A stretch of DNA of 64,000 nt from Alphaproteobacteria bacterium (GTDB lineage Bacteria; Pseudomonadota; Alphaproteobacteria; RF32; CAG-239): positions 124,001 through 188,000 of the forward strand of contig SUUZ01000002.1 of the NCBI GenBank assembly GCA_015062235.1. Direction: 5' to 3'. The stretch's first letter is position 1, and the number at the start of each line of letters is the position of its first letter. The notes beneath the pieces were generated by a model. It made no database searches and was not told where the DNA came from. It was given only the letters and a program-made list of their open reading frames with translations. Of this stretch, positions 1 to 64,000 are shown piece by piece. The position numbers were made by a program, and so were the translations under genes.

Positions 1-922
1 AGGCTTCGAGACGGGCTTGGTAATAATCAACAATACTATCAGCCTTTGCTTTAGATGCTTCAATTACATCATCTGATGTTATAATCGCTGCAGAAGGTAA
101 ATAATCAAATAATGTTGGTAATGCCTCGTCATAGAAAAAAGGCAACCAATTTTCTAAGCCAATATATTTTTGACCATTGGAAATAGCTTCATATATCTCA
201 TCACCACTAAAATTAGCACCAAAAGCTTCGCGATATTTGGAACGAAAATTTTTAATTGTATTAGCATCTAAAATAACTTCGCTCATTACCTTAAATTTAT
301 AAGAATTAAGTTCACTTGTTGTGCGTTGACTCATAACATCAAATTTACGAATACGCTCAACTTCGTCATCAAACAAATCTATGCGCAATGGTTCTTCTGT
401 ACCAACAGGAAAAATATCTATAATATCGCCACGAACAGCATATTCTCCAGATTCATAAACTTGAGCAACTCTCGTATAACCATTAACTGAAACATAATGC
501 AAGAAATCATTAAAATTCAATTTGCTACCAACAGAAACTTCACGTGATGAATTAAGAAAAATTTTCTTTAAAGGAAGTTTTTGTAAGATAGCTCCAACTG
601 ATGTTACAATTATTCTAGGTTTATCTGCAGTTGGATTTTGAGCAAGCTCTGATAAACAATCAATACGAGTTGATATGATGTTGGGATTGGGAGAAACTCG
701 GTCATAAGGAACAGTATCCCATGCAGGAAAACGTAAAACTTTAATATCTGGATGAATATATTCTAGAAGAGATGCAATATTAGAAAGTTCAACCCCACTT
801 GATGCAATATAAATAATATCATTTTGAGAATTAAGCGCAAACTCCCCCACCAAAAAGGCATCATATCCTTTGGCTACAGATGAAAATGTTGTTCCTTTAA
901 TTTTTTTGATATTATATTGCAT
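1..922 (-). CDS. mfd: Transcription-repair coupling factor Mfd, N-terminal part (runs off the window start)
   Basis: Own translation of the minus strand from ATG at 922: MQYNIKKIKGTTFSSVAKGYDAFLVGEFALN...LRFPAWDTVPYDRVSPNPNIISTRIDCLSEL...YESGEYAVRGDIIDIFPVGTEEPLRIDLFDDEVE, typical of the Mfd UvrB-like N-terminus; adjacent to recG. Confidence 0.9.
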   Translation of the reverse strand, partial: MQYNIKKIKGTTFSSVAKGYDAFLVGEFALNSQNDIIYIASSGVELSNIASLLEYIHPDIKVLRFPAWDTVPYDRVSPNPNIISTRIDCLSELAQNPTADKPRIIVTSVGAILQKLPLKKIFLNSSREVSVGSKLNFNDFLHYVSVNGYTRVAQVYESGEYAVRGDIIDIFPVGTEEPLRIDLFDDEVERIRKFDVMSQRTTSELNSYKFKVMSEVILDANTIKNFRSKYREAFGANFSGDEIYEAISNGQKYIGLENWLPFFYDEALPTLFDYLPSAAIITSDDVIEASKAKADSIVDYYQARLEA

Positions 923-998
923 TTTTTATTGCTTGCTATTTACTTAACGCACAAAAATATATACAATAGCTCTTGCTTATGCAAGTTTTATTTGAAAT

Positions 999-3095
999 AT
1001 GAAAGAAAAATTTATGCGTCCTGAAATTTTGTATCCTCTATTTGCTGATATTTCTTCGTTAAAAGGCATTGGAACGAAAACGGTTAAGCTTTTACAAAAC
1101 TTGTTAGGCTCTACAAAATTAATTGATTTAGCCTTTCACTTGCCATCAAATTTGGTCGATAGGAGCTATTGTCCCAAATTGGTTGATGCAATATCTGGGC
1201 GAATTTGCACAATAAAAGCCAAAGTAGTTGAACATATTGCACCAAAGTCTAAACATCAGCCATACAAAGTAATAATGAGTGATGGTACTGATAATATTAG
1301 TTTAATTTTTTTCAAAATTTATGCTGATTCAATAGCTAAAAATCTGCCAATTGGTAGCACCAGAATAGTTAGCGGAAAACTAGATAGTTTTAACGGTAAT
1401 TTGCAGATGTCGCATCCAGACTATATTGTTGATGAAAATGACATCAATAAACTTCCTTTGTTTGAAGCTGTTTATCCTTTGACTGCTGGTATTTCAACCA
1501 AAATGATTAATAGATATATAAACCAAGCATTACAAAAAGTTCCTAATTTACCAGAATGGCTTGATAATGAATTTTTGAAAAAACAAGGTTGGAACAATTT
1601 TAGGCAAGCTCTAACCAATGTTCATTCTCCTCGCTATCGTTCTGATTTAGAACCTTTTTCTAAAGATAGAGCACGTCTTGCTTATGATGAATTGTTAGCT
1701 AACCAATTAGCTTTGGCAATTGTACGTGAAAGAGTCAAAAAGCAAAAAGGAAGAATAATTAAAGGCAACGGAATGTTGCGCAAAAAAATTATGGAGAAAT
1801 TGTCTTTTGAACTTACAAAAGCGCAAAAAAATGTACTAGCTGAAATCTACACAGATCAGGCAGAACCTTTTAGAATGCTCAGACTTTTACAAGGAGATGT
1901 AGGATCTGGTAAAACCATTGTTGCACTGCTTGCAATGTTAAATGCTGTAGAAAGCGGTGTTCAAGCTGCAATTATGGCACCAACTGAAATATTAGCCAAA
2001 CAACATTATGAAACTATTGCGCCTTTGTGTGAAGATATTGGAATTAAGGCAGAGCTTTTAATTGGCAAAACAAAAGGTAAAACTCGTAATAATATTTTGC
2101 AAGATTTAGAAAATGGTAAAATAAATATTATTATCGGTACACATGCACTATTTCAAGAAGATGTTAAATATAAAGATTTGGGGTTTGTGGTTGTCGATGA
2201 ACAGCATCGTTTTGGTGTACATCAACGCTTAAGTTTATCTAACAAAGGCGACAAGGCTGATGTTTTGATTATGACAGCAACTCCTATCCCTCGTACATTG
2301 GTTTTAACCTCTTATGGGGATATGGAATATTCTAAAATTGATCAAATGCCTGAGGGACGCAAACCTGTCGACACCAGAGTATTGCCTGTAAGTAAATTGG
2401 GTGAAACTATAGCTGCGCTAAAACGAAAACTAGAAGAAGGGACCAGAGCTTATTGGGTGTGCCCATTGGTCGAAGAATCAGAAAAAATAGATTTGGCTGC
2501 TGCCGAAGCACGATATACTGATTTGCAAAATTTTTTTGGCGATAAAGTTGGATTAGTCCATGGCAAAATGAAAGAAAAAGACAAAGACATTGTTATGGAA
2601 CGTTTCAAAAAAGGTGAAATAAATCTTTTGGTTGCTACAACTGTAATTGAGGTTGGAGTTAATGTTCCAGAAGCAACTGTTATGGTTATTGAGCATGCAG
2701 AACGTTTTGGCTTGGCACAGTTGCATCAATTAAGAGGGCGGGTAAAACGTGGAATTAATCCTGCTACATGTTTGTTGTTGTATTCTATGCCTTTGAGCGA
2801 AATTGCTCAAGAACGCCTAAACATTATGAAACAAACTGAAGATGGTTTTTTGATTGCTGAAAAAGATCTAGAATTACGAGGTGGAGGCGAAATTTTGGGT
2901 ACACGTCAAAGTGGATTTTGTTCATTTAGACTAGCTGATATGGATTATCACAAAAATCTGCTAGTAATTGCAAATCAAGATGCCAAGCTTATTTTGAACA
3001 AAGATCCAAATTTACAAAGTGAACGAGGACAGGCGCTGCGTACCCTGCTCTATTTGTTTGAAAAAGACGATAGTATCAAAAATTATCGCGGATAA
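999..3095 (+). CDS. recG: ATP-dependent DNA helicase RecG (start may be ATG at 1014)
   Basis: ORF 698 aa with helicase motifs LLQGDVGSGKT, VVDEQHRFGVHQR, MTATPIPRTL and the RecG C-terminus LRGGGEILGTRQSG. Confidence 0.96.
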   Translation: MKEKFMRPEILYPLFADISSLKGIGTKTVKLLQNLLGSTKLIDLAFHLPSNLVDRSYCPKLVDAISGRICTIKAKVVEHIAPKSKHQPYKVIMSDGTDNISLIFFKIYADSIAKNLPIGSTRIVSGKLDSFNGNLQMSHPDYIVDENDINKLPLFEAVYPLTAGISTKMINRYINQALQKVPNLPEWLDNEFLKKQGWNNFRQALTNVHSPRYRSDLEPFSKDRARLAYDELLANQLALAIVRERVKKQKGRIIKGNGMLRKKIMEKLSFELTKAQKNVLAEIYTDQAEPFRMLRLLQGDVGSGKTIVALLAMLNAVESGVQAAIMAPTEILAKQHYETIAPLCEDIGIKAELLIGKTKGKTRNNILQDLENGKINIIIGTHALFQEDVKYKDLGFVVVDEQHRFGVHQRLSLSNKGDKADVLIMTATPIPRTLVLTSYGDMEYSKIDQMPEGRKPVDTRVLPVSKLGETIAALKRKLEEGTRAYWVCPLVEESEKIDLAAAEARYTDLQNFFGDKVGLVHGKMKEKDKDIVMERFKKGEINLLVATTVIEVGVNVPEATVMVIEHAERFGLAQLHQLRGRVKRGINPATCLLLYSMPLSEIAQERLNIMKQTEDGFLIAEKDLELRGGGEILGTRQSGFCSFRLADMDYHKNLLVIANQDAKLILNKDPNLQSERGQALRTLLYLFEKDDSIKNYRG

Positions 3096-3268
3096 AATAA
3101 ATATGCATTCTGTAAGCAAGGGGTATTTAGCAGAAAATATTGCCGAAGATATCTATGGATATAACAAACTTGTAAAGTTCGTTATTGCGTAATTTTGGAT
3201 TGATAATGTAAAAAATAGCGCCAAGCCTTCTTTTGAGGACATGACGCTGTTTCTTTATAACGTGGCAA

Positions 3269-3547
3269 TTATTTATTGCCTTTCAGTTTGTGTACTACCC
3301 ATATAATAAATGGGTAGATAGCACAGTAAGTAACAATACCTAACCCCAAGATAATGAAGATGTCTTTGTATTCATAGACAAAGGCGTTGATTTTTTTTGA
3401 GAAAATTGCATAAATTATGACAGCAATCAAAACCCCAAACAAAATCTTTTTCAATCTACTCAAAAAGATGTCTAACTTGGTTAGTTGTTCATTAAATTCC
3501 ATCCAGTCCTGAAGATTATCATCAGGATCCTCATACGGTGTACTCAT
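3269..3547 (-). CDS. Small hypothetical membrane protein
   Basis: ORF 92 aa with two hydrophobic segments. Confidence 0.55.
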   Translation of the reverse strand: MSTPYEDPDDNLQDWMEFNEQLTKLDIFLSRLKKILFGVLIAVIIYAIFSKKINAFVYEYKDIFIILGLGIVTYCAIYPFIIWVVHKLKGNK

Positions 3548-3742
3548 AGGCTAAAAATTAAAATTAATAAATCTATAAAATTATTTTCTAATGCAGATTA
3601 CATAGCATTTTTTTTATATTTATTCAATAAAAAACTTAATTAATCTATCATTTTCAATATTTTTTAAAAACAAGGAAGATGGCTAATTTCATTCGCTAAT
3701 ACTCATTCAAGTAAAATCAATGCATTACAAAACAAAAATATA

Positions 3743-3773
3743 GCATTTAAACCACCGTTTAAATGCTATATTT
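3743..3773. repeat. Inverted repeat, gene-distal copy, locus 1 (core of a 38-bp palindrome 3736..3773)
   Basis: GCATTTAAACCACCGTTTAAATGCTATATTT; perfect reverse complement of 3889..3919; the full palindrome AAATATAGCATTTAAAC-CACC-GTTTAAATGCTATATTT has 17-bp perfect arms. Confidence 0.95.
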
Positions 3774-3888
3774 ATTTTAATTATACATCAAAAAAAGTAA
3801 AAAAGCAATTAATTATATTTTATGACATATTTTCAATATGTTAGCTCGTTTTTCTATCTTTCTTTTTTCATCTTAAAAATCGTTTCAC
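3774..3888 (-). promoter_or_regulatory. 115-bp segment between the inverted repeats; candidate invertible promoter, locus 1
   Basis: Minus-strand -35 TTGCTT (3803..3808), 17-bp spacer, -10 TATAAT (3780..3785), directed away from the 3965 ORF; same length and promoter as 21513..21627. Confidence 0.7.
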
Positions 3889-3919
3889 AAATATAGCATT
3901 TAAACGGTGGTTTAAATGC
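3889..3919. repeat. Inverted repeat, gene-proximal copy, locus 1
   Basis: AAATATAGCATTTAAACGGTGGTTTAAATGC, exact reverse complement of 3743..3773. Confidence 0.95.
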
Positions 3920-3964
3920 ACGATTCGGATAATTTAGGGGTAACTTGAAAAAAGGAGAAAGGTT

Positions 3965-4813
3965 ATGAAAAAATATTTACTTTTATGTTCAGCTTTAGTT
4001 GTGGCTTCATCAGCTTATGCTTTGGATTGTGCAACACCGCCAACTTGTGAAGACCTTGGTTTTACAATGAGTGCAGATGAATGTGCTGGAAAATTTACTC
4101 TTAAATGCCCTTTTGATAATACTAACGTTTTTTGTGGTATGAATATCAATGATGGTACAGCTTGCCAAAGCAAAATTGGTGATATGACTGTGATTACCTC
4201 CTCAAGTACGCTACTAGGTTCGGGTACAGATTATCTTTATCCTGAAAATTGCATGTCGTGTGGAACAAATGGTATTACTTTAGGGGCTAATTCAACATTA
4301 AACTCTTATTGTGCATTCTCAGAGTGTTATTGTACTGATAAGCCTGGCTATTGTCAGGCCACTATTACATTAGCCGATGGTTCTGCTGTTAAGGGAATAG
4401 AATTACAGAGTGTACTAACCCTTAATATTAATGGTGCCACTACTCTTTATAATACAGATTTTGATGTTGAGCTAGCTGTTTTAAATACAGGAGCTAGCGG
4501 CAAAAATATAGCTATACAGTCAAAATCCACTGGTACTATCTCAACATTACGTGCTGCATATTCTGGTTCACCTACCTATAATATCGTGTTAAGTTCAGGA
4601 AGTTATCTTACCATAACAAATCTTGGGGTACATCCTTCTTTTAATCCTTTAACAACGACGGGTGTTGCAACTGTAAATGTTATAATGAACTCAAACACTA
4701 AATTTACTTATAAAGGAACAACTTATACCAAAGGACTTAGCGTAGGCAACACCGCCCTCACCTGCACGATTATTGCTTCTGTCAATGGCTTACAACTTGG
4801 TGTATGTAAATAG
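3965..4813 (+). CDS. Secreted protein with N-terminal Cys-rich domain and a Ser/Thr/Asn-rich C-terminal region; paralogue of 20894..21436
   Basis: Signal peptide MKKYLLLCSALVVASSAYA; motif LDCATPPTCEDLGFTMSADECAGKFTLKCPFDNTNVFCG shared with the second locus; SD aaggagaaa. Confidence 0.85.
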   Translation: MKKYLLLCSALVVASSAYALDCATPPTCEDLGFTMSADECAGKFTLKCPFDNTNVFCGMNINDGTACQSKIGDMTVITSSSTLLGSGTDYLYPENCMSCGTNGITLGANSTLNSYCAFSECYCTDKPGYCQATITLADGSAVKGIELQSVLTLNINGATTLYNTDFDVELAVLNTGASGKNIAIQSKSTGTISTLRAAYSGSPTYNIVLSSGSYLTITNLGVHPSFNPLTTTGVATVNVIMNSNTKFTYKGTTYTKGLSVGNTALTCTIIASVNGLQLGVCK

Positions 4814-4845
4814 CTATATAGTTAGTCATTTATTTGTTCTAAATT

Positions 4846-4880
4846 CTACTCCCCTCAATAAGATTATTGAGGGGAGTTTG
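4846..4880. terminator. Bidirectional intrinsic terminator
   Basis: CTCCCCTCAATAAGATTATTGAGGGGAG hairpin between convergent genes. Confidence 0.6.
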
Positions 4881-4883
4881 GAT

Positions 4884-6191
4884 TTATTTAGTTAATTCGC
4901 TAACATTTTTGATAAAATCTTCACCGCGGGCAATAAAATTTTTGTAATAACCAAAGCTTGGAGCTGTTGGCGAAAACAAGACCAAAGTTCCGTTTTGTTG
5001 TTTCATTTCATCATAAGCTAGTTTTACCGCTTGAGCTAGATTTTCAGCTTCTATCAATTTGAAGTCTATTCTGGTTACATATTGACGAATGCTTTCAGCA
5101 ATTTGGGGACCACATTGAAACAAAGTAATAGCTAATTTGACTTTGGGATTTGCTTCAATAAATTTGGCATATTCAGTATAATCTTGTTTATTAATTGTAC
5201 CACCAGAAATGATTGCCATATTATCAGTAAAGCTTTTCATAGCACTAATAGCTGCTTCTGGTGCGGTAGAAATACTATCATTAATAAAACGGATGCCATT
5301 AACCATACCAACATCTTGTAGACGATGCGCTACTTGTTCAAATGATGGCAAACTTTTTAATGCTTGGCGCCAATCTAGCCCCAGATATTCTAATACTGTC
5401 ATAACGCCTGCCAAATTTTCCATATTATGATTGCCATTTATTTGCAAATCATCAATATTACAAATTGCTTCGCCTTTATAATATAGGCATTTATCAATAG
5501 CGTAAAAACCATTTTCTTGCCCATAAAAAATGCAATTTGGTAGACCAGCACTATATTTCATAAGCTCGGCATTATTTACATTAACCACCGCTGCATCTGA
5601 CTTAAATGCAAGATGAATTTTGTCTTTGCAGTAGCCATCGTGCCCACCGTGCCAATCTGTATGAACAGAAAATAAATTGGTAAACATAACAACATTTGGT
5701 GAGTTTTCGATATCTGAAGCCTGATAGCTAGAAAATTCACCAATTATATAATCATTTTCTTCATCAAGTAAGTCAACTAATGCCTTACCAATATTTCCGC
5801 CAAGGGCAACTTTTAAATTTAGGGATTTGAGCATATGATAAAGCATGCTAACACTTAGTGTTTTACCTTTAGAACCCGTTATTCCAATTACTTTGGTATT
5901 AGGATGATTAGCTTTTATCTCTTCTAAAAACAAATTAGAACTTGAGGTTATCACTAGCCCCTGCTCTTTTAATTGACGAATTTCGGGTTTATATATACTT
6001 ACTCCTGGAGAACGAAAAATGACATCACTTTTTGTTGCAAGCTCTTGCAATTTAGCAATACCATCTTCGTCGTTATAGGTATAGATATTTTTACCAAGCT
6101 GATGTTTTTCTAGATAATTTTTAACAGCCTGACCCTCTGTTCCCATACCCCATATAATGATATTTTTATCTTTTAATTCACTAATCAACAT
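4884..6191 (-). CDS. murD: UDP-N-acetylmuramoyl-L-alanine--D-glutamate ligase
   Basis: ITGSKGKT P-loop, NHNMENLAGVMTVLEYLGL, FINDSISTAPEAAISAM; start placed at MLISELKDKNIIIWGMG (6191) rather than the ORF-track M at 6290, which overlaps the upstream gene. Confidence 0.85.
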   Translation of the reverse strand: MLISELKDKNIIIWGMGTEGQAVKNYLEKHQLGKNIYTYNDEDGIAKLQELATKSDVIFRSPGVSIYKPEIRQLKEQGLVITSSSNLFLEEIKANHPNTKVIGITGSKGKTLSVSMLYHMLKSLNLKVALGGNIGKALVDLLDEENDYIIGEFSSYQASDIENSPNVVMFTNLFSVHTDWHGGHDGYCKDKIHLAFKSDAAVVNVNNAELMKYSAGLPNCIFYGQENGFYAIDKCLYYKGEAICNIDDLQINGNHNMENLAGVMTVLEYLGLDWRQALKSLPSFEQVAHRLQDVGMVNGIRFINDSISTAPEAAISAMKSFTDNMAIISGGTINKQDYTEYAKFIEANPKVKLAITLFQCGPQIAESIRQYVTRIDFKLIEAENLAQAVKLAYDEMKQQNGTLVLFSPTAPSFGYYKNFIARGEDFIKNVSELTK

Positions 6192-8589
6192 TTTTATTAG
6201 ACTTCCTTTTTTTAGCATAGAATTGGGCTTCGGTTCTGTCAGCAATCTGGCTACCTTGGTGAATAACCATTTGACGAAATGGAATTTCAATCCCCTCTTC
6301 CTTAAAACGTCTATTAATTATAAAACGAACATCACTTGGCGCAGTCCAGCCTACATTAATATCTGAAACATAGAAACGAAGTTCAAAATCAAGACTGCTT
6401 TCACCAAAATCTTGAAACAAGACATAAGGTGCTGGTTTTTTAGCAACTTTGGGGTGCGATATGGCAGATTCAAGCAGAATATCTTTAACACGGTCAACAT
6501 CGCTACCGTATGCAACCCCAACTTTTACAGCGTATCTTGCCCAATTGTTTTGGTGAGTACGATTAACCACAGAATTTGACAATACCTGCGAGTTAGGAAT
6601 AATAACACTGGCACGATTAAAGGTTTGAACCTCGGTTGAACGAATATTAATTTGTTTAACCTCGCCTTCGTCATTACCTATAACGACCCAATCTCCAACT
6701 TTTAAGGGGCGTTCTATCAACATGATAATACCTGATACAAAATTGTTGACCACATCTTGAAGACCAAGACCAATACCTACAGACAAAGCACCTGCGATTA
6801 AGGCTATATTAGTTAAGTTTCCACCCATAACCGCAATAGCTAATAGAGCCGCTAAAACATAGCCAATATAAGCAAAACCAGATGCTAGAGAATGTTTAGT
6901 ACCAGAATCAATAGATGTCTTTTCTAGCAATTTAAATTCTATACGATGGCGGATAAATTTAATTAGCCATAAACAAATTACAAATATCAATATTCCCATG
7001 AATATTGATAATAAAGATATCTCTATACCGCCAATAGTAAAACCTGAAAAAGCTTTATATGCTGTTGCCTGTAAAACATCAAATGGCACACCCCACAACA
7101 ATAACAAACCACCAACTAACAACAAAAACAATACTGGCTCTGCTATTATACCAAACCAAAAATCTATCTTACGCAAAAATATACGGCGCATACGGAAAGT
7201 GTTTACCCAAACTCCCATTAGTAATATACGTTGAATAAAATCGTATAAAAATTGGCGAATAATGCTGAAAACACCAATAACTATTGCAGATAGTACTGCA
7301 CGATTAACTATGAAAGAAGCTAGACGAGCATAACCTAATAATGACATACCAATAATACTTAAAGCAAAGAGGCTAATTAACATACCTATTCTGAAAGTAT
7401 TTTTTTCTTGCTCGGCAATTTCTTCTTCATCATCTTCGTTAATAACTTCTACTTGCTCAGAAGCAAAGTAAACATGAGCAATCCAAACAACACAAAATGC
7501 TTTAACCATTGATGCTATCGCCAATATATAAGATAATAATTCTAAAGGATAGTCATAGGTTGTCACGATGTGTTGTAAAAAAGCAAACACTCCAAAAACA
7601 GCAATAGTAAAATAAATTGACCTTGTCATTTTTTTGGCTTTGTCGGTTGGCATTTTAATTAAACGCCATTTTTCATTATAAGGTGTAAACACAACACGGC
7701 ACGAAGCTCGACCAATAATAACATAAAGCAAATAATACAATAAACTTGGCAAGACCAATCCTAAAAAACTTGCCTTCATGAGTTCAGCATTAACAACCCA
7801 ATACCAACAAAAAGAAATTATTGCAGTTGGAATAATGCCATAAGCGAACCATACTGTTATAGAAGCAACAAGTTTGCGTCCTAATCTAGGTGATTCGATA
7901 TCGGCTCGATAGCCCCAACGACGAATAATAAAACGGCGTAACAAATAACCAATGCAAGTTATAAACGCAATAACCAACACAACAATTATTATATTGTCAT
8001 GTACGATATCTTTTTGTTTTGCTGATAAATTAGAATACCAATCATAAGGAGATTTAACAATATCAAAACCAAGTTCTAAAAGTTCACCGTTTACTTTTAG
8101 TAATGTCGGAAAATCAAAAAATCCCCAATCAGATTTTAGCAAATTACCCCATAGCATTTGATTACGTATATCAAAAATGCGTTGATTTAATTCATCAATT
8201 TTGGTGCTAAGGATATCAATTTCAGAAAGGCGTGTCTTTTCGTTGGAAAGTTCTTGATTAAATTCTTGTCTTTTTTGAGCTATTATTTTTGCTTCTGGTA
8301 AATTTTCATCAATAACGCCTAGTGCCTCTATTCTTTTTTCAATAATTTTTATTTCGCTATCAATTATTTTGCGAGCTTCATCAATTTTAATATTGGTTTC
8401 GGTTAAATAAGATATCTCGCTGACTAAGTTATCAATATTAGGTTCTTTGGCTTTAGTTTGTTTTTCAATTTGTGCCAAATGAGATGATACCTCTTTATAA
8501 CTTAAACCAGCACCAAGATTGTCTATTTTATTGGCGTAGACATTAAAGCTAAATAAAATTAAAATTAAAAGAGTGCTAAATTGTTTCAT
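6181..8589 (-). CDS. MscS-family (MscK/KefA-like) mechanosensitive ion channel
   Basis: ORF 802 aa; multiple TM helices; MscS signature ALIAGALSVGIGLGLQDVVNNFVSGIIMLIERPLKVGDWV. Confidence 0.93.
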   Translation of the reverse strand: MKQFSTLLILILFSFNVYANKIDNLGAGLSYKEVSSHLAQIEKQTKAKEPNIDNLVSEISYLTETNIKIDEARKIIDSEIKIIEKRIEALGVIDENLPEAKIIAQKRQEFNQELSNEKTRLSEIDILSTKIDELNQRIFDIRNQMLWGNLLKSDWGFFDFPTLLKVNGELLELGFDIVKSPYDWYSNLSAKQKDIVHDNIIIVVLVIAFITCIGYLLRRFIIRRWGYRADIESPRLGRKLVASITVWFAYGIIPTAIISFCWYWVVNAELMKASFLGLVLPSLLYYLLYVIIGRASCRVVFTPYNEKWRLIKMPTDKAKKMTRSIYFTIAVFGVFAFLQHIVTTYDYPLELLSYILAIASMVKAFCVVWIAHVYFASEQVEVINEDDEEEIAEQEKNTFRIGMLISLFALSIIGMSLLGYARLASFIVNRAVLSAIVIGVFSIIRQFLYDFIQRILLMGVWVNTFRMRRIFLRKIDFWFGIIAEPVLFLLLVGGLLLLWGVPFDVLQATAYKAFSGFTIGGIEISLLSIFMGILIFVICLWLIKFIRHRIEFKLLEKTSIDSGTKHSLASGFAYIGYVLAALLAIAVMGGNLTNIALIAGALSVGIGLGLQDVVNNFVSGIIMLIERPLKVGDWVVIGNDEGEVKQINIRSTEVQTFNRASVIIPNSQVLSNSVVNRTHQNNWARYAVKVGVAYGSDVDRVKDILLESAISHPKVAKKPAPYVLFQDFGESSLDFELRFYVSDINVGWTAPSDVRFIINRRFKEEGIEIPFRQMVIHQGSQIADRTEAQFYAKKRKSNKNVD

Positions 8590-9590
8590 TATTTATCCTT
8601 TTTTAAAAATTGCTTCAATAAAGCTAAGATATTTTGTGCTGCTATTTTGTATGCATCACCAGCAATCCAAAGGCTGATGCCATTGTCAACTGTCATATCT
8701 TGGCGGATGCGACTAACAAAAATAGAATTTTCGCCTTGAACATCTGTCATTGAGGCATAACCACCATCTTGTTGAGTATCTAGAACTAAAACCCCGCGTG
8801 TTTTCTTTATATCTTCACGAGCCTCATCAGCATCTATATCTTGAATGGTTTCAACATTAACAAACATCCCCATGCCAACAAATACAGGAACAACAGCACA
8901 ATTTGCATGAACCTTAATATTTGCTCCTAAAACTTGCTTAATTTGCGAATTATAAAGCCATTCGTTATAAGTTTCTTCGCCAATAAAAGAACCAACTTGG
9001 GGAACTACATTAAAAGCCAAAGTTTTATGAAACAACCCGACCGAAGATGCTGTATCATTCATTAAAATACGGCGAGTTTGATTATAAAGCTCGCTCATAC
9101 CATCTTGCCCCTCAAAATCAGCTGAAACAAAAGCCGAAATGCGTAAAGTTTTAATTTGATATTTTTGATTGATATTAGCTAAAGCCCCTAAAAGTTCTAC
9201 AATATAGGGGTGTGGAACATTAATAATATTTTTTTGAGATTTGATAACATCTGTATCATTAATACCGCCAACAATCATTGGAATTTTTTCGTCACCCTCA
9301 AGTGCTGATGTAGCATTAATTATTTTGCTATCTGCTGATGCTAGTTTTGTCGCATATTTTGTGGCTGTTTGCTCGTTATCTGTAAAAATAATTGCCGCAA
9401 AATCTTTAGCTTGAAGGGTATCAATAGAATATACATTCAGGATTTCATCTCCAAATGACATTGTAACATTACCTTGAACATGAGGAGCAAAAACTGAAAC
9501 CTTATCTTTGGTATATCCTCTTAAAGATAGTAAATCCAACAAGTTTTTGGCTAATGCGTTTTTATAACCGATAATTGCAATTTTATTCAT
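8589..9590 (-). CDS. Aspartate-semialdehyde dehydrogenase homologue with degenerate active site (Usg-like)
   Basis: N-terminal Rossmann region and ASADH-like C-terminal domain (LRISAFVSADFEGQDGMSELYNQTR, HANCAVVPVFVGM), but the expected NPNCST catalytic segment reads NVPHPYI. Confidence 0.7.
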   Translation of the reverse strand: MNKIAIIGYKNALAKNLLDLLSLRGYTKDKVSVFAPHVQGNVTMSFGDEILNVYSIDTLQAKDFAAIIFTDNEQTATKYATKLASADSKIINATSALEGDEKIPMIVGGINDTDVIKSQKNIINVPHPYIVELLGALANINQKYQIKTLRISAFVSADFEGQDGMSELYNQTRRILMNDTASSVGLFHKTLAFNVVPQVGSFIGEETYNEWLYNSQIKQVLGANIKVHANCAVVPVFVGMGMFVNVETIQDIDADEAREDIKKTRGVLVLDTQQDGGYASMTDVQGENSIFVSRIRQDMTVDNGISLWIAGDAYKIAAQNILALLKQFLKKDK

Positions 9591-9746
9591 GAAAAAACCT
9601 CTATATAAAGATGTTTATAATGATATTTTTTTTTGCAATATATGACAATAAAAACTTTGCTGTATATCACAAGTTTCTTGACATAATTGGTAAAATAGCG
9701 TTTACTGTTGGCTTGAAATAATTTAATACTTAATGGAGATATAACA

Positions 9747-11048
9747 ATGACAGCTCGTACTTTACAAGGATTTATGGAACTTTTGCCACAAGAGCAGATA
9801 GTTTTTAATCATATGAAGTCTGTCATTGCTCATACTTATGAATTGTTTGGATTTGCTCCATTAGATACCCCTGTTTTAGAATTAGCTGAAGTATTGCTTT
9901 CAAAGTCTGGTGGCGAAACCGAAAAACAAATATATGAATTTAAAAAAGGCGATACTAATCTTGCAATGCGCTTTGATTTGACTGTGCCTTTAGCTAAATA
10001 TGTTGCTCTTTATAATAACGACCTTACCTTCCCTTTCAAACGTTATCAAATCGGTAAGGTATATCGTGGTGAGCGCCCACAAAAAGGGCGTTTCAGAGAA
10101 TTTTATCAATGTGATATTGATATCATTGATAGAGATGAGTTAAATATTGTTTATGATGCTGAAGTTTTGGCGGTTATTTATACAATTTTTAGTAAGTTGG
10201 AATTGCCTGCATTTAAAATTTATATCAATAATCGCAAGTTGTTAGGCGGATATTTAGAACATTTGGGTATTGCCGATAAAACTGTTGATGTTTTGCGCCT
10301 TGTAGATAAGATTAAGAAGATTCCTGAGGAAGCTTTTCTTGGTGAATTAAAGGATTTGGGACTATCTGAAGATAAAAACAATCAGTTGTTGAAATTCATT
10401 AAAATCAATGGATTAAACAATGAAATTATCAACCAACTTGAAGATTTAGCTGTTGAAAATGATAATTTTGTAACTGGATTAAATGAATTAAAAACGGTAA
10501 TTGAACAAGCTCAGAACTTGGGAATGCCTGCACAAAATATCAAAATAGATTTAAGTATTACACGTGGGCTTGATTATTATACAGGCACAGTATATGAAAC
10601 ATTTTTTGATGAATATCCACAATTTGGTTCGGTGTGTTCGGGTGGACGTTATGACAATTTGTCGTCTGTATTTATGGATAAAAAATTTCCTGGTGTCGGA
10701 ATTTCTATCGGCTTGACTAGATTATTTGACCAATTACGTGCTAATAATTTGTTGCCAATTAAAGCTCTTACACCAAATAAAGCTTTGATTATCACTCAAG
10801 GCGAAGAATATGTTTCTGAAGCAATTAAATTAGCTGGAAGTTTAAGAAAGGCAAATATCCCTGTTGATGTTATGTATCGCCAATGCAAATTTAAAAAGAA
10901 AATGGAATATGCTAATAAGATTGGAGTTCCATATCTGGTTATTATTGGCGAAGAAGAAGTTAATACAGGTGTGTATGCCTTAAAAGATATGACAACTGGC
11001 GAACAAACTAAATTAACAACAACTGAATTGATTGAAAAATTAGCTTAA
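9747..11048 (+). CDS. hisS: Histidyl-tRNA synthetase
   Basis: ORF 433 aa; class II motifs FKRYQIGKVYRGERPQKGRFREFYQCDIDII, ITRGLDYYTGTVYE, SGGRYDNL. Confidence 0.95.
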   Translation: MTARTLQGFMELLPQEQIVFNHMKSVIAHTYELFGFAPLDTPVLELAEVLLSKSGGETEKQIYEFKKGDTNLAMRFDLTVPLAKYVALYNNDLTFPFKRYQIGKVYRGERPQKGRFREFYQCDIDIIDRDELNIVYDAEVLAVIYTIFSKLELPAFKIYINNRKLLGGYLEHLGIADKTVDVLRLVDKIKKIPEEAFLGELKDLGLSEDKNNQLLKFIKINGLNNEIINQLEDLAVENDNFVTGLNELKTVIEQAQNLGMPAQNIKIDLSITRGLDYYTGTVYETFFDEYPQFGSVCSGGRYDNLSSVFMDKKFPGVGISIGLTRLFDQLRANNLLPIKALTPNKALIITQGEEYVSEAIKLAGSLRKANIPVDVMYRQCKFKKKMEYANKIGVPYLVIIGEEEVNTGVYALKDMTTGEQTKLTTTELIEKLA

Positions 11049-11053
11049 ATTAC

Positions 11054-11087
11054 AAGAAGGGGCATTTTAATTAGCCCCTTCTTTTTT
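11054..11087. terminator. Bidirectional intrinsic terminator of hisS and the 11087 ORF
   Basis: AAGAAGGGGC-ATTTTAATTA-GCCCCTTCTTTTTT. Confidence 0.8.
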
Positions 11088-11314
11088 CAGTTTCTCTTTT
11101 TGTATATTACTAAAGAAACTATGATTAATACAACCAAAATCAAAGGTAATATTACCGTTGATTCTGGTGCATGAACAAAAGCCTCAAGCAATTGCTCAAA
11201 CAACAGATATCCCTGACCTGCTAACCAAATTAACAGAATCAAAATTAATCCCGAAAATGCAATCCCGATTAGCAACGCAATAGTAAGTTTTAGACCTTCT
11301 GCTATTTTTCTCAT
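11087..11314 (-). CDS. Small hypothetical membrane protein
   Basis: 75 aa with two strong hydrophobic stretches. Confidence 0.55.
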   Translation of the reverse strand: MRKIAEGLKLTIALLIGIAFSGLILILLIWLAGQGYLLFEQLLEAFVHAPESTVILPLILVVLIIVSLVIYKKRN

Positions 11315-11586
11315 ATTTTTTACATCTTCTTATTTGTTTTCACAACTGTTCAAAGATGTCAATTTGCTGGCCGCTATAATCTCTCTGGGTTATAAATAGA
11401 AAACTAATAAATTCTTACCTAAAGCTACTATTATTCACTTTAATGTCTTTTTGAACTGAATTTTTCGTAATCAATTTATAAATATCCCATACTTATTATA
11501 GTGGCAAATTAATAATTTATATAATTCTCTCTATTAATCTATATTAACAGCTTCCATTATAGTACAAAATTAACCTAGTTGCAAAC

Positions 11587-11620
11587 AAAAAAACCTCTCA
11601 TAAAGAGAGGCTTTTTTTTA
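11587..11620 (-). terminator. Intrinsic terminator downstream of rplS
   Basis: AAACCTCTC-ATAAA-GAGAGGCTTTTTTT hairpin, U-run in both directions. Confidence 0.75.
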
Positions 11621-11637
11621 TTAAAAAGCTTTGTAGA

Positions 11638-12051
11638 TTATTCGCTTTTTGCTTCTTCACGAGCTTTTGCTGCAGCAGACAAATCATCAGCAATACGAGC
11701 TGAACGACCACGCAATGCACGCAAGAAATACAATTTTGCACGACGAACTTTACCAATACGTGAAACTTCAATCTTTGCAACGTTTGGTGAATATAATGGG
11801 AATACTCTTTCTACACCCTCGCCAAAAGAAATTTTGCGAACAGTGAAAGATGAATTTAATCCATCATTTTTACGAGCAATGCAAACACCTTCATAAACTT
11901 GGATACGTTCTCTATCACCCTCTTTTACTTTGGTATGAACTTTAAGAGTATCACCTGCTTTGAAGTCAGGAATATTTTTGCCTTCAAGCAATTTTTCCAT
12001 CTGCTCTTTTTCAATATTTTCGATAATGTTCATAGTTTTACCCTTTTCCAT
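11638..12051 (-). CDS. rplS: 50S ribosomal protein L19
   Basis: [70 protein letters not shown]. Confidence 0.97.
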
Positions 12052-12081
12052 TATTTTGTTAGTTGTTTTTTACACCTAATA

Positions 12082-12765
12082 TTATTTAGATGCAAGATAT
12101 TTTTGCCACAGGTCTGGCCTGCGTTCTTTAGTTATTTCTTCTGATTGGAGATGACGCCAGTCAGCAATTTTTTTATGATGCCCCGAAAGCAATATATCTG
12201 GTATTGAACGCCCTTCCCATTCGGTAGGTCTGGTATATTGCGGATGTTCAAGTAAGATTTCTTCAAAACTTTCAGCAACTGTTGACTGTGAATTACCTAA
12301 AACATCAGGTAGAAGTCTAATAACAGCATCAAGCATAACCATAGCAGCTTGCTCGCCTCCAGTTAATATATAATCCCCTATCGATACATCTTCAGCACCA
12401 TACGCTTCTAAAACCCGCTCATCTATTCCTTCAAAGCGAGAACAAATTATTGTTAGTTCTCCTTCTTTAGCCAGCTGATGAGCTTTCGCTTGGTTAAATG
12501 GCATACCACGTGGCGACATATTTATCAACCTGCCACTTGTATAGTTGGCTTTTAGGGCTGCGCCTAAAACATCGGCTCTCATTACCATTCCAGCTCCACC
12601 ACCTGAGGGGGTGTCGTCTACAGAACCATGTTTATCAAATGCATAATCTCTGATATTAACAACTTCTATAGACCATTTGCCTTCGTCTAGTGCTTTGCCT
12701 GTTAAAGATGCTCCTAAAAATCCAGGAAAAAGCTCGGGAAATATGGTTAATATTTTAACCTTCAT
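12082..12765 (-). CDS. trmD: tRNA (guanine-N1-)-methyltransferase
   Basis: MKVKILTIFPELFPGFL...GGGAGMVMRADV...SIGDYILTGGEQAAMVMLDAV; start moved to MKVKILTIF. Confidence 0.95.
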   Translation of the reverse strand: MKVKILTIFPELFPGFLGASLTGKALDEGKWSIEVVNIRDYAFDKHGSVDDTPSGGGAGMVMRADVLGAALKANYTSGRLINMSPRGMPFNQAKAHQLAKEGELTIICSRFEGIDERVLEAYGAEDVSIGDYILTGGEQAAMVMLDAVIRLLPDVLGNSQSTVAESFEEILLEHPQYTRPTEWEGRSIPDILLSGHHKKIADWRHLQSEEITKERRPDLWQKYLASK

Positions 12766-13285
12766 TCTTATCGCTTTCATCATCTTCGGCAAATTGCATC
12801 ATCTCAACAATAATAAAACGTTCTTTAATGTTTATGGTTGGAACATAAGAAGAAGTAAAAGGAAGCATTTCTAATGAACCGTCGTTCATTTTCAACTCAA
12901 TTAAATCTCCAGCACCAAAGTTGTATAATGCATTGACAACACCTATAATATCGCCAGCAACATTTTTGGCATCAAGACCTACTAAATCAGTATGATAAAA
13001 TTCGTCTTCAGCCAAATTAGGCAACGCGTCTCTATTAACATAAAGGCCTGTACCTATGAGAGTTTCGGCAGTGTTACGATCATCGATACCTTTGATCTTA
13101 ACACGCAACAACTCTTTTGAATGTCCAACAATTTTTACAGAAAAAGTTTTATCACCAGCTTCGTTACTCAAAGAACCATAAGAGCCTAAGTTTTTTTCAT
13201 CATCTGAAAAGCACTTAACTTTAACTTCGCCCTTAATTCCGTGAACTCCTACGATTGCACCTAAACAAACTTTATTTTCTGCCAT
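12755..13285 (-). CDS. rimM: 16S rRNA processing protein RimM
   Basis: CLGAIVGVHGIKGEVKVKCFSD..., conserved position between trmD and rpsP; start MAENKVCLG preferred. Confidence 0.93.
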   Translation of the reverse strand: MAENKVCLGAIVGVHGIKGEVKVKCFSDDEKNLGSYGSLSNEAGDKTFSVKIVGHSKELLRVKIKGIDDRNTAETLIGTGLYVNRDALPNLAEDEFYHTDLVGLDAKNVAGDIIGVVNALYNFGAGDLIELKMNDGSLEMLPFTSSYVPTINIKERFIIVEMMQFAEDDESDKNEG

Positions 13286-13323
13286 AAACGTTTCCAAACC
13301 TTAAATAACTAATATTTTGACAA

Positions 13324-13746
13324 TTATTCAGCAGAAGCTTCTTCAGCTGGAGCTTCTGCAGCAGCCTTAGCCTCAGCTTCTGCTTGAGCAGCAGCTTCAG
13401 CGGCAGCTTTAGCTTTTTCTTCTTTTTCTTTGATGCGTTCTAAAGCTTTTGCTTTAAGAGCTGATTTTTTAGGTTGTTCACGCAAAGCAGGAGCATTTAC
13501 CAAACCTAAAGAAGACAACAATTTTTCAAGTCTTTCGGTTGGTTGAGCACCATTAGACAACCAATATTTTACTCTTTCAACATCAACTGTAAATCTATCA
13601 GCATGGTCCTTTGGCAACATTGGATTGTAAGAACCCAATCTTTCAATAAATCTTCCATCACGAGGAGCGCGCTGATCAGCAGCAACAACCTTGTAAAATG
13701 GACGTTTTTTAGAACCACCACGAGATAGTCTGATACGTACTGACAT
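13324..13746 (-). CDS. rpsP: 30S ribosomal protein S16 with Ala/Glu/Lys-rich C-terminal tail
   Basis: [42 protein letters not shown]. Confidence 0.97.
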
Positions 13747-13793
13747 TTATTTTCCTTTCTTTTAGTTTTTCATTTTTAGCAAAATTCCTTCCG

Positions 13794-15185
13794 TTAAAAA
13801 GGAAATTTACCTCCCATTCCTCCAAATGGATTGCCTCCAAATGGAGATTTTTTTAGTAAAGACGAACCAAGTAGCTTTGACATACCACCAAGTTTGCCCA
13901 TTTGCTTCATCATTGTAGACATCTGCTCAAACGATTTGAGCAACTTGTTTACTTCATGAACCTCTACACCTGCTCCAGCTGCAATACGTTTCTTGCGTGA
14001 AGCCTTAATTATATCAGGGTTTCTTCTTTCTTTAATTGTCATTGAAAGAATTATCGCCTCTTGTTTTTTTATAATTTTGTCACCTCCAGCAGCTTCAACC
14101 TGAGCTGAAAACTTTGATAAACCAGGTAACATTCCCATTATACCACCAAGAGAACCAATCTTTTTAATTTGTCTTAACTGGGTAAGCATATCCTCAAGAT
14201 TGAACACCCCTTTCATCATTTTTTGGGCTAGCTTTTCAGCATCTTCTTTGTTGACATTATCAATAGCTTTTTCAACTAAAGATACAACATCTCCCTGCCC
14301 TAAAATTCGCCCTGCCAAACGATCGGCATAAAACTCTTCTATTTCGTCTAGCTTTTCACCAACACCTAAGAATTTGATTGGAACACCAGCAACCATTTTC
14401 ATTGACAATGCAGCACCTGCTCTTGAAGAGCCATCTATCCTAGTTAGGACAAGTCCTGTAATACCAACTTGGTCGTTAAATTCTTTGGCAACATTACAAG
14501 CATCTTGACCAATCATAGCATCAGCAACTAATAATACTTCTGTTGGATTAGCTATCTTCTTGACATCTTTAACTTCTTCCATCAGCTCTTGATCGATGTG
14601 CAAACGACCTGCTGAGTCCAAAATTATTACATCAAAACCACCTTTTTTAGCAAAATCTAAAGCTCGCTTTGTTGTTGCCGCAGGCTTTTCACCCTTGATA
14701 ATTGGCAAAGATGTACCATTTATTTGGGTTGCTAGTTGTGCAAGTTGCTCTTGTGCAGCTGGACGATAAATATCTAATGATACTAATAATACTTTTTTCT
14801 TTTGCTTAGCACTTAAACGCTTAGCAATTTTGGCTGAAGTGGTTGTCTTACCAGAACCTTGAAGACCTACCATCAAAACACAAACAGGAGCAGGCGCATT
14901 TAAATTTAATGTTGTGTTATCTGAACTTAAAAGCTTTAGAAGCTCGTCATGGACAATTTTGACAACCATTTGTCCTGGTTGAATTGAACGAACAACTTTT
15001 TCTCCCAAAGCCTGTTCTTTAACATGAGCAATAAAATCTTTAACCACAGACAAAGAAACATCTGCCTCTAATAAAGCAATACGAATTTCGCGCATTGCGG
15101 TATTGATATCGTCTTCAGACAAAACACCTCGAGAGGTAATCTTGTTAAAAACTGTGGTTAATTTATTACTTAATGCTTCAAACAT
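13794..15185 (-). CDS. ffh: Signal recognition particle protein Ffh
   Basis: GLQGSGKTTTSAKIAKRL, DSAGRLHID, Met-rich C-terminal M domain. Confidence 0.97.
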   Translation of the reverse strand: MFEALSNKLTTVFNKITSRGVLSEDDINTAMREIRIALLEADVSLSVVKDFIAHVKEQALGEKVVRSIQPGQMVVKIVHDELLKLLSSDNTTLNLNAPAPVCVLMVGLQGSGKTTTSAKIAKRLSAKQKKKVLLVSLDIYRPAAQEQLAQLATQINGTSLPIIKGEKPAATTKRALDFAKKGGFDVIILDSAGRLHIDQELMEEVKDVKKIANPTEVLLVADAMIGQDACNVAKEFNDQVGITGLVLTRIDGSSRAGAALSMKMVAGVPIKFLGVGEKLDEIEEFYADRLAGRILGQGDVVSLVEKAIDNVNKEDAEKLAQKMMKGVFNLEDMLTQLRQIKKIGSLGGIMGMLPGLSKFSAQVEAAGGDKIIKKQEAIILSMTIKERRNPDIIKASRKKRIAAGAGVEVHEVNKLLKSFEQMSTMMKQMGKLGGMSKLLGSSLLKKSPFGGNPFGGMGGKFPF

Positions 15186-15343
15186 TATAATTTCTTTCAG
15201 TACCTATATACTATTGCACGCCAGTGTGCGAACCCTCGCTGACTGGCGGCACTCCTTGGAGTGTGTAAATTTTCAGACCTTTTAATTAGAAAATTTAAGC
15301 GTTTTATATAGTCTTTTTATTGTAATGTCAAGCTTTTTTATGC

Positions 15344-15385
15344 ATAAAAAAGGGAGTTGACTAGCAAAGTCAATTCCCTTTTTTC
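15344..15385. terminator. Intrinsic terminator
   Basis: AAAAAAGGGAGTTGACTAGCAAAGTCAATTCCCTTTTTTC. Confidence 0.7.
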
Positions 15386-15392
15386 TAAAGAA

Positions 15393-16106
15393 TTAGATAT
15401 TGCCATATTTTTGATAATATGGAACACGTATCCACCCTATTCCTTGCAACTTACTAGCGGCAATAGCCCTAATATTGCGAGCGTCGTACTCCGTTATTGC
15501 TTTTAAGCATACATCATTGTTACTTTCTTCTAAGAAATAATGGTGATTATTTAAGGACAGAACACCATCGTTGAAAATAATATGATCGCTTAAAATAGGA
15601 GATTTAATAGGGGTTTTGATAGTAGTAATTTTTGGAACATACTGTTCATCTTTCAAGGAGAATGTAACTAGATTGATATTGCTACAGTCAATCATCCCAT
15701 TTTTTATCCAACGTTCTGCTACCATAACCGCTTTATCGAGTAACATCGCAAAAATTGGTTGACCGAAAGGCCAATTATGAAAAACTAACTGACGATGTTT
15801 TTCATCTTTACGAATAATAAAAACAAAGATTTTATCTTTGCGCTTAAAACGATAAAGTTCTAGATAATCGTTAGTGAATGTTGGCGAAATTTGGCGACAA
15901 TAAAGATGGTTTCGCTTTCCTACTTTTTTAGTACGATACTCAAACAAATACCCCTTATTATCCAATGCCATACCTAGCAATGGATAAAAAATTGCAAATT
16001 TTTTAATAGTTGTCATATATGTATAAATGTATAAATGTTTAATTGTAAACGAAGTAAATAATAAAATTGAATGCCTTAATTTTAACAACAAATCCTTATT
16101 TGACAA
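15393..16106 (-). CDS. Hypothetical protein (start could be MTTIKKFAIF at 16016)
   Basis: 237-aa ORF followed by a terminator; no family recognised. Confidence 0.6.
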   Translation of the reverse strand: MSNKDLLLKLRHSILLFTSFTIKHLYIYTYMTTIKKFAIFYPLLGMALDNKGYLFEYRTKKVGKRNHLYCRQISPTFTNDYLELYRFKRKDKIFVFIIRKDEKHRQLVFHNWPFGQPIFAMLLDKAVMVAERWIKNGMIDCSNINLVTFSLKDEQYVPKITTIKTPIKSPILSDHIIFNDGVLSLNNHHYFLEESNNDVCLKAITEYDARNIRAIAASKLQGIGWIRVPYYQKYGNI

Positions 16107-16189
16107 TATTTTTTATCTTCTCTTTATTGCTTATCCACTAAAAAATTTTCTAAAAACTCTTATATCAATAAAAAAAATAGGAGAAAGAT

Positions 16190-17779
16190 ATGCAAGTGGT
16201 AATTATCGGTGGAGGAAGTGCTGGTGTTTCAGCAGCAACTCATTTAAGGCGCAAAGATGAAAATGCCGAAATAATAATTATTGAAAAATCAAGCGAATTT
16301 GCAATATCATCTTGTGGATTACCATATGTTTTAGCAGAAAAAATTAAAGAACATGATGATATTGTTGGAGCTAGTGTTGCACAAATGCAGCGAATTTTTC
16401 AAATTGATGTCAAGTTAAATACGGAAGTATTACTAATTCGTCCTGAAAATAAAGAAATTGTGCTATCAAACAACAACACTATTAAATACGACAAACTGAT
16501 TGTCGCCACTGGTGCAATGCAACTTAGACCTGATATTAAAGGTATCTTAAATGATAATATATTTAGCCTAAATAGTTTGCTTTCGGCTCAACGTATTGTT
16601 GATTATTATAAAGGACTTAATGCCAAAAGGGTTTTGATTTTGGGTGGCGGATACATAGGATTGCGAGCAGCGGAAGCTCTATTACAAAAAGGAATGAATG
16701 TGATAATTATTGATAACAATTCACATATCTTAAATGGTTGGGACTATGATTTTGCTCATATGATACAACAAAAACTTGAAGCAAAAGGTTTAAAATTCTT
16801 TACAAATACAACTATAAAAGAATTTTTATCTAAAAAGGCAATCTTGAGTAATGGTGAAATTGTAGAATATGATATGGCTGTAATTGCTACTGGCAATAAA
16901 AGTACTGTTAAACTACCAATAATGGCTGATATTCAAATTGGAACTAGCGGAGGAATTGTTGTTGATGAATTTATGCAAACCTCAATTGAAGATATTTTTG
17001 CTTGTGGCGAAAATATTGAAATAAAAAATATGGTTAATAACCTTTCAATGAGAATTGCTGATGCATCTTTGGTGGTACGTTCAGCTAAAACAGCTGCAGA
17101 TAATATTGTCGGTATAAAAAAAGAATTTAGAGGTGGAATAAAAAATTATATTATTAAACTTTTTGATTATGTTGTTGGGTTTTGTGGCTGTAATGAGGAT
17201 GAACTCAAAAGAGCGGGAATAGCTTATCATAAGCTATATTTTTCTCAATATAATGGTGAATTGTACATTGCTAATTCTACATCAACAAATTGTAAGCTAC
17301 TATTTGGTGATGATGGCAAAATTTTAGGATTACAAATTGCAGGAAAAAATGGAATAGATACACGCTTAAATATTGTTGCCGCAATGATTAATCATGGTGG
17401 AAATATTGCTGAACTATCTAATTTTAGTGTTGCTTATTTTCCAGAATTTTCTAAGGCTAAAGATATAATAAATAATTTAGGAACTATTGCTGAACAAATT
17501 GCTTTTGAAAAAATGAAAACATTGTCATTAAATGAACTAACAGAGCAAGATATTTTGCTAAATGTTTGTATGCCATCAAATTTTAGACATTTTACAAAAG
17601 CTAAAATTATCAATATTCCCCTTCCCGCTTTGCGTAGCAATTTGGCAGAAATTCCTCGTAAGAAAAAAATTATTTTATCTTGTTCAACAGGATACACAGC
17701 TTATATTGCTTACTGTTTGCTGCATCAAAGAGGGTTTAGTCAAGTGCATTTGTTGAACTCACCAGAGATTTGGCAATAA
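16190..17779 (+). CDS. CoA-disulfide-reductase-type FAD/NAD(P) oxidoreductase with C-terminal rhodanese-like domain
   Basis: GGGSAGVSAATHLRR, redox Cys in SSCGLPYVLAEKI, VLILGGGYIGLRAAEAL; C-terminus IILSCSTGYTAYIAYCLLHQRGFSQVHLL. Confidence 0.85.
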   Translation: MQVVIIGGGSAGVSAATHLRRKDENAEIIIIEKSSEFAISSCGLPYVLAEKIKEHDDIVGASVAQMQRIFQIDVKLNTEVLLIRPENKEIVLSNNNTIKYDKLIVATGAMQLRPDIKGILNDNIFSLNSLLSAQRIVDYYKGLNAKRVLILGGGYIGLRAAEALLQKGMNVIIIDNNSHILNGWDYDFAHMIQQKLEAKGLKFFTNTTIKEFLSKKAILSNGEIVEYDMAVIATGNKSTVKLPIMADIQIGTSGGIVVDEFMQTSIEDIFACGENIEIKNMVNNLSMRIADASLVVRSAKTAADNIVGIKKEFRGGIKNYIIKLFDYVVGFCGCNEDELKRAGIAYHKLYFSQYNGELYIANSTSTNCKLLFGDDGKILGLQIAGKNGIDTRLNIVAAMINHGGNIAELSNFSVAYFPEFSKAKDIINNLGTIAEQIAFEKMKTLSLNELTEQDILLNVCMPSNFRHFTKAKIINIPLPALRSNLAEIPRKKKIILSCSTGYTAYIAYCLLHQRGFSQVHLLNSPEIWQ

Positions 17780-17854
17780 ATGTTACTCGAGATAATAAAA
17801 AATACTTGCAAGTTAAAAAAAATTAGATTATTAAGGTGATGTTCTTAAGCGCAT

Positions 17855-17930
17855 GGTCCCATCGTCTAGCGGTCTAGGACATCGCCCTCTCACGGCGGTA
17901 ACGCGGGTTCGAGTCCCGCTGGGATCACCA
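17855..17930 (+). tRNA. tRNA-Glu (anticodon CTC)
   Basis: GGTCCCATCGTCTAGCGGTCTAGGACATCGCCCTCTCACGGCGG...GGTTCGAGTCCCGCTGGGATCACCA; acceptor GGTCCCA/TGGGATC. Confidence 0.95.
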
Positions 17931-17935
17931 TCAAC

Positions 17936-17967
17936 AAAAAACCTCCCTTAATGGGAGGTTTTTTTAT
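17936..17967 (+). terminator. Intrinsic terminator after tRNA-Glu
   Basis: AAAAAACCTCCCTTAATGGGAGGTTTTTTT. Confidence 0.8.
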
Positions 17968-18247
17968 ATTGATCCCAGACGGGGCAAACCCTGGGTTCGC
18001 TCAATTCCAACTATATTTTGTTCTAATCTAAATATTATTTCGCTGAATTAATTTAACCCATAAAAAAACACCTTATTTTACAATAAAAGATATAGTAGAA
18101 TTAGGTATTGCCAAACATAAAGTTGTTATTTGTTTTTCTGTTGACTAAACAATAATTTTAGGATATATTGGGACTAAATTAAGAATTATTATAGATGCTG
18201 TATGTATTTGATTAAAATAAAAAAATATAAATTAAATATTAAAATAT

Positions 18248-18604
18248 ATGAAAAATTACGATGAAAAATTTATAAATCAATGGAAAGAATCAAGATCACG
18301 TCATTGGTTTGAAAAGTTTAGCGTTAAACCGAGAAAAAAAGTTACATTGGTTCAACAGGAATGGTTTTGGATCTGGGATGGACCTCTTTGGGAATTAGAT
18401 GGAAAAGAATTAATTCCTGGTGTAACTGTGGTGGGAGGATATGAATGTAATCCTAACGTCTACGATCCAAGAGAATTTCTTGGTAAGTATTACTTTACAA
18501 ACATCCATCCTTGTAAAGGAAGGAGAGTTTGGAGAGGTTGTTATTATAAAGAATTAAATAAAATTAAGAGGCAAATTTTAGCTTATGCTAGTTATGCTAG
18601 TTAA
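18248..18604 (+). CDS. Hypothetical Trp-rich protein
   Basis: 118-aa ORF, no family recognised. Confidence 0.5.
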   Translation: MKNYDEKFINQWKESRSRHWFEKFSVKPRKKVTLVQQEWFWIWDGPLWELDGKELIPGVTVVGGYECNPNVYDPREFLGKYYFTNIHPCKGRRVWRGCYYKELNKIKRQILAYASYAS

Positions 18605-18760
18605 TTTTTTAATTTCTCCTTGTAGTTTTCTGGCTACAAGGAGTTTTTGTATCTTGTGATTTAATTGTTATAAATTGTTTATTTTTCGGCAAGATGCTCT
18701 ACAATTTGATATATTTATGAGAATAATACAATGCTTCAAACAAAGCTGAGAGAGGTTTTT

Positions 18761-19951
18761 ATGAAAAAAATTTTGGTTTTAAATTCGGGGTCATCATCTT
18801 TGAAATATCAATTATTTGAAACAGATGGTAGTGCTTTTAGAGTAATCATAAAAGGACTTGCTGAAAGAATTGGAATTGATAATTCTAATATTTCTTATCA
18901 AACTGAAAATGGCACAAAAGAAACAATGAATATCCCTTTAGAAAACCATGAAATAACCTTAAAAGCAATTTTTGATATATTGCTAAAAACATCTTTAAGC
19001 TCGATTGATGAATTGTGGGCCGTTGGTCACAGATTAGGACATGGTGGCGAATATTTTGATAAATCGGTAGTTATTGATGACAATGTTATAGAAAAAATTT
19101 ATGAAACAAAAGATCTTTTACCATTACATGGAAATGCTTTTATTCTTGGGATAGAAGCGATGAAAAATTTGTTGCCCAATATAAAACAAATTGCAACTTT
19201 TGATTCAGCTTTTCATCAAACAATGCCTAAAGAGGCATATTTGTATGCTTTGCCATTGGAGCAATATGAAAAATATAGGATTAGAAGATATGGTTTTCAT
19301 GGTACGTCACATTACTATGTATCAAAAGAATTGTTAAAAATTATGCCCAGTGCTAAAAAAATTATATCTTGCCATTTGGGAAGTGGTTCTTCAATAACTG
19401 CAATAAAAAATGGCAAAAGTATAGATACATCTTTTGGTTTTGCAGCAAGTTGTGGAGTAACTATGGGAACCAGATGTGGTGATATTGATGCCTTTATTCC
19501 TCTGTATATAATGAAAACACAAAACAAAACTGCTGATGAAGTAAACCAAATGATGAATAAAGAAAGCGGACTTTGTGCTTTGTCTGGTGGATATTCTGAT
19601 ACTAGAGATATTGAAAAAAGATATAATGAAGGTGATGAAAAGGCTATTGTTGCTGTTAATATATATGTTCATAATATTGTAAAATATATAGGAGCATATA
19701 CGGCTGAAATGGGGGGAGTTGATGCTATTATTTTTACGGCAGGTATCGGTGAAAACTCATCATTTTTAAGGCAAAAAATATGCGATAGACTAAAATTTAT
19801 GGGACTTGATATAAATCAAGATGCAAACCAGCTTCGTTCGCAATTTGTAGAATTGTCAACCAAAGATAGCAAAATAAAAGCTTTTGTTATCCCTACAAAT
19901 GAAGAGCTTGTGATTGCTCAAGATACTTATGAGCTTTGTGCCAACGCATAG
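18761..19951 (+). CDS. ackA: Acetate kinase
   Basis: MKKILVLNSGSSSLKYQLFE, RRYGFHGTSHYYVSKE, SCHLGSGSSITAIKNGKSIDTSFG, TAGIGENS; start moved to MKKILVLN. Confidence 0.95.
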   Translation: MKKILVLNSGSSSLKYQLFETDGSAFRVIIKGLAERIGIDNSNISYQTENGTKETMNIPLENHEITLKAIFDILLKTSLSSIDELWAVGHRLGHGGEYFDKSVVIDDNVIEKIYETKDLLPLHGNAFILGIEAMKNLLPNIKQIATFDSAFHQTMPKEAYLYALPLEQYEKYRIRRYGFHGTSHYYVSKELLKIMPSAKKIISCHLGSGSSITAIKNGKSIDTSFGFAASCGVTMGTRCGDIDAFIPLYIMKTQNKTADEVNQMMNKESGLCALSGGYSDTRDIEKRYNEGDEKAIVAVNIYVHNIVKYIGAYTAEMGGVDAIIFTAGIGENSSFLRQKICDRLKFMGLDINQDANQLRSQFVELSTKDSKIKAFVIPTNEELVIAQDTYELCANA

Positions 19952-19965
19952 CAAAAGACACACTT

Positions 19966-20009
19966 AAAAAGCCCCTAGGTTGAATATATTTCAACGAGGG
20001 GCTTTTTTT
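19966..20009. terminator. Intrinsic terminator after ackA
   Basis: AAAAAGCCCCTAGGTTGAATATATTTCAACGAGGGGCTTTTTTT. Confidence 0.85.
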
Positions 20010-20011
20010 GG

Positions 20012-20563
20012 TTATTCAATTGCACGCAAAATGTTCCAAATTTCGTCAAACTCACAAGTTGTTAGCTTCTCACAATTAGCTGTTAGCTTTTGTTGCCAGT
20101 TAGACAACGAGCCAAACTTTTTTTCAAACTCCCACTCCCAACCATAATTTACGACAATAGCCCTTTGCCATAACTGAGCATCGTAATCTTTGATTAGTTT
20201 TTGAGTTGCCTCGCAAGCACGAAAAATTGAGAAATAATCACGTGACAGATGAGTTTGCTCGCGAATATCTCTTTTAATAAGAGCAATTTGCTGAGCCTCG
20301 CTTATCGGAGCGCAATAATACAAGTAATTTTTGACAATGTCATCTGGCGCCTCACAAATTAGAGCATATGATGCACTTTTGTACAACCGTCCCTTGTATG
20401 ATCTCAGAGCATTCCAATTGAAATCATCAAACCAACTTAGTTGGATTTTTTCGTCTATGATAGGCGTCATGACATTGCCTGCCATTTCTTTGATATGGTC
20501 GCCAACGCTACCATGCATACAAGCGCCTAACCAGCCGTAAAAGGCTTCTTTCGCAGTTTCCAT
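20012..20563 (-). CDS. Hypothetical protein
   Basis: 183-aa ORF, no family recognised. Confidence 0.6.
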   Translation of the reverse strand: METAKEAFYGWLGACMHGSVGDHIKEMAGNVMTPIIDEKIQLSWFDDFNWNALRSYKGRLYKSASYALICEAPDDIVKNYLYYCAPISEAQQIALIKRDIREQTHLSRDYFSIFRACEATQKLIKDYDAQLWQRAIVVNYGWEWEFEKKFGSLSNWQQKLTANCEKLTTCEFDEIWNILRAIE

Positions 20564-20566
20564 AAT

Positions 20567-20593
20567 ATTTTTATTTTTATTTTTATTTTTATT
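20567..20593. repeat. Short tandem repeat (ATTTTT)n, about four units, directly upstream of the 20563 start
   Basis: atttttatttttatttttattttt read directly; 4 nt from the start codon. Confidence 0.85.
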
Positions 20594-20650
20594 TTGATTT
20601 ATAATTATTTTTATCTAATTTGAATTTATGGTTTGAGTAGAATACTAAAG

Positions 20651-20696
20651 AACAATATTGTCAATATTTTTTGTACAAAATATTGACAATATTGTT
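20651..20696. repeat. 46-bp perfect inverted repeat (20-bp arms) made of two sub-palindromes, candidate double operator
   Basis: AACAATATTGTCAATATTTT-TTGTAC-AAAATATTGACAATATTGTT. Confidence 0.85.
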
Positions 20697-20775
20697 TAAT
20701 TTATTTTGTTTGCAAACAAATTTATAAAAAACTCTTGCTAATATCTTAAAATTATAATAAACAGCATTTGTTGAT

Positions 20776-20851
20776 GCCGCCTTAGCTCAGTTGGTAGAGC
20801 ACATGATTCGTAATCATGTTGTCGCGTGTTCGATTCACGCAGGCGGCACCA
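20776..20851 (+). tRNA. tRNA-Thr (anticodon CGT)
   Basis: GCCGCCTTAGCTCAGTTGGTAGAGCACATGATTCGTAATCATGTTGTCGCGTGTTCGATTCACGCAGGCGGCACCA. Confidence 0.95.
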
Positions 20852-20853
20852 TT

Positions 20854-20884
20854 AATAAGCCCCCATCTGGGGGCTTATTTTTTT
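20854..20884. terminator. Intrinsic terminator between tRNA-Thr and the convergent Cys-rich gene
   Basis: AATAAGCCCCCATCTGGGGGCTTATTTTTTT. Confidence 0.85.
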
Positions 20885-20893
20885 ATTATGTTG

Positions 20894-21436
20894 CTATAAA
20901 TTACACCTCATACAAGTTTCACTAGAAGTACAACATGTTTGGCATGATTTACCACCTTTAGAAGTGAATCCATTTGATTTACTTCCATATGCACAAGCAC
21001 AAGCCTCTGTTGACCCTGGCAAATAGCCTATAGAGCAAGAATCTTTAGCACATTTTTTGTATGTAGAACTATGATAGCATGTCTCGCTAGCATAATACCC
21101 CATTACACAGTAAGTCGCAGTATATCCATCGACAGCGCATTTTTCTTGAGCGGTCATTTCTGTACATTTCAATTTTGTTGGATCGTCAGGACACTCTTCG
21201 CTGTGATAATAAGTTCCACAACTAGTCTGAGTATATCCCAAAGCAGCACAATCTGATCCTCCGCAGAATACAACTGTTTCATCGAAAGGACATTTTAGTG
21301 TGAATTTTCCAGCACAATCGCTAGCACTTTGAGTATAACCTAGATCGTCACAAGTAGGCGGTGTTGAACAATCTAATGCAGCATAAGCAGGTAAAGCTAC
21401 CGCCATTGCTAAAGATAAAAGTAAATATTTTTTCAT
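20894..21436 (-). CDS. Secreted Cys-rich protein; paralogue of 3965..4813
   Basis: MKKYLLLSLAMAVALPAYAALDCSTPPTCDDLGYTQSASDCAGKFTLKCPFDETVVFCGG then many Cys; start MKKYLL preferred over MIMKKYLL. Confidence 0.85.
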   Translation of the reverse strand: MKKYLLLSLAMAVALPAYAALDCSTPPTCDDLGYTQSASDCAGKFTLKCPFDETVVFCGGSDCAALGYTQTSCGTYYHSEECPDDPTKLKCTEMTAQEKCAVDGYTATYCVMGYYASETCYHSSTYKKCAKDSCSIGYLPGSTEACACAYGSKSNGFTSKGGKSCQTCCTSSETCMRCNL

Positions 21437-21481
21437 AATCATTCTCCTTTTTTCAAATTACCCCTAAATTATCCGAATCGT

Positions 21482-21512
21482 GCATTTAAACCACCGTTTA
21501 AATGCTATATTT
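21482..21512. repeat. Inverted repeat, gene-proximal copy, locus 2
   Basis: GCATTTAAACCACCGTTTAAATGCTATATTT, identical to locus 1 3743..3773. Confidence 0.95.
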
Positions 21513-21627
21513 GTGAAGCGATTTCTGGATTAGAAAAATAAGGAAATGTAAAACGACTAACATATTGAAAATATGTTATAAAATATAATTAATTGCTTTT
21601 TTACCTTTTTTGATGTATAATCAAAAT
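21513..21627 (+). promoter_or_regulatory. 115-bp segment between the inverted repeats; candidate invertible promoter, locus 2
   Basis: Plus-strand -35 TTGCTT (21593..21598), 17-bp spacer, -10 TATAAT (21616..21621), directed away from the Cys-rich gene; homologous to the reverse complement of 3774..3888. Confidence 0.7.
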
Positions 21628-21658
21628 AAATATAGTGTTTAAACGGTGGTTTAAATGC
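21628..21658. repeat. Inverted repeat, gene-distal copy, locus 2
   Basis: AAATATAGTGTTTAAACGGTGGTTTAAATGC, 29/31 match to the reverse complement of 21482..21512. Confidence 0.95.
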
Positions 21659-21854
21659 TATATTTTCGTCTTGTAACACTTTGATTTTACGTAAATATGG
21701 TTGTAAAGTAAGGAAGATCGCTGACCTCGCTCACTAATGTTCGCTCAGGGCATGACGTTATTAGGGTATTCGTTTCACTCGCTTAAGAGCATGATATTAA
21801 TGGGGATCTAGTTTAGAGTATGATAATATTTTTCTTACTACTCTTAAAAACTTG

Positions 21855-21903
21855 TTGATTTTTATCTAATTTGCGTTATACATACATACCGAATGTATGT
21901 ATA
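21855..21903 (+). promoter_or_regulatory. Promoter and operator of the TetR/RND operon
   Basis: TTGATT-16-TATACA overlapping the perfect palindrome TATACATACAT-ACCGA-ATGTATGTATA (21877..21903), strongly resembling the known E. coli AcrR operator. Confidence 0.8.
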
Positions 21904-21925
21904 ATAGGGATAGGTAATAAATATA

Positions 21926-22543
21926 ATGGCTAGAAGAACTAAAGAAGATGCCGAACAAACTCGTCTTGCTATTCTCGAGTCGGCATTAAAGACTTTTTAT
22001 GAAAAAGGTTTTTCACGCACTACATTTGATGAAATTGCTAAACGTATCAATCTAACTAAAGGTGCTGTTTATTGGCATTTTCGCAACAAGGCTGATATTA
22101 TTGCAGCCTTAATCTCTCAAAAAATGGCTGAACAAGAAAAATATTATCCTTCATCAACACCAAATGATCTTGTTTCTTTGCGTGAGGCAATCAAAAATCG
22201 TGCTTTAAATATTGAAAAAGACGAAGAATTTCGCCGTTTTCTCTTCTTTATGAATTATCGTATGGAATGGTCTGAAGCTGTTTTAGATAATGTTTGGCCT
22301 CAAATAGCCAGTATAATTGAACTATCAGACCAAAAATTATACAATTGCTTGTTACATATCAAAGATAATGGTTGTATCAAACCTGAAACTGATATAAAAA
22401 GCCTACAAGAAATATTGCTTTGTTTGTGGAAAGGATGTTTAAACCATTATATTATTAATCGAAACAGACAAATAAACTTTACACAAACAATTATGAATGG
22501 ATTTGATGCCATAATGGCAGGTATAAAAATGGAGAAAAACTAA
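21926..22543 (+). CDS. TetR-family (AcrR-like) repressor
   Basis: RLAILESALKTFYEKGFSRTTFDEIAKRINLTKGAVYWHFRNKADI helix-turn-helix. Confidence 0.93.
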   Translation: MARRTKEDAEQTRLAILESALKTFYEKGFSRTTFDEIAKRINLTKGAVYWHFRNKADIIAALISQKMAEQEKYYPSSTPNDLVSLREAIKNRALNIEKDEEFRRFLFFMNYRMEWSEAVLDNVWPQIASIIELSDQKLYNCLLHIKDNGCIKPETDIKSLQEILLCLWKGCLNHYIINRNRQINFTQTIMNGFDAIMAGIKMEKN

Positions 22544-22544
22544 A

Positions 22545-23702
22545 ATGCAAGTAGTACGTGTACAAAAAAGAAGAATTATCTTAAACTTTGTAATCATCGC
22601 TCTTTCTGTAGCAACAGGTTGGTATATTAAAGCCAAACTAACCCCTCAAGCCTCTGGAATGATGGGAATGGCAGGCGGTGTTCCCCATGTTTTGGTTGAA
22701 GATGTTATCAAAACAGATGTTTCTCCTCAAAGAAAATTTATTGCTACAGTTGAACCAATCAATAGTGTAAACCTTATTCCTCAGGTATCTGGCTATATTG
22801 ATAAAGTACTATTCCAAGAGGGCTCTGTTGTTAATGAGGGTGATATTTTGTTTGTAATTGAACAAGATCGCTATATTGCTAATGTTGACTTAACAAAAGC
22901 AGCTTTAGAAAGTGCCAAAGCGAACCTAGTAAAAACTGAACGTGACTATAAACGTCAAAAAGCTTTAAGTAGTCAAAACTATGCTTCTAAGTCAACTCTT
23001 GATACTGCTGAAAGCGCATATCTTCAAGCAAAAGCTGCTGTTGCTCAAGCTCAAGCTAATTTAGAGCTAGCTCAAATTGATATGCAACATACAGAAATTA
23101 GAGCCCCATTTACTGGCGTAATTGGTAAAGCTTTGGTAACTCAAGGCAACTATGTTTCTTCTAACACTCAAACTCTTGCTCGTATTGTTCAGAAATCACC
23201 CATTCGTGTTGCTTTTTCGGTTACTGACAAAGATCATAACTTGTTTAGCAATTTGGGTGTTAGTGGTCTTAAGACTCGTCTTTTGCTTCCAGGCAATCAA
23301 ATGTTTGAAGAAGATTTGAGTTCGGCTTTTGTAAATAACGAAATAAATCCAAATACTGCAACTATGTCGGTATATCTTGAATATCAAAATAAGGACCACA
23401 AACTAGTTCCAGGTAACTATGTTGATGTTATTATATCTTCAATTGAAGAAACTCCTGCTATAATTATTAATCCAGCTGCTGTTATGCAAGATGCTAATGG
23501 GGCTTATGTCTTTGTTGTTGATGCAGAAGGTAAAGTTACAGAAACACGTGTTCAACTAGATGGAATGTTTGAAAACAAACAAATTGTTTTAGCAGGGCTT
23601 GAGGGTGGTGAAAAAATTATAGTTAATGGTTTGCAAAAAGTAAAAGACGGTGCAACCGTAAGAGCAAGCCTTGTTTCTAATCAAGTTGAGGAGGCAAAAT
23701 AA
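22545..23702 (+). CDS. RND efflux periplasmic adaptor (AcrA/MexA family)
   Basis: [42 protein letters not shown]...[21 protein letters not shown]. Confidence 0.93.
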
Positions 23703-23704
23703 GA

Positions 23705-26700
23705 ATGTTTTCACGAATTTTTATTGAGCGTCCGCGCTTTGCGATGGTAGTTTCTATCGTACTATCAATAGCGGGTCTTATTTCCGTATTTTCTTTGCCT
23801 ATTGCTCTGTATCCAGAAATTACCCCTCCTGAAATTGTTGTTTCTGCTACGTACCCTGGAGCATCGGCTGAAGTTGTTGCTCGTACGATTGGTATTCCTC
23901 TAGAAGAACAAATCAATGGCGTTGAAGATATGATATATATGTCTTCATCTTCGGAAGATTCGTCTTATCAGCTTACGGTAACATTTAAAGTTGGTATTGA
24001 TTCTGATATGGCTCAAGTTAAAGTCCAAAACCGTATACAACAAGCCCTCTCAAAATTACCAACTGAAGTACAGCGCCAAGGATTGAGGGTTATGCGCCGT
24101 TCTTCTAATATTTTGGGTTTTATTTCGGTATATTCCCCAGATAATAGCTGGACTAATCAAGAATTAAGCGACTTTGTGCAAAATAATATGAAAAATAACC
24201 TTGGTCGTGTTGATGGTGTGGGCGAAGTTAATATTTATTCGGCTCGTTTAAGTATGCGTGTTTGGTTAGATGCTGATAAAATTGCCGCATTAAACTTACC
24301 TATAGAAAAAATTACCTCTGCTATTGAAGGACAAAATTATCAACCATCTCTTGGTAAAGTTGGTGCAATGCCTGGTGATGGTAAACAACAAATGGTCTAT
24401 TCTTTACAAACAAAAGGACGTGTAAACGAGGTTGAAGATTTTTCAGATATCATAGTGCGTACAGCTGAAGATGGCGGTTTGGTTCGTCTAAAAGATATTG
24501 CTCGCATTGAAATTGGCGAAGAAAGTTATAGAGGCACTTCTCGTTATAATGGTGTGCCAAACGTAGCTATTGCTATCAATCAGCTTACAGGCGCTAATGC
24601 TTTAGATGCAATGAAAAATCTTAAAGCTGAACTAAAACGTATGAAAGCAACATTTCCAGAAGGTGTTGATTACCTTATTGGTTATGATTCCACCGAATAT
24701 ATTAGTGCATCTATTGAAGAAGTTGTCTTAACCCTTGTTTTAACCTTTGCTTTGGTGGTTTTAGTTTGTTATGTATTTTTGCAAGATTGGCGTTCAACCT
24801 TAGTTCCTTCTTTAACTATTCCTGTATCATTACTAGCTACTTTTGCGGTAATGTTAGCTTTGGGATATAGCTTAAATATGTTGACATTATTTGGCTTGGT
24901 ACTTGCAATTGGTTTGGTGGTTGACGATGCTATTGTTGTGGTTGAACGTGTTTTGGCCTTGATGGAACAAGAAGGTTTAGCACCAAAAGAAGCTACAATT
25001 AAAGCTATGGAAGAAGTATCTGGTGCTATTGTTGCAACTACGCTTGTGTTGTTAGCAATTTTCGTTCCTGTCGGTTTTATGGGCGGTATTACTGGTAAAA
25101 TATATCAACAATTTGCCGTTTCGATTTCTCTTGCAGTGGTATTTTCATCAATCAATGCTTTAACCTTGTCGCCAGCATTGTGTGCAACAATCTTAAAGCC
25201 ATTTAAACTCAAAGAAAAAGGTCCTCTACATTGGTTTAACCTTGCCATGAATAAAGGTCGCGATACATACGCTGGCATTGTTGGTATTTTTGGTCGCAAA
25301 ATAGGTGTAGTTGCGGTGGTTTACTTTTTGGCATTATTAGTTATTGGTTTTATCTTAAACATCAGTCAAACAGCCTTCATTCCGTCCGAAGACCAAGGTG
25401 TTATTATGAGCAATATTCAATTACCCGAAGGTGCTTCACGTGAACGTACTCAGGCCTATATTGATAAGATTACGCCATTAATAATGAAAGAACCTGGTGT
25501 TAGTGAAGTTATGACTATTACTGGTGTTAGTATGATTGGTGGTACTGGCGAAAACGTAGGTATGGCTATTGTGGTGTTAAAACCATGGAACGAACGTAGC
25601 AAGGAAGAATATTCGACCAATATTTTGAATCGTCTTCGTGCTAAAATCGCCGCATTTCCAGATGCTGATGTCCAATTCTTTGAACCACCAGCTATTATGG
25701 GTCTTGGTATGAGTGGGGGTATGGATTTTCGTCTTCAATCACTTAATACAGATAATCCGCAAGCAATTGAACAAGCATTGATGTCAGTGCTTGGTCGTAT
25801 TAATGCTTTGCCAGAGGTATCTTATGCTTATACAACTTATACAGCTAAAACACCAAATATCTTTGTAGATATTGATCGTGTTAAGGCTGAAAGTATGAAG
25901 GTTGCCGTTGGTAGCATCTTTTCTACTATGCAGTTTTATCTTGGTTCGGCCTATATTAACGATGTAAACTTTGGTACTCAGGTAAACAAAGTTATGGTAC
26001 AAGCCGATTGGAAAAACCGCAAAGACGTTGAGTCATTGAAAAATATTCATGTTCAAAATCAAGATGGTGAAATGGTACCTCTTGGTAGTGTGGTAACTTT
26101 AAGCAAGATATTATCTCCTCGTGTGGTTACTCGTTATAATCAATACCCATCAGCAACTATTACAGCTGTTCAAAATCCAGCAGTTAGTACTGGTGAGGCT
26201 ATGGCTGCTGTTGAGAATCTTGGTAAAACACTACCTCAAGGTTTTGGTTATGAATGGTCTGGTATTAGCTATCAAGAGAAAAACTCTCAAGGACAGATTG
26301 GTTTCTTGATTTGTTTGGCTGTTTTGTTTGGCTATTTATTCCTTGTTGCTCAATATGAAAGTTGGGTTACACCGTTACCTGTGCTAACATCAGTTGCGGT
26401 TGCAATGCTTGGTGCTTTAGCAGGGTTGTTTGTGACTGGATTGCCTTTAAGTATTTATGCTCAGTTGGGTTTAATTTTGCTTGTTGGTCTGGCTGCTAAA
26501 AATGCCATTCTGATTGTGGAATTTGCCAAAGAAGATCACTTAAAGAATGGTTCATCATTAGTTAAATCAGCAATTGTTGGTACTAAAGAACGTTTTCGTG
26601 CTGTTTTGATGACTGCATTTACATTTATTTTAGGCGTATTTCCTATGATTGTGGCTACAGGTGCTGGTGCTTCAAGTCGTATCGCTATTGGTGTTCCTGT

Positions 26701-26818
26701 ATTTTATGGAATGTTATTAGGTACAGCATTAGGACTTATAGTCATTCCTCTTCTTTATATTTTGTTTGAAACAATTTATGAAAAAACAGTTGGTAAAAAC
26801 AAACAAGATAAAAACTAA
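23705..26818 (+). CDS. RND efflux inner-membrane transporter (AcrB/MexB, HAE1 family)
   Basis: 1037 aa; [47 protein letters not shown]. Confidence 0.95.
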
Positions 26819-26848
26819 AAAAAAGCGTGCTAAGCACGCTTTTTTTTG
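26818..26848 (+). terminator. Intrinsic terminator after the RND operon
   Basis: AAAAAGCGTGCTAAGCACGCTTTTTTTT. Confidence 0.85.
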
Positions 26849-26930
26849 TAACTTTTATAAAAAACTTGTTGATGGCTTAAAATAATGTTACAATAGCAGC
26901 ATAAAATAACATGGCAAAAGGTTCTTTATA

Positions 26931-27710
26931 ATGAATAAAAAAGAGCAACTTTTATTAAATGAAATTCAAAAAATTATCAACAAAGTATCTGAACGAGAAA
27001 TTGAGGTAAATGTATGCTTAACTTCGCGTCAACTAGATATAATTTCGCAATTAAACTATTTTTGCGTTCATAAGATACTTGATGATATAGAAGTAAGCAG
27101 AGATCCTCGCAAAATTACCTACAAAGCTAATCAAGAATTAAAATTGGCTTTAGTTGCTATGTGTTTAAGTGTAACACTAACCTCTCATCGTGCTAAAAGT
27201 ATTTATAACAAAGAATATTTTGAAAATAATATTTTAGTCGAAAATAGTACTACAAATTCTGCATTAATTACGTTTAATAAAATAGAAGACTTTATAGTCG
27301 ATAATGCGATAGATAGCGAACTTGTTTTTGATTGGATGATTTATCGTGACTTTAATAGTCGAGGTATTGCTACCCTTATAAATGAAAAAATGTGTGATTT
27401 TGAACTTGATGGTTATAGTGCTGGAGGATGTCCTGTTTATGAGTTTGCTCGTTTTCAAAGAAAATATTATGATTATAAGCGCCGTAAACAAAACAAAGAT
27501 AAAGAAAAAGCCCAAGATACATTTCGCAATGCCATCGTCCAGCAAGTAGCGTCTCAAATTACGGCTCAATCCTTGCTAAAGGGGCAAAATCCACTTGATT
27601 TAGTCAATATGCTTTTTGATTCTAAGGATTATGACAAAGCCCTAAAAGAAATATCTAAAATTACTACTAATGATGCTATAGAACAAAACAAAATTACATA
27701 TAAGCCTTAA
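26931..27710 (+). CDS. Hypothetical protein
   Basis: 259-aa ORF followed by a terminator hairpin. Confidence 0.6.
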   Translation: MNKKEQLLLNEIQKIINKVSEREIEVNVCLTSRQLDIISQLNYFCVHKILDDIEVSRDPRKITYKANQELKLALVAMCLSVTLTSHRAKSIYNKEYFENNILVENSTTNSALITFNKIEDFIVDNAIDSELVFDWMIYRDFNSRGIATLINEKMCDFELDGYSAGGCPVYEFARFQRKYYDYKRRKQNKDKEKAQDTFRNAIVQQVASQITAQSLLKGQNPLDLVNMLFDSKDYDKALKEISKITTNDAIEQNKITYKP

Positions 27711-27743
27711 AAAATAAGCCACTAAAAAGTGGCTTATTTTTGG
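27708..27743. terminator. Bidirectional terminator
   Basis: AAAAAATAAGCCACTAAAAAGTGGCTTATTTTT. Confidence 0.8.
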
Positions 27744-27751
27744 CTATTTTA

Positions 27752-30073
27752 TTATTTACTTAAAGCTATTTTTAAAACTTCTTGCGCAGTTGAAACTGGT
27801 ATTATATGTAATCCTTCTTTAACATTATCAGGAATTTCAGCCAGATCCTTTTCATTATCTTTAGGAATAATTACTGTTTTGATACCACCACGCAAAGCTG
27901 AAAGTAATTTTTCTTTCAAACCGCCTATCGGTAGCACCCTACCCTGCAAAGTAATTTCGCCTGTCATCGCAACGTCTTTTTTTACAGGTGTTTTGGTAAA
28001 TACTGAAACAAGAGTTGTATACATAGCAATACCTGCTGATGGTCCGTCTTTTGGTGTTGCTCCTTCTGGAACATGAACATGAATATCTGTTTTATCAAAC
28101 ATATCAACGTCAATTCCAAGTTCTGCCGAATGTGAACGAACAACCGAATAAGCTGTTTCAATAGATTCCTTCATAACATCACCGAGTTTACCAGTCTGTT
28201 TAACTACGCCCTTACCTGGCATATCAACAGCTTCAATAAACAAGATGTCACCACCGACCTCAGTCCAAGCAAGTCCTGTTGTTACACCTATTTGATCTTG
28301 CTTTTCTGCTTCACCAAAACGATACTTAATAACTCCCAAATATTTGTTCAGATTTTCTGAATTAACAACAATGGTCTTTCCTTGACAATCCTTATCAAGC
28401 AAAATTTCTTTGACTGCTTTGCGTGCAATAGTTGACAATTCGCGCTCAAGATTTCTAACCCCTGCTTCACGAGTATAATAACGAATAATGTCACGAATTG
28501 CGTCATCACAGATAGTTAATTCTTTGTCTTTGACTGCATTTTCTTTAAATATTTTCGGTATCAAGTGGCGTTTAGAAATTTCGACCTTTTCGTCTTCGGT
28601 ATAACCAGAAAGTCGTATGATTTCCATTCTATCAAGCAATGGTCTTGGCATATCAAGAGAATTTGCTGTAGTAACAAACATTACATCAGACAAATCATAA
28701 TCTAATTCTAGGTAGTGATCATTAAAAGTTGCATTTTGCTCAGGATCAAGAACTTCTAATAATGCAGAACTAGGATCTCCACGATAATCATTACCAAGTT
28801 TATCAATCTCATCAAATAAAAATAGAGGATTGGTTGTGCCAGCTTTTTTCATGCCTTTTATTACTTTACCTGGCATCGAACCAATATAGGTACGACGGTG
28901 TCCTCTGATTTCGGCTTCATCACGCATTCCGCCTAAAGATGTGCGAACAAATGAACGACCTGTAGCTTTGGCAATTGATTTACCTAAAGATGTTTTACCA
29001 ACACCAGGAGGACCAACAAGACATAATATTGGACCACGTACTTTGTCTGAACGTGATTGTACCGCTAAAAATTCAATAATACGTTCTTTGACTTTATCTA
29101 AACCATAATGGTCTGCATCAAGAACATCTAGTGCATATTGCAAATCACGATTAACTTTAGAACGTTTTTTCCAAGGAATATCTAACACCCAATCCAGATA
29201 ATTACGTACAACCGTAGCCTCGGCTGAATTTGGTCCCATATTTTTGAGTTTTTTAACCTCTGCTAAAGCTTTTTCTTTAGCTTCTTTTGATAGTTTGGTT
29301 GCTTCAATTTTTTTCATATAGCTTGAAATTTCGTCTTCATCTTCATCACCTAGTTCTTTTTGGATTGCCTTCATTTGCTCGTTTAGATAATATTCTTTTT
29401 GGCTTTTTTCCATTTGCTTTCTAACACGATTTCTGATACGATTTTCAACTTCTAACATGGTGATTTCTGCATCCATAAAACCTAGTAACATTTCGAATCG
29501 TTCTGCTAGCGATTTACCCTCTAACAAAGCTTGCTTATCAGCTATTTTAAGTGACAAATGAGATGCTATGGTATCGGCTAGTTTAGTATGATCATCAATC
29601 TGACTTACAGAAACTAAAACCTCTGGTGGTGTTTTCTTTGATAATTTTACATATTCTTCAAATTGTGATAAAACAGCCCTAACAATTCCTTCTATTTCAG
29701 GATTATCTTCTTCAACATCTGGCAAAACTGTTATTTCAGCTTCGATCATATCTTCTTTAGATGTAATATTTTCAAGATTAACACGTTCAAGACCTTCTAT
29801 AAGAGCTTTGACGGTGCCATCGGGAAGCCTTAATAACTGTAAAACTGTTCCTAACGTACCAACATGAAATATATCATCTGATGTAGGATCTTCAATTGAA
29901 GGATCTTTTTGAGTAACCAAAACAACATTTTGGTCATTATCTACAGCCTTTTGTAAAGCATTAATTGATTTGCTACGTCCAACAAAAAGAGGAACTATCA
30001 TTTTAGGATAAACAACTATATCACGTAATGGAAGCAAGGGAAACGTTTCTTTTTTTACAGCCATTTTAAGCAC
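27752..30073 (-). CDS. lon: ATP-dependent Lon protease
   Basis: 773 aa; GPPGVGKTSLGKSIAKATGR, catalytic GPSAGIAMYTTLVS. Confidence 0.97.
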   Translation of the reverse strand: MLKMAVKKETFPLLPLRDIVVYPKMIVPLFVGRSKSINALQKAVDNDQNVVLVTQKDPSIEDPTSDDIFHVGTLGTVLQLLRLPDGTVKALIEGLERVNLENITSKEDMIEAEITVLPDVEEDNPEIEGIVRAVLSQFEEYVKLSKKTPPEVLVSVSQIDDHTKLADTIASHLSLKIADKQALLEGKSLAERFEMLLGFMDAEITMLEVENRIRNRVRKQMEKSQKEYYLNEQMKAIQKELGDEDEDEISSYMKKIEATKLSKEAKEKALAEVKKLKNMGPNSAEATVVRNYLDWVLDIPWKKRSKVNRDLQYALDVLDADHYGLDKVKERIIEFLAVQSRSDKVRGPILCLVGPPGVGKTSLGKSIAKATGRSFVRTSLGGMRDEAEIRGHRRTYIGSMPGKVIKGMKKAGTTNPLFLFDEIDKLGNDYRGDPSSALLEVLDPEQNATFNDHYLELDYDLSDVMFVTTANSLDMPRPLLDRMEIIRLSGYTEDEKVEISKRHLIPKIFKENAVKDKELTICDDAIRDIIRYYTREAGVRNLERELSTIARKAVKEILLDKDCQGKTIVVNSENLNKYLGVIKYRFGEAEKQDQIGVTTGLAWTEVGGDILFIEAVDMPGKGVVKQTGKLGDVMKESIETAYSVVRSHSAELGIDVDMFDKTDIHVHVPEGATPKDGPSAGIAMYTTLVSVFTKTPVKKDVAMTGEITLQGRVLPIGGLKEKLLSALRGGIKTVIIPKDNEKDLAEIPDNVKEGLHIIPVSTAQEVLKIALSK

Positions 30074-30299
30074 CTGTTTTAATTATTTTATTATTACTAC
30101 TTTTATATAGGATATGATTTTGGTTTTAGCAACCTCTGATGTATCATCTTTTGCCACAAACGATAGTTTTCATCAATCTAGCAAATGTTTAATCCACAAA
30201 AAAAACTGTGTAATAAATAGTATTTGCGATTTTTATAACAAAATTTTATAAGTATATTATAATAAATTTGGTTTTGTGTCTGATGGAGATTAGATTGTA

Positions 30300-30548
30300 A
30301 TGGCTGTTAGGAATAAACAAGCTTATTCAAGTGAAGAAATTGATGTTGATGTTTCAGTTACCTTGGGAACAGCAAACTTGAGAGTTTATCAACTTTTAAG
30401 GCTTGGACGTGGTGCGGTTGTAGAGCTTGATCGTAATATTGGTGATGAAGTAGACATCTTTGTTAATGATGTTTTGATTGGACATGGTGAAGTTGTTGTT
30501 ACTGAAAATGATACGATTGGTATAAGTGTTACAGATACTAGGCCATAA
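30300..30548 (+). CDS. FliN/SpoA-domain protein (short, 82 aa)
   Basis: VDVSVTLGTANLRVYQLLRLGRGAVVELDRNIGDEVDIFVNDVLIGHGEVVVTENDTIGISVTD. Confidence 0.85.
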   Translation: MAVRNKQAYSSEEIDVDVSVTLGTANLRVYQLLRLGRGAVVELDRNIGDEVDIFVNDVLIGHGEVVVTENDTIGISVTDTRP

Positions 30549-30553
30549 AGAAT

Positions 30554-31309
30554 ATGAAATTAATGAATATGCGAACTTTTTTGAAGACTAAATTTAAACA
30601 AATTCTCAAATCAACAGCGGTTATCCGCTGTTTGGCGTTTTTGATATTTGTGTATTCAAAATTTGTTGGCATTACTTGTAAATGGCGCTTTGAGGGGCTT
30701 GATAAGACATTAGAAGCCACCAAAGATAAAAATGCAATTTGGATTTCGTGGCATTCTAGAGCTACGATGATGCCTTTTTTTTGGAACAAATATGTAAAAC
30801 GTAGAATGTCAGCGCTTGTATCCCCACACCAAGATGGGCAAATTATTGCTAATTTTTTGAAGTGGTTTGGAATTACCCCTATTAACGGTTCGACTAATGA
30901 AAATCCTAGACAGAGTGCTTTGAGCCTAATGCGTGATTTGGTTGATGGAGCAGATTTGTTCATATCGCCAGATGGACCTCGTGGCCCAAGAATGAGGATG
31001 AAAAAATCGCCAATTTATTTTGCTAAAAAAACAGGAAAACCTATCGTTTTTGTTTCTTTTAGTGATAGTAATGCTTTGATTATCGAAAAAGCTTGGGACA
31101 AGATGATGGTTGCCCTGCCCTTTGGTAAAGGATTTTTTGTTTTTAGTGAACCTATATATGTTCCTAATGATGCAAATGATGAGGAATTGGAAAAATATAG
31201 GCAAAAATTGGAAGATATCGCTAACAATCTTTCAATCAAATGTGATGAAGCTGTAGGAAGAAAAGCTATAATGCCTGCCGATATTAATGACTATAAAAGG
31301 AAAAAATAA
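30554..31309 (+). CDS. Lysophospholipid acyltransferase-like protein (DUF374 type)
   Basis: IWISWHSRATMMPFFW, VSPHQDGQIIANFLKWFGITPINGST, ISPDGPRGPRMRMKKSPIYFAKKTGKPIV. Confidence 0.85.
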   Translation: MKLMNMRTFLKTKFKQILKSTAVIRCLAFLIFVYSKFVGITCKWRFEGLDKTLEATKDKNAIWISWHSRATMMPFFWNKYVKRRMSALVSPHQDGQIIANFLKWFGITPINGSTNENPRQSALSLMRDLVDGADLFISPDGPRGPRMRMKKSPIYFAKKTGKPIVFVSFSDSNALIIEKAWDKMMVALPFGKGFFVFSEPIYVPNDANDEELEKYRQKLEDIANNLSIKCDEAVGRKAIMPADINDYKRKK

Positions 31310-32568
31310 TGTTTATAAAAATATATAATGCCTTAATCACTATATTATATCCTTTGGTAATTAAAGGCTATATCAATAAGCGTAAACACATTGGAAAAGA
31401 AGATGTAAATCGTTTTAATGAACGAATCGGTAGGCCAAAGAAAGAACGTCCAGAAGGAAAATTATTTTGGTTGCATGGAGCTTCGGTTGGCGAATCGATT
31501 TCGATGCTTCCATTAATTAATAAAATTTTAGAAACATATCCAGACTCTCATGTTATGGTAACAACGGGAACTGTTACATCTGCTGATGTTATGCAAAAGC
31601 GTTTGCCAGAACGAGCTTTTCATCAATTTATCCCTATAGATAATCCTATTTTTACAACTCGCTTTGTTAAATATTGGCACCCTGATGTGGCATTGTGGTT
31701 TGAGTCAGAATTTTGGCCTGCAGTATTGTCATCAATCAAACGTAAAAATATTCCTCTTATTTTGATTAATGGACGCATATCAAACAAAACATTCAAGCGT
31801 TGGCAACAATTTGATTTTGTATGTAAAGAATTGTTAGGATGTTTTACAATGTGTTTGGGGCAATCTGAGGAAGATGCTTATCGCTTGAGAGTTTTGGGAG
31901 CTAAAGAGTCTGTGTGCTTAGGCAACCTAAAATATGCGGGACTTCCTTTGCCTATTGATGAAAAAGCAAAAAAAGATTTATTAAAACAAATTGGTAATCG
32001 TAAACTATGGTTAGCAAGTTCTACCCATGATGATGAGGAAATTAGAATTGCCAAAGTTCATAAACGCCTAAAGGAAAAGTTTCCCGATTTATTAACAATT
32101 ATTGTTCCTCGTCATCCTAATCGTGGAGCTGAGGTAGCAGAAGAAATTAATAAACTAGATCTAACAACAGCTTTGCGTTCTAAAGGTGAAAAACTAACAA
32201 CAAAAACTGATGTTTATATTGGTGATACTATCGGTGAGATGGGATTGTGGTATAGTATTGCAAAAATTGTGTTTATTGGTGGTTCGTTAATTCCACATGG
32301 AGGACAAAACTTTATAGAACCGTCTCGTGTACGTGATGCTGTTTTGGTTGGACCTCATATGCATAACTTTACTGATGCGATGAATAGAGCTAAAAAGGCG
32401 GATGCCGTTATGCAAGTAACTGATACTTTAGAATTGCAAGAAATGTTAGAACAGCTTTTGGATAATGAAAATTTACTAGAGGCAAAATGTTCTTTGGCTT
32501 ATAATTGGGCTACTAGCGAAACCAAAGTTCTTGACGGTATAATGGATAAAATTAAGGCTTATTTTTAG
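31309..32568 (+). CDS. waaA: 3-deoxy-D-manno-octulosonic acid (Kdo) transferase
   Basis: WLHGASVGESISMLPLI, TTGTVTSADVM, LINGRISNKTFKRW, GGSLIPHGGQNFIEP. Confidence 0.94.
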   Translation: MFIKIYNALITILYPLVIKGYINKRKHIGKEDVNRFNERIGRPKKERPEGKLFWLHGASVGESISMLPLINKILETYPDSHVMVTTGTVTSADVMQKRLPERAFHQFIPIDNPIFTTRFVKYWHPDVALWFESEFWPAVLSSIKRKNIPLILINGRISNKTFKRWQQFDFVCKELLGCFTMCLGQSEEDAYRLRVLGAKESVCLGNLKYAGLPLPIDEKAKKDLLKQIGNRKLWLASSTHDDEEIRIAKVHKRLKEKFPDLLTIIVPRHPNRGAEVAEEINKLDLTTALRSKGEKLTTKTDVYIGDTIGEMGLWYSIAKIVFIGGSLIPHGGQNFIEPSRVRDAVLVGPHMHNFTDAMNRAKKADAVMQVTDTLELQEMLEQLLDNENLLEAKCSLAYNWATSETKVLDGIMDKIKAYF

Positions 32569-32570
32569 AC

Positions 32571-33518
32571 ATGAAAACACCAAAGCATTGGCAAACTGAT
32601 AATCTTTTAGCTAGGATTTTATATCCTTTGGGATGTTTATATGCTTTGGCTACATTTCTTAGATTAAAATTGATAAAACCGCAAAAGGTTAATGTTCCTG
32701 TCGTTTGTATTGGTAATTTGACGGCTGGAGGAAGTGGCAAAACTCCTGTGGCAATTAGTATTGCTAAAATACTAAAGTCGATGAAAAAAAATCCATTTTT
32801 TGTTAGTCGGGGATATGGTGGAAAGCTTTGTGATGTATTGGTAAATCCTGAAGTGCATCACCCCCATGAAGTCGGTGACGAGCCTTTGTTATTAGCCAAA
32901 GCGGCTAGTGTTGTTGTAAATTATAAACGCGTTGAAGCTGCTCAAAAGGCTGTTAATAATGGCGCAGATATTATTATTATGGACGATGGTTTCCAGAATC
33001 CTAAATTGTTTAAAGATAAATCATTGCTAGTTATTGATGGAAATGTAGGTTTGGGCAATATGATGCCTATTCCTGCTGGTCCTATGCGTGAATTTATGCA
33101 ACAAGGTATTAAAAGAGCTAATGCGGTTGTGTTGTTGGGCGAAGATAAAACTGGCATTTTAGCTAAAATAAATAATTTGCCTGTATTTCGAGGCACTATT
33201 GAGCCTATTAAACCCATTTTTATCAAACAAAATACTATTGCTTTTGCAGGAATTGGAAGACCGCAAAAATTTTATCAAACACTTAAAGAATGTGGAGCTA
33301 ATATTGTAAAAACCTTTGATTTTGCTGATCATCATTTTTACAACGTTAATGAGCTTAATTCTTTAATTAATGAAGCTAAAAAGCTTGATGCTGAAATATT
33401 TACAACAACAAAAGATTGGGTAAAAATACCTATAGAATTACGCAAATATTTTAGAGTTTTGGAAATAGTTGTAGAATGGCAAGATGAAGATGCTGTTAGA
33501 GAATTTTTGCTAAATTAA
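32571..33518 (+). CDS. lpxK: Tetraacyldisaccharide 4'-kinase
   Basis: VCIGNLTAGGSGKTPVAISI, SRGYGGKL, DDGFQNPKLFKDKSLLVID. Confidence 0.94.
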   Translation: MKTPKHWQTDNLLARILYPLGCLYALATFLRLKLIKPQKVNVPVVCIGNLTAGGSGKTPVAISIAKILKSMKKNPFFVSRGYGGKLCDVLVNPEVHHPHEVGDEPLLLAKAASVVVNYKRVEAAQKAVNNGADIIIMDDGFQNPKLFKDKSLLVIDGNVGLGNMMPIPAGPMREFMQQGIKRANAVVLLGEDKTGILAKINNLPVFRGTIEPIKPIFIKQNTIAFAGIGRPQKFYQTLKECGANIVKTFDFADHHFYNVNELNSLINEAKKLDAEIFTTTKDWVKIPIELRKYFRVLEIVVEWQDEDAVREFLLN

Positions 33519-33539
33519 TCTGGTAGTTAATTAACAAAC

Positions 33540-33571
33540 TAAAGGGGCTTAATCAATAAAGCCCCTTTTAA
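33540..33571. terminator. Bidirectional intrinsic terminator
   Basis: AAAGGGGCTTAATCAATAAAGCCCCTTTTAATT. Confidence 0.75.
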
Positions 33572-34489
33572 TTAAAATATCTTGTTATATCCCTTATTTG
33601 GATTAGTAAAAGCTAGTCCATCAAAGAAACGATAATTTTCATTCATTGTATCAATTTGTTTGATATCATCATCGTCTAAAGAAACCACCAAGCTAGCCAG
33701 GTTTTCTCTGATACGATTTTCATGAACTGATTTAGGAATAACAATAACATTACGTGCAATTTGCCAAGCCAACAAAACTTGGGCTGGTGTAGCATTAAGT
33801 TTTGCTGCAATTTGAACAATTCTTGGGTTGGCTAACAAACTTCCATCACTACGCTGAGCTCCCAAAGGAGAATAAGCTGTTATAGCAATATTGTTTTTGC
33901 TACAATATGCTATAAGTTCGTTTTGATTTAAAAGCGGATGACATTCTACTTGATTAACTGCAGGAACAACCTGTGTTTTAGCAATTATTTTGCTTAAATT
34001 TTCCTCATTAAAATTAGAAACACCTATAGCCTTAACCAATCCATCATTATATAGTTTTTCCATTTCAGCCCATGTTTCCCAAAGAGGAACTTCGGATAAT
34101 GGTATCCAATCATTATCATTTTGAGGCATTGCTGTACCTTTAGCCTGAGCTACTGGCCAATGCATTAAATACAAATCAAGATAATCAAGTTTTAACTCTT
34201 TAAGAGTATTTTCTAAGGCTGGACGTACATCATCAATCTTGTGGCTATCATTCCATAGTTTAGAGGTTATAAATATATCTTCTCTTTTAATATCGCCTTC
34301 ATTAATTGCATCAAGCAAAGCTTGTCCTACCTCTTCTTGATTATGATAAATTGCAGCACAGTCAATATGTTTATAACCTAGTTTTATTGCCCACCTAACA
34401 GCCTGATATACTTCTCCTGTAGATGATAGAAATGTGCCCAAACCAATAATTGGCATTTTAGCACCTGTATTTAAGGTAATGCTTTTCAT
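33572..34489 (-). CDS. Aldo/keto reductase
   Basis: GYKHIDCAAIYHNQEEVGQAL, DLYLMHWPVAQ, AIGVSNFNEENL. Confidence 0.92.
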   Translation of the reverse strand: MKSITLNTGAKMPIIGLGTFLSSTGEVYQAVRWAIKLGYKHIDCAAIYHNQEEVGQALLDAINEGDIKREDIFITSKLWNDSHKIDDVRPALENTLKELKLDYLDLYLMHWPVAQAKGTAMPQNDNDWIPLSEVPLWETWAEMEKLYNDGLVKAIGVSNFNEENLSKIIAKTQVVPAVNQVECHPLLNQNELIAYCSKNNIAITAYSPLGAQRSDGSLLANPRIVQIAAKLNATPAQVLLAWQIARNVIVIPKSVHENRIRENLASLVVSLDDDDIKQIDTMNENYRFFDGLAFTNPNKGYNKIF

Positions 34490-34549
34490 ATTGTTTTTCT
34501 CCTTGATAAAATATTACTGACCTATATATAAGCACACAAAGAAAAATAT

Positions 34550-35386
34550 TTAGCTAAACTCTTGTTCTACTGTTTTATCAAGCAAGGTCTGCAATTCTTT
34601 ATAACGATAGTCTTTTAGTATATTATCGTCAAAAACATCTGCTATATTTTGTTTATCAATTTCTGGCATTCCTGGATGAATACCTACCTCAACAGCTTTA
34701 TATTTTGCTGGAATTTTGATATTTTTTAACTTATCGCGAGTTATTTTACACGTATTAACAATACTATAAAAATATGTATCAGATTTATATTTCCACAAAA
34801 TGCGATTAGCAACTGCACAACTAGTTAGAACCAAATTTTTTATAAGTCCACCATCGGTCAACCATTCCTTGCTTCGAGTTGACTTAATTGTTAGCAATGG
34901 GTTTTCATTAACAAAGCGAAGTCTAGGAATATTATATTCTTGGCAAAGTTCCATAAAAGCCTTAAATATTGATGGTATCATATGAATATGACGATGTGAA
35001 TCAAGGTGAGAAAGCTTTATTCCACAAGACAATGCCTTATCTATTTGCGCTTTTATCTCAGCTTTTGCTTGGCGTTTAAGTTCTTTTGGATGCAAAACCG
35101 AAAGAATTGCCAAATTTACAAAGCCATGTTTAAACTTACCATTTTCATCAACTAATAACGGAATTTCTGCCGACGATAAAATAGAACTTTCATTAGTCAA
35201 ATTAGCATGAAGTCCTATATTAAGGTTGGGCATTTTTTTAGCCAAATTTAATGCATCTGATACATATTTTAGGGTTATCATAATACTTGTAGAATTTAAC
35301 ACCCCTTCAGTATGTGCTTTATATATCGCTTGATTAACACCCGCTGATATACCAAAATCATCTGCATTAAATATAATATTTGGCAT
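34550..35386 (-). CDS. ChbG/HpnK (YdjC)-family carbohydrate deacetylase; NaxD-like candidate
   Basis: MPNIIFNADDFGISAGVNQAI, NIGLHANLTNES, LSHLDSHRHIHMIPSIF. Confidence 0.88.
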   Translation of the reverse strand: MPNIIFNADDFGISAGVNQAIYKAHTEGVLNSTSIMITLKYVSDALNLAKKMPNLNIGLHANLTNESSILSSAEIPLLVDENGKFKHGFVNLAILSVLHPKELKRQAKAEIKAQIDKALSCGIKLSHLDSHRHIHMIPSIFKAFMELCQEYNIPRLRFVNENPLLTIKSTRSKEWLTDGGLIKNLVLTSCAVANRILWKYKSDTYFYSIVNTCKITRDKLKNIKIPAKYKAVEVGIHPGMPEIDKQNIADVFDDNILKDYRYKELQTLLDKTVEQEFS

Positions 35387-35395
35387 AAGTTCTCC

Positions 35396-36343
35396 TTATT
35401 TTTTATCTTCGCTATCTTTATATTCAGCAATATAAAGTGGACGCTTTTTTACTTCCATATGTATTTTACCGATATATTCGCCAATAATACCCAAAACTAT
35501 TAACTGGATAGAACCTAAGAAAATAACTGTGGTCATAATGGTTGCATAACCTGGAGTTGGGTGTCTTAAGATAAAATGTTCGATAATTACGTATAAACCT
35601 AGCAATCCAGATATAACAGCGGTAAAAAGTCCCAAATAAATCGAAAGCCTTAGTGGACGAGTTGAAAATTGAACAATGCTATTAAATGCTAAAGCTAATG
35701 ATTTGCGAAAATTATATTTTGAAACCCCTGCAAAACGCTCTGGCGCAACAAAATCAATATATTTTACATTTTCTCTAGGCATTGCCCAAGACAAAAGCCC
35801 TCTAAACAAACGATCGTGTTCATTAAATTTTTTCAAAAAATCAATATAACTGCGATCAACCAAACGAAAATCTGGAGCTTTAGCAGGAATTTTTGTATCA
35901 GACATAAAGTTTAATATCTTGTAAAAAGCAGCAGCACAAAAATCATAAAATTTTGAGGTAGCTTGGTTTTCAACACGTTTAGTCAAGACAATATCGCTTC
36001 CTTCTTGCCAATATTTTACCATTTCTTTGATATAAAATGGAGGGTGTTGCAAATCTGCATCCATAAACACAACTGCCTCACCTTTGGCGTAATCCATACC
36101 AGCGGTCATAGCTATTTCGTGACCAAAATTGCGGCGCAAATGAACTATTTTAACATGTTTATCTTTAGTTTGAAGTTTTTGACATTTGGCATATGTATCA
36201 TCGCTAGAACCATCATCAACAAAAATCAATTCATAACTTTTAAGAGGCAAGTCTTTCATTACCTTGGTTAATTCCTTATGAAGTTCATTGACACTTTCGC
36301 CTTCATTATAGGCGGAAATTACAACGCTGATACTATCTCTCAT
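35396..36343 (-). CDS. Polyprenyl-phosphate glycosyltransferase, GT2 (ArnC/DPM1-like) with C-terminal TM helices
   Basis: VVISAYNEGESVNELHKEL, FVDDGSSDDTYAKC, FMDADLQHPP; TM pair GLFTAVISGLLGLYVII / LGSIQLIVLGIIGEYIGKIHMEVK. Confidence 0.92.
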   Translation of the reverse strand: MRDSISVVISAYNEGESVNELHKELTKVMKDLPLKSYELIFVDDGSSDDTYAKCQKLQTKDKHVKIVHLRRNFGHEIAMTAGMDYAKGEAVVFMDADLQHPPFYIKEMVKYWQEGSDIVLTKRVENQATSKFYDFCAAAFYKILNFMSDTKIPAKAPDFRLVDRSYIDFLKKFNEHDRLFRGLLSWAMPRENVKYIDFVAPERFAGVSKYNFRKSLALAFNSIVQFSTRPLRLSIYLGLFTAVISGLLGLYVIIEHFILRHPTPGYATIMTTVIFLGSIQLIVLGIIGEYIGKIHMEVKKRPLYIAEYKDSEDKK

Positions 36344-37761
36344 TTTTGTTCTCCTGCAATAGTGCCATAGTATAGTTTGTGCTCTTTTGTTTTACCAAAC
36401 GGACTTTTTACTTTTAGTAAATATACCTTAGGTTCAGATAATTTTGCAAAGGTTTTTTGATAATTTTTGTAAAGATTTATATTTTCTTCAACTACTAGCA
36501 TACCTTTTTTATTTACATCTACCATATCAATCCAAGGATTTGTTTTGGGCGACATTAAAAATAAAACATTGGGATGATTTTGAGCATAGGAACCTACGGT
36601 AGATGCCAACCAAACACTACCACCAACATATTCAAACTTGTTTGCTTCAACTGCTTGAGTAAAATCTTTAGCATCTAATTTAAATTTGGCACTTGTTGTA
36701 AAAACAACTTGCAAAGCAAAACCACAAGCAAACAGAACAAGGGCAAACCAACATGCTTTTAACAGTGGTTTGAATGATTTTTCTATATTGAACGGAAACC
36801 AAGTAAAAAAGCAAACACCTAGCATATACATTACTGGCGAACCCCACATACTTTTTAGTTTAATACCCCAAACAAGTGATATCACAGTCATTAACAAAAT
36901 AGGCAAAACGCCACAGTAAAATATAAAAATTTGATCACTTTTAACAATTGTAATCGGTTGTTTAGGGCTAAACCTGCGAGCAACACACAAAGCGATAATC
37001 GCAAATGATGATGTCATAATTTGAGCTGCTATAAATTTTAGCGGATAAATAATATGAGCTAAACCATAGGGAAGTTTTTGCCCACCACCAGAACGCCCTA
37101 AAAAGTAGTCAATTACAAAATAGTCGTGCTGATGAAGCCAAATAAGATGAGGCACAACAAGCGCTACAGCTATTGTTCCGGCTAGGTATAATTGCCACGA
37201 CCTAAATGATGCTCTGCCATATTTGGTAAATAATAAATAAGCAGCAAAACAAATTAACAATATTCCTGAAACATATTTGTTTAAGATATTTAATCCAGCA
37301 AATATACCAAACAATATCCAATCATGTAACGTATTGTAATTTACCGAACGATAAAAATGATAGGTTGCGGCTGGCCAAAGCAACAAAGCAATTATATTAA
37401 CATTATATTCTGGTGTTACAAGACTGTAATAAGCCACACCTTCTAATATAAAGGTGGCAATCAAAGCTTTGTTTTGGGGCAAAAAGGAACGTGCTATATT
37501 GTATATATATATCATACCACCAACAATAAATAATTGGCTTAAAACATATAGCGAACTAGGGCTGTTGGTTAGCTGATAAATCAAATTAGCAAAAAAGCCT
37601 GACATTGGAGGATGTTTATTTGTACCCCATTCGCCAATAAACCCCCAAACTAAAGCTTCGGCTGAATCCATTGGCAAATTTGGTCTTAAAATAATGGGAA
37701 TAATTGACCAAATTAAAAAATGACAAATAAGAAAAATACTAAGGTCTTTGTTGAGCTTCAT
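36340..37761 (-). CDS. GT39-family (ArnT-like) glycosyltransferase, integral membrane
   Basis: Polytopic 473 aa; PMDSAEALVWGFIGEWGTNKHPPMSGFFANL. Confidence 0.85.
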   Translation of the reverse strand: MKLNKDLSIFLICHFLIWSIIPIILRPNLPMDSAEALVWGFIGEWGTNKHPPMSGFFANLIYQLTNSPSSLYVLSQLFIVGGMIYIYNIARSFLPQNKALIATFILEGVAYYSLVTPEYNVNIIALLLWPAATYHFYRSVNYNTLHDWILFGIFAGLNILNKYVSGILLICFAAYLLFTKYGRASFRSWQLYLAGTIAVALVVPHLIWLHQHDYFVIDYFLGRSGGGQKLPYGLAHIIYPLKFIAAQIMTSSFAIIALCVARRFSPKQPITIVKSDQIFIFYCGVLPILLMTVISLVWGIKLKSMWGSPVMYMLGVCFFTWFPFNIEKSFKPLLKACWFALVLFACGFALQVVFTTSAKFKLDAKDFTQAVEANKFEYVGGSVWLASTVGSYAQNHPNVLFLMSPKTNPWIDMVDVNKKGMLVVEENINLYKNYQKTFAKLSEPKVYLLKVKSPFGKTKEHKLYYGTIAGEQK

Positions 37762-37871
37762 GTTTATCTTCCTTTGAAATATACCGATATGATATAATTT
37801 TGTTAATTAAAAGCAATAAAAAAAGCGCCCTTTTCCGCTTTTGGAAAAGGACGCCCCTACTATTTGAAATT

Positions 37872-38726
37872 TTAGAACAATACTTTTGCTGCTAAACCAA
37901 CAGTATAATTATAATCTACATCTTTGTAGTGTGTATCTGAATCAAAGTCGCCACCAAGGAAGTATTCACCATAAGCGCCAAGAGTTACATTATCTGTTAC
38001 GTAATAGTCAACAGAACCTTGGAGGTAGAAAGCTTCGTTTCTGCCATCGCCTAAATCTCCTCCTGTTTTAACTTCTGCGCTCTTACCAAAGTCATAGCGA
38101 ACACCAGCATCAACAGCTGTTTTGTCCCAAACTTTGTGTGCACCAACAAACCAAGAATAAGCTTGTTCGTTGTTGTTAGAATCGATATCGCCTAGCACTT
38201 TGAATGATGTATATGGTGTCATGCCACAATCTGTTTCATAGCCAACTTTGATTGTACCTTCAAGAGCTTTTGCCCAACGATTGTTGTCTTCTTTTTTATA
38301 ATTTTGACCAAAGAAGCTTTGTTCATCCATAGTTCTGTACATTACACCAACTTGAGTCAAAACTTTGCCAAAGTCGTGGTTATATCTTACACCAAAACCA
38401 TAGTTAAAGTTGTGATCGTTATTCAACTGAAGTTTTTCTTTTTCATCATCAGTATGACTATCAAATGTGTTGCCGATGTAGCCAACCAAAGCGGTGTTTT
38501 CACCCACACCAACCATAAGTTCTTCAGAAGCATAAAATTCTTTGTATTTGCTCTTTTCTTTACCATCATCTAATTTTAGTCTAGAAGTTTGAACTTTGGT
38601 TTCAGAATAAACTTTGCCTTTTGTAGGTAATGCAAATGGATTAGTAAAGTCAGTAAAAGATTTAGCAGAAGCGCTAGAAGCTACCATAACAGCAGCAGTA
38701 GCAAGTAACATAGTTCTAAAATTCAT
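37872..38726 (-). CDS. Outer-membrane protein (beta-barrel)
   Basis: Signal peptide MNFRTMLLATAAVMVASSASA, alternating aromatic barrel-like pattern, terminal KVLF; start moved to MNFRTML. Confidence 0.75.
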   Translation of the reverse strand: MNFRTMLLATAAVMVASSASAKSFTDFTNPFALPTKGKVYSETKVQTSRLKLDDGKEKSKYKEFYASEELMVGVGENTALVGYIGNTFDSHTDDEKEKLQLNNDHNFNYGFGVRYNHDFGKVLTQVGVMYRTMDEQSFFGQNYKKEDNNRWAKALEGTIKVGYETDCGMTPYTSFKVLGDIDSNNNEQAYSWFVGAHKVWDKTAVDAGVRYDFGKSAEVKTGGDLGDGRNEAFYLQGSVDYYVTDNVTLGAYGEYFLGGDFDSDTHYKDVDYNYTVGLAAKVLF

Positions 38727-38926
38727 AAAAAGTCTCCTTGTTTGTTTTGTTAAATTTAACATATAGTCGTTTCTGACTACGAGAAAATCTTACTTAGCAA
38801 ATTTTGAAAAGACAAATAACAAAATATTTCAAAATGCTAATAAAGTATGTTTATATATATTAAATTAAGTCTTGAAAAAACATCATTTTAGTTTAAAACT
38901 CTAAGGAAATAAAGGAGTATGTTCTG

Positions 38927-39373
38927 ATGAAAATGTGTGTTAAATATTTGAACAAAAAAATGCCAGCTTTAACAAGTAAAGATGGTGATAGTGGCTATGA
39001 TATTAGAGCATCGATTGATGATGTTTTGACTATTCCTGCTTTTGGAATTGCAACAATACCTGCTGGATTTTGCTTAGAAATTACAGACTATCCGCAAGAC
39101 AATAATATGTCGGTAGAAATTCAGATACGTCCTCGTTCGGGCATGACTAAAAATGGTATTGTAGCACAACTAGGCACTGTTGATGTTTCTTATCGTGGCG
39201 AATTTAAGGTCAATGTTTTTAACTTTAACAACCACCCTGTTGAGATTGCACCATTTGATAGAATTGCTCAAATTGTAGTATGTCCAGTTTATAAACCAGA
39301 GGTTTTGACTGTTGATGATTTGAGCGAAACCGAGCGTGGAGCTAATGGTTTTGGCTCTAGTGGCAAAAACTGA
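38927..39373 (+). CDS. dut: dUTP diphosphatase
   Basis: GDSGYDIRA, RPRSGMTKNG, GTVDVSYRGEFKV, RIAQIVV, RGANGFGSSGK. Confidence 0.94.
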   Translation: MKMCVKYLNKKMPALTSKDGDSGYDIRASIDDVLTIPAFGIATIPAGFCLEITDYPQDNNMSVEIQIRPRSGMTKNGIVAQLGTVDVSYRGEFKVNVFNFNNHPVEIAPFDRIAQIVVCPVYKPEVLTVDDLSETERGANGFGSSGKN

Positions 39374-39537
39374 TAAAATCAAAAATATTCTATAGAAATA
39401 TTAAAGCAAGGGAGATGGCTGGACGTTTTCTTGGCGAAAACGAGGCGTGACATTATATTAAATTTTGAAGATCGCTAATCCTCGTCGTTCCTTCTCGGAG
39501 CGATGACGTTATTGGAGTGTTAGTACCAGCTCAATGC

Positions 39538-42500
39538 TTATTGTAGTTGACAACTTACTGTTTCACCACTAAAGCTACAAACATATTTACTTCCTTTTAG
39601 ATATCCTCCACTTCCCGTTACACTGTTTGGAGGAAATGTATTAGCTATATGACCAAATCTGTCCATACAAATGGTATGAGAACATTGTGAATAACCGGTA
39701 TAACCTTGGTATAAATTACACTTGTCTAAAGTCCCATCACTTTGTCCTTGATAACCACCAGATGTCCTACATTTGCACTTTGACCAATCATATTTATAGG
39801 TGTTTTTGCCACGTTGGCGACAAGATGAACCTGTTGTATCAATACTATTTCCACAACTTTTAGAACTTCCACCTATCCACCAAGGCCCTGAAGAATTATT
39901 AATCCAACCAAAATTGAAACATAATGGCGCCTCTAAAGTTACACCATAAGCAAGGCTGTTTTGTAGTTGAGAAATCTGCTCTCTCTCTGTACAAGCTACA
40001 TCTCTATTGAAATTGGAAGCACAGTCACAGCCACTATAGATTGTTACATCATCAAGCCAAGATCCTGCTAGAACATGACTATCGCCAGATACTTCATATT
40101 GATTACTTAAAGAGGTACATTCTTCTTCAGTAAACCATTCAGACCCTGAGCTAGCAACCTCATCAACAATACATTTGTAATAAGCTTTTCTGTCTGATGC
40201 TACATAAATATGGGCATTATTAGTATGACCGCATAAACTTTTTATCTTATTCTTTATTGGTGTATCATTACGAGCCTTACTTAAGAAATCGTTATTATCA
40301 GTATAGGTTGTGTCAGACAACTTATTATAACCTTCTAATATATCATTACATAAATTATAGTTAGGATAATCTGTTTCTGTTCCGTTACTACTTTTTTCTC
40401 GACACATTGTAGGAGAAGAAAGAGCATAATTTGAATTACCTAAACCACAATATGCATCTATATCTGCTGAAGTTAAATCGCCATCTGACATTGCAGTCTT
40501 AAGAGCTGCACCTTTAGGATTGTTGAGATAGCTTTTATCAAATAGTGTAGAACTACAAACACATCTTTCATACGTTAGGGTGGAGCCATCACCTTTATCG
40601 CAATATTCTACCCCTGTTTGATCATATCCGTCATCAGCACTACATTCCAAACTATAACTGTTCTCACATGAACAAGCTTCATACGAATATGTATCTTTAG
40701 AATTGCCTGTACTATCAACAACTTTATTTACACATATATCATCTGGATTTAAGGCTCCTTTAACACCTTGATTTAGTCCATATGGTGTACAAGATTTACT
40801 ATATATAGTCTTATCACAAATACATTGGTTATATAGACCATCGCAGGCAATTAGTGATGATTGATCATATCCTATATCATCGCATGACTGATTGTATTCG
40901 GTTTTGCAGCGACATTGTCCATAATAAGTTCCAGCTGGCTTAGTTACAGTCGAACTGTTACCTTCTTCATCATAAGTTGTTGTAGAAACTGTTCCTCGAA
41001 CACTACATGTTCCTGATTGTAAATCAACAACCTTACCTTCTGATGATTTGCAATCATCTGCCATTACCGTATATTTATTATTACAATCACATCCTTTATA
41101 AAATTTGGTACCATTGATAAGACAATAATCTTCGTTATATCCTGCAGGAACTACTTCTCCATTAGCTGAATTGCCGCAAGTGTAAGCATATTCTTCTTTA
41201 CATTCGCAAGATGAATAGTATTTGACCTTTTTAGTTTGGGTTTCTTTTTTAGTTGTTGTACTTGTTGTTCCGTCTTCATTTTCAATAATCTCATTCACAT
41301 CTACTTCAACTTCTTCCTCAATTTCACAATAGTTAGATGATTTGGGTGCTACGATACCTTTGTTATTATCTTCGGCCTCACAAGTATATTTATATTTTGA
41401 ACGGTCGCATTCGCAAGATGAATAAACCGTTGGGCCATACGAACCAGATTGAAGTAATGGAACACATTTTTTACCCTTGGTTGCATTACCATTTGAACAT
41501 TCAACATAGCTTTTTGGACACGGACATTCTTTATAAAGCTTGTTACCTTGATCATCAACACAAGATTCTCCAAGAGCTGATTGGTCATAGCCTGTACAAG
41601 AGAACCTAAAACCATTGGTTAAACAGTTGCCCGAATCTTTACAAACAGCATATTTAATGACATCAACTGTTATCTCTGTACCTGTCGCATCTGTTGAGCT
41701 TGTACTAGATGTACAGCTTCCACCATCTCCTGTTTGGGCGGGAGTACAAACTTTATAAGTTAGCTCTTGATATGGCGAACAAGTTGGCGCGCCAGAATTG
41801 CATTCTTCGTAATAAATAGTTTCTTTGCCACTAGCATCTTTTGAGGTACATTGCTCGCCACTACCGCTACCACAAGCTTTCCAGTTGGTTGGACAACGAC
41901 ACATATATTTAACAACTTCTTTGCCTGTCAATTCATCTTTAGCTGTACAAGGAGAATAGCTTTCTTGATTGGTATCGCAAGCAGTTACGTGACCATCGGT
42001 ACATTCATTATCTTTAGGATTTACGCAATCTTTATAGTATTTAACCCCGTCTAACTCGCAATAGTTGCCAACACCTACTTCGCCCTCGCCACAAACTTTG
42101 TCATAACCATTAGCACAGACACAGCTTTCAAAATAAGTTATATCATCTCTGGTACAAGGATTAACGCCAATTTGCAATGGACCTGTACAAGTTTCACTAG
42201 CTAGTGAAGTACAACCGTCTTGAGAAGTACAACTCTTATAATAAGAAACACCTTTTAGATTACAAGGTTCGCCCTCGCCGACTTGTCCAGCTGCGCAAAC
42301 TTTATAATCACTTGGACAGGTACAAGCCTTGTATCCTCCGATATTACCTTCGTTATCTTGGCAACTTTGACCAACAGGAATCAATGGTGCTTCGCACATT
42401 TCGGTATATTCCCAAGTGCATTCAACAACCTCGCATTGATAATATTTTTGACCACAGCCATTGTCTTTCCAAACTCCTGTTGGTTTTTTGCCCCCTGGAC

Positions 42501-45500
42501 AACCGTAATAGTTGTCTGTCCAGTTGTCAGGCAATTTGTCTGGAACACATTCGCAAGCTGTATATTTGCCATTGCAGGCTGTGCCAACACCTTTGTAGCG
42601 ACCACTACCGTCTTCATCACAAATTTCGGTATAGTCGGCCGAACATTCGCAATATGGATAGAATGGTATTTGTTCGCCAACACTATAACCTTCCCCACTT
42701 AGATCAAACTCATTGATAAAATCTTGAGTAATATATTGCTGGCAAGGATTGCCCGAAAGCATACCACCGCAATTAAACTTGTGGTGTTGATAGGCACTAG
42801 TACAATTACATTCACTCCAATATTTTTTACCATTTAGGATAATGTAGTTACCAGTTAAATCATGACGTACACCGCAATTGGCTGTGGTATAGATAAATTC
42901 TTTGGGGTTATAATAGCAGTTATAAGCACGTTTATAGCCCTGTTCTTTACCATATTCACAAAGCTGAGATTTTGCTCCAGGACCAAATTTAGAAGTACAT
43001 TCGCTTTCGGTTTGGGTAACTGCAGCTATAGTATAGTCGCCATCTGCACTACCAACAATTTCTTCGCCACAAACGCCAAAGTTCTTCTGAACCTTACATT
43101 GACCTGATTTATAATGTGGACGGCTTGAGGCATTAAGGTTTGCACCATTTTCACCGACCAAACAATAATCACCATTGCTTGGGTCTGGCTCATAAGGATA
43201 GTCGCAAGGGTCGGTATAAACTTTTGAATCACATTTTACTTCCCAAGCGGGCTGACCTGCGTCATTGGTACATTTTTTGATTGTTACTTTAGGACCAAAA
43301 ATAGCAGATATACTGCCTGTATCAGGAAATGTATTGGGGTCTAAAATAACTGTATCGCTACTTGGTAGGGCACAAGCAGCTTCGGTACACCCACTATAAT
43401 AGGTTTTGCCATTTACTTTGCAAACTAAAGCGTTTGGAACAGGCATTAAATTTTCAGAAGCAGGACATTCTTCAAAATTATCTGGACAATAACAAGGATA
43501 CATTAATGTATTATTTAATGAACAATACGCTTGATTAGCTAAGCCTAAAACAGCACCATTACCCAGAGTATTAGAACACATTATTTGGGTTGGAGTTTGG
43601 TTGTCGGCTGAAAGATAGGTATAAGCACCTGAAATAGCAACTTCATCAAGTATAGATGTACATTTAGCAATGCATTGAGCATATTTTATATCACTAGCAC
43701 CGTCAAGATCACATGCTGTACCACTAGGTTCGGCCAAAAATGTATATGATGAAATATCTTGTGTATTACAACTATTATTAGTGTCATATTGAGCGTAATA
43801 GCTTATAGGACAACGACAAGTAACTCTTTCTGTACCTTTGCTGTCTTTACAACTATAGTCATATTCACCACCGACATAACTGCAATCGCTTTCAGAATAA
43901 TATAATGGTCTGTCAGCTGGACAAAAACGAACATAAGAAGCATATTTAGTCAAATTTTTTATTGGAGCTCCAGTTGTTTCATTAACAACTATATCCCATG
44001 TACAAGATGTACCCTGTCCAGTGTAATTTACTTTGCAATCATTTTCGGATATACCTTCGTCTTCATAATGAAGAGCACACCAATCTTCTATCGTAACAAA
44101 GTTTTTAGGGCATGAACAAATAAATTGTTCTTTGCGTTCATACATTTCAGTACACATTTGTGGTTCGTCCATTCCTCCTCGTACCGATGTAGCATAGCCA
44201 TCAATATAGTCACAACCATTAATAGTTGATGCAGAATTTATAGCAAAATCCGTACCGCAAGTAATGTTGCAATTTGCATATTTTGTAATGGTAGTACCTG
44301 AGTTATTACGATCATATTCACATTTTGGACCACCTGGAGTTTGATATGTTTCAGCACATTCGTTTGTGTAGCTATCTGGACAACGACAAACATGTTTGAA
44401 TTTGCTAAAATTATATATTAAATCGCCTGTTTCTTTATAATAACACAGATTAGCAACAGGTAAAGAATTACTATCACCTTCTATTTGGCAACCTTCAACA
44501 TATTCTTTAACATTCATTGCTGGAGCAGCATCACAATTTAGACCATAGTCGACATATTTGCTTTCTTCTCCAACGATACAAGGATTTCCTAAACCAACAA
44601 AATGTTGATTGCAATTATATCCACTTATTAATTTGGATTCATTATTTGGATCACTACACCACTCTTCTTTAGTCTTATATTCTGGGGAGCAAGTGAGACC
44701 AGATCCTAGAACTTTGCCTTGTGAGTACTGAACAGGATTATCTGCAGTGGCTTCTGGCGTTGGATGAGTATAGCAAAGTGTTCCTGATAAAGTAGTATTA
44801 TCAATACATTCTTGATATTCAGGAGTACCTTCACTATAAGATTCTTTGCACCAATCTTCTTTGGTTTTATAATCATCTGGACAATCACAATAATAGTAAT
44901 CTACCTTTGGTTCTCCACCTCCATAGTATGGTGTATTGGCAGAATCTCCATAATAGTGGCAAGATCCTAATTCAATGTCATCATTTCCGTTAACTTGAGT
45001 GCATATAGCGGCTTGGCGTGTTTGATGATCTTCAAAACCTGCGCAATATAGAGTAACTGAAACTTTATTAGCTAATTCATGTTCGTTCTTATAACAGTCC
45101 GCTGTACTGATAGGATATTCAGAACTTGAACTTACATAAGAATAAATATAAGAAACTCCGTCAATATAGTGAACACCTCGTGTGTCGCCATTTGAACACA
45201 TTTCTGACTTAAGACGACAATATTGATATTCTGTTGGTGCTTGTTGAACTTGAGGTTCTTCAGGATCGTCTGCTGCTCTAGTTGGACTAGCTGTTAGAGG
45301 TAATCTACATTCTAAACCGCCTGCAACTATTTTTGCTGTATCTCCATTAGCAAGTTCTGCGGCACACTCGGCTTCGGTTTTATAACTATCAGGACACTTA
45401 CATTGATATTGTGTTGTTGTGGTGTCAGAGGTAAGCTCTTCGTAATAAGTACAACTACTGGCGTTTTCGGCTCCCAAAGTTGCACATGTTTCCCCTTCGG

Positions 45501-46695
45501 AAAGATTTGTCGCAACAAAATCTTTACAACCAAACTTGAGATATTTTAATGTACCACCGTTATCACAAGCTGTATAATCATCTAATGAACTGTCAGAAAT
45601 ATCTGTAAGTTTATAGCCTTCAGCAACTTTTTCATTAAACAAATCTTGGCAAGCTTGGTAAGCTTCTGTACAAGCATAGCCCAAACAATAAACCTCCCCA
45701 CAATCAACATAACAAGCTGTTCTTGGCTGGTCACCACCAGCTCCACAATCTGACTGACTAGTTACTGTATATTCGTCAGGACACTGTGTAAATGAGCTTT
45801 CTGACACTACTTTGCAATAAGTTAGACTTACATCATCATTGTTTGTACATGTTTGTTGTGAAGTTACTGTTGGTATACAAGCAACTTCGTCATTTGTTAT
45901 TTTTGCAATATAATCTGTATTGGTAACACCCTTATAAGTACACCAATCTGGACTATTTGGAATATAGTATCTTCTTGTACTATCCCCGTCTCTATATCCT
46001 TCACAATACGAATTAGAAGTTAGATTATACATACCATCAAAACTATCTGTCGTATATGGCAATATATCTTCACTAGCACATTCAACGAAAAGTGTTTGCT
46101 CGTTATTATAACAATATGTTTTTGTTACACTGTATCTACTGTTTTGAGCAACACTATTACCTAATTCTGTAGGTGATGATGAATATGGCCAATCGTTTGT
46201 TTCGCAGTAAAGAGGTACGTTTTCTGGATCACTTGCTAGATAACAATATGCTGTTGGAGTGCCTCTTTCTGGGGTATTATCACCACCCTCAGCGACTATA
46301 CTATGATCATGTCTATAACCACAACACCAACCGATATTATTGTTGTCCCAATCGCTTCTATCGTCTGTATATGCTGTAGTATAAGGTAAAACTGAATTAC
46401 CTGCACAAGCTGAAAATTGAAATTCGTACTCACCATTACAATATGTTTCTTGCGTCAGATAACTGGTGTCACTTGCTGTACTTTCTAAAGAAGTAGCATC
46501 TACACTATGTGGCCAGTCATCTGTAGAACATGGAGTTTGTTCAGCTCTTGTTCCGCCATCTGCAGCAGCTGAACGGGTAGACATCAATGATACACCACTA
46601 TATTCATTAAGTGGTGTAACCGCAGCAAAAGCACTTGAAAAGTCAAGCCCTAAAGCAATTAAGACGACAACAAAAACCTTGAGTAGACGCAACAT
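39538..46695 (-). CDS. Giant (2385 aa) secreted Cys-repeat protein
   Basis: Signal peptide MLRLLKVFVVVLIALGLDFSSAFA; dozens of degenerate units of the type C.CP..Y..C......G..C...G..YY..C; duplicated N-terminal block beginning C.T.DWP. Confidence 0.85.
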   Translation of the reverse strand: MLRLLKVFVVVLIALGLDFSSAFAAVTPLNEYSGVSLMSTRSAAADGGTRAEQTPCSTDDWPHSVDATSLESTASDTSYLTQETYCNGEYEFQFSACAGNSVLPYTTAYTDDRSDWDNNNIGWCCGYRHDHSIVAEGGDNTPERGTPTAYCYLASDPENVPLYCETNDWPYSSSPTELGNSVAQNSRYSVTKTYCYNNEQTLFVECASEDILPYTTDSFDGMYNLTSNSYCEGYRDGDSTRRYYIPNSPDWCTYKGVTNTDYIAKITNDEVACIPTVTSQQTCTNNDDVSLTYCKVVSESSFTQCPDEYTVTSQSDCGAGGDQPRTACYVDCGEVYCLGYACTEAYQACQDLFNEKVAEGYKLTDISDSSLDDYTACDNGGTLKYLKFGCKDFVATNLSEGETCATLGAENASSCTYYEELTSDTTTTQYQCKCPDSYKTEAECAAELANGDTAKIVAGGLECRLPLTASPTRAADDPEEPQVQQAPTEYQYCRLKSEMCSNGDTRGVHYIDGVSYIYSYVSSSSEYPISTADCYKNEHELANKVSVTLYCAGFEDHQTRQAAICTQVNGNDDIELGSCHYYGDSANTPYYGGGEPKVDYYYCDCPDDYKTKEDWCKESYSEGTPEYQECIDNTTLSGTLCYTHPTPEATADNPVQYSQGKVLGSGLTCSPEYKTKEEWCSDPNNESKLISGYNCNQHFVGLGNPCIVGEESKYVDYGLNCDAAPAMNVKEYVEGCQIEGDSNSLPVANLCYYKETGDLIYNFSKFKHVCRCPDSYTNECAETYQTPGGPKCEYDRNNSGTTITKYANCNITCGTDFAINSASTINGCDYIDGYATSVRGGMDEPQMCTEMYERKEQFICSCPKNFVTIEDWCALHYEDEGISENDCKVNYTGQGTSCTWDIVVNETTGAPIKNLTKYASYVRFCPADRPLYYSESDCSYVGGEYDYSCKDSKGTERVTCRCPISYYAQYDTNNSCNTQDISSYTFLAEPSGTACDLDGASDIKYAQCIAKCTSILDEVAISGAYTYLSADNQTPTQIMCSNTLGNGAVLGLANQAYCSLNNTLMYPCYCPDNFEECPASENLMPVPNALVCKVNGKTYYSGCTEAACALPSSDTVILDPNTFPDTGSISAIFGPKVTIKKCTNDAGQPAWEVKCDSKVYTDPCDYPYEPDPSNGDYCLVGENGANLNASSRPHYKSGQCKVQKNFGVCGEEIVGSADGDYTIAAVTQTESECTSKFGPGAKSQLCEYGKEQGYKRAYNCYYNPKEFIYTTANCGVRHDLTGNYIILNGKKYWSECNCTSAYQHHKFNCGGMLSGNPCQQYITQDFINEFDLSGEGYSVGEQIPFYPYCECSADYTEICDEDGSGRYKGVGTACNGKYTACECVPDKLPDNWTDNYYGCPGGKKPTGVWKDNGCGQKYYQCEVVECTWEYTEMCEAPLIPVGQSCQDNEGNIGGYKACTCPSDYKVCAAGQVGEGEPCNLKGVSYYKSCTSQDGCTSLASETCTGPLQIGVNPCTRDDITYFESCVCANGYDKVCGEGEVGVGNYCELDGVKYYKDCVNPKDNECTDGHVTACDTNQESYSPCTAKDELTGKEVVKYMCRCPTNWKACGSGSGEQCTSKDASGKETIYYEECNSGAPTCSPYQELTYKVCTPAQTGDGGSCTSSTSSTDATGTEITVDVIKYAVCKDSGNCLTNGFRFSCTGYDQSALGESCVDDQGNKLYKECPCPKSYVECSNGNATKGKKCVPLLQSGSYGPTVYSSCECDRSKYKYTCEAEDNNKGIVAPKSSNYCEIEEEVEVDVNEIIENEDGTTSTTTKKETQTKKVKYYSSCECKEEYAYTCGNSANGEVVPAGYNEDYCLINGTKFYKGCDCNNKYTVMADDCKSSEGKVVDLQSGTCSVRGTVSTTTYDEEGNSSTVTKPAGTYYGQCRCKTEYNQSCDDIGYDQSSLIACDGLYNQCICDKTIYSKSCTPYGLNQGVKGALNPDDICVNKVVDSTGNSKDTYSYEACSCENSYSLECSADDGYDQTGVEYCDKGDGSTLTYERCVCSSTLFDKSYLNNPKGAALKTAMSDGDLTSADIDAYCGLGNSNYALSSPTMCREKSSNGTETDYPNYNLCNDILEGYNKLSDTTYTDNNDFLSKARNDTPIKNKIKSLCGHTNNAHIYVASDRKAYYKCIVDEVASSGSEWFTEEECTSLSNQYEVSGDSHVLAGSWLDDVTIYSGCDCASNFNRDVACTEREQISQLQNSLAYGVTLEAPLCFNFGWINNSSGPWWIGGSSKSCGNSIDTTGSSCRQRGKNTYKYDWSKCKCRTSGGYQGQSDGTLDKCNLYQGYTGYSQCSHTICMDRFGHIANTFPPNSVTGSGGYLKGSKYVCSFSGETVSCQLQ

Positions 46696-46823
46696 TTTGA
46701 TACACGTATCCCTATATTTTAAAATGCATTTTGCTATAAAATAATAGTTAACACGCGCTTTTGCAACACATTTTTACTATTTATTAACTTTTAGATTGGC
46801 AAAGAAAAATATTGAGATATAAC

Positions 46824-47267
46824 TTATTCAAAAACTGGTTTAAAGTATTTAGAGGCAAAGGTGTGCTTTTCCTCATTATTAATTGCTGTAATCAGCGGAT
46901 TTTTCAAAATATTAATGAGTTCTACTTTACAAAAAATACTCCGAGCATCTGCACCATCAACAAAAGCTGTTATCTCCCCACTGGCTTTTTCTATCATTCG
47001 CTTTGAAGCTATTTCCCATACTAAAGATATCTCGTCTTCTGTTAGTCCGTTGTTTTTTTCATTTAACCCTATTTCTAACAATTTGGAACCACAAGCGGTA
47101 TTTTCAATTGTCATTGTTGCTTTATGTTCTTTAACAAATTGAAATGCCTTTTCTCTATTTTCTTTAGAAGGTAAAAAGCTAACACTATACAATACTAGTC
47201 CATTTACAGGGGTTGACACATCATAACTACTAGCTATTTCTATAGCCTTGTTCAAAAAATTATTCAT
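46824..47267 (-). CDS. Hypothetical protein
   Basis: 147-aa ORF just downstream of malQ on the same strand. Confidence 0.6.
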   Translation of the reverse strand: MNNFLNKAIEIASSYDVSTPVNGLVLYSVSFLPSKENREKAFQFVKEHKATMTIENTACGSKLLEIGLNEKNNGLTEDEISLVWEIASKRMIEKASGEITAFVDGADARSIFCKVELINILKNPLITAINNEEKHTFASKYFKPVFE

Positions 47268-47282
47268 ACCCTATCGCCTTAT

Positions 47283-49412
47283 TTATCTTTCTTTTTTTAT
47301 TGCTTGTATGCAACGGATGTATGCAATATCGCCTTTTAAATCTTCTAAATCGACTGGCATCTTTAAACGCCAATTAGGATGTTTGTCAATATCTGTTCCT
47401 GGAAGATTTTGCATTTTTTCAATATGTAAAATGTCTTCAAGCTGTGCCAAAAATACAGGTGATGCACTTTTTGCCATAAAACGTTCAACAGCTTCTTCTA
47501 TTCCTTCGGGATATTGCTCACCATAGATATAATTGCCGCTACGGTGTTTATCTTCTGGCCAAACATTAGCATTATCTAGTGCGTTTAAAAGTTTTATTCT
47601 GTCGGCTTCACGTTTGTGATAAGCTTCGTTCTTTTCGTTATCATTAGGTATTAAATCTAATGAACGACTAAGCTCAATATCGTAGCCAAACCACCACATT
47701 TTTAAGGGAGCAATATCATGGGTAGCAACTGAAGCAAATGCATTATTAGGATAGTCATTAGGATGTTTGAAGTCGCCCCAACCACATCCCCAGCGTTCTG
47801 CCCAAAGAATGCTCAAAGAATAGATGTTTTTTGCAGCTATAGCATCTAAAAACCCTTCGGGAACATTACCAATACTCTCGCCTACGACCATGCATTTATT
47901 CAAACAGCTTTCTAAGGCTACAAGGTTTAGCATATCTTCAAAATTATAATAAATATATGTTCCCTCTTCCATAGAATCTGGAATAACATATAAACGCATT
48001 AGACTCATAACATGGTCAATACGTAAGGCTCCTGCATTTTGCATATTGGCTCGTAATATGCGAATAAATGGAGTATATTTTTCATCTTTTAGTACTTGAG
48101 GCAAAAATGTGCCCAATCCCCATTTTTGACCTGCAGGGAAAAAGGCATCTGGTGGAGCTCCTGTTCCAGCGTCTTTCATAAACAAATCTGGTGTGCTCCA
48201 ATATTCAGCACTATCACGACCAACACCCACAGCTAAGTCTCGATATAGTCCTATTTTGAGCCCTGCTTTTGTAATTTTGTTTTTTACAAGAGTGAATTGT
48301 CTGTCTGCTTCAAACTGCATAAATTTAAAAAATTCGACTCTATCTTGATTGGCTTTAACATATTCCTTAACAGCTAAAGAATCTGGATTTTGTAATTCTT
48401 GAGGCCAAGCACGCCAACCACCCCAAACTTTTTGGGTGTATTCCTCATAAATAGCTTGAAAAGCGGCTAGATTGTCTAGTGATTTTCCATAACATTGGCA
48501 AAATTCTTTATAAGCTTTTTTTCTTACATTGTCTTTATTTTGTTTAAAACGATCAAAGCATTGTTTCAAGATTTTGATTTTAAGTGGATAAACTTTGTTG
48601 TATTGGATATATTCACTAGAACGAACTTCATTTAGTATTGAGGCAATTTCGTTCATATCATCTGCAACAAATTCGGGAACATTTTCAATATCAATGTATA
48701 TAGGATTTAAAAATTCACGTGATATAGACTGATAAGGACTGGCATTTTCAGGATAGTCGTGGCTTAGAACATTAAGTGGGTTTATACCTATAATATCAGC
48801 ACCATCTTGGGCACAAAGCTCAATAAAATTATTTAAATCAGTAAAGTCGCCAACACCCCAGTTGCGTTTGCTTTTTAGTGAATATAGTTGAATAGCATAG
48901 CCCCAAAGTTTTTGGTTTATGTCAGAAACATTGTAACATTTATCAGGGGCTACAGCCAATCTAGTAGTGTATTTTTTGTTAGATATAATAACCTCTAAAT
49001 CGTAATAACCTATGGCAAGTGGTGTAGTTATACGTAGGTCTTCTTTATAAAATAAACCATTCTGTACTGCATTGCCAAGATATTCATATTGCAGATTTAT
49101 TTTTTGACCATTGCAATCAATTGCGTTTATTAAAATTGATGATAAATCGCCCGATACAATATCTATTATAATGTTATTTTGGTTACGAACATAAATAGGC
49201 TCTAAAGGTTGGCGCCAACGTTTATTTTCAACTTCTAGTAAAGATGCTTCTATTTGTTTGTCGTTGCTTGCTTTATATCCCAAAGCTTGAATAAAAAACT
49301 TGATGGCTTTTTCTGAAACAGCATAATTTTTACGCTTTAGTCCCGCATCGCAGAAGGAAACTGCAACACCTAATTTTTCAGCAAGCTTTTGTAAGTTAGA
49401 ATCCATTGACAT
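47283..49412 (-). CDS. malQ: 4-alpha-glucanotransferase (amylomaltase)
   Basis: WGYAIQLYSLKSKRNWGVGDF, GLYRDLAVGVGRDSAEYW, PPDAFFPAGQKWG, ALRIDHVMSLMRLY. Confidence 0.93.
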   Translation of the reverse strand: MSMDSNLQKLAEKLGVAVSFCDAGLKRKNYAVSEKAIKFFIQALGYKASNDKQIEASLLEVENKRWRQPLEPIYVRNQNNIIIDIVSGDLSSILINAIDCNGQKINLQYEYLGNAVQNGLFYKEDLRITTPLAIGYYDLEVIISNKKYTTRLAVAPDKCYNVSDINQKLWGYAIQLYSLKSKRNWGVGDFTDLNNFIELCAQDGADIIGINPLNVLSHDYPENASPYQSISREFLNPIYIDIENVPEFVADDMNEIASILNEVRSSEYIQYNKVYPLKIKILKQCFDRFKQNKDNVRKKAYKEFCQCYGKSLDNLAAFQAIYEEYTQKVWGGWRAWPQELQNPDSLAVKEYVKANQDRVEFFKFMQFEADRQFTLVKNKITKAGLKIGLYRDLAVGVGRDSAEYWSTPDLFMKDAGTGAPPDAFFPAGQKWGLGTFLPQVLKDEKYTPFIRILRANMQNAGALRIDHVMSLMRLYVIPDSMEEGTYIYYNFEDMLNLVALESCLNKCMVVGESIGNVPEGFLDAIAAKNIYSLSILWAERWGCGWGDFKHPNDYPNNAFASVATHDIAPLKMWWFGYDIELSRSLDLIPNDNEKNEAYHKREADRIKLLNALDNANVWPEDKHRSGNYIYGEQYPEGIEEAVERFMAKSASPVFLAQLEDILHIEKMQNLPGTDIDKHPNWRLKMPVDLEDLKGDIAYIRCIQAIKKER

Positions 49413-49416
49413 AATC

Positions 49417-51495
49417 CTATTTTATTTCAATTAAAACAACACTCCATGCTGGAACTTTAATTTTTTTAGATGCTCCTAAGCTAATATCTTTAGAAATTTG
49501 ATTGCTACTGTCTAAAAGAACGTTCCACGATGTAAAATTATTGAGTGGTGGCAATAACCAATCAATAGGCTGATGTGAACCGTTGAAAATTGCCATAACG
49601 AAACCTTTGTTGTCTTTAACTAAATAAGATATGCTGTGGCGGTTTCCATCATGCCAATCAGATGAGCTAAATTCGCTACCCTTTTCAGTGTACCATGCGA
49701 TATCTTTGTATCCTTGTTCGTCAACTATTTTACCTGTGAAAAATTGCTCTCTACTAAAAATTTTTAGCTTTTTTCGTAAACGTATCAACTTACGAACAAA
49801 TGATATAAGCTGTCGCTGTTTGCTTGATATTCCTTCCCATGCTACCCACGTAATTGCGTTATCTTGGCAATAAGGATTGTTGTTTCCCATCTGACTACGA
49901 GCAAATTCATCACCAAAAACAAGCATTGGTGTACCAAAAGAAAGCATTAAGGTAGATAGCATTGCTTTCATTCTATCAAACCTATTCTTTTGGACTAGAT
50001 TGTTGGCGGTTTCGCCCTCTTCACCAGAATTCCAACTCCAGTTGGTATCGGTGCCGTCCCGATTGCTTTCACCATTAGCCGAATTGTGTTTAGTATTGTA
50101 GCTTACAAGATCGTTTAAAGTAAAACCATCGTGAGCAGTAATGAAGTTGATACTTGATGAAATCGTGCGATTAGAATGGTTAAATATTTCGCTTGAACCA
50201 GTAAGACGGGTTGCTATTTCTGCTATTTGGAATTGGTCTCCTTTCCAAAAACGGCGAATATTATCACGATATTTATCATTCCACTCTGACCAACCTGGTA
50301 AAAATGCTCCTAGTTGATATCCGCCATAACCGACATCCCATGGTTCAGCTATTATCTTTACTTTTTTGAGAATTTCATCCTGGGCAACAGCATACAAAAA
50401 ACCGCTTGTTTGTTTAAACTCATTATTGCGACGACAAAGGGTAGTAGCTAAATCAAATCTAAAACCATCAACATGCATTTTTTCTACCCAATAACGAAGA
50501 GAATCCATAACCAGTCTTAGAACATTGGGATTTTGCAAATTAAAACTAGCACCACATCCTGTTGTATCATGGTAGGTTCTTTTGTTATCTGGATTGAGAA
50601 TATAGTAAGAAAGATTGTCAATTCCACGATAGCATAAAGTTGGACCTAGATGATTACCCTCGCCTGTGTGATTATAAACAACATCTAGCAAAACTTCTAT
50701 ACCATGCTTATGTAGTTTTTTCACCATATCACGAATTTCATTTATATCACCATTTGAAAGATATGATTGCTCGGGAGCAAAAAAGCTAAAACTTTCATAG
50801 CCCCAATAATTATCAATGATATATCCTCTTTTGTGACGATTACCAAAAAAAGCATGAACAGGTAAAAATTCAACACTAGTTACACCTAGATGCTTAAGAT
50901 AGTTTACTGTTGAATCATCAGAAAAACCTGCAAATGTTCCTCGCTTGGTGTCAGGCAAAAATGGATTTAGTTTTGTAGCCCCTCGTAAATGAGTTTCATA
51001 TATAATACTCTCATTCATTTGATAGCCAATTTGGCTATCATCTTCCCAATTGTAGTCATTATCATCAACAACTACATTCTTAGGAACATAAGGCGCAGAA
51101 TCTAATTCTGAAAAAGACAAATCTTTGTCTGGACTATCAATATCATAACCAAATATTGCTTTGTTCCAAATTAGCGTGCCAACTAACTTTTTACCATATG
51201 GATCAATAAGAAGTTTGTGCGGATTAAAACGATAGCCTTCGCTAGGTTTGTAAAGCCCATAAACACGATAACCATAAACCAAACCAGGTTTGGCTCCTTC
51301 TAGATATATATGCCAAATATTATCTGTATTTTTATCAATTGAATAACGTTCAATTTCTTCAGAACCGCTTTCATTAAAAATGCATAATTCAACCTTGATT
51401 GCGTGGGCAGAAAATAGTGCAAAATTTACACCTTCACCATCATAGTGAGATCCTAGTGGATAGCTTTTACCTATACGTGACTTAAAACTGCCCAT
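49417..51495 (-). CDS. glgX: Glycogen debranching enzyme
   Basis: YGYRVYGLYKPSEGYRFNPHKLLIDPYGK, VLLDVVYNHTGEGN, DGFRFDLATTL, FGDEFARSQMGNNNPYCQD. Confidence 0.93.
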   Translation of the reverse strand: MGSFKSRIGKSYPLGSHYDGEGVNFALFSAHAIKVELCIFNESGSEEIERYSIDKNTDNIWHIYLEGAKPGLVYGYRVYGLYKPSEGYRFNPHKLLIDPYGKKLVGTLIWNKAIFGYDIDSPDKDLSFSELDSAPYVPKNVVVDDNDYNWEDDSQIGYQMNESIIYETHLRGATKLNPFLPDTKRGTFAGFSDDSTVNYLKHLGVTSVEFLPVHAFFGNRHKRGYIIDNYWGYESFSFFAPEQSYLSNGDINEIRDMVKKLHKHGIEVLLDVVYNHTGEGNHLGPTLCYRGIDNLSYYILNPDNKRTYHDTTGCGASFNLQNPNVLRLVMDSLRYWVEKMHVDGFRFDLATTLCRRNNEFKQTSGFLYAVAQDEILKKVKIIAEPWDVGYGGYQLGAFLPGWSEWNDKYRDNIRRFWKGDQFQIAEIATRLTGSSEIFNHSNRTISSSINFITAHDGFTLNDLVSYNTKHNSANGESNRDGTDTNWSWNSGEEGETANNLVQKNRFDRMKAMLSTLMLSFGTPMLVFGDEFARSQMGNNNPYCQDNAITWVAWEGISSKQRQLISFVRKLIRLRKKLKIFSREQFFTGKIVDEQGYKDIAWYTEKGSEFSSSDWHDGNRHSISYLVKDNKGFVMAIFNGSHQPIDWLLPPLNNFTSWNVLLDSSNQISKDISLGASKKIKVPAWSVVLIEIK

Positions 51496-51503
51496 ATATC
51501 CTC

Positions 51504-53696
51504 CTAGCGGATTGGTTTAATTACAATAGTTGACAGTGGAGGCAAACGCAAGTTGATTGAATAAGGCTTGTAATTGCAATCAATTTTTTCAGCTTGACGA
51601 GCGCCATCATTTTTAACACCACTTCCCCAATAATTGACATCATCACTATTGAAAATTTCTTGATATAAACAATCTTCTGGAACACCTATACGATAGTTTT
51701 CACGAACAACTGGAGTAAAGTTGCAAATAACTATTAGATAATCACCATGGTTATAACCCTTGCGCATGTAAGCAATCACACTATCATCAGCATTAGAATG
51801 ATCAATCCATTCAAATCCATGATAATCAAAATCTTGCTGATATAGAGGAGGATTGCCTTTGTACATAAGATTCAAGTCACGAACACAGTTTTGCATTCCT
51901 CGATACATTGGATGATCAAGCAAAAACCAACGCAAACTTTCTTCAGAATTCCATTCACGATCTTGTCCAAACTCGCATCCCATAAATAAAAGTTTTTTAC
52001 CTGGGTGAGTATACATAAATCCATAATAAGCTCTTAAGTTTGCAAATTTTTGCCATTCATCACCAGGCATTTTAGATAACATTGAACCCTTACCATGAAC
52101 AACTTCATCGTGTGAAATTGGCAAAACAAAATTTTCGTTAAATGCATATAGCAGACCAAATGTTAGCATCCCATGGTGATATTTACGATGAATTGGTTCG
52201 TGCGAAATATAACGCAAGGTGTCATTCATCCACCCCATATTCCACTTATAACCAAAACCCAAACCTCCCATAGTAGTTGGACGAGAAACCATTGGCCATG
52301 CTGTTGACTCTTCTGCTGTAGTGATAGCTCCATCAACTTGTGAATAAGCAAGCTCATTCATACGGCGTAAAAATGAAATTGCTTCAATATTTTCGTTGCC
52401 ACCATATTGATTAGGAATCCACTCGCCATTTTTGCGTGAATAATCAAGATACAACATTGAAGCAACCGCATCAACACGTAAACCATCAATATGAAATTCT
52501 TTTAGCCAATAAACTGCACTTGCACACAAGAAATTTGATACTTCGGAACGTCCATAGTTATAAATTTTGGTACCCCAATCTGTGTGTTCTCCCTTGCGTG
52601 GATCTGCGTGTTCATAAAGATGTGTCCCATCAAACTCATTTAGACCATGACCATCTTTAGGAAAGTGAGCTGGAACCCAATCCATAATAACACCAATACC
52701 TGCCTGATGGAATTTATCTATTAAATAGCGGAAATCATCTGGCGTACCAAAACGTGATGTTGGAGCAAACATTCCAATAACCTGATAACCCCAAGAAGAA
52801 TCCAGAGGATGTTCAGAAACAGGCAAAAACTCTACATGAGTAAAGCCCATGTTGGTAACATAAGGAATGAGATAATCAGCCAATTCACGATAGGTTAAAT
52901 ATTCATTGTCCTCTTTACGACGCCAAGAACCAAGATGTACTTCATAGATTGACATAGGCTTATCAAAAGAGTTGTGCTCACCACGATAATTCATCCATTC
53001 CGCATCGCTCCAAATGTAGCGATTAATATCATAGACAACCGAAGCTGTATTAGGACGTTTCTCAGCATAAAATGCTACTGGATCCGCTTTTAAGACAATA
53101 TCATCATTGTTAGTTTTTACCTCAAACTTATAAAGCTCTCCCTCGCCGATAGAAGGAATAAAAATATCCCAAACACCGCAAGATGGATGCTTGCGCATGA
53201 CATTTACCCTACCATCCCAATTGTTAAACGCACCAACAACACTTACTCTTTTTGCATTAGGCGCCCATACTGCAAAACCAACACCTTTTACACCGTCTTT
53301 CTCCATAACATGAGCGCCTATTTTTTTATACATTTCTAAATGGCTGCCCTCAGCTAAAAGATAGATATCAACATCGCCAAGTGTTGAAGAAAAACGATAT
53401 ACATCTTCTGCAATATAAGTATAATTTTGATCATTTGTAATACGAAATTTGTAATCAAAATTTTCAGTTTTTCCCAAATCAATTTGATAAAAACCTCGTT
53501 CATCAAGTTTAGTCATTTGCCCCATAGAATCACCTGCTCTGTTGAGCACTTCTATTGATATAGAATGAGGTTGATAAGCACGAATATAAACTTCCTTTGA
53601 ACCTTTGTTTTTATGTATTCCTAAAACAGCAAAAACATTTCCGTGATCACCGTTTATAACAGCTTCCATTTCTTCTTTTGATAACAAATTTTGCAT
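51504..53696 (-). CDS. glgB: 1,4-alpha-glucan branching enzyme
   Basis: VWAPNAKRVSVVGAFNNWDGR, DWVPAHFPKDGHGL, GLRVDAVASMLYLDYSRKNGEWIPN, LPISHDEVVHGKGS. Confidence 0.96.
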   Translation of the reverse strand: MQNLLSKEEMEAVINGDHGNVFAVLGIHKNKGSKEVYIRAYQPHSISIEVLNRAGDSMGQMTKLDERGFYQIDLGKTENFDYKFRITNDQNYTYIAEDVYRFSSTLGDVDIYLLAEGSHLEMYKKIGAHVMEKDGVKGVGFAVWAPNAKRVSVVGAFNNWDGRVNVMRKHPSCGVWDIFIPSIGEGELYKFEVKTNNDDIVLKADPVAFYAEKRPNTASVVYDINRYIWSDAEWMNYRGEHNSFDKPMSIYEVHLGSWRRKEDNEYLTYRELADYLIPYVTNMGFTHVEFLPVSEHPLDSSWGYQVIGMFAPTSRFGTPDDFRYLIDKFHQAGIGVIMDWVPAHFPKDGHGLNEFDGTHLYEHADPRKGEHTDWGTKIYNYGRSEVSNFLCASAVYWLKEFHIDGLRVDAVASMLYLDYSRKNGEWIPNQYGGNENIEAISFLRRMNELAYSQVDGAITTAEESTAWPMVSRPTTMGGLGFGYKWNMGWMNDTLRYISHEPIHRKYHHGMLTFGLLYAFNENFVLPISHDEVVHGKGSMLSKMPGDEWQKFANLRAYYGFMYTHPGKKLLFMGCEFGQDREWNSEESLRWFLLDHPMYRGMQNCVRDLNLMYKGNPPLYQQDFDYHGFEWIDHSNADDSVIAYMRKGYNHGDYLIVICNFTPVVRENYRIGVPEDCLYQEIFNSDDVNYWGSGVKNDGARQAEKIDCNYKPYSINLRLPPLSTIVIKPIR

Positions 53697-53941
53697 TTAA
53701 AATTCCTTAAATTTAACAACATAATTAACTTTTGTTTTATCAACAAAAAACACCTGTAAAACAGTTATAATTTCTAATCTGTTTAAATGCAAGTATTTTG
53801 ATTTTTGTTAGTATAAATTTTTAAGCATTAATAAGTAATTAATTTTACTTTTTTTAGATTACTTTTGATTAGGTGTTGACGAATAAAAATTTGTATGTAT
53901 ATTAATAAATGTTTAATAAAATTTATTTGGAGTTAGTGATT

Positions 53942-54166
53942 ATGGCAAATAATGAACAAGCTATTAGAGAAGCAGCTTACTACATTTGGCAAAATGCTGG
54001 TTGCCCATCTGGTCAAGATGAATATTTTTGGTCAATGGCTGTAGAGCAACTTTCTAAAAAATGTAGCAAATCTTCTTGCGCTAAAAAGACATCTTCTGTT
54101 AAGACTTCTTCTTGCGCTAAGAAAGCTTCTACTGCTAAAAAAACTACTACTAAAAAATCTAAGTAA
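53942..54166 (+). CDS. Small DUF2934-like protein with Lys/Ala/Ser/Cys-rich histone-H1-like tail
   Basis: AIREAAYYIWQNAGCPSGQDEYFWSMAVEQL followed by KKCSKSSCAKKTSSVKTSSCAKKASTAKKTTTKKSK; start MANNEQ preferred. Confidence 0.75.
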   Translation: MANNEQAIREAAYYIWQNAGCPSGQDEYFWSMAVEQLSKKCSKSSCAKKTSSVKTSSCAKKASTAKKTTTKKSK

Positions 54167-54181
54167 TTTAATAGATTAGTT

Positions 54182-54217
54182 GAAAAAATCTCCGCAAATT
54201 AGCGGAGATTTTTTTAT
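54182..54217. terminator. Intrinsic terminator
   Basis: AAAAAATCTCCGCAAATTAGCGGAGATTTTTTT. Confidence 0.8.
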
Positions 54218-55347
54218 GCTTTTATTGCCAAAACCACACGACCTTTTATGTCTTTTTCACCTTCTTTACGAAGTATTTTTTCTTCATTTTTTAATATGGC
54301 AAATTTGTTTTTTTGTAATAGTTTTTCAACATATTTTGGGGAATGAACAAAACGAGATGATGGCATTAAAAAAAAGTCGTTTTCATTTTCATTATTTAAC
54401 GAATATGTGAATGAAAAAATACCATTACTTAAAATAGAATCAGCAATATTTTTAAACAGAGAATCCAATGAACCAAAATAAGTAAAAACGTCTGAAGAAA
54501 CAATCACATCAAACACACATTTTACACTGCTAAAACAATCAGTTATATCCTCTTTCAAAAGCCGATAATAAACTTTTTTTTCAGATGCTTTATCAAGCAT
54601 TTTTTGCGAAATATCTACTCCTGTTATTTGACAATTTTTGATATATTTTTTAATAGCCTGACCACACAAACCACTACCACAACCCACATCTAAAATTTGT
54701 AAATTTTGATGATTTTTTCTTGAATAAAATTCATATAAATTTTGAGCAATAAGTTGTGGCGAATCATATTGTAATTCAGCTAAAATATTATCAAAATCTG
54801 ATGCAAAAACATCAAATAACTCCTCTACATATTTTGGCTCTGAGCGGGTAAAATTTTTATCATAAAAAAATGAATTGTAACACTGCTTTGCAATAGCATT
54901 TGTGGGAAATTTTTGATACCATTTTTTTAATAAAGAATCCGTTGTTTCTCGTCCTAAATTATCTGCTATTTCGTATATGGTATATGCTAGATTTAGGTGG
55001 TGTTCATTTTCTTCTTGTCCACAGATTACAGCCTTCCACGCCGCATCTAAAGATAGATTATAATCATTGTTTTTTTGTGCTGCTTGAGACAGATAATTAT
55101 ACCACCATGGATTATTGGAATCGAGACTAATTATTTCTTGAAAAAAAGGAATCGATAAATCATATTTTTGAAGTTCAAAATATGATGTTGCAAGATTTGC
55201 TTTTGCCGCAAAATTTTTAGAATCTAATTTGAGAATTTTTTGATATAACTTTATAGCTTTAGCAAATTTTTTTGCAGAGTAAAATTGATTAGCTTTCTGT
55301 AGGAGCATTTTAATTTGTTGAGGCTTATTTTTTAAAAATATAAACAC
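54214..55347 (-). CDS. TPR-repeat / SAM-dependent methyltransferase fusion
   Basis: N-terminal TPR units (FYSAKKFAKAIKLYQKILKLDSKNFAAKANLATSYFELQKYDLSIPFFQEI), then ILDVGCGSGLCGQAIKKYIKNCQITGVDISQKML. Confidence 0.85.
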   Translation of the reverse strand: MFIFLKNKPQQIKMLLQKANQFYSAKKFAKAIKLYQKILKLDSKNFAAKANLATSYFELQKYDLSIPFFQEIISLDSNNPWWYNYLSQAAQKNNDYNLSLDAAWKAVICGQEENEHHLNLAYTIYEIADNLGRETTDSLLKKWYQKFPTNAIAKQCYNSFFYDKNFTRSEPKYVEELFDVFASDFDNILAELQYDSPQLIAQNLYEFYSRKNHQNLQILDVGCGSGLCGQAIKKYIKNCQITGVDISQKMLDKASEKKVYYRLLKEDITDCFSSVKCVFDVIVSSDVFTYFGSLDSLFKNIADSILSNGIFSFTYSLNNENENDFFLMPSSRFVHSPKYVEKLLQKNKFAILKNEEKILRKEGEKDIKGRVVLAIKA

Positions 55348-55434
55348 ATTATTTTCCTTTTGAAGCTAGTATCCGACCTAATATAACATAAAAAACATAT
55401 ACATAATCGAGAAATATAAAAACCTTAATCTTTA

Positions 55435-56763
55435 TTAAATAATTTCACAACACCATTTTTTGCGTTTTATATACCAATATGAAATAAACAATATTATTAT
55501 GTAATAATAAAATTCTGTTGTCCAACTCCAAGCCAAACCCATATCAAACTTAACAACAATTAAACGTATTGCAATAACGTAAACTATAGATGATATAGTT
55601 TCGATTAAAAGAGCTATTTTTGTTTTTCCTGTCCCGAAAATTGCATAAAAATATATTAGTGCAGGCAATGCAAAAATGTAAGGTATCAGCATAGCATAAA
55701 ATGGGGGAATAGCCTGTTCAATTATATCTATATCATTAGTATAAATTCCTATAATTAACTTAGGAAAAAAACACATTAACAAAAAACATATATAATAAGG
55801 AACTGCTCCAAATTTAATAGTTCTAAATATAGTGGATAACACTTCTCTATCTTTTCCTGCACCTATTAAATTGCTAACCATTGATGATATTACCACGGAT
55901 AAAGCACTTGCAATAACAAAAGGAACCGAAGATATTGATCTTAAAATATTTGAAATTGCTAGGGCTTTTGTTCCAAGTTTTTCTATTTCAATGAAGAAAT
56001 ACAACCATGTTCCCCAATTTAAGAAATTTTGAAACATAATCCAAATAGATAGTCTAAATATGTTGTTAAATAAGGATTGTTTCCATAATAAAAATTTGTG
56101 AAAACCATATTTATTCACGCCAATCTTTATCATCAAAATAATCATAAAATATATGAAAGTAATAACCTCTGCCAAAACTGATGCTATTGCAGCACCTTCT
56201 AACCCTAAAGGCTTAATTCCCAAACCTCCAAATATGAACCAATAATCAAATATAAAATTTGTAATAAGCATTATAAATGATGCTGTAAAGATATATTTTG
56301 TGTTATTTATTGCCACAAAAAATGATTTAAAAACAGTTGTCACTCCGCTAAAAATTAGCCCCCAACATCGTGGTAATAAATATGCCAAAACAGCAATACG
56401 TACAACATTATCATTTACTATTAGTTTTAATATGTCATACGAAAATAAGTAGAAAAATGCTATACTCAGTAATGATAATACTAATATAAAGTTGTTTGTT
56501 TGATAAAAAACGTGGGCTATTTTGATATAGTTTTTTTCACCATTTCGGCGAGCCATTATGATTTGTGCACCAACAGCAAAACTTTGAGACAACATAAATA
56601 CAAACAAATATATAACACCGCCTAAAGCAGATGCGGCAAGTTCAACTTCTCCAACACGCCCTAAGAATACCGTATCTGTCATTCCTACCAACACCTGAAC
56701 AAGCATTCCAAGTATTAGTGGGTATGATATCTTAAATATTTTTTTATAATCGTATGTTTGCAT
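55435..56763 (-). CDS. MATE-family efflux transporter
   Basis: Polytopic 442 aa; ISYPLILGMLVQVLVGMTDTVFLGRVGEVELAASAL. Confidence 0.92.
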   Translation of the reverse strand: MQTYDYKKIFKISYPLILGMLVQVLVGMTDTVFLGRVGEVELAASALGGVIYLFVFMLSQSFAVGAQIIMARRNGEKNYIKIAHVFYQTNNFILVLSLLSIAFFYLFSYDILKLIVNDNVVRIAVLAYLLPRCWGLIFSGVTTVFKSFFVAINNTKYIFTASFIMLITNFIFDYWFIFGGLGIKPLGLEGAAIASVLAEVITFIYFMIILMIKIGVNKYGFHKFLLWKQSLFNNIFRLSIWIMFQNFLNWGTWLYFFIEIEKLGTKALAISNILRSISSVPFVIASALSVVISSMVSNLIGAGKDREVLSTIFRTIKFGAVPYYICFLLMCFFPKLIIGIYTNDIDIIEQAIPPFYAMLIPYIFALPALIYFYAIFGTGKTKIALLIETISSIVYVIAIRLIVVKFDMGLAWSWTTEFYYYIIILFISYWYIKRKKWCCEII

Positions 56764-56887
56764 TTTTTAACCGATATATATTTGAAATATATATTATGTT
56801 TCTAAATAAAAGATTAAAAGAAAAACTTGTTTATTTTTTTGCTTGAGTTCTTAAAAAAATATGCTACTAATGGCAGACAGAGTGTAA

Positions 56888-56964
56888 CGGACTGTAGCTC
56901 AGTCTGGTAGAGCGCTTCGTTCGGGACGAAGAAGTCGCTGGTTCGAATCCAGTCAGTCCGACCA
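56888..56964 (+). tRNA. tRNA-Pro (anticodon CGG)
   Basis: CGGACTGTAGCTCAGTCTGGTAGAGCGCTTCGTTCGGGACGAAGAAGTCGCTGGTTCGAATCCAGTCAGTCCGACCA. Confidence 0.95.
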
Positions 56965-57099
56965 AATAAAAACAAGGGTAGTACTACTAGGTACTTCCCT
57001 TTTTTTGTGTAAAACAAAGTATTCAATACGAACCAACAAAGAGTATTTTTTGGTATTTCTTTATAAATACTTTTTGAAATTTAATATACAGACTTATAA

Positions 57100-57396
57100 T
57101 TATTTATGCGTATTGGTCTTTAATTGTTCCATTCTTGAAGCAAACCGATGTAGTTTATAATCTTTATGTTCCTCAACCAACTTATCAATACCGTATATCA
57201 TTTTTATCTGAGCGAGCGTTATTTCAACATCTGCGACTTCGTCTGCAATATCTTCAATATTACCGCGATCTCGTAATTCCTTGCACAGTTCTTTAGTTAG
57301 TTCTGACATTTCTTCAATAACCATTATTTTCTGAGATGTATTCCCAAAAAAATCTATAGCATCTTTGTATATTTTAAGTTCGTGTTCTTTTTCCAT
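57100..57396 (-). CDS. MazG-like all-alpha NTP pyrophosphohydrolase
   Basis: KIMVIEEMSELTKELCKELRDRGNIEDIADEVADVEITLAQIKMIYG (EExxEL...ExxD). Confidence 0.75.
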   Translation of the reverse strand: MEKEHELKIYKDAIDFFGNTSQKIMVIEEMSELTKELCKELRDRGNIEDIADEVADVEITLAQIKMIYGIDKLVEEHKDYKLHRFASRMEQLKTNTHK

Positions 57397-57412
57397 AGTT
57401 GCTCTCATTAAA

Positions 57413-57895
57413 TTATTCTTTGATACTTTGCTGAATAGCGGCTATTTTATTTTTATATTTCATTAGAGCTTCTTGATTCTTTGGGGTCCAATTTATAGAA
57501 TAATCGTTTAGATTTACCCACTTAAGTTCTTTTTGTTTCAGTGGCTCTACCACTTTTAACAACGATAAATCTGTTGGCGCACACACAAACCAATGAAGCT
57601 TATATTTATTATTACGTATAGAACCCAATTTCTTTATTATATCAATATTTAGATTTGTTTCTTCTTTTATTTCTCTATGTACAGCGGCATTTAGTGTTTC
57701 ACCAGGTTCTACTTTTCCACCTGGAACGACATATTGAGTATCATTAGTATTGATTACTGTATTTTTCTGAGCGGTTTGCGCTAGAATTTTGTCTTGAGAC
57801 ACAATAACAGCACAAACAACATCTTGGTTGTTACCTTTTAACCTATTGAACACTTCCCAATAGAAAAACTCTTTTAATTTTTGAAAAAAGCTCAT
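57413..57895 (-). CDS. NUDIX hydrolase
   Basis: VVPGGKVEPGETLNAAVHREIKEETNLNI Nudix box. Confidence 0.92.
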   Translation of the reverse strand: MSFFQKLKEFFYWEVFNRLKGNNQDVVCAVIVSQDKILAQTAQKNTVINTNDTQYVVPGGKVEPGETLNAAVHREIKEETNLNIDIIKKLGSIRNNKYKLHWFVCAPTDLSLLKVVEPLKQKELKWVNLNDYSINWTPKNQEALMKYKNKIAAIQQSIKE

Positions 57896-57956
57896 ATTTA
57901 TTCTCCTTATTGTCGTTTATTCATTAATAGAATAAGATTGAGTATTTATCAAGTAT

Positions 57957-58002
57957 TTAAAAAGCGAAACCGCCTATCCATACAACGGAAGGCGGTTAGT
58001 TT
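57957..58002 (-). terminator. Intrinsic terminator, minus strand
   Basis: Minus strand AACCGCC-TTCCGTTGTATGGATA-GGCGGTT then TCGCTTTTT. Confidence 0.65.
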
Positions 58003-58200
58003 TTAGATAGTTCGTTTTACTGAAAGGTTTTTTACCATGCGTTGCCATTCATCTCTTGCAACTTGTCGGAATATCCTAGCTTTAGGTCTCCTTTCTCATA
58101 TCTCATAAAGATTACAATTCCCAAGCTGTATCAGCCTGTACTCCATCTTTTATGGAAAAAATCTTATCCTATGTGATACGAAACAAAAACTACAAAAAAC
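58003..58200 (-). pseudogene. Possible degraded coding remnant (frames broken)
   Basis: Minus-strand fragments in shifting frames: FRIT*DKIFSIKDGVQADTAWEL*, MRYEKGDLKLGYSDKLQEMNGNAW*, RQVARDEWQRMVKNLSVKRTI*; followed by a terminator. Confidence 0.35.
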
Positions 58201-58558
58201 TGCTCTTGGTCTCAGAATGATGATCAGTCAGGCTAAAACCTCAACTCCTAAATTAAAAGCGAAAATTGTTATGCGCAATAAAATTTCAAAAAACGCTAAT
58301 AAAAAAAGAGATTTGTGAGGAACCATAGACAAAGTTTTCAAGTTTATCCGATCCACACTTTGCTTTGTTCTCAATATATTGATATAATTCATACATATTC
58401 TTAAAAAAGTGCCTTTTTTATATAGTATATTTCATTTTTGTCAAGTTACATTTCACCTTATATGAATAGCTTCTGATATTTTGAATAATGATTTTATACT
58501 CATAAATTATTAACACTATTTATATTATATTTAACAAACAGTTTGAAGGAAAAGGACT

Positions 58559-59326
58559 ATGTATCATAAAGGATTAAAATTACATTCGACAAATGTAGAT
58601 AATTATTGTGTGGAAATAAAAAAATTATATGAACAAAGAATTTTTGACTATATTGAGCTATTTGCTATTCCTAATAATTTAGAAACTATTGAAAAATGGA
58701 AAAAATTTGATATTCCATATATTATTCATGCACCCTATTTTTCCTATGGTTTTAATTTAGCAGATAAAGAAAAATATTTGCAAAATTCAAAGACATATAA
58801 AGAAGTAAAACAATTTGCTGATGAATTAAATGCGAAATATATAATTTTTCATGGTGGTGTCGATGGTTGTGTTGATGAAACAATTCGCCAACTTAATTTA
58901 TTTAATGAACAAAGAGCCTTGATTGAAAATAAACCATATGTCGCTTATGAGTATCTTGGAGAAGATCATTTTTGTATTGGCTATTGTCCTGAAGAAATTG
59001 CAAAAATAAAACAAGAAACTGGTTGCGGATTTGTGCTAGATTTTGGACATGCTATATGTTCGGCCAATTCACAGAAAAAAGATATCTATAATTATTGTAA
59101 TGAATTTAATTTACTAAAACCTGAAATGTATCATTTGACTGATTCTAAAGATATAACTTCGCAATATGATGATCATTCTCATCTTGGTAAGGGTAGTATG
59201 AATTTAGAAATTATAACTAAAATGATTGCTGATAATTCCATTATAACAATTGAAACAAAGAAAGACTATCCAAACAGTTTGAAGGATTTTGTAGAGGATA
59301 TTGTTGTATTAAATAAATATATATAG
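58559..59326 (+). CDS. Sugar phosphate isomerase/epimerase-like TIM-barrel (AP-endonuclease-2 fold)
   Basis: YIELFAIPNNLETIEKWKKFDIPYIIHAPYFSYGFNL, IIFHGGVDG, FVLDFGHAICSA, HLTDSKDITSQYDDHSHLGKGSMNLE. Confidence 0.75.
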   Translation: MYHKGLKLHSTNVDNYCVEIKKLYEQRIFDYIELFAIPNNLETIEKWKKFDIPYIIHAPYFSYGFNLADKEKYLQNSKTYKEVKQFADELNAKYIIFHGGVDGCVDETIRQLNLFNEQRALIENKPYVAYEYLGEDHFCIGYCPEEIAKIKQETGCGFVLDFGHAICSANSQKKDIYNYCNEFNLLKPEMYHLTDSKDITSQYDDHSHLGKGSMNLEIITKMIADNSIITIETKKDYPNSLKDFVEDIVVLNKYI

Positions 59327-59390
59327 AACAGCTTGTAATGCTTGTCTAATAAACAAAACCACCAAACTTTCAATATTGGTGGTTTTTGAT

Positions 59391-60857
59391 TTATCCTCGT
59401 TGTTTGGAAGAATTTACAGCAACCTTTTTAGATTTTTGGGCTGGTGTTTTAGATAACTTTTTATCTGCAACATCTGCAACTTTATGCCAACTTTCTTCCT
59501 TACCTGTTGTTGAGTTTTGGTTAAGCATTTGCCAAAAATGATATGCTGCAAAAACTGCTGTATTTCTATCCATTTTTATTGAATTATCTTCTGAAGATAT
59601 TATTAAACTATCCATAAATTGTTTTTGCTCTTCTTTAGGCATTCCTACCAAAGCCTTGCTTAATACTTTGTCTAAGTATGCGCACTTATCTTCTAGCGAT
59701 GAAAACTGGTCTAATTCTTCTTCGACAACCTCTAAAAGATACATATTTTTGCTACTACGTCGGTTATACACTAAAGGAACCAATGCTAGTGCATATAAGC
59801 CATCTTTAGTTCGTTTGTCTTGCGGAATATCAACATTAGCTCTAGCTACTGTAGTTTCAATATTAGCAATAATTTGTTTTTTATCAATATTAGTTGCTTT
59901 ACAGATATGTTGCAGAAATTCATCTGCTCCACCTTGATATAGTAAAGCTGTTTGCTCTGCTAAACTTTTTCCCTCTAAATGTTTCTCTAGTAAAGAGATA
60001 AAAAATTCTAGTTTATCAACAATAATTGCTTTTCTTCCTGGGGCTTTAGCACGAAAACTAGCAGTCGATATAGGTACAGATTTTCTTTCTTTATTAGCGC
60101 TACTAGTTAAAATCTGGTAGGTTGAGTCATCATATTCAAATTCGCCATCAGGAACATCTATAGACACTGCATGATAATTATATCTATCTCGAGGATAAAA
60201 AATTAATGTTCCACCACTCATTTTATGGGTTCGAATAAACTCACGAATCGCTGTGTCTGTATTTGCAACTTCGTAAGCAAATGGTTTAACTTCATTGGTG
60301 TTGATGTATGAACGACATAAAGCAGAACTTTCCCTTAAATTTTGCGGAATAATACCTTCTAAACCCATAGCTTTAAGTGCACGATAATCTGCTGCACACT
60401 GGGTAGCCAAACAATGAGATGATATTTGAGACACTCCTACTGCATCACGAAAATTTCTTCTAATTTCTTTGGTTCGACTACGTGGATTTTTTAGCCTGTC
60501 AATTGATGCTGAAAGTGAATCAGTTCTGGCATAGATAAATTCTTTAGCCAAAAGGTTTATTTGAGTATTTATTTCTTCCTTGATAATAGCATTAGCAACA
60601 CTATCTTTTCGCCCTCTATTTTCTAGCATTCCAAGTAATTCGCCACTATCTTTTTGTTCAATTATAGCCGAAGCTAAAATATCTTTAAAACTGGTTTGGG
60701 TTTGAGCCTTGCCACACAATGACACTAAAGTTAGTCCTAAAACTAGACCTACTTTTTTAGTTATTTTTATTCCTGTTTTGACGCCTCTATGCAGACCTTT
60801 ACGTAACTTTATTTTTAATATTTTTAACCTTAATTTTTCTTCATCAGTTAGGTTCAT
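59391..60857 (-). CDS. Secreted hypothetical protein, candidate Cys/His peptidase
   Basis: 488 aa; N-terminal hydrophobic segment VGLVLGLTLVSLCGKAQA-like; region SSHCLATQCAADYRALKAMG...GGTLIFYPRDRYNYHAVSID. Confidence 0.6.
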   Translation of the reverse strand: MNLTDEEKLRLKILKIKLRKGLHRGVKTGIKITKKVGLVLGLTLVSLCGKAQTQTSFKDILASAIIEQKDSGELLGMLENRGRKDSVANAIIKEEINTQINLLAKEFIYARTDSLSASIDRLKNPRSRTKEIRRNFRDAVGVSQISSHCLATQCAADYRALKAMGLEGIIPQNLRESSALCRSYINTNEVKPFAYEVANTDTAIREFIRTHKMSGGTLIFYPRDRYNYHAVSIDVPDGEFEYDDSTYQILTSSANKERKSVPISTASFRAKAPGRKAIIVDKLEFFISLLEKHLEGKSLAEQTALLYQGGADEFLQHICKATNIDKKQIIANIETTVARANVDIPQDKRTKDGLYALALVPLVYNRRSSKNMYLLEVVEEELDQFSSLEDKCAYLDKVLSKALVGMPKEEQKQFMDSLIISSEDNSIKMDRNTAVFAAYHFWQMLNQNSTTGKEESWHKVADVADKKLSKTPAQKSKKVAVNSSKQRG

Positions 60858-60977
60858 TTATTTGTTCCATATTGTTTATATTAATGACATTTTAGCTAAA
60901 ACACTTTAATCTTTGTTATATACTAACTAATTGCTAATAACAAGATGTTTTTTTGTATTTTTTGTCATATACTAACT

Positions 60978-62825
60978 TTAAAAAACTCGATAATGACCAC
61001 GTAATTTTTTGCGCCAAGATTTAACTGGAGTAAATAAAGCTAAACATCTTAAAAACCTTATTTTAATAAGCGACAATATTGGAAAACAAAGTCGATATTT
61101 ACCAATGTTTTCTCTCATTTTATTAAGTTGGTCTTTACTGGTGTTTCCCATATATTCAGCTATTTTAATGAATGAGTAAACATCATCCCACCTAAATTTT
61201 CCTAATGCATATTGGGCTCCTAAACCTTGGATTAGAGCATAGTTTTTGCGGAAAAACCTGCTTTCTTTATATTTTAGAGCATTTACAGCAAATTGGTTAT
61301 CTATTAATTTTAACTTGCCACTTGGCTCTAAAATAAAGTTTTCTGGTCTAATATCACGATGAACACATTTAGCCTCTAACAACGTTATTATAATATCATC
61401 AAATTGTTTAACGATATCATCTTTTTGTTTGTCAGTTAATTGATTGTTTGCAATTAATGATTGCAAGTTATCGCCATTGATAAATTCCATTGCAATAAAT
61501 TTTCTATCTTTATCACAACGATAAAACCAAGGTTTAATAAAGTTATTTTGATTTATGTCATATAATAATTTGGTGAATTTAAATTCATTTTTGCAAGTAT
61601 TTTCTATTCCACCCCATTTGATGAACAGTCTTTCACTGCCTTTATATCCTTCAAAATATGTATAACCAGATGCCCCATAATTATTTATCATAATGGGTTT
61701 AACATCTTGTAGTTCATAGTTATTATGTAAATAATTAATAACAGTATCGGAATCAACAAGTTGATGATTATAGTATACTGTTTGGTCTTTAGGTCGAGTA
61801 AAAATATAGTGCTTGTCAGCCATAAAACTTCGTAACATTTGATAATAGTTATCAAATGGAAATTTTTCTTTGTCAGATGTTGTATTAGGAAAAATTCGTT
61901 TTAACAAACAAGCTACTTTTGTATAGTAATCGCTAGCAATTTTCTTTTTATGTATTACAGCATGATAAATAAGAGAATAAAAATAGTTCTCATCATTTAA
62001 TACATATATGTTATTATCGTTTAAAACCTTTGATGATAGCATTTCTTCTTGCCAATCTTTATGGTAATAATTATCACCAATATGACGAATATCCCAAAAT
62101 ACTTTTTGTTGATTAACTATATTGTAGCAATGAACTCGATTAGGTGTTGCTGTAGCAGGAGTGGCATTCAACAAAAGCATCGTATTAAAGTATTCTGCGG
62201 CTAAAATATCAATATCGCCATGTTCTTTGGTGGTAAATTCTTTGGGCAAACATTCATAATTGCGTAATACTACATAGTTAGTAGTGTTATTTAATAAATA
62301 AAAAACTTCTTCAAGATTGGCAAAACCATTGGTACCTAGCAAGTCTTGATTTATTTGCTGATATTTTTTGTTCCATTTATCTGGGGCTGTTTTTAGATAA
62401 TCATCATAGTTTTTGCCAAGCAACAAAGTAATATCGTGATTAGTTTCTATAACACTGTTGGTTGCATGAATTTTGCTTCCACCTCCAGTTAATTTGCGAT
62501 ATTTTTCTTTTAAATTAAAAATATTTACATTAACTTTTTCATGACCACGAGATGTTTCAACATATTCGTAATTAGGCTGTTTATCTAAAACCGTAATAAG
62601 CAAAAATCGCCCATCACCACATTCTTGTTGTTTTTTAGAATTGTTATCTAACTTTACGCCATAAAATCTGGTAAAATTTTTAGCAATATTTTTCTTATTC
62701 CAAGCAATATCAAAACATTCAAGTATAGTCAGATTTTTTTGAATATCTTCTAAAATTTGTTTTTCTTTCGAACGAGCATTTTGCCACAAAACAATTAAAT
62801 GAAGTTCTGGTTGGTTATTACTCAT
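60978..62825 (-). CDS. Two-domain protein: nucleotidyltransferase-like region plus C-terminal protein-kinase-like domain
   Basis: KEHGDIDILAAEY (NTase-like), then FIAMEFINGDNLQSLI...CVHRDIRPENFILEPSGKLKLIDNQFAV (HRD and DxQ kinase-like motifs). Confidence 0.7.
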   Translation of the reverse strand: MSNNQPELHLIVLWQNARSKEKQILEDIQKNLTILECFDIAWNKKNIAKNFTRFYGVKLDNNSKKQQECGDGRFLLITVLDKQPNYEYVETSRGHEKVNVNIFNLKEKYRKLTGGGSKIHATNSVIETNHDITLLLGKNYDDYLKTAPDKWNKKYQQINQDLLGTNGFANLEEVFYLLNNTTNYVVLRNYECLPKEFTTKEHGDIDILAAEYFNTMLLLNATPATATPNRVHCYNIVNQQKVFWDIRHIGDNYYHKDWQEEMLSSKVLNDNNIYVLNDENYFYSLIYHAVIHKKKIASDYYTKVACLLKRIFPNTTSDKEKFPFDNYYQMLRSFMADKHYIFTRPKDQTVYYNHQLVDSDTVINYLHNNYELQDVKPIMINNYGASGYTYFEGYKGSERLFIKWGGIENTCKNEFKFTKLLYDINQNNFIKPWFYRCDKDRKFIAMEFINGDNLQSLIANNQLTDKQKDDIVKQFDDIIITLLEAKCVHRDIRPENFILEPSGKLKLIDNQFAVNALKYKESRFFRKNYALIQGLGAQYALGKFRWDDVYSFIKIAEYMGNTSKDQLNKMRENIGKYRLCFPILSLIKIRFLRCLALFTPVKSWRKKLRGHYRVF

Positions 62826-62836
62826 ATTTTGCTCCT

Positions 62837-63700
62837 TTAGGATATTAACTTGCTTAGACCGAATATGTCTGGAACTTCGGCTGTTGGAATCTTTAAATTA
62901 CCTGCTTGTTTGGCTAATCCGCGGGTGTTTTTGCATGACGAATTTTGTAACTTTTTAGCTAGATTTTTGCGAACTAAGGTCATGTGGTGCATTCGCAATT
63001 CGGTAATAACACGATATTTAGCCCAAAAATAGTGAGATAGTCTTCGAGTAGGATCAGTTAAAACAACAGCCTTTTTGTTGGGTTCTAATTTAGAAAACCA
63101 ATAAATGCGTGAAAAAAATTGTTCAAAACACCCTTGTTTATCTAAAATCATTTGAGTTGGTTTTTGAGCATAACGTATTTGAGCACAAAAAGCATGGGTA
63201 ACATTGTTTTTGATGATAAATTCTTTGCCCATTTCAACTTCATCATGAAGATAAAATTCATCGGTATCCATTGTCATAAAATAGCGGCAACCATGCTTAT
63301 AAGCGGCTTTTAATCCTATATTGCGTTTTGCTCGTTCTTGTTTGCCTGCAGATAAGTTATAATTTGGTATATACTCAATAAGCTCATCAATTAATTTTTG
63401 TTCTTTTAGTTTTTGTAATAATGGTAAAAGATTATTGTTAGATTTTTCGCCATACCAAGAATTTTTCTGATACACAACATTGATATAATCAGCATTTTTT
63501 CTAACACTTTTGATAGATGCTTCTAATAGTTCTTCGCCATCAAATACTGAATATGATATACCCCATTTGTATTTTTTTATTAAATCTTTAATATATTGCT
63601 TTTCAAGTAATTGACGTTGTTTGCGGCGCAAATTTTTGTCTTTAATAAATAGAGTTTTTAATCTGATTAATTTTAATCCTATTGAGGAAAGTCCTATCAT
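62837..63700 (-). CDS. Glycosyltransferase family 2-like protein
   Basis: YSVFDGEELLEASIKSVRKNADYINVVYQ..., RNIGLKAAYKHGCRYFMTMDTDEFY. Confidence 0.8.
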   Translation of the reverse strand: MIGLSSIGLKLIRLKTLFIKDKNLRRKQRQLLEKQYIKDLIKKYKWGISYSVFDGEELLEASIKSVRKNADYINVVYQKNSWYGEKSNNNLLPLLQKLKEQKLIDELIEYIPNYNLSAGKQERAKRNIGLKAAYKHGCRYFMTMDTDEFYLHDEVEMGKEFIIKNNVTHAFCAQIRYAQKPTQMILDKQGCFEQFFSRIYWFSKLEPNKKAVVLTDPTRRLSHYFWAKYRVITELRMHHMTLVRKNLAKKLQNSSCKNTRGLAKQAGNLKIPTAEVPDIFGLSKLIS

Positions 63701-63872
63701 TTTTTAGTCCTTATTTCGCAATACAACTTATTCGTTAATATTTCTCATTATTCTATTTTATCAATTAAAAGTTGTTTTAAATTAGTTACAACAATCTGTC
63801 TGTAAAAGCAATATTTTTTTAGATATTGAAATATAACATTTTATAACTATTTATTTTAGACAGGAGGAAATA

Positions 63873-64000
63873 ATGACGATTATTGTTAATGATAAAATGC
63901 AAACAAATTATAGTTATGAACTTGTTGAACCTATAGGTAAAAATTTTGCTTTTGACTTCACACCAGAACTTAGTCCAAAACAAATGCTGGCAATGGGAGT
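63873..64000 (+). CDS. 5' end of an unidentified CDS (runs off the window)
   Basis: SD caggaggaaa then ATG: MTIIVNDKMQTNYSYELVEPIGKNFAFDFTPELSPKQMLAMGV. Confidence 0.6.
   Translation, partial: MTIIVNDKMQTNYSYELVEPIGKNFAFDFTPELSPKQMLAMG

Follow-up and report, generated by a model that had tools for sequence, protein, structure and literature searches.

Background

Hin and Gin, the small serine invertases, are recombinases of about 200 aa that act on an inverted pair of dyad sites, each with a 2-bp core. Large sets of flip switches are known mainly from Bacteroides and from a mycoplasma, and not from the bacterial group studied here. As described in those parts of PMC4747536 that cite Coyne 2003, the Bacteroides Mpi enzyme is a serine invertase that acts on many dispersed promoters. 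In Mycoplasma penetrans the mpl (P35) family comprises 38 lipoprotein genes, most of which have their own invertible promoter, according to the passages of PMC2268961 and PMC10502178 that draw on Horino 2003. A survey of gut genomes reported far fewer invertible-promoter loci per genome in Proteobacteria than in Bacteroidales (PMC8748976), and our literature search found no paper on promoter inversion in the lineage considered here.

In the present work we analysed a 64,000-nucleotide stretch (the window) from the genome of an uncultured gut alphaproteobacterium, together with the rest of that genome and its relatives. Like the Bacteroides Mpi system as described, the one found there has serine invertases of ~200 aa that belong to the same curated family (NF009949) and a shared inverted site that borders many dispersed promoters; glycan operons are here a second target class. 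It differs in that the host is an alphaproteobacterium, that the main target is a single paralogous family of Cys-rich exported proteins, and that the genome has five Mpi-type paralogues, with predicted catalysis, and a different site. With the mpl family, as far as the cited accounts describe it, it shares one invertible promoter per paralogous exported member and independent ON and OFF states, whereas the proteins are unrelated and not lipoproteins by sequence, the loci are dispersed singly and not gathered in three clusters, and Mpi-type enzymes are available; the system works like the mpl switch, but is not a member of it. Hin and Gin have the dyad sites, 2-bp core, inverted pair and ~200-aa recombinase in common with it, whereas the segment described here is far shorter, has no linked invertase gene and occurs at many loci, with no enhancer identified.

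Results

Anatomy of the cassette

The cassette (locus 2) precedes a minus-strand gene for a Cys-rich Sec-signal protein of ~180 aa (20894..21436), whose start codon is most likely at 21436 (MKKYLLL), the mechanically called ORF starting at 21442. The leader (21437..21481, minus strand), which includes a GGAGAA ribosome-binding site at 21442-21447, is common to 10 family loci with at most 3 mismatches. As the original prediction held, two inverted arms of 31 nt each (21482-21512 and 21628-21658), complementary at 29 of 31 positions (94%), are separated by 115 nt; this putative invertible spacer (21513..21627) is reversed at three other loci. Repeat and site searches placed a putative gene-proximal recombination site, GCATTTAAACCACCGTTTAAATGC, on the plus strand in the first arm (21482..21505) and a putative distal site, with 2 mismatches, on the minus strand in the second (21635..21658). 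When up to 3 mismatches were allowed, this 24-bp palindromic sequence matched the window 4 times and had no match in 100 dinucleotide-preserving shuffles.

The predicted promoter (21593..21621, plus strand) consists of TTGCTT at 21593-21598, a gap of 17 nt and TATAAT at 21616-21621, and it points away from the Cys-rich gene, that is, it is OFF as judged by the orientation table across cassettes. Its -35 element is weak (3/6 against TTGACA), which explains why it is missing from the list produced by a consensus scan. Reading the letters also confirmed a palindrome within the spacer, TAACATATT-GAA-AATATGTTA at 21558-21578, which is mostly kept in other cassettes, and beyond the distal site lies a conserved flank (21659..21700, plus strand) common to most of them.

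The second cassette of the window, locus 1 (3743..3919, sites at 3743-3766 and 3896-3919), was delimited by site search, alignment and the orientation table; its promoter points leftward (OFF), and it precedes a plus-strand gene for a Cys-rich secreted protein of 282 aa (3965..4813). Alignment of the two loci showed that the promoter half, the sites and the leader are conserved and that the gene-proximal part of the spacer is more divergent, in agreement with the original prediction. The loci had also been called unlinked, which has to be corrected, as they lie on the same contig about 17.7 kb apart.

With regard to the surroundings of locus 2 (21616-22543), the promoter now aims at a tetR-type gene (21926), which is followed by an efflux-type operon. 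The stretch between the promoter and these genes gave no terminator, and such an arrangement towards a neighbour was not seen at other loci. A common target of the OFF promoters was rejected because the distal neighbours mostly aim towards the cassette. A REP-like repeat at 21716-21800, with repeats of the GAGCGAGGT, GTGAGTG and CATGCCCTGAG types, recurs close to many cassettes. The window also holds a minus-strand ORF of 2385 aa at 39538-46695.

Copies in the genome

The 18-bp form of the site, TTTAAACCACCGTTTAAA, occurs in 36 copies (up to 1 mismatch) in the 1.43-Mb genome, and the reversed-pattern control gave 0. Thirty-two of these copies form 16 inverted pairs, all in the order plus then minus and all exactly 153 bp apart, leaving 4 single sites. 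A promoter lies inside every one of the 16 pairs, so that the repeats and promoter stand beside a gene as in an inverton. Fifteen pairs are located about 49 nt upstream of a member of one Sec-signal, Cys-rich family: 14 precede complete or partial M(K/R)KYLLL...AYA genes that start 49-51 nt past the 18-bp core, and the 15th (C7) is followed by the family leader and first codons and then by a contig end. The 16th (C4) precedes an EamA-type transporter gene. Each Cys-rich paralogue is found with its own putative invertible promoter, as in the mpl family, and one site is shared by many dispersed promoters, as in an Mpi-type regulon. The pairs are neither confined to the two places first noticed nor detached from secreted proteins, and the proposal of a promoter-inversion module reused before one class of secreted protein is borne out by these 16 pairs, 15 of them at a single family.

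A search of the genome with the Cys-rich family gave 16 matches at about 15 loci; a pair is missing from only one family gene (C11:64), which begins next to a site truncated by a contig end. Searches of Pfam, NCBIfam and PDB with the Cys-rich protein gave no match, and an AlphaFold model of the protein alone had no usable fold (pLDDT 36.6). By inspection, its signal-like start finishes with AYA-ALDC and contains no lipobox, so the protein is not classed as a lipoprotein.

Some cassettes have decayed or been rearranged, as the four single sites show. At one of them (L047:2502-2519, C10:91001 of the genome) the leader of a Cys-rich gene is joined straight to the distal flank without a spacer, representing either a deletion form or an assembly path; ordinary inversion would not yield it. 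Two others (L037:2371 and L039:2087, corresponding to C6:85370 and C6:265586) are lone sites with the conserved distal flank and no partner, which we read as decayed cassettes. The C4 cassette (L036:1206-2310), which is ON before its transporter gene, adjoins a partial copy of a GNAT gene.

Evidence for inversion

Among the paralogous loci 13 are OFF and three are ON (C4, C9b and C10a); both copies in the window are OFF, in line with what had been predicted for them. The ON spacers match the locus 1 spacer only when reversed (0.83-0.93 versus 0.66-0.71), while the flanks are conserved. In addition, the inner half-site marker TTTAAG, which replaces TTTAAA, is on the gene side at the OFF loci C1a and C8 and on the distal side at the ON locus C10a. 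The marker switches side together with the spacer, which places the exchange point inside the site, between its inner and outer halves.

Comparisons between loci gave a similar picture. C6b and C13 have 58-nt leaders that are 100% identical and spacers that are 87% identical, whereas C13 and C9f have spacers that are 98% identical and leaders that are 81% identical. As read from these alignments, spacers and leaders have different histories, the spacers having been reassorted between loci at the sites. Moreover, of 26 contig ends, 5 coincide exactly with a site core (assembly k = 127, as judged from contig ends overlapping by exactly 127). Coexisting orientations would produce such ends, but repeats could contribute, and we regard them as suggestive only. 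If joined, the end of C5 and the start of C7 would bring together an Mpi-type gene and a degenerate Mpi-like gene, an arrangement that G017 and G009 have in intact loci.

Candidate invertases and glycan-operon sites

The genome gave matches to 4 tyrosine and 9 serine recombinases. Five of the serine proteins, each of ~200 aa, match NF009949 ('master DNA invertase Mpi family') with 269.5-293.9 bits, and 3 of these exceed the curated cut-off of 272 bits. None of the five genes adjoins a site of the type found at the Cys-rich genes, nor was a repeat pair found beside them, except for a half-site at the end of contig C5. Our best guess, an indirect one, for the enzyme acting on this site is the product of C6:57678-58331, for which 37 congeners yielded no full-length relative above 64%; this lack of close relatives fits the restriction of the site to its own species. 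In the tree it sides, weakly and on a long branch, with an orthologous G012/G002 pair, apart from the clade holding the enzymes beside glycan-type sites.

The core AAACCACCGTTT, of which the genome contains 44 copies (control, 2), is common to the pairs at the Cys-rich genes and to the glycan-type sites. Apart from the pairs at the Cys-rich genes, sites with this core lie 132 bp apart at C6:116-259 and C13:29996-30139, both adjoining degenerate Mpi-like genes, and the latter also adjoins a family 2 glycosyltransferase gene. In congeners, pairs with the same core either adjoin Mpi-type genes or separate divergent glycosyltransferase operons. An inverted-repeat pair was present within 500 bp upstream of 20 of the 68 Mpi-type loci with enough upstream DNA, many of which are related and hence not independent, and in 0 control windows of equal size. 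In G005, an inverted pair with this core (L197:2129-2272, 132 bp apart) separates divergent, near-identical family 2 glycosyltransferase operons and looks like a two-way toggle.

The degenerate Mpi-like proteins (L079:5391-6143, C13:29390-30143 of the genome; L078:113-870, on C6; L080:50-616, on C7) scored 73-80 bits against the cut-off of 272 (two scored). The Arg motifs usual in serine recombinases are missing from them, GYLDKS standing in place of YxRVS and ANITSIGHK in place of SRLGR. As they adjoin repeats resembling invertible promoters and head glycan operons, they are perhaps regulators and not recombinases.

Sites in related genomes

The relatives in the public record are uncultured gut and rumen Alphaproteobacteria. 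The site of the present species, of the form TTTAAACC-AC-CGTTTAAA, was absent from 60 relatives (36 congeners), save for two single matches with 1 mismatch. The 24-bp site had 0 matches in a genome-contig collection from which the genome itself was excluded, and the cassette as a DNA query gave nothing in the genus beyond weak matches to AT-rich promoters. In viral contigs the 18-mer gave nine matches, all of them single sites.

In two congeners that also have the Cys-rich gene family, a similar promoter is flanked by different palindromic site pairs. In G012 a 28-bp palindrome, TTGCAAAAAAAGG-NN-CCTTTTTTTGCAA, is present 19 times, and among 38 genomes of the genus it was found in this one alone; the copies examined precede Cys-rich genes, some lying between two divergent ones. 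Neighbouring G012 sites have complementary 2-bp cores (AA with TT, AT with AT) in 8 of 9 cases, a value reached in 0 of 20,000 permutations, which is what a recombinase with a 2-bp overlap would require. Similar sites, GCAAAAAAACG-NN-C(C/G)TTTTTTTGC, number 16 in G002, and among them are five pairs spaced 120 bp apart. The present species and G002 have the promoter string TTGCTTTTTTA in common, and G012 has close forms of it. Such repeats were absent from most other sampled congeners that have the Cys-rich family. At L307 and L308 (G012) and at L313 and L314 (G002), two or three palindromic sites lie between divergent Cys-rich genes, and one promoter may here serve either gene.

Discussion

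Each cassette is very probably an invertible promoter, and a serine recombinase of the Mpi family, acting in trans, would flip it independently of the other loci. The enzyme would pair the two inverted 24-bp sites and cut at the central dinucleotide (AAACC-AC-CGTTT), after which the segment between the sites would flip. In the ON state transcription from the promoter would cross one site and the leader and enter the adjacent gene for a Cys-rich secreted protein, and in the OFF state, the one seen at both loci in the window, the promoter would aim into the neighbouring intergenic region. With the same site present at 16 or more dispersed loci, a single enzyme could act on every promoter and could set each independently, giving cells with different mixtures of proteins. 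The sequences themselves show how the cassettes are built, how many there are and how their sites pair, that ON and OFF arrangements occur at different loci, that markers have been exchanged and spacers reassorted at the sites, and that Mpi-family invertases are encoded. From them we infer that inversion is ongoing, that the promoters are active, that an Mpi-type enzyme acts on them and that the biological role is variation of exported proteins; single cells can probably switch their Cys-rich proteins on and off at random.

It is highly improbable that the cassettes are instead mobile elements, MITE-like or otherwise non-autonomous and bounded by terminal inverted repeats, that landed before these genes and bring no regulatory switching. 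They do form 177-bp units with inverted ends in many copies, and the four single sites could be remnants, but mobile elements would not readily account for a spacing of 153 bp kept in every pair, for a position at the same distance before one gene family in 15 of 16 cases, or for a promoter in every cassette. The flanks are conserved on both sides outside the repeats, unlike those of unrelated insertions, spacers are found both ways round between the same flanks, with half-site markers exchanged, and congeners keep the gene family and a similar promoter with other repeats. The site is also a near-perfect palindrome, and a simple scan rates the gene-proximal copy as terminator-like, which raises the question of whether the sites are operators or RNA hairpins (terminators or attenuators), the reversed spacers being relics of old rearrangements with no present switching. 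We consider this very improbable, as exchange occurred inside the sites and spacers reassort between loci there, the central CACC gives each site a polarity relative to which every pair is inverted, an Rfam search gave no match, and contigs end exactly at the cores.

A different question is whether the promoters invert by means of a tyrosine recombinase and not an Mpi-type serine invertase. Four tyrosine recombinases are encoded, and promoters of B. fragilis are flipped by tyrosine enzymes (BF2766/Tsr19; PMC4747536). However, two of the four appear XerC/XerD-like from their length and context, and in several congeners sites with the same core adjoin Mpi-type serine genes. The site variants AAAAACCTAGGTT, AAAAACCTTGGTTT and AAAGGAACCTTT follow an AAACC-NN-GGTTT style, which we take to be that of small serine invertases, and the complementary cores of neighbouring G012 sites (8/9) are as expected of a 2-bp overlap. 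A tyrosine enzyme is on these grounds unlikely, and a serine invertase of the Mpi family is the reading we prefer.

Altogether we regard the system as a multi-locus invertible-promoter regulon of the kind represented by Bacteroides Mpi and M. penetrans mpl, in an unexpected lineage and with site sequences that differ between species. More tentatively, and with somewhat less than even confidence, we suggest that within one genus of uncultured gut alphaproteobacteria this gene family, with a similar promoter, has come to be controlled by serine-recombinase site pairs that differ between species, that in G012 the 2-bp core, which varies from locus to locus but agrees within each, serves as an address separating the switches, and that the degenerate Mpi-like proteins heading flip-controlled glycan operons are switching regulators. 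Congeners with different sites at the same gene family represent a natural experiment on the joint change of recombinase and site. The genome appears to contradict the statement on gut Proteobacteria in PMC8748976: an alphaproteobacterium of 1.4 Mb that has 16 or more such promoters at a single exported family, besides those at glycan operons, would clearly be an exception. The system also hints at a role for a family without recognised domains, namely that of variable exported proteins facing hosts, phages or competitors.
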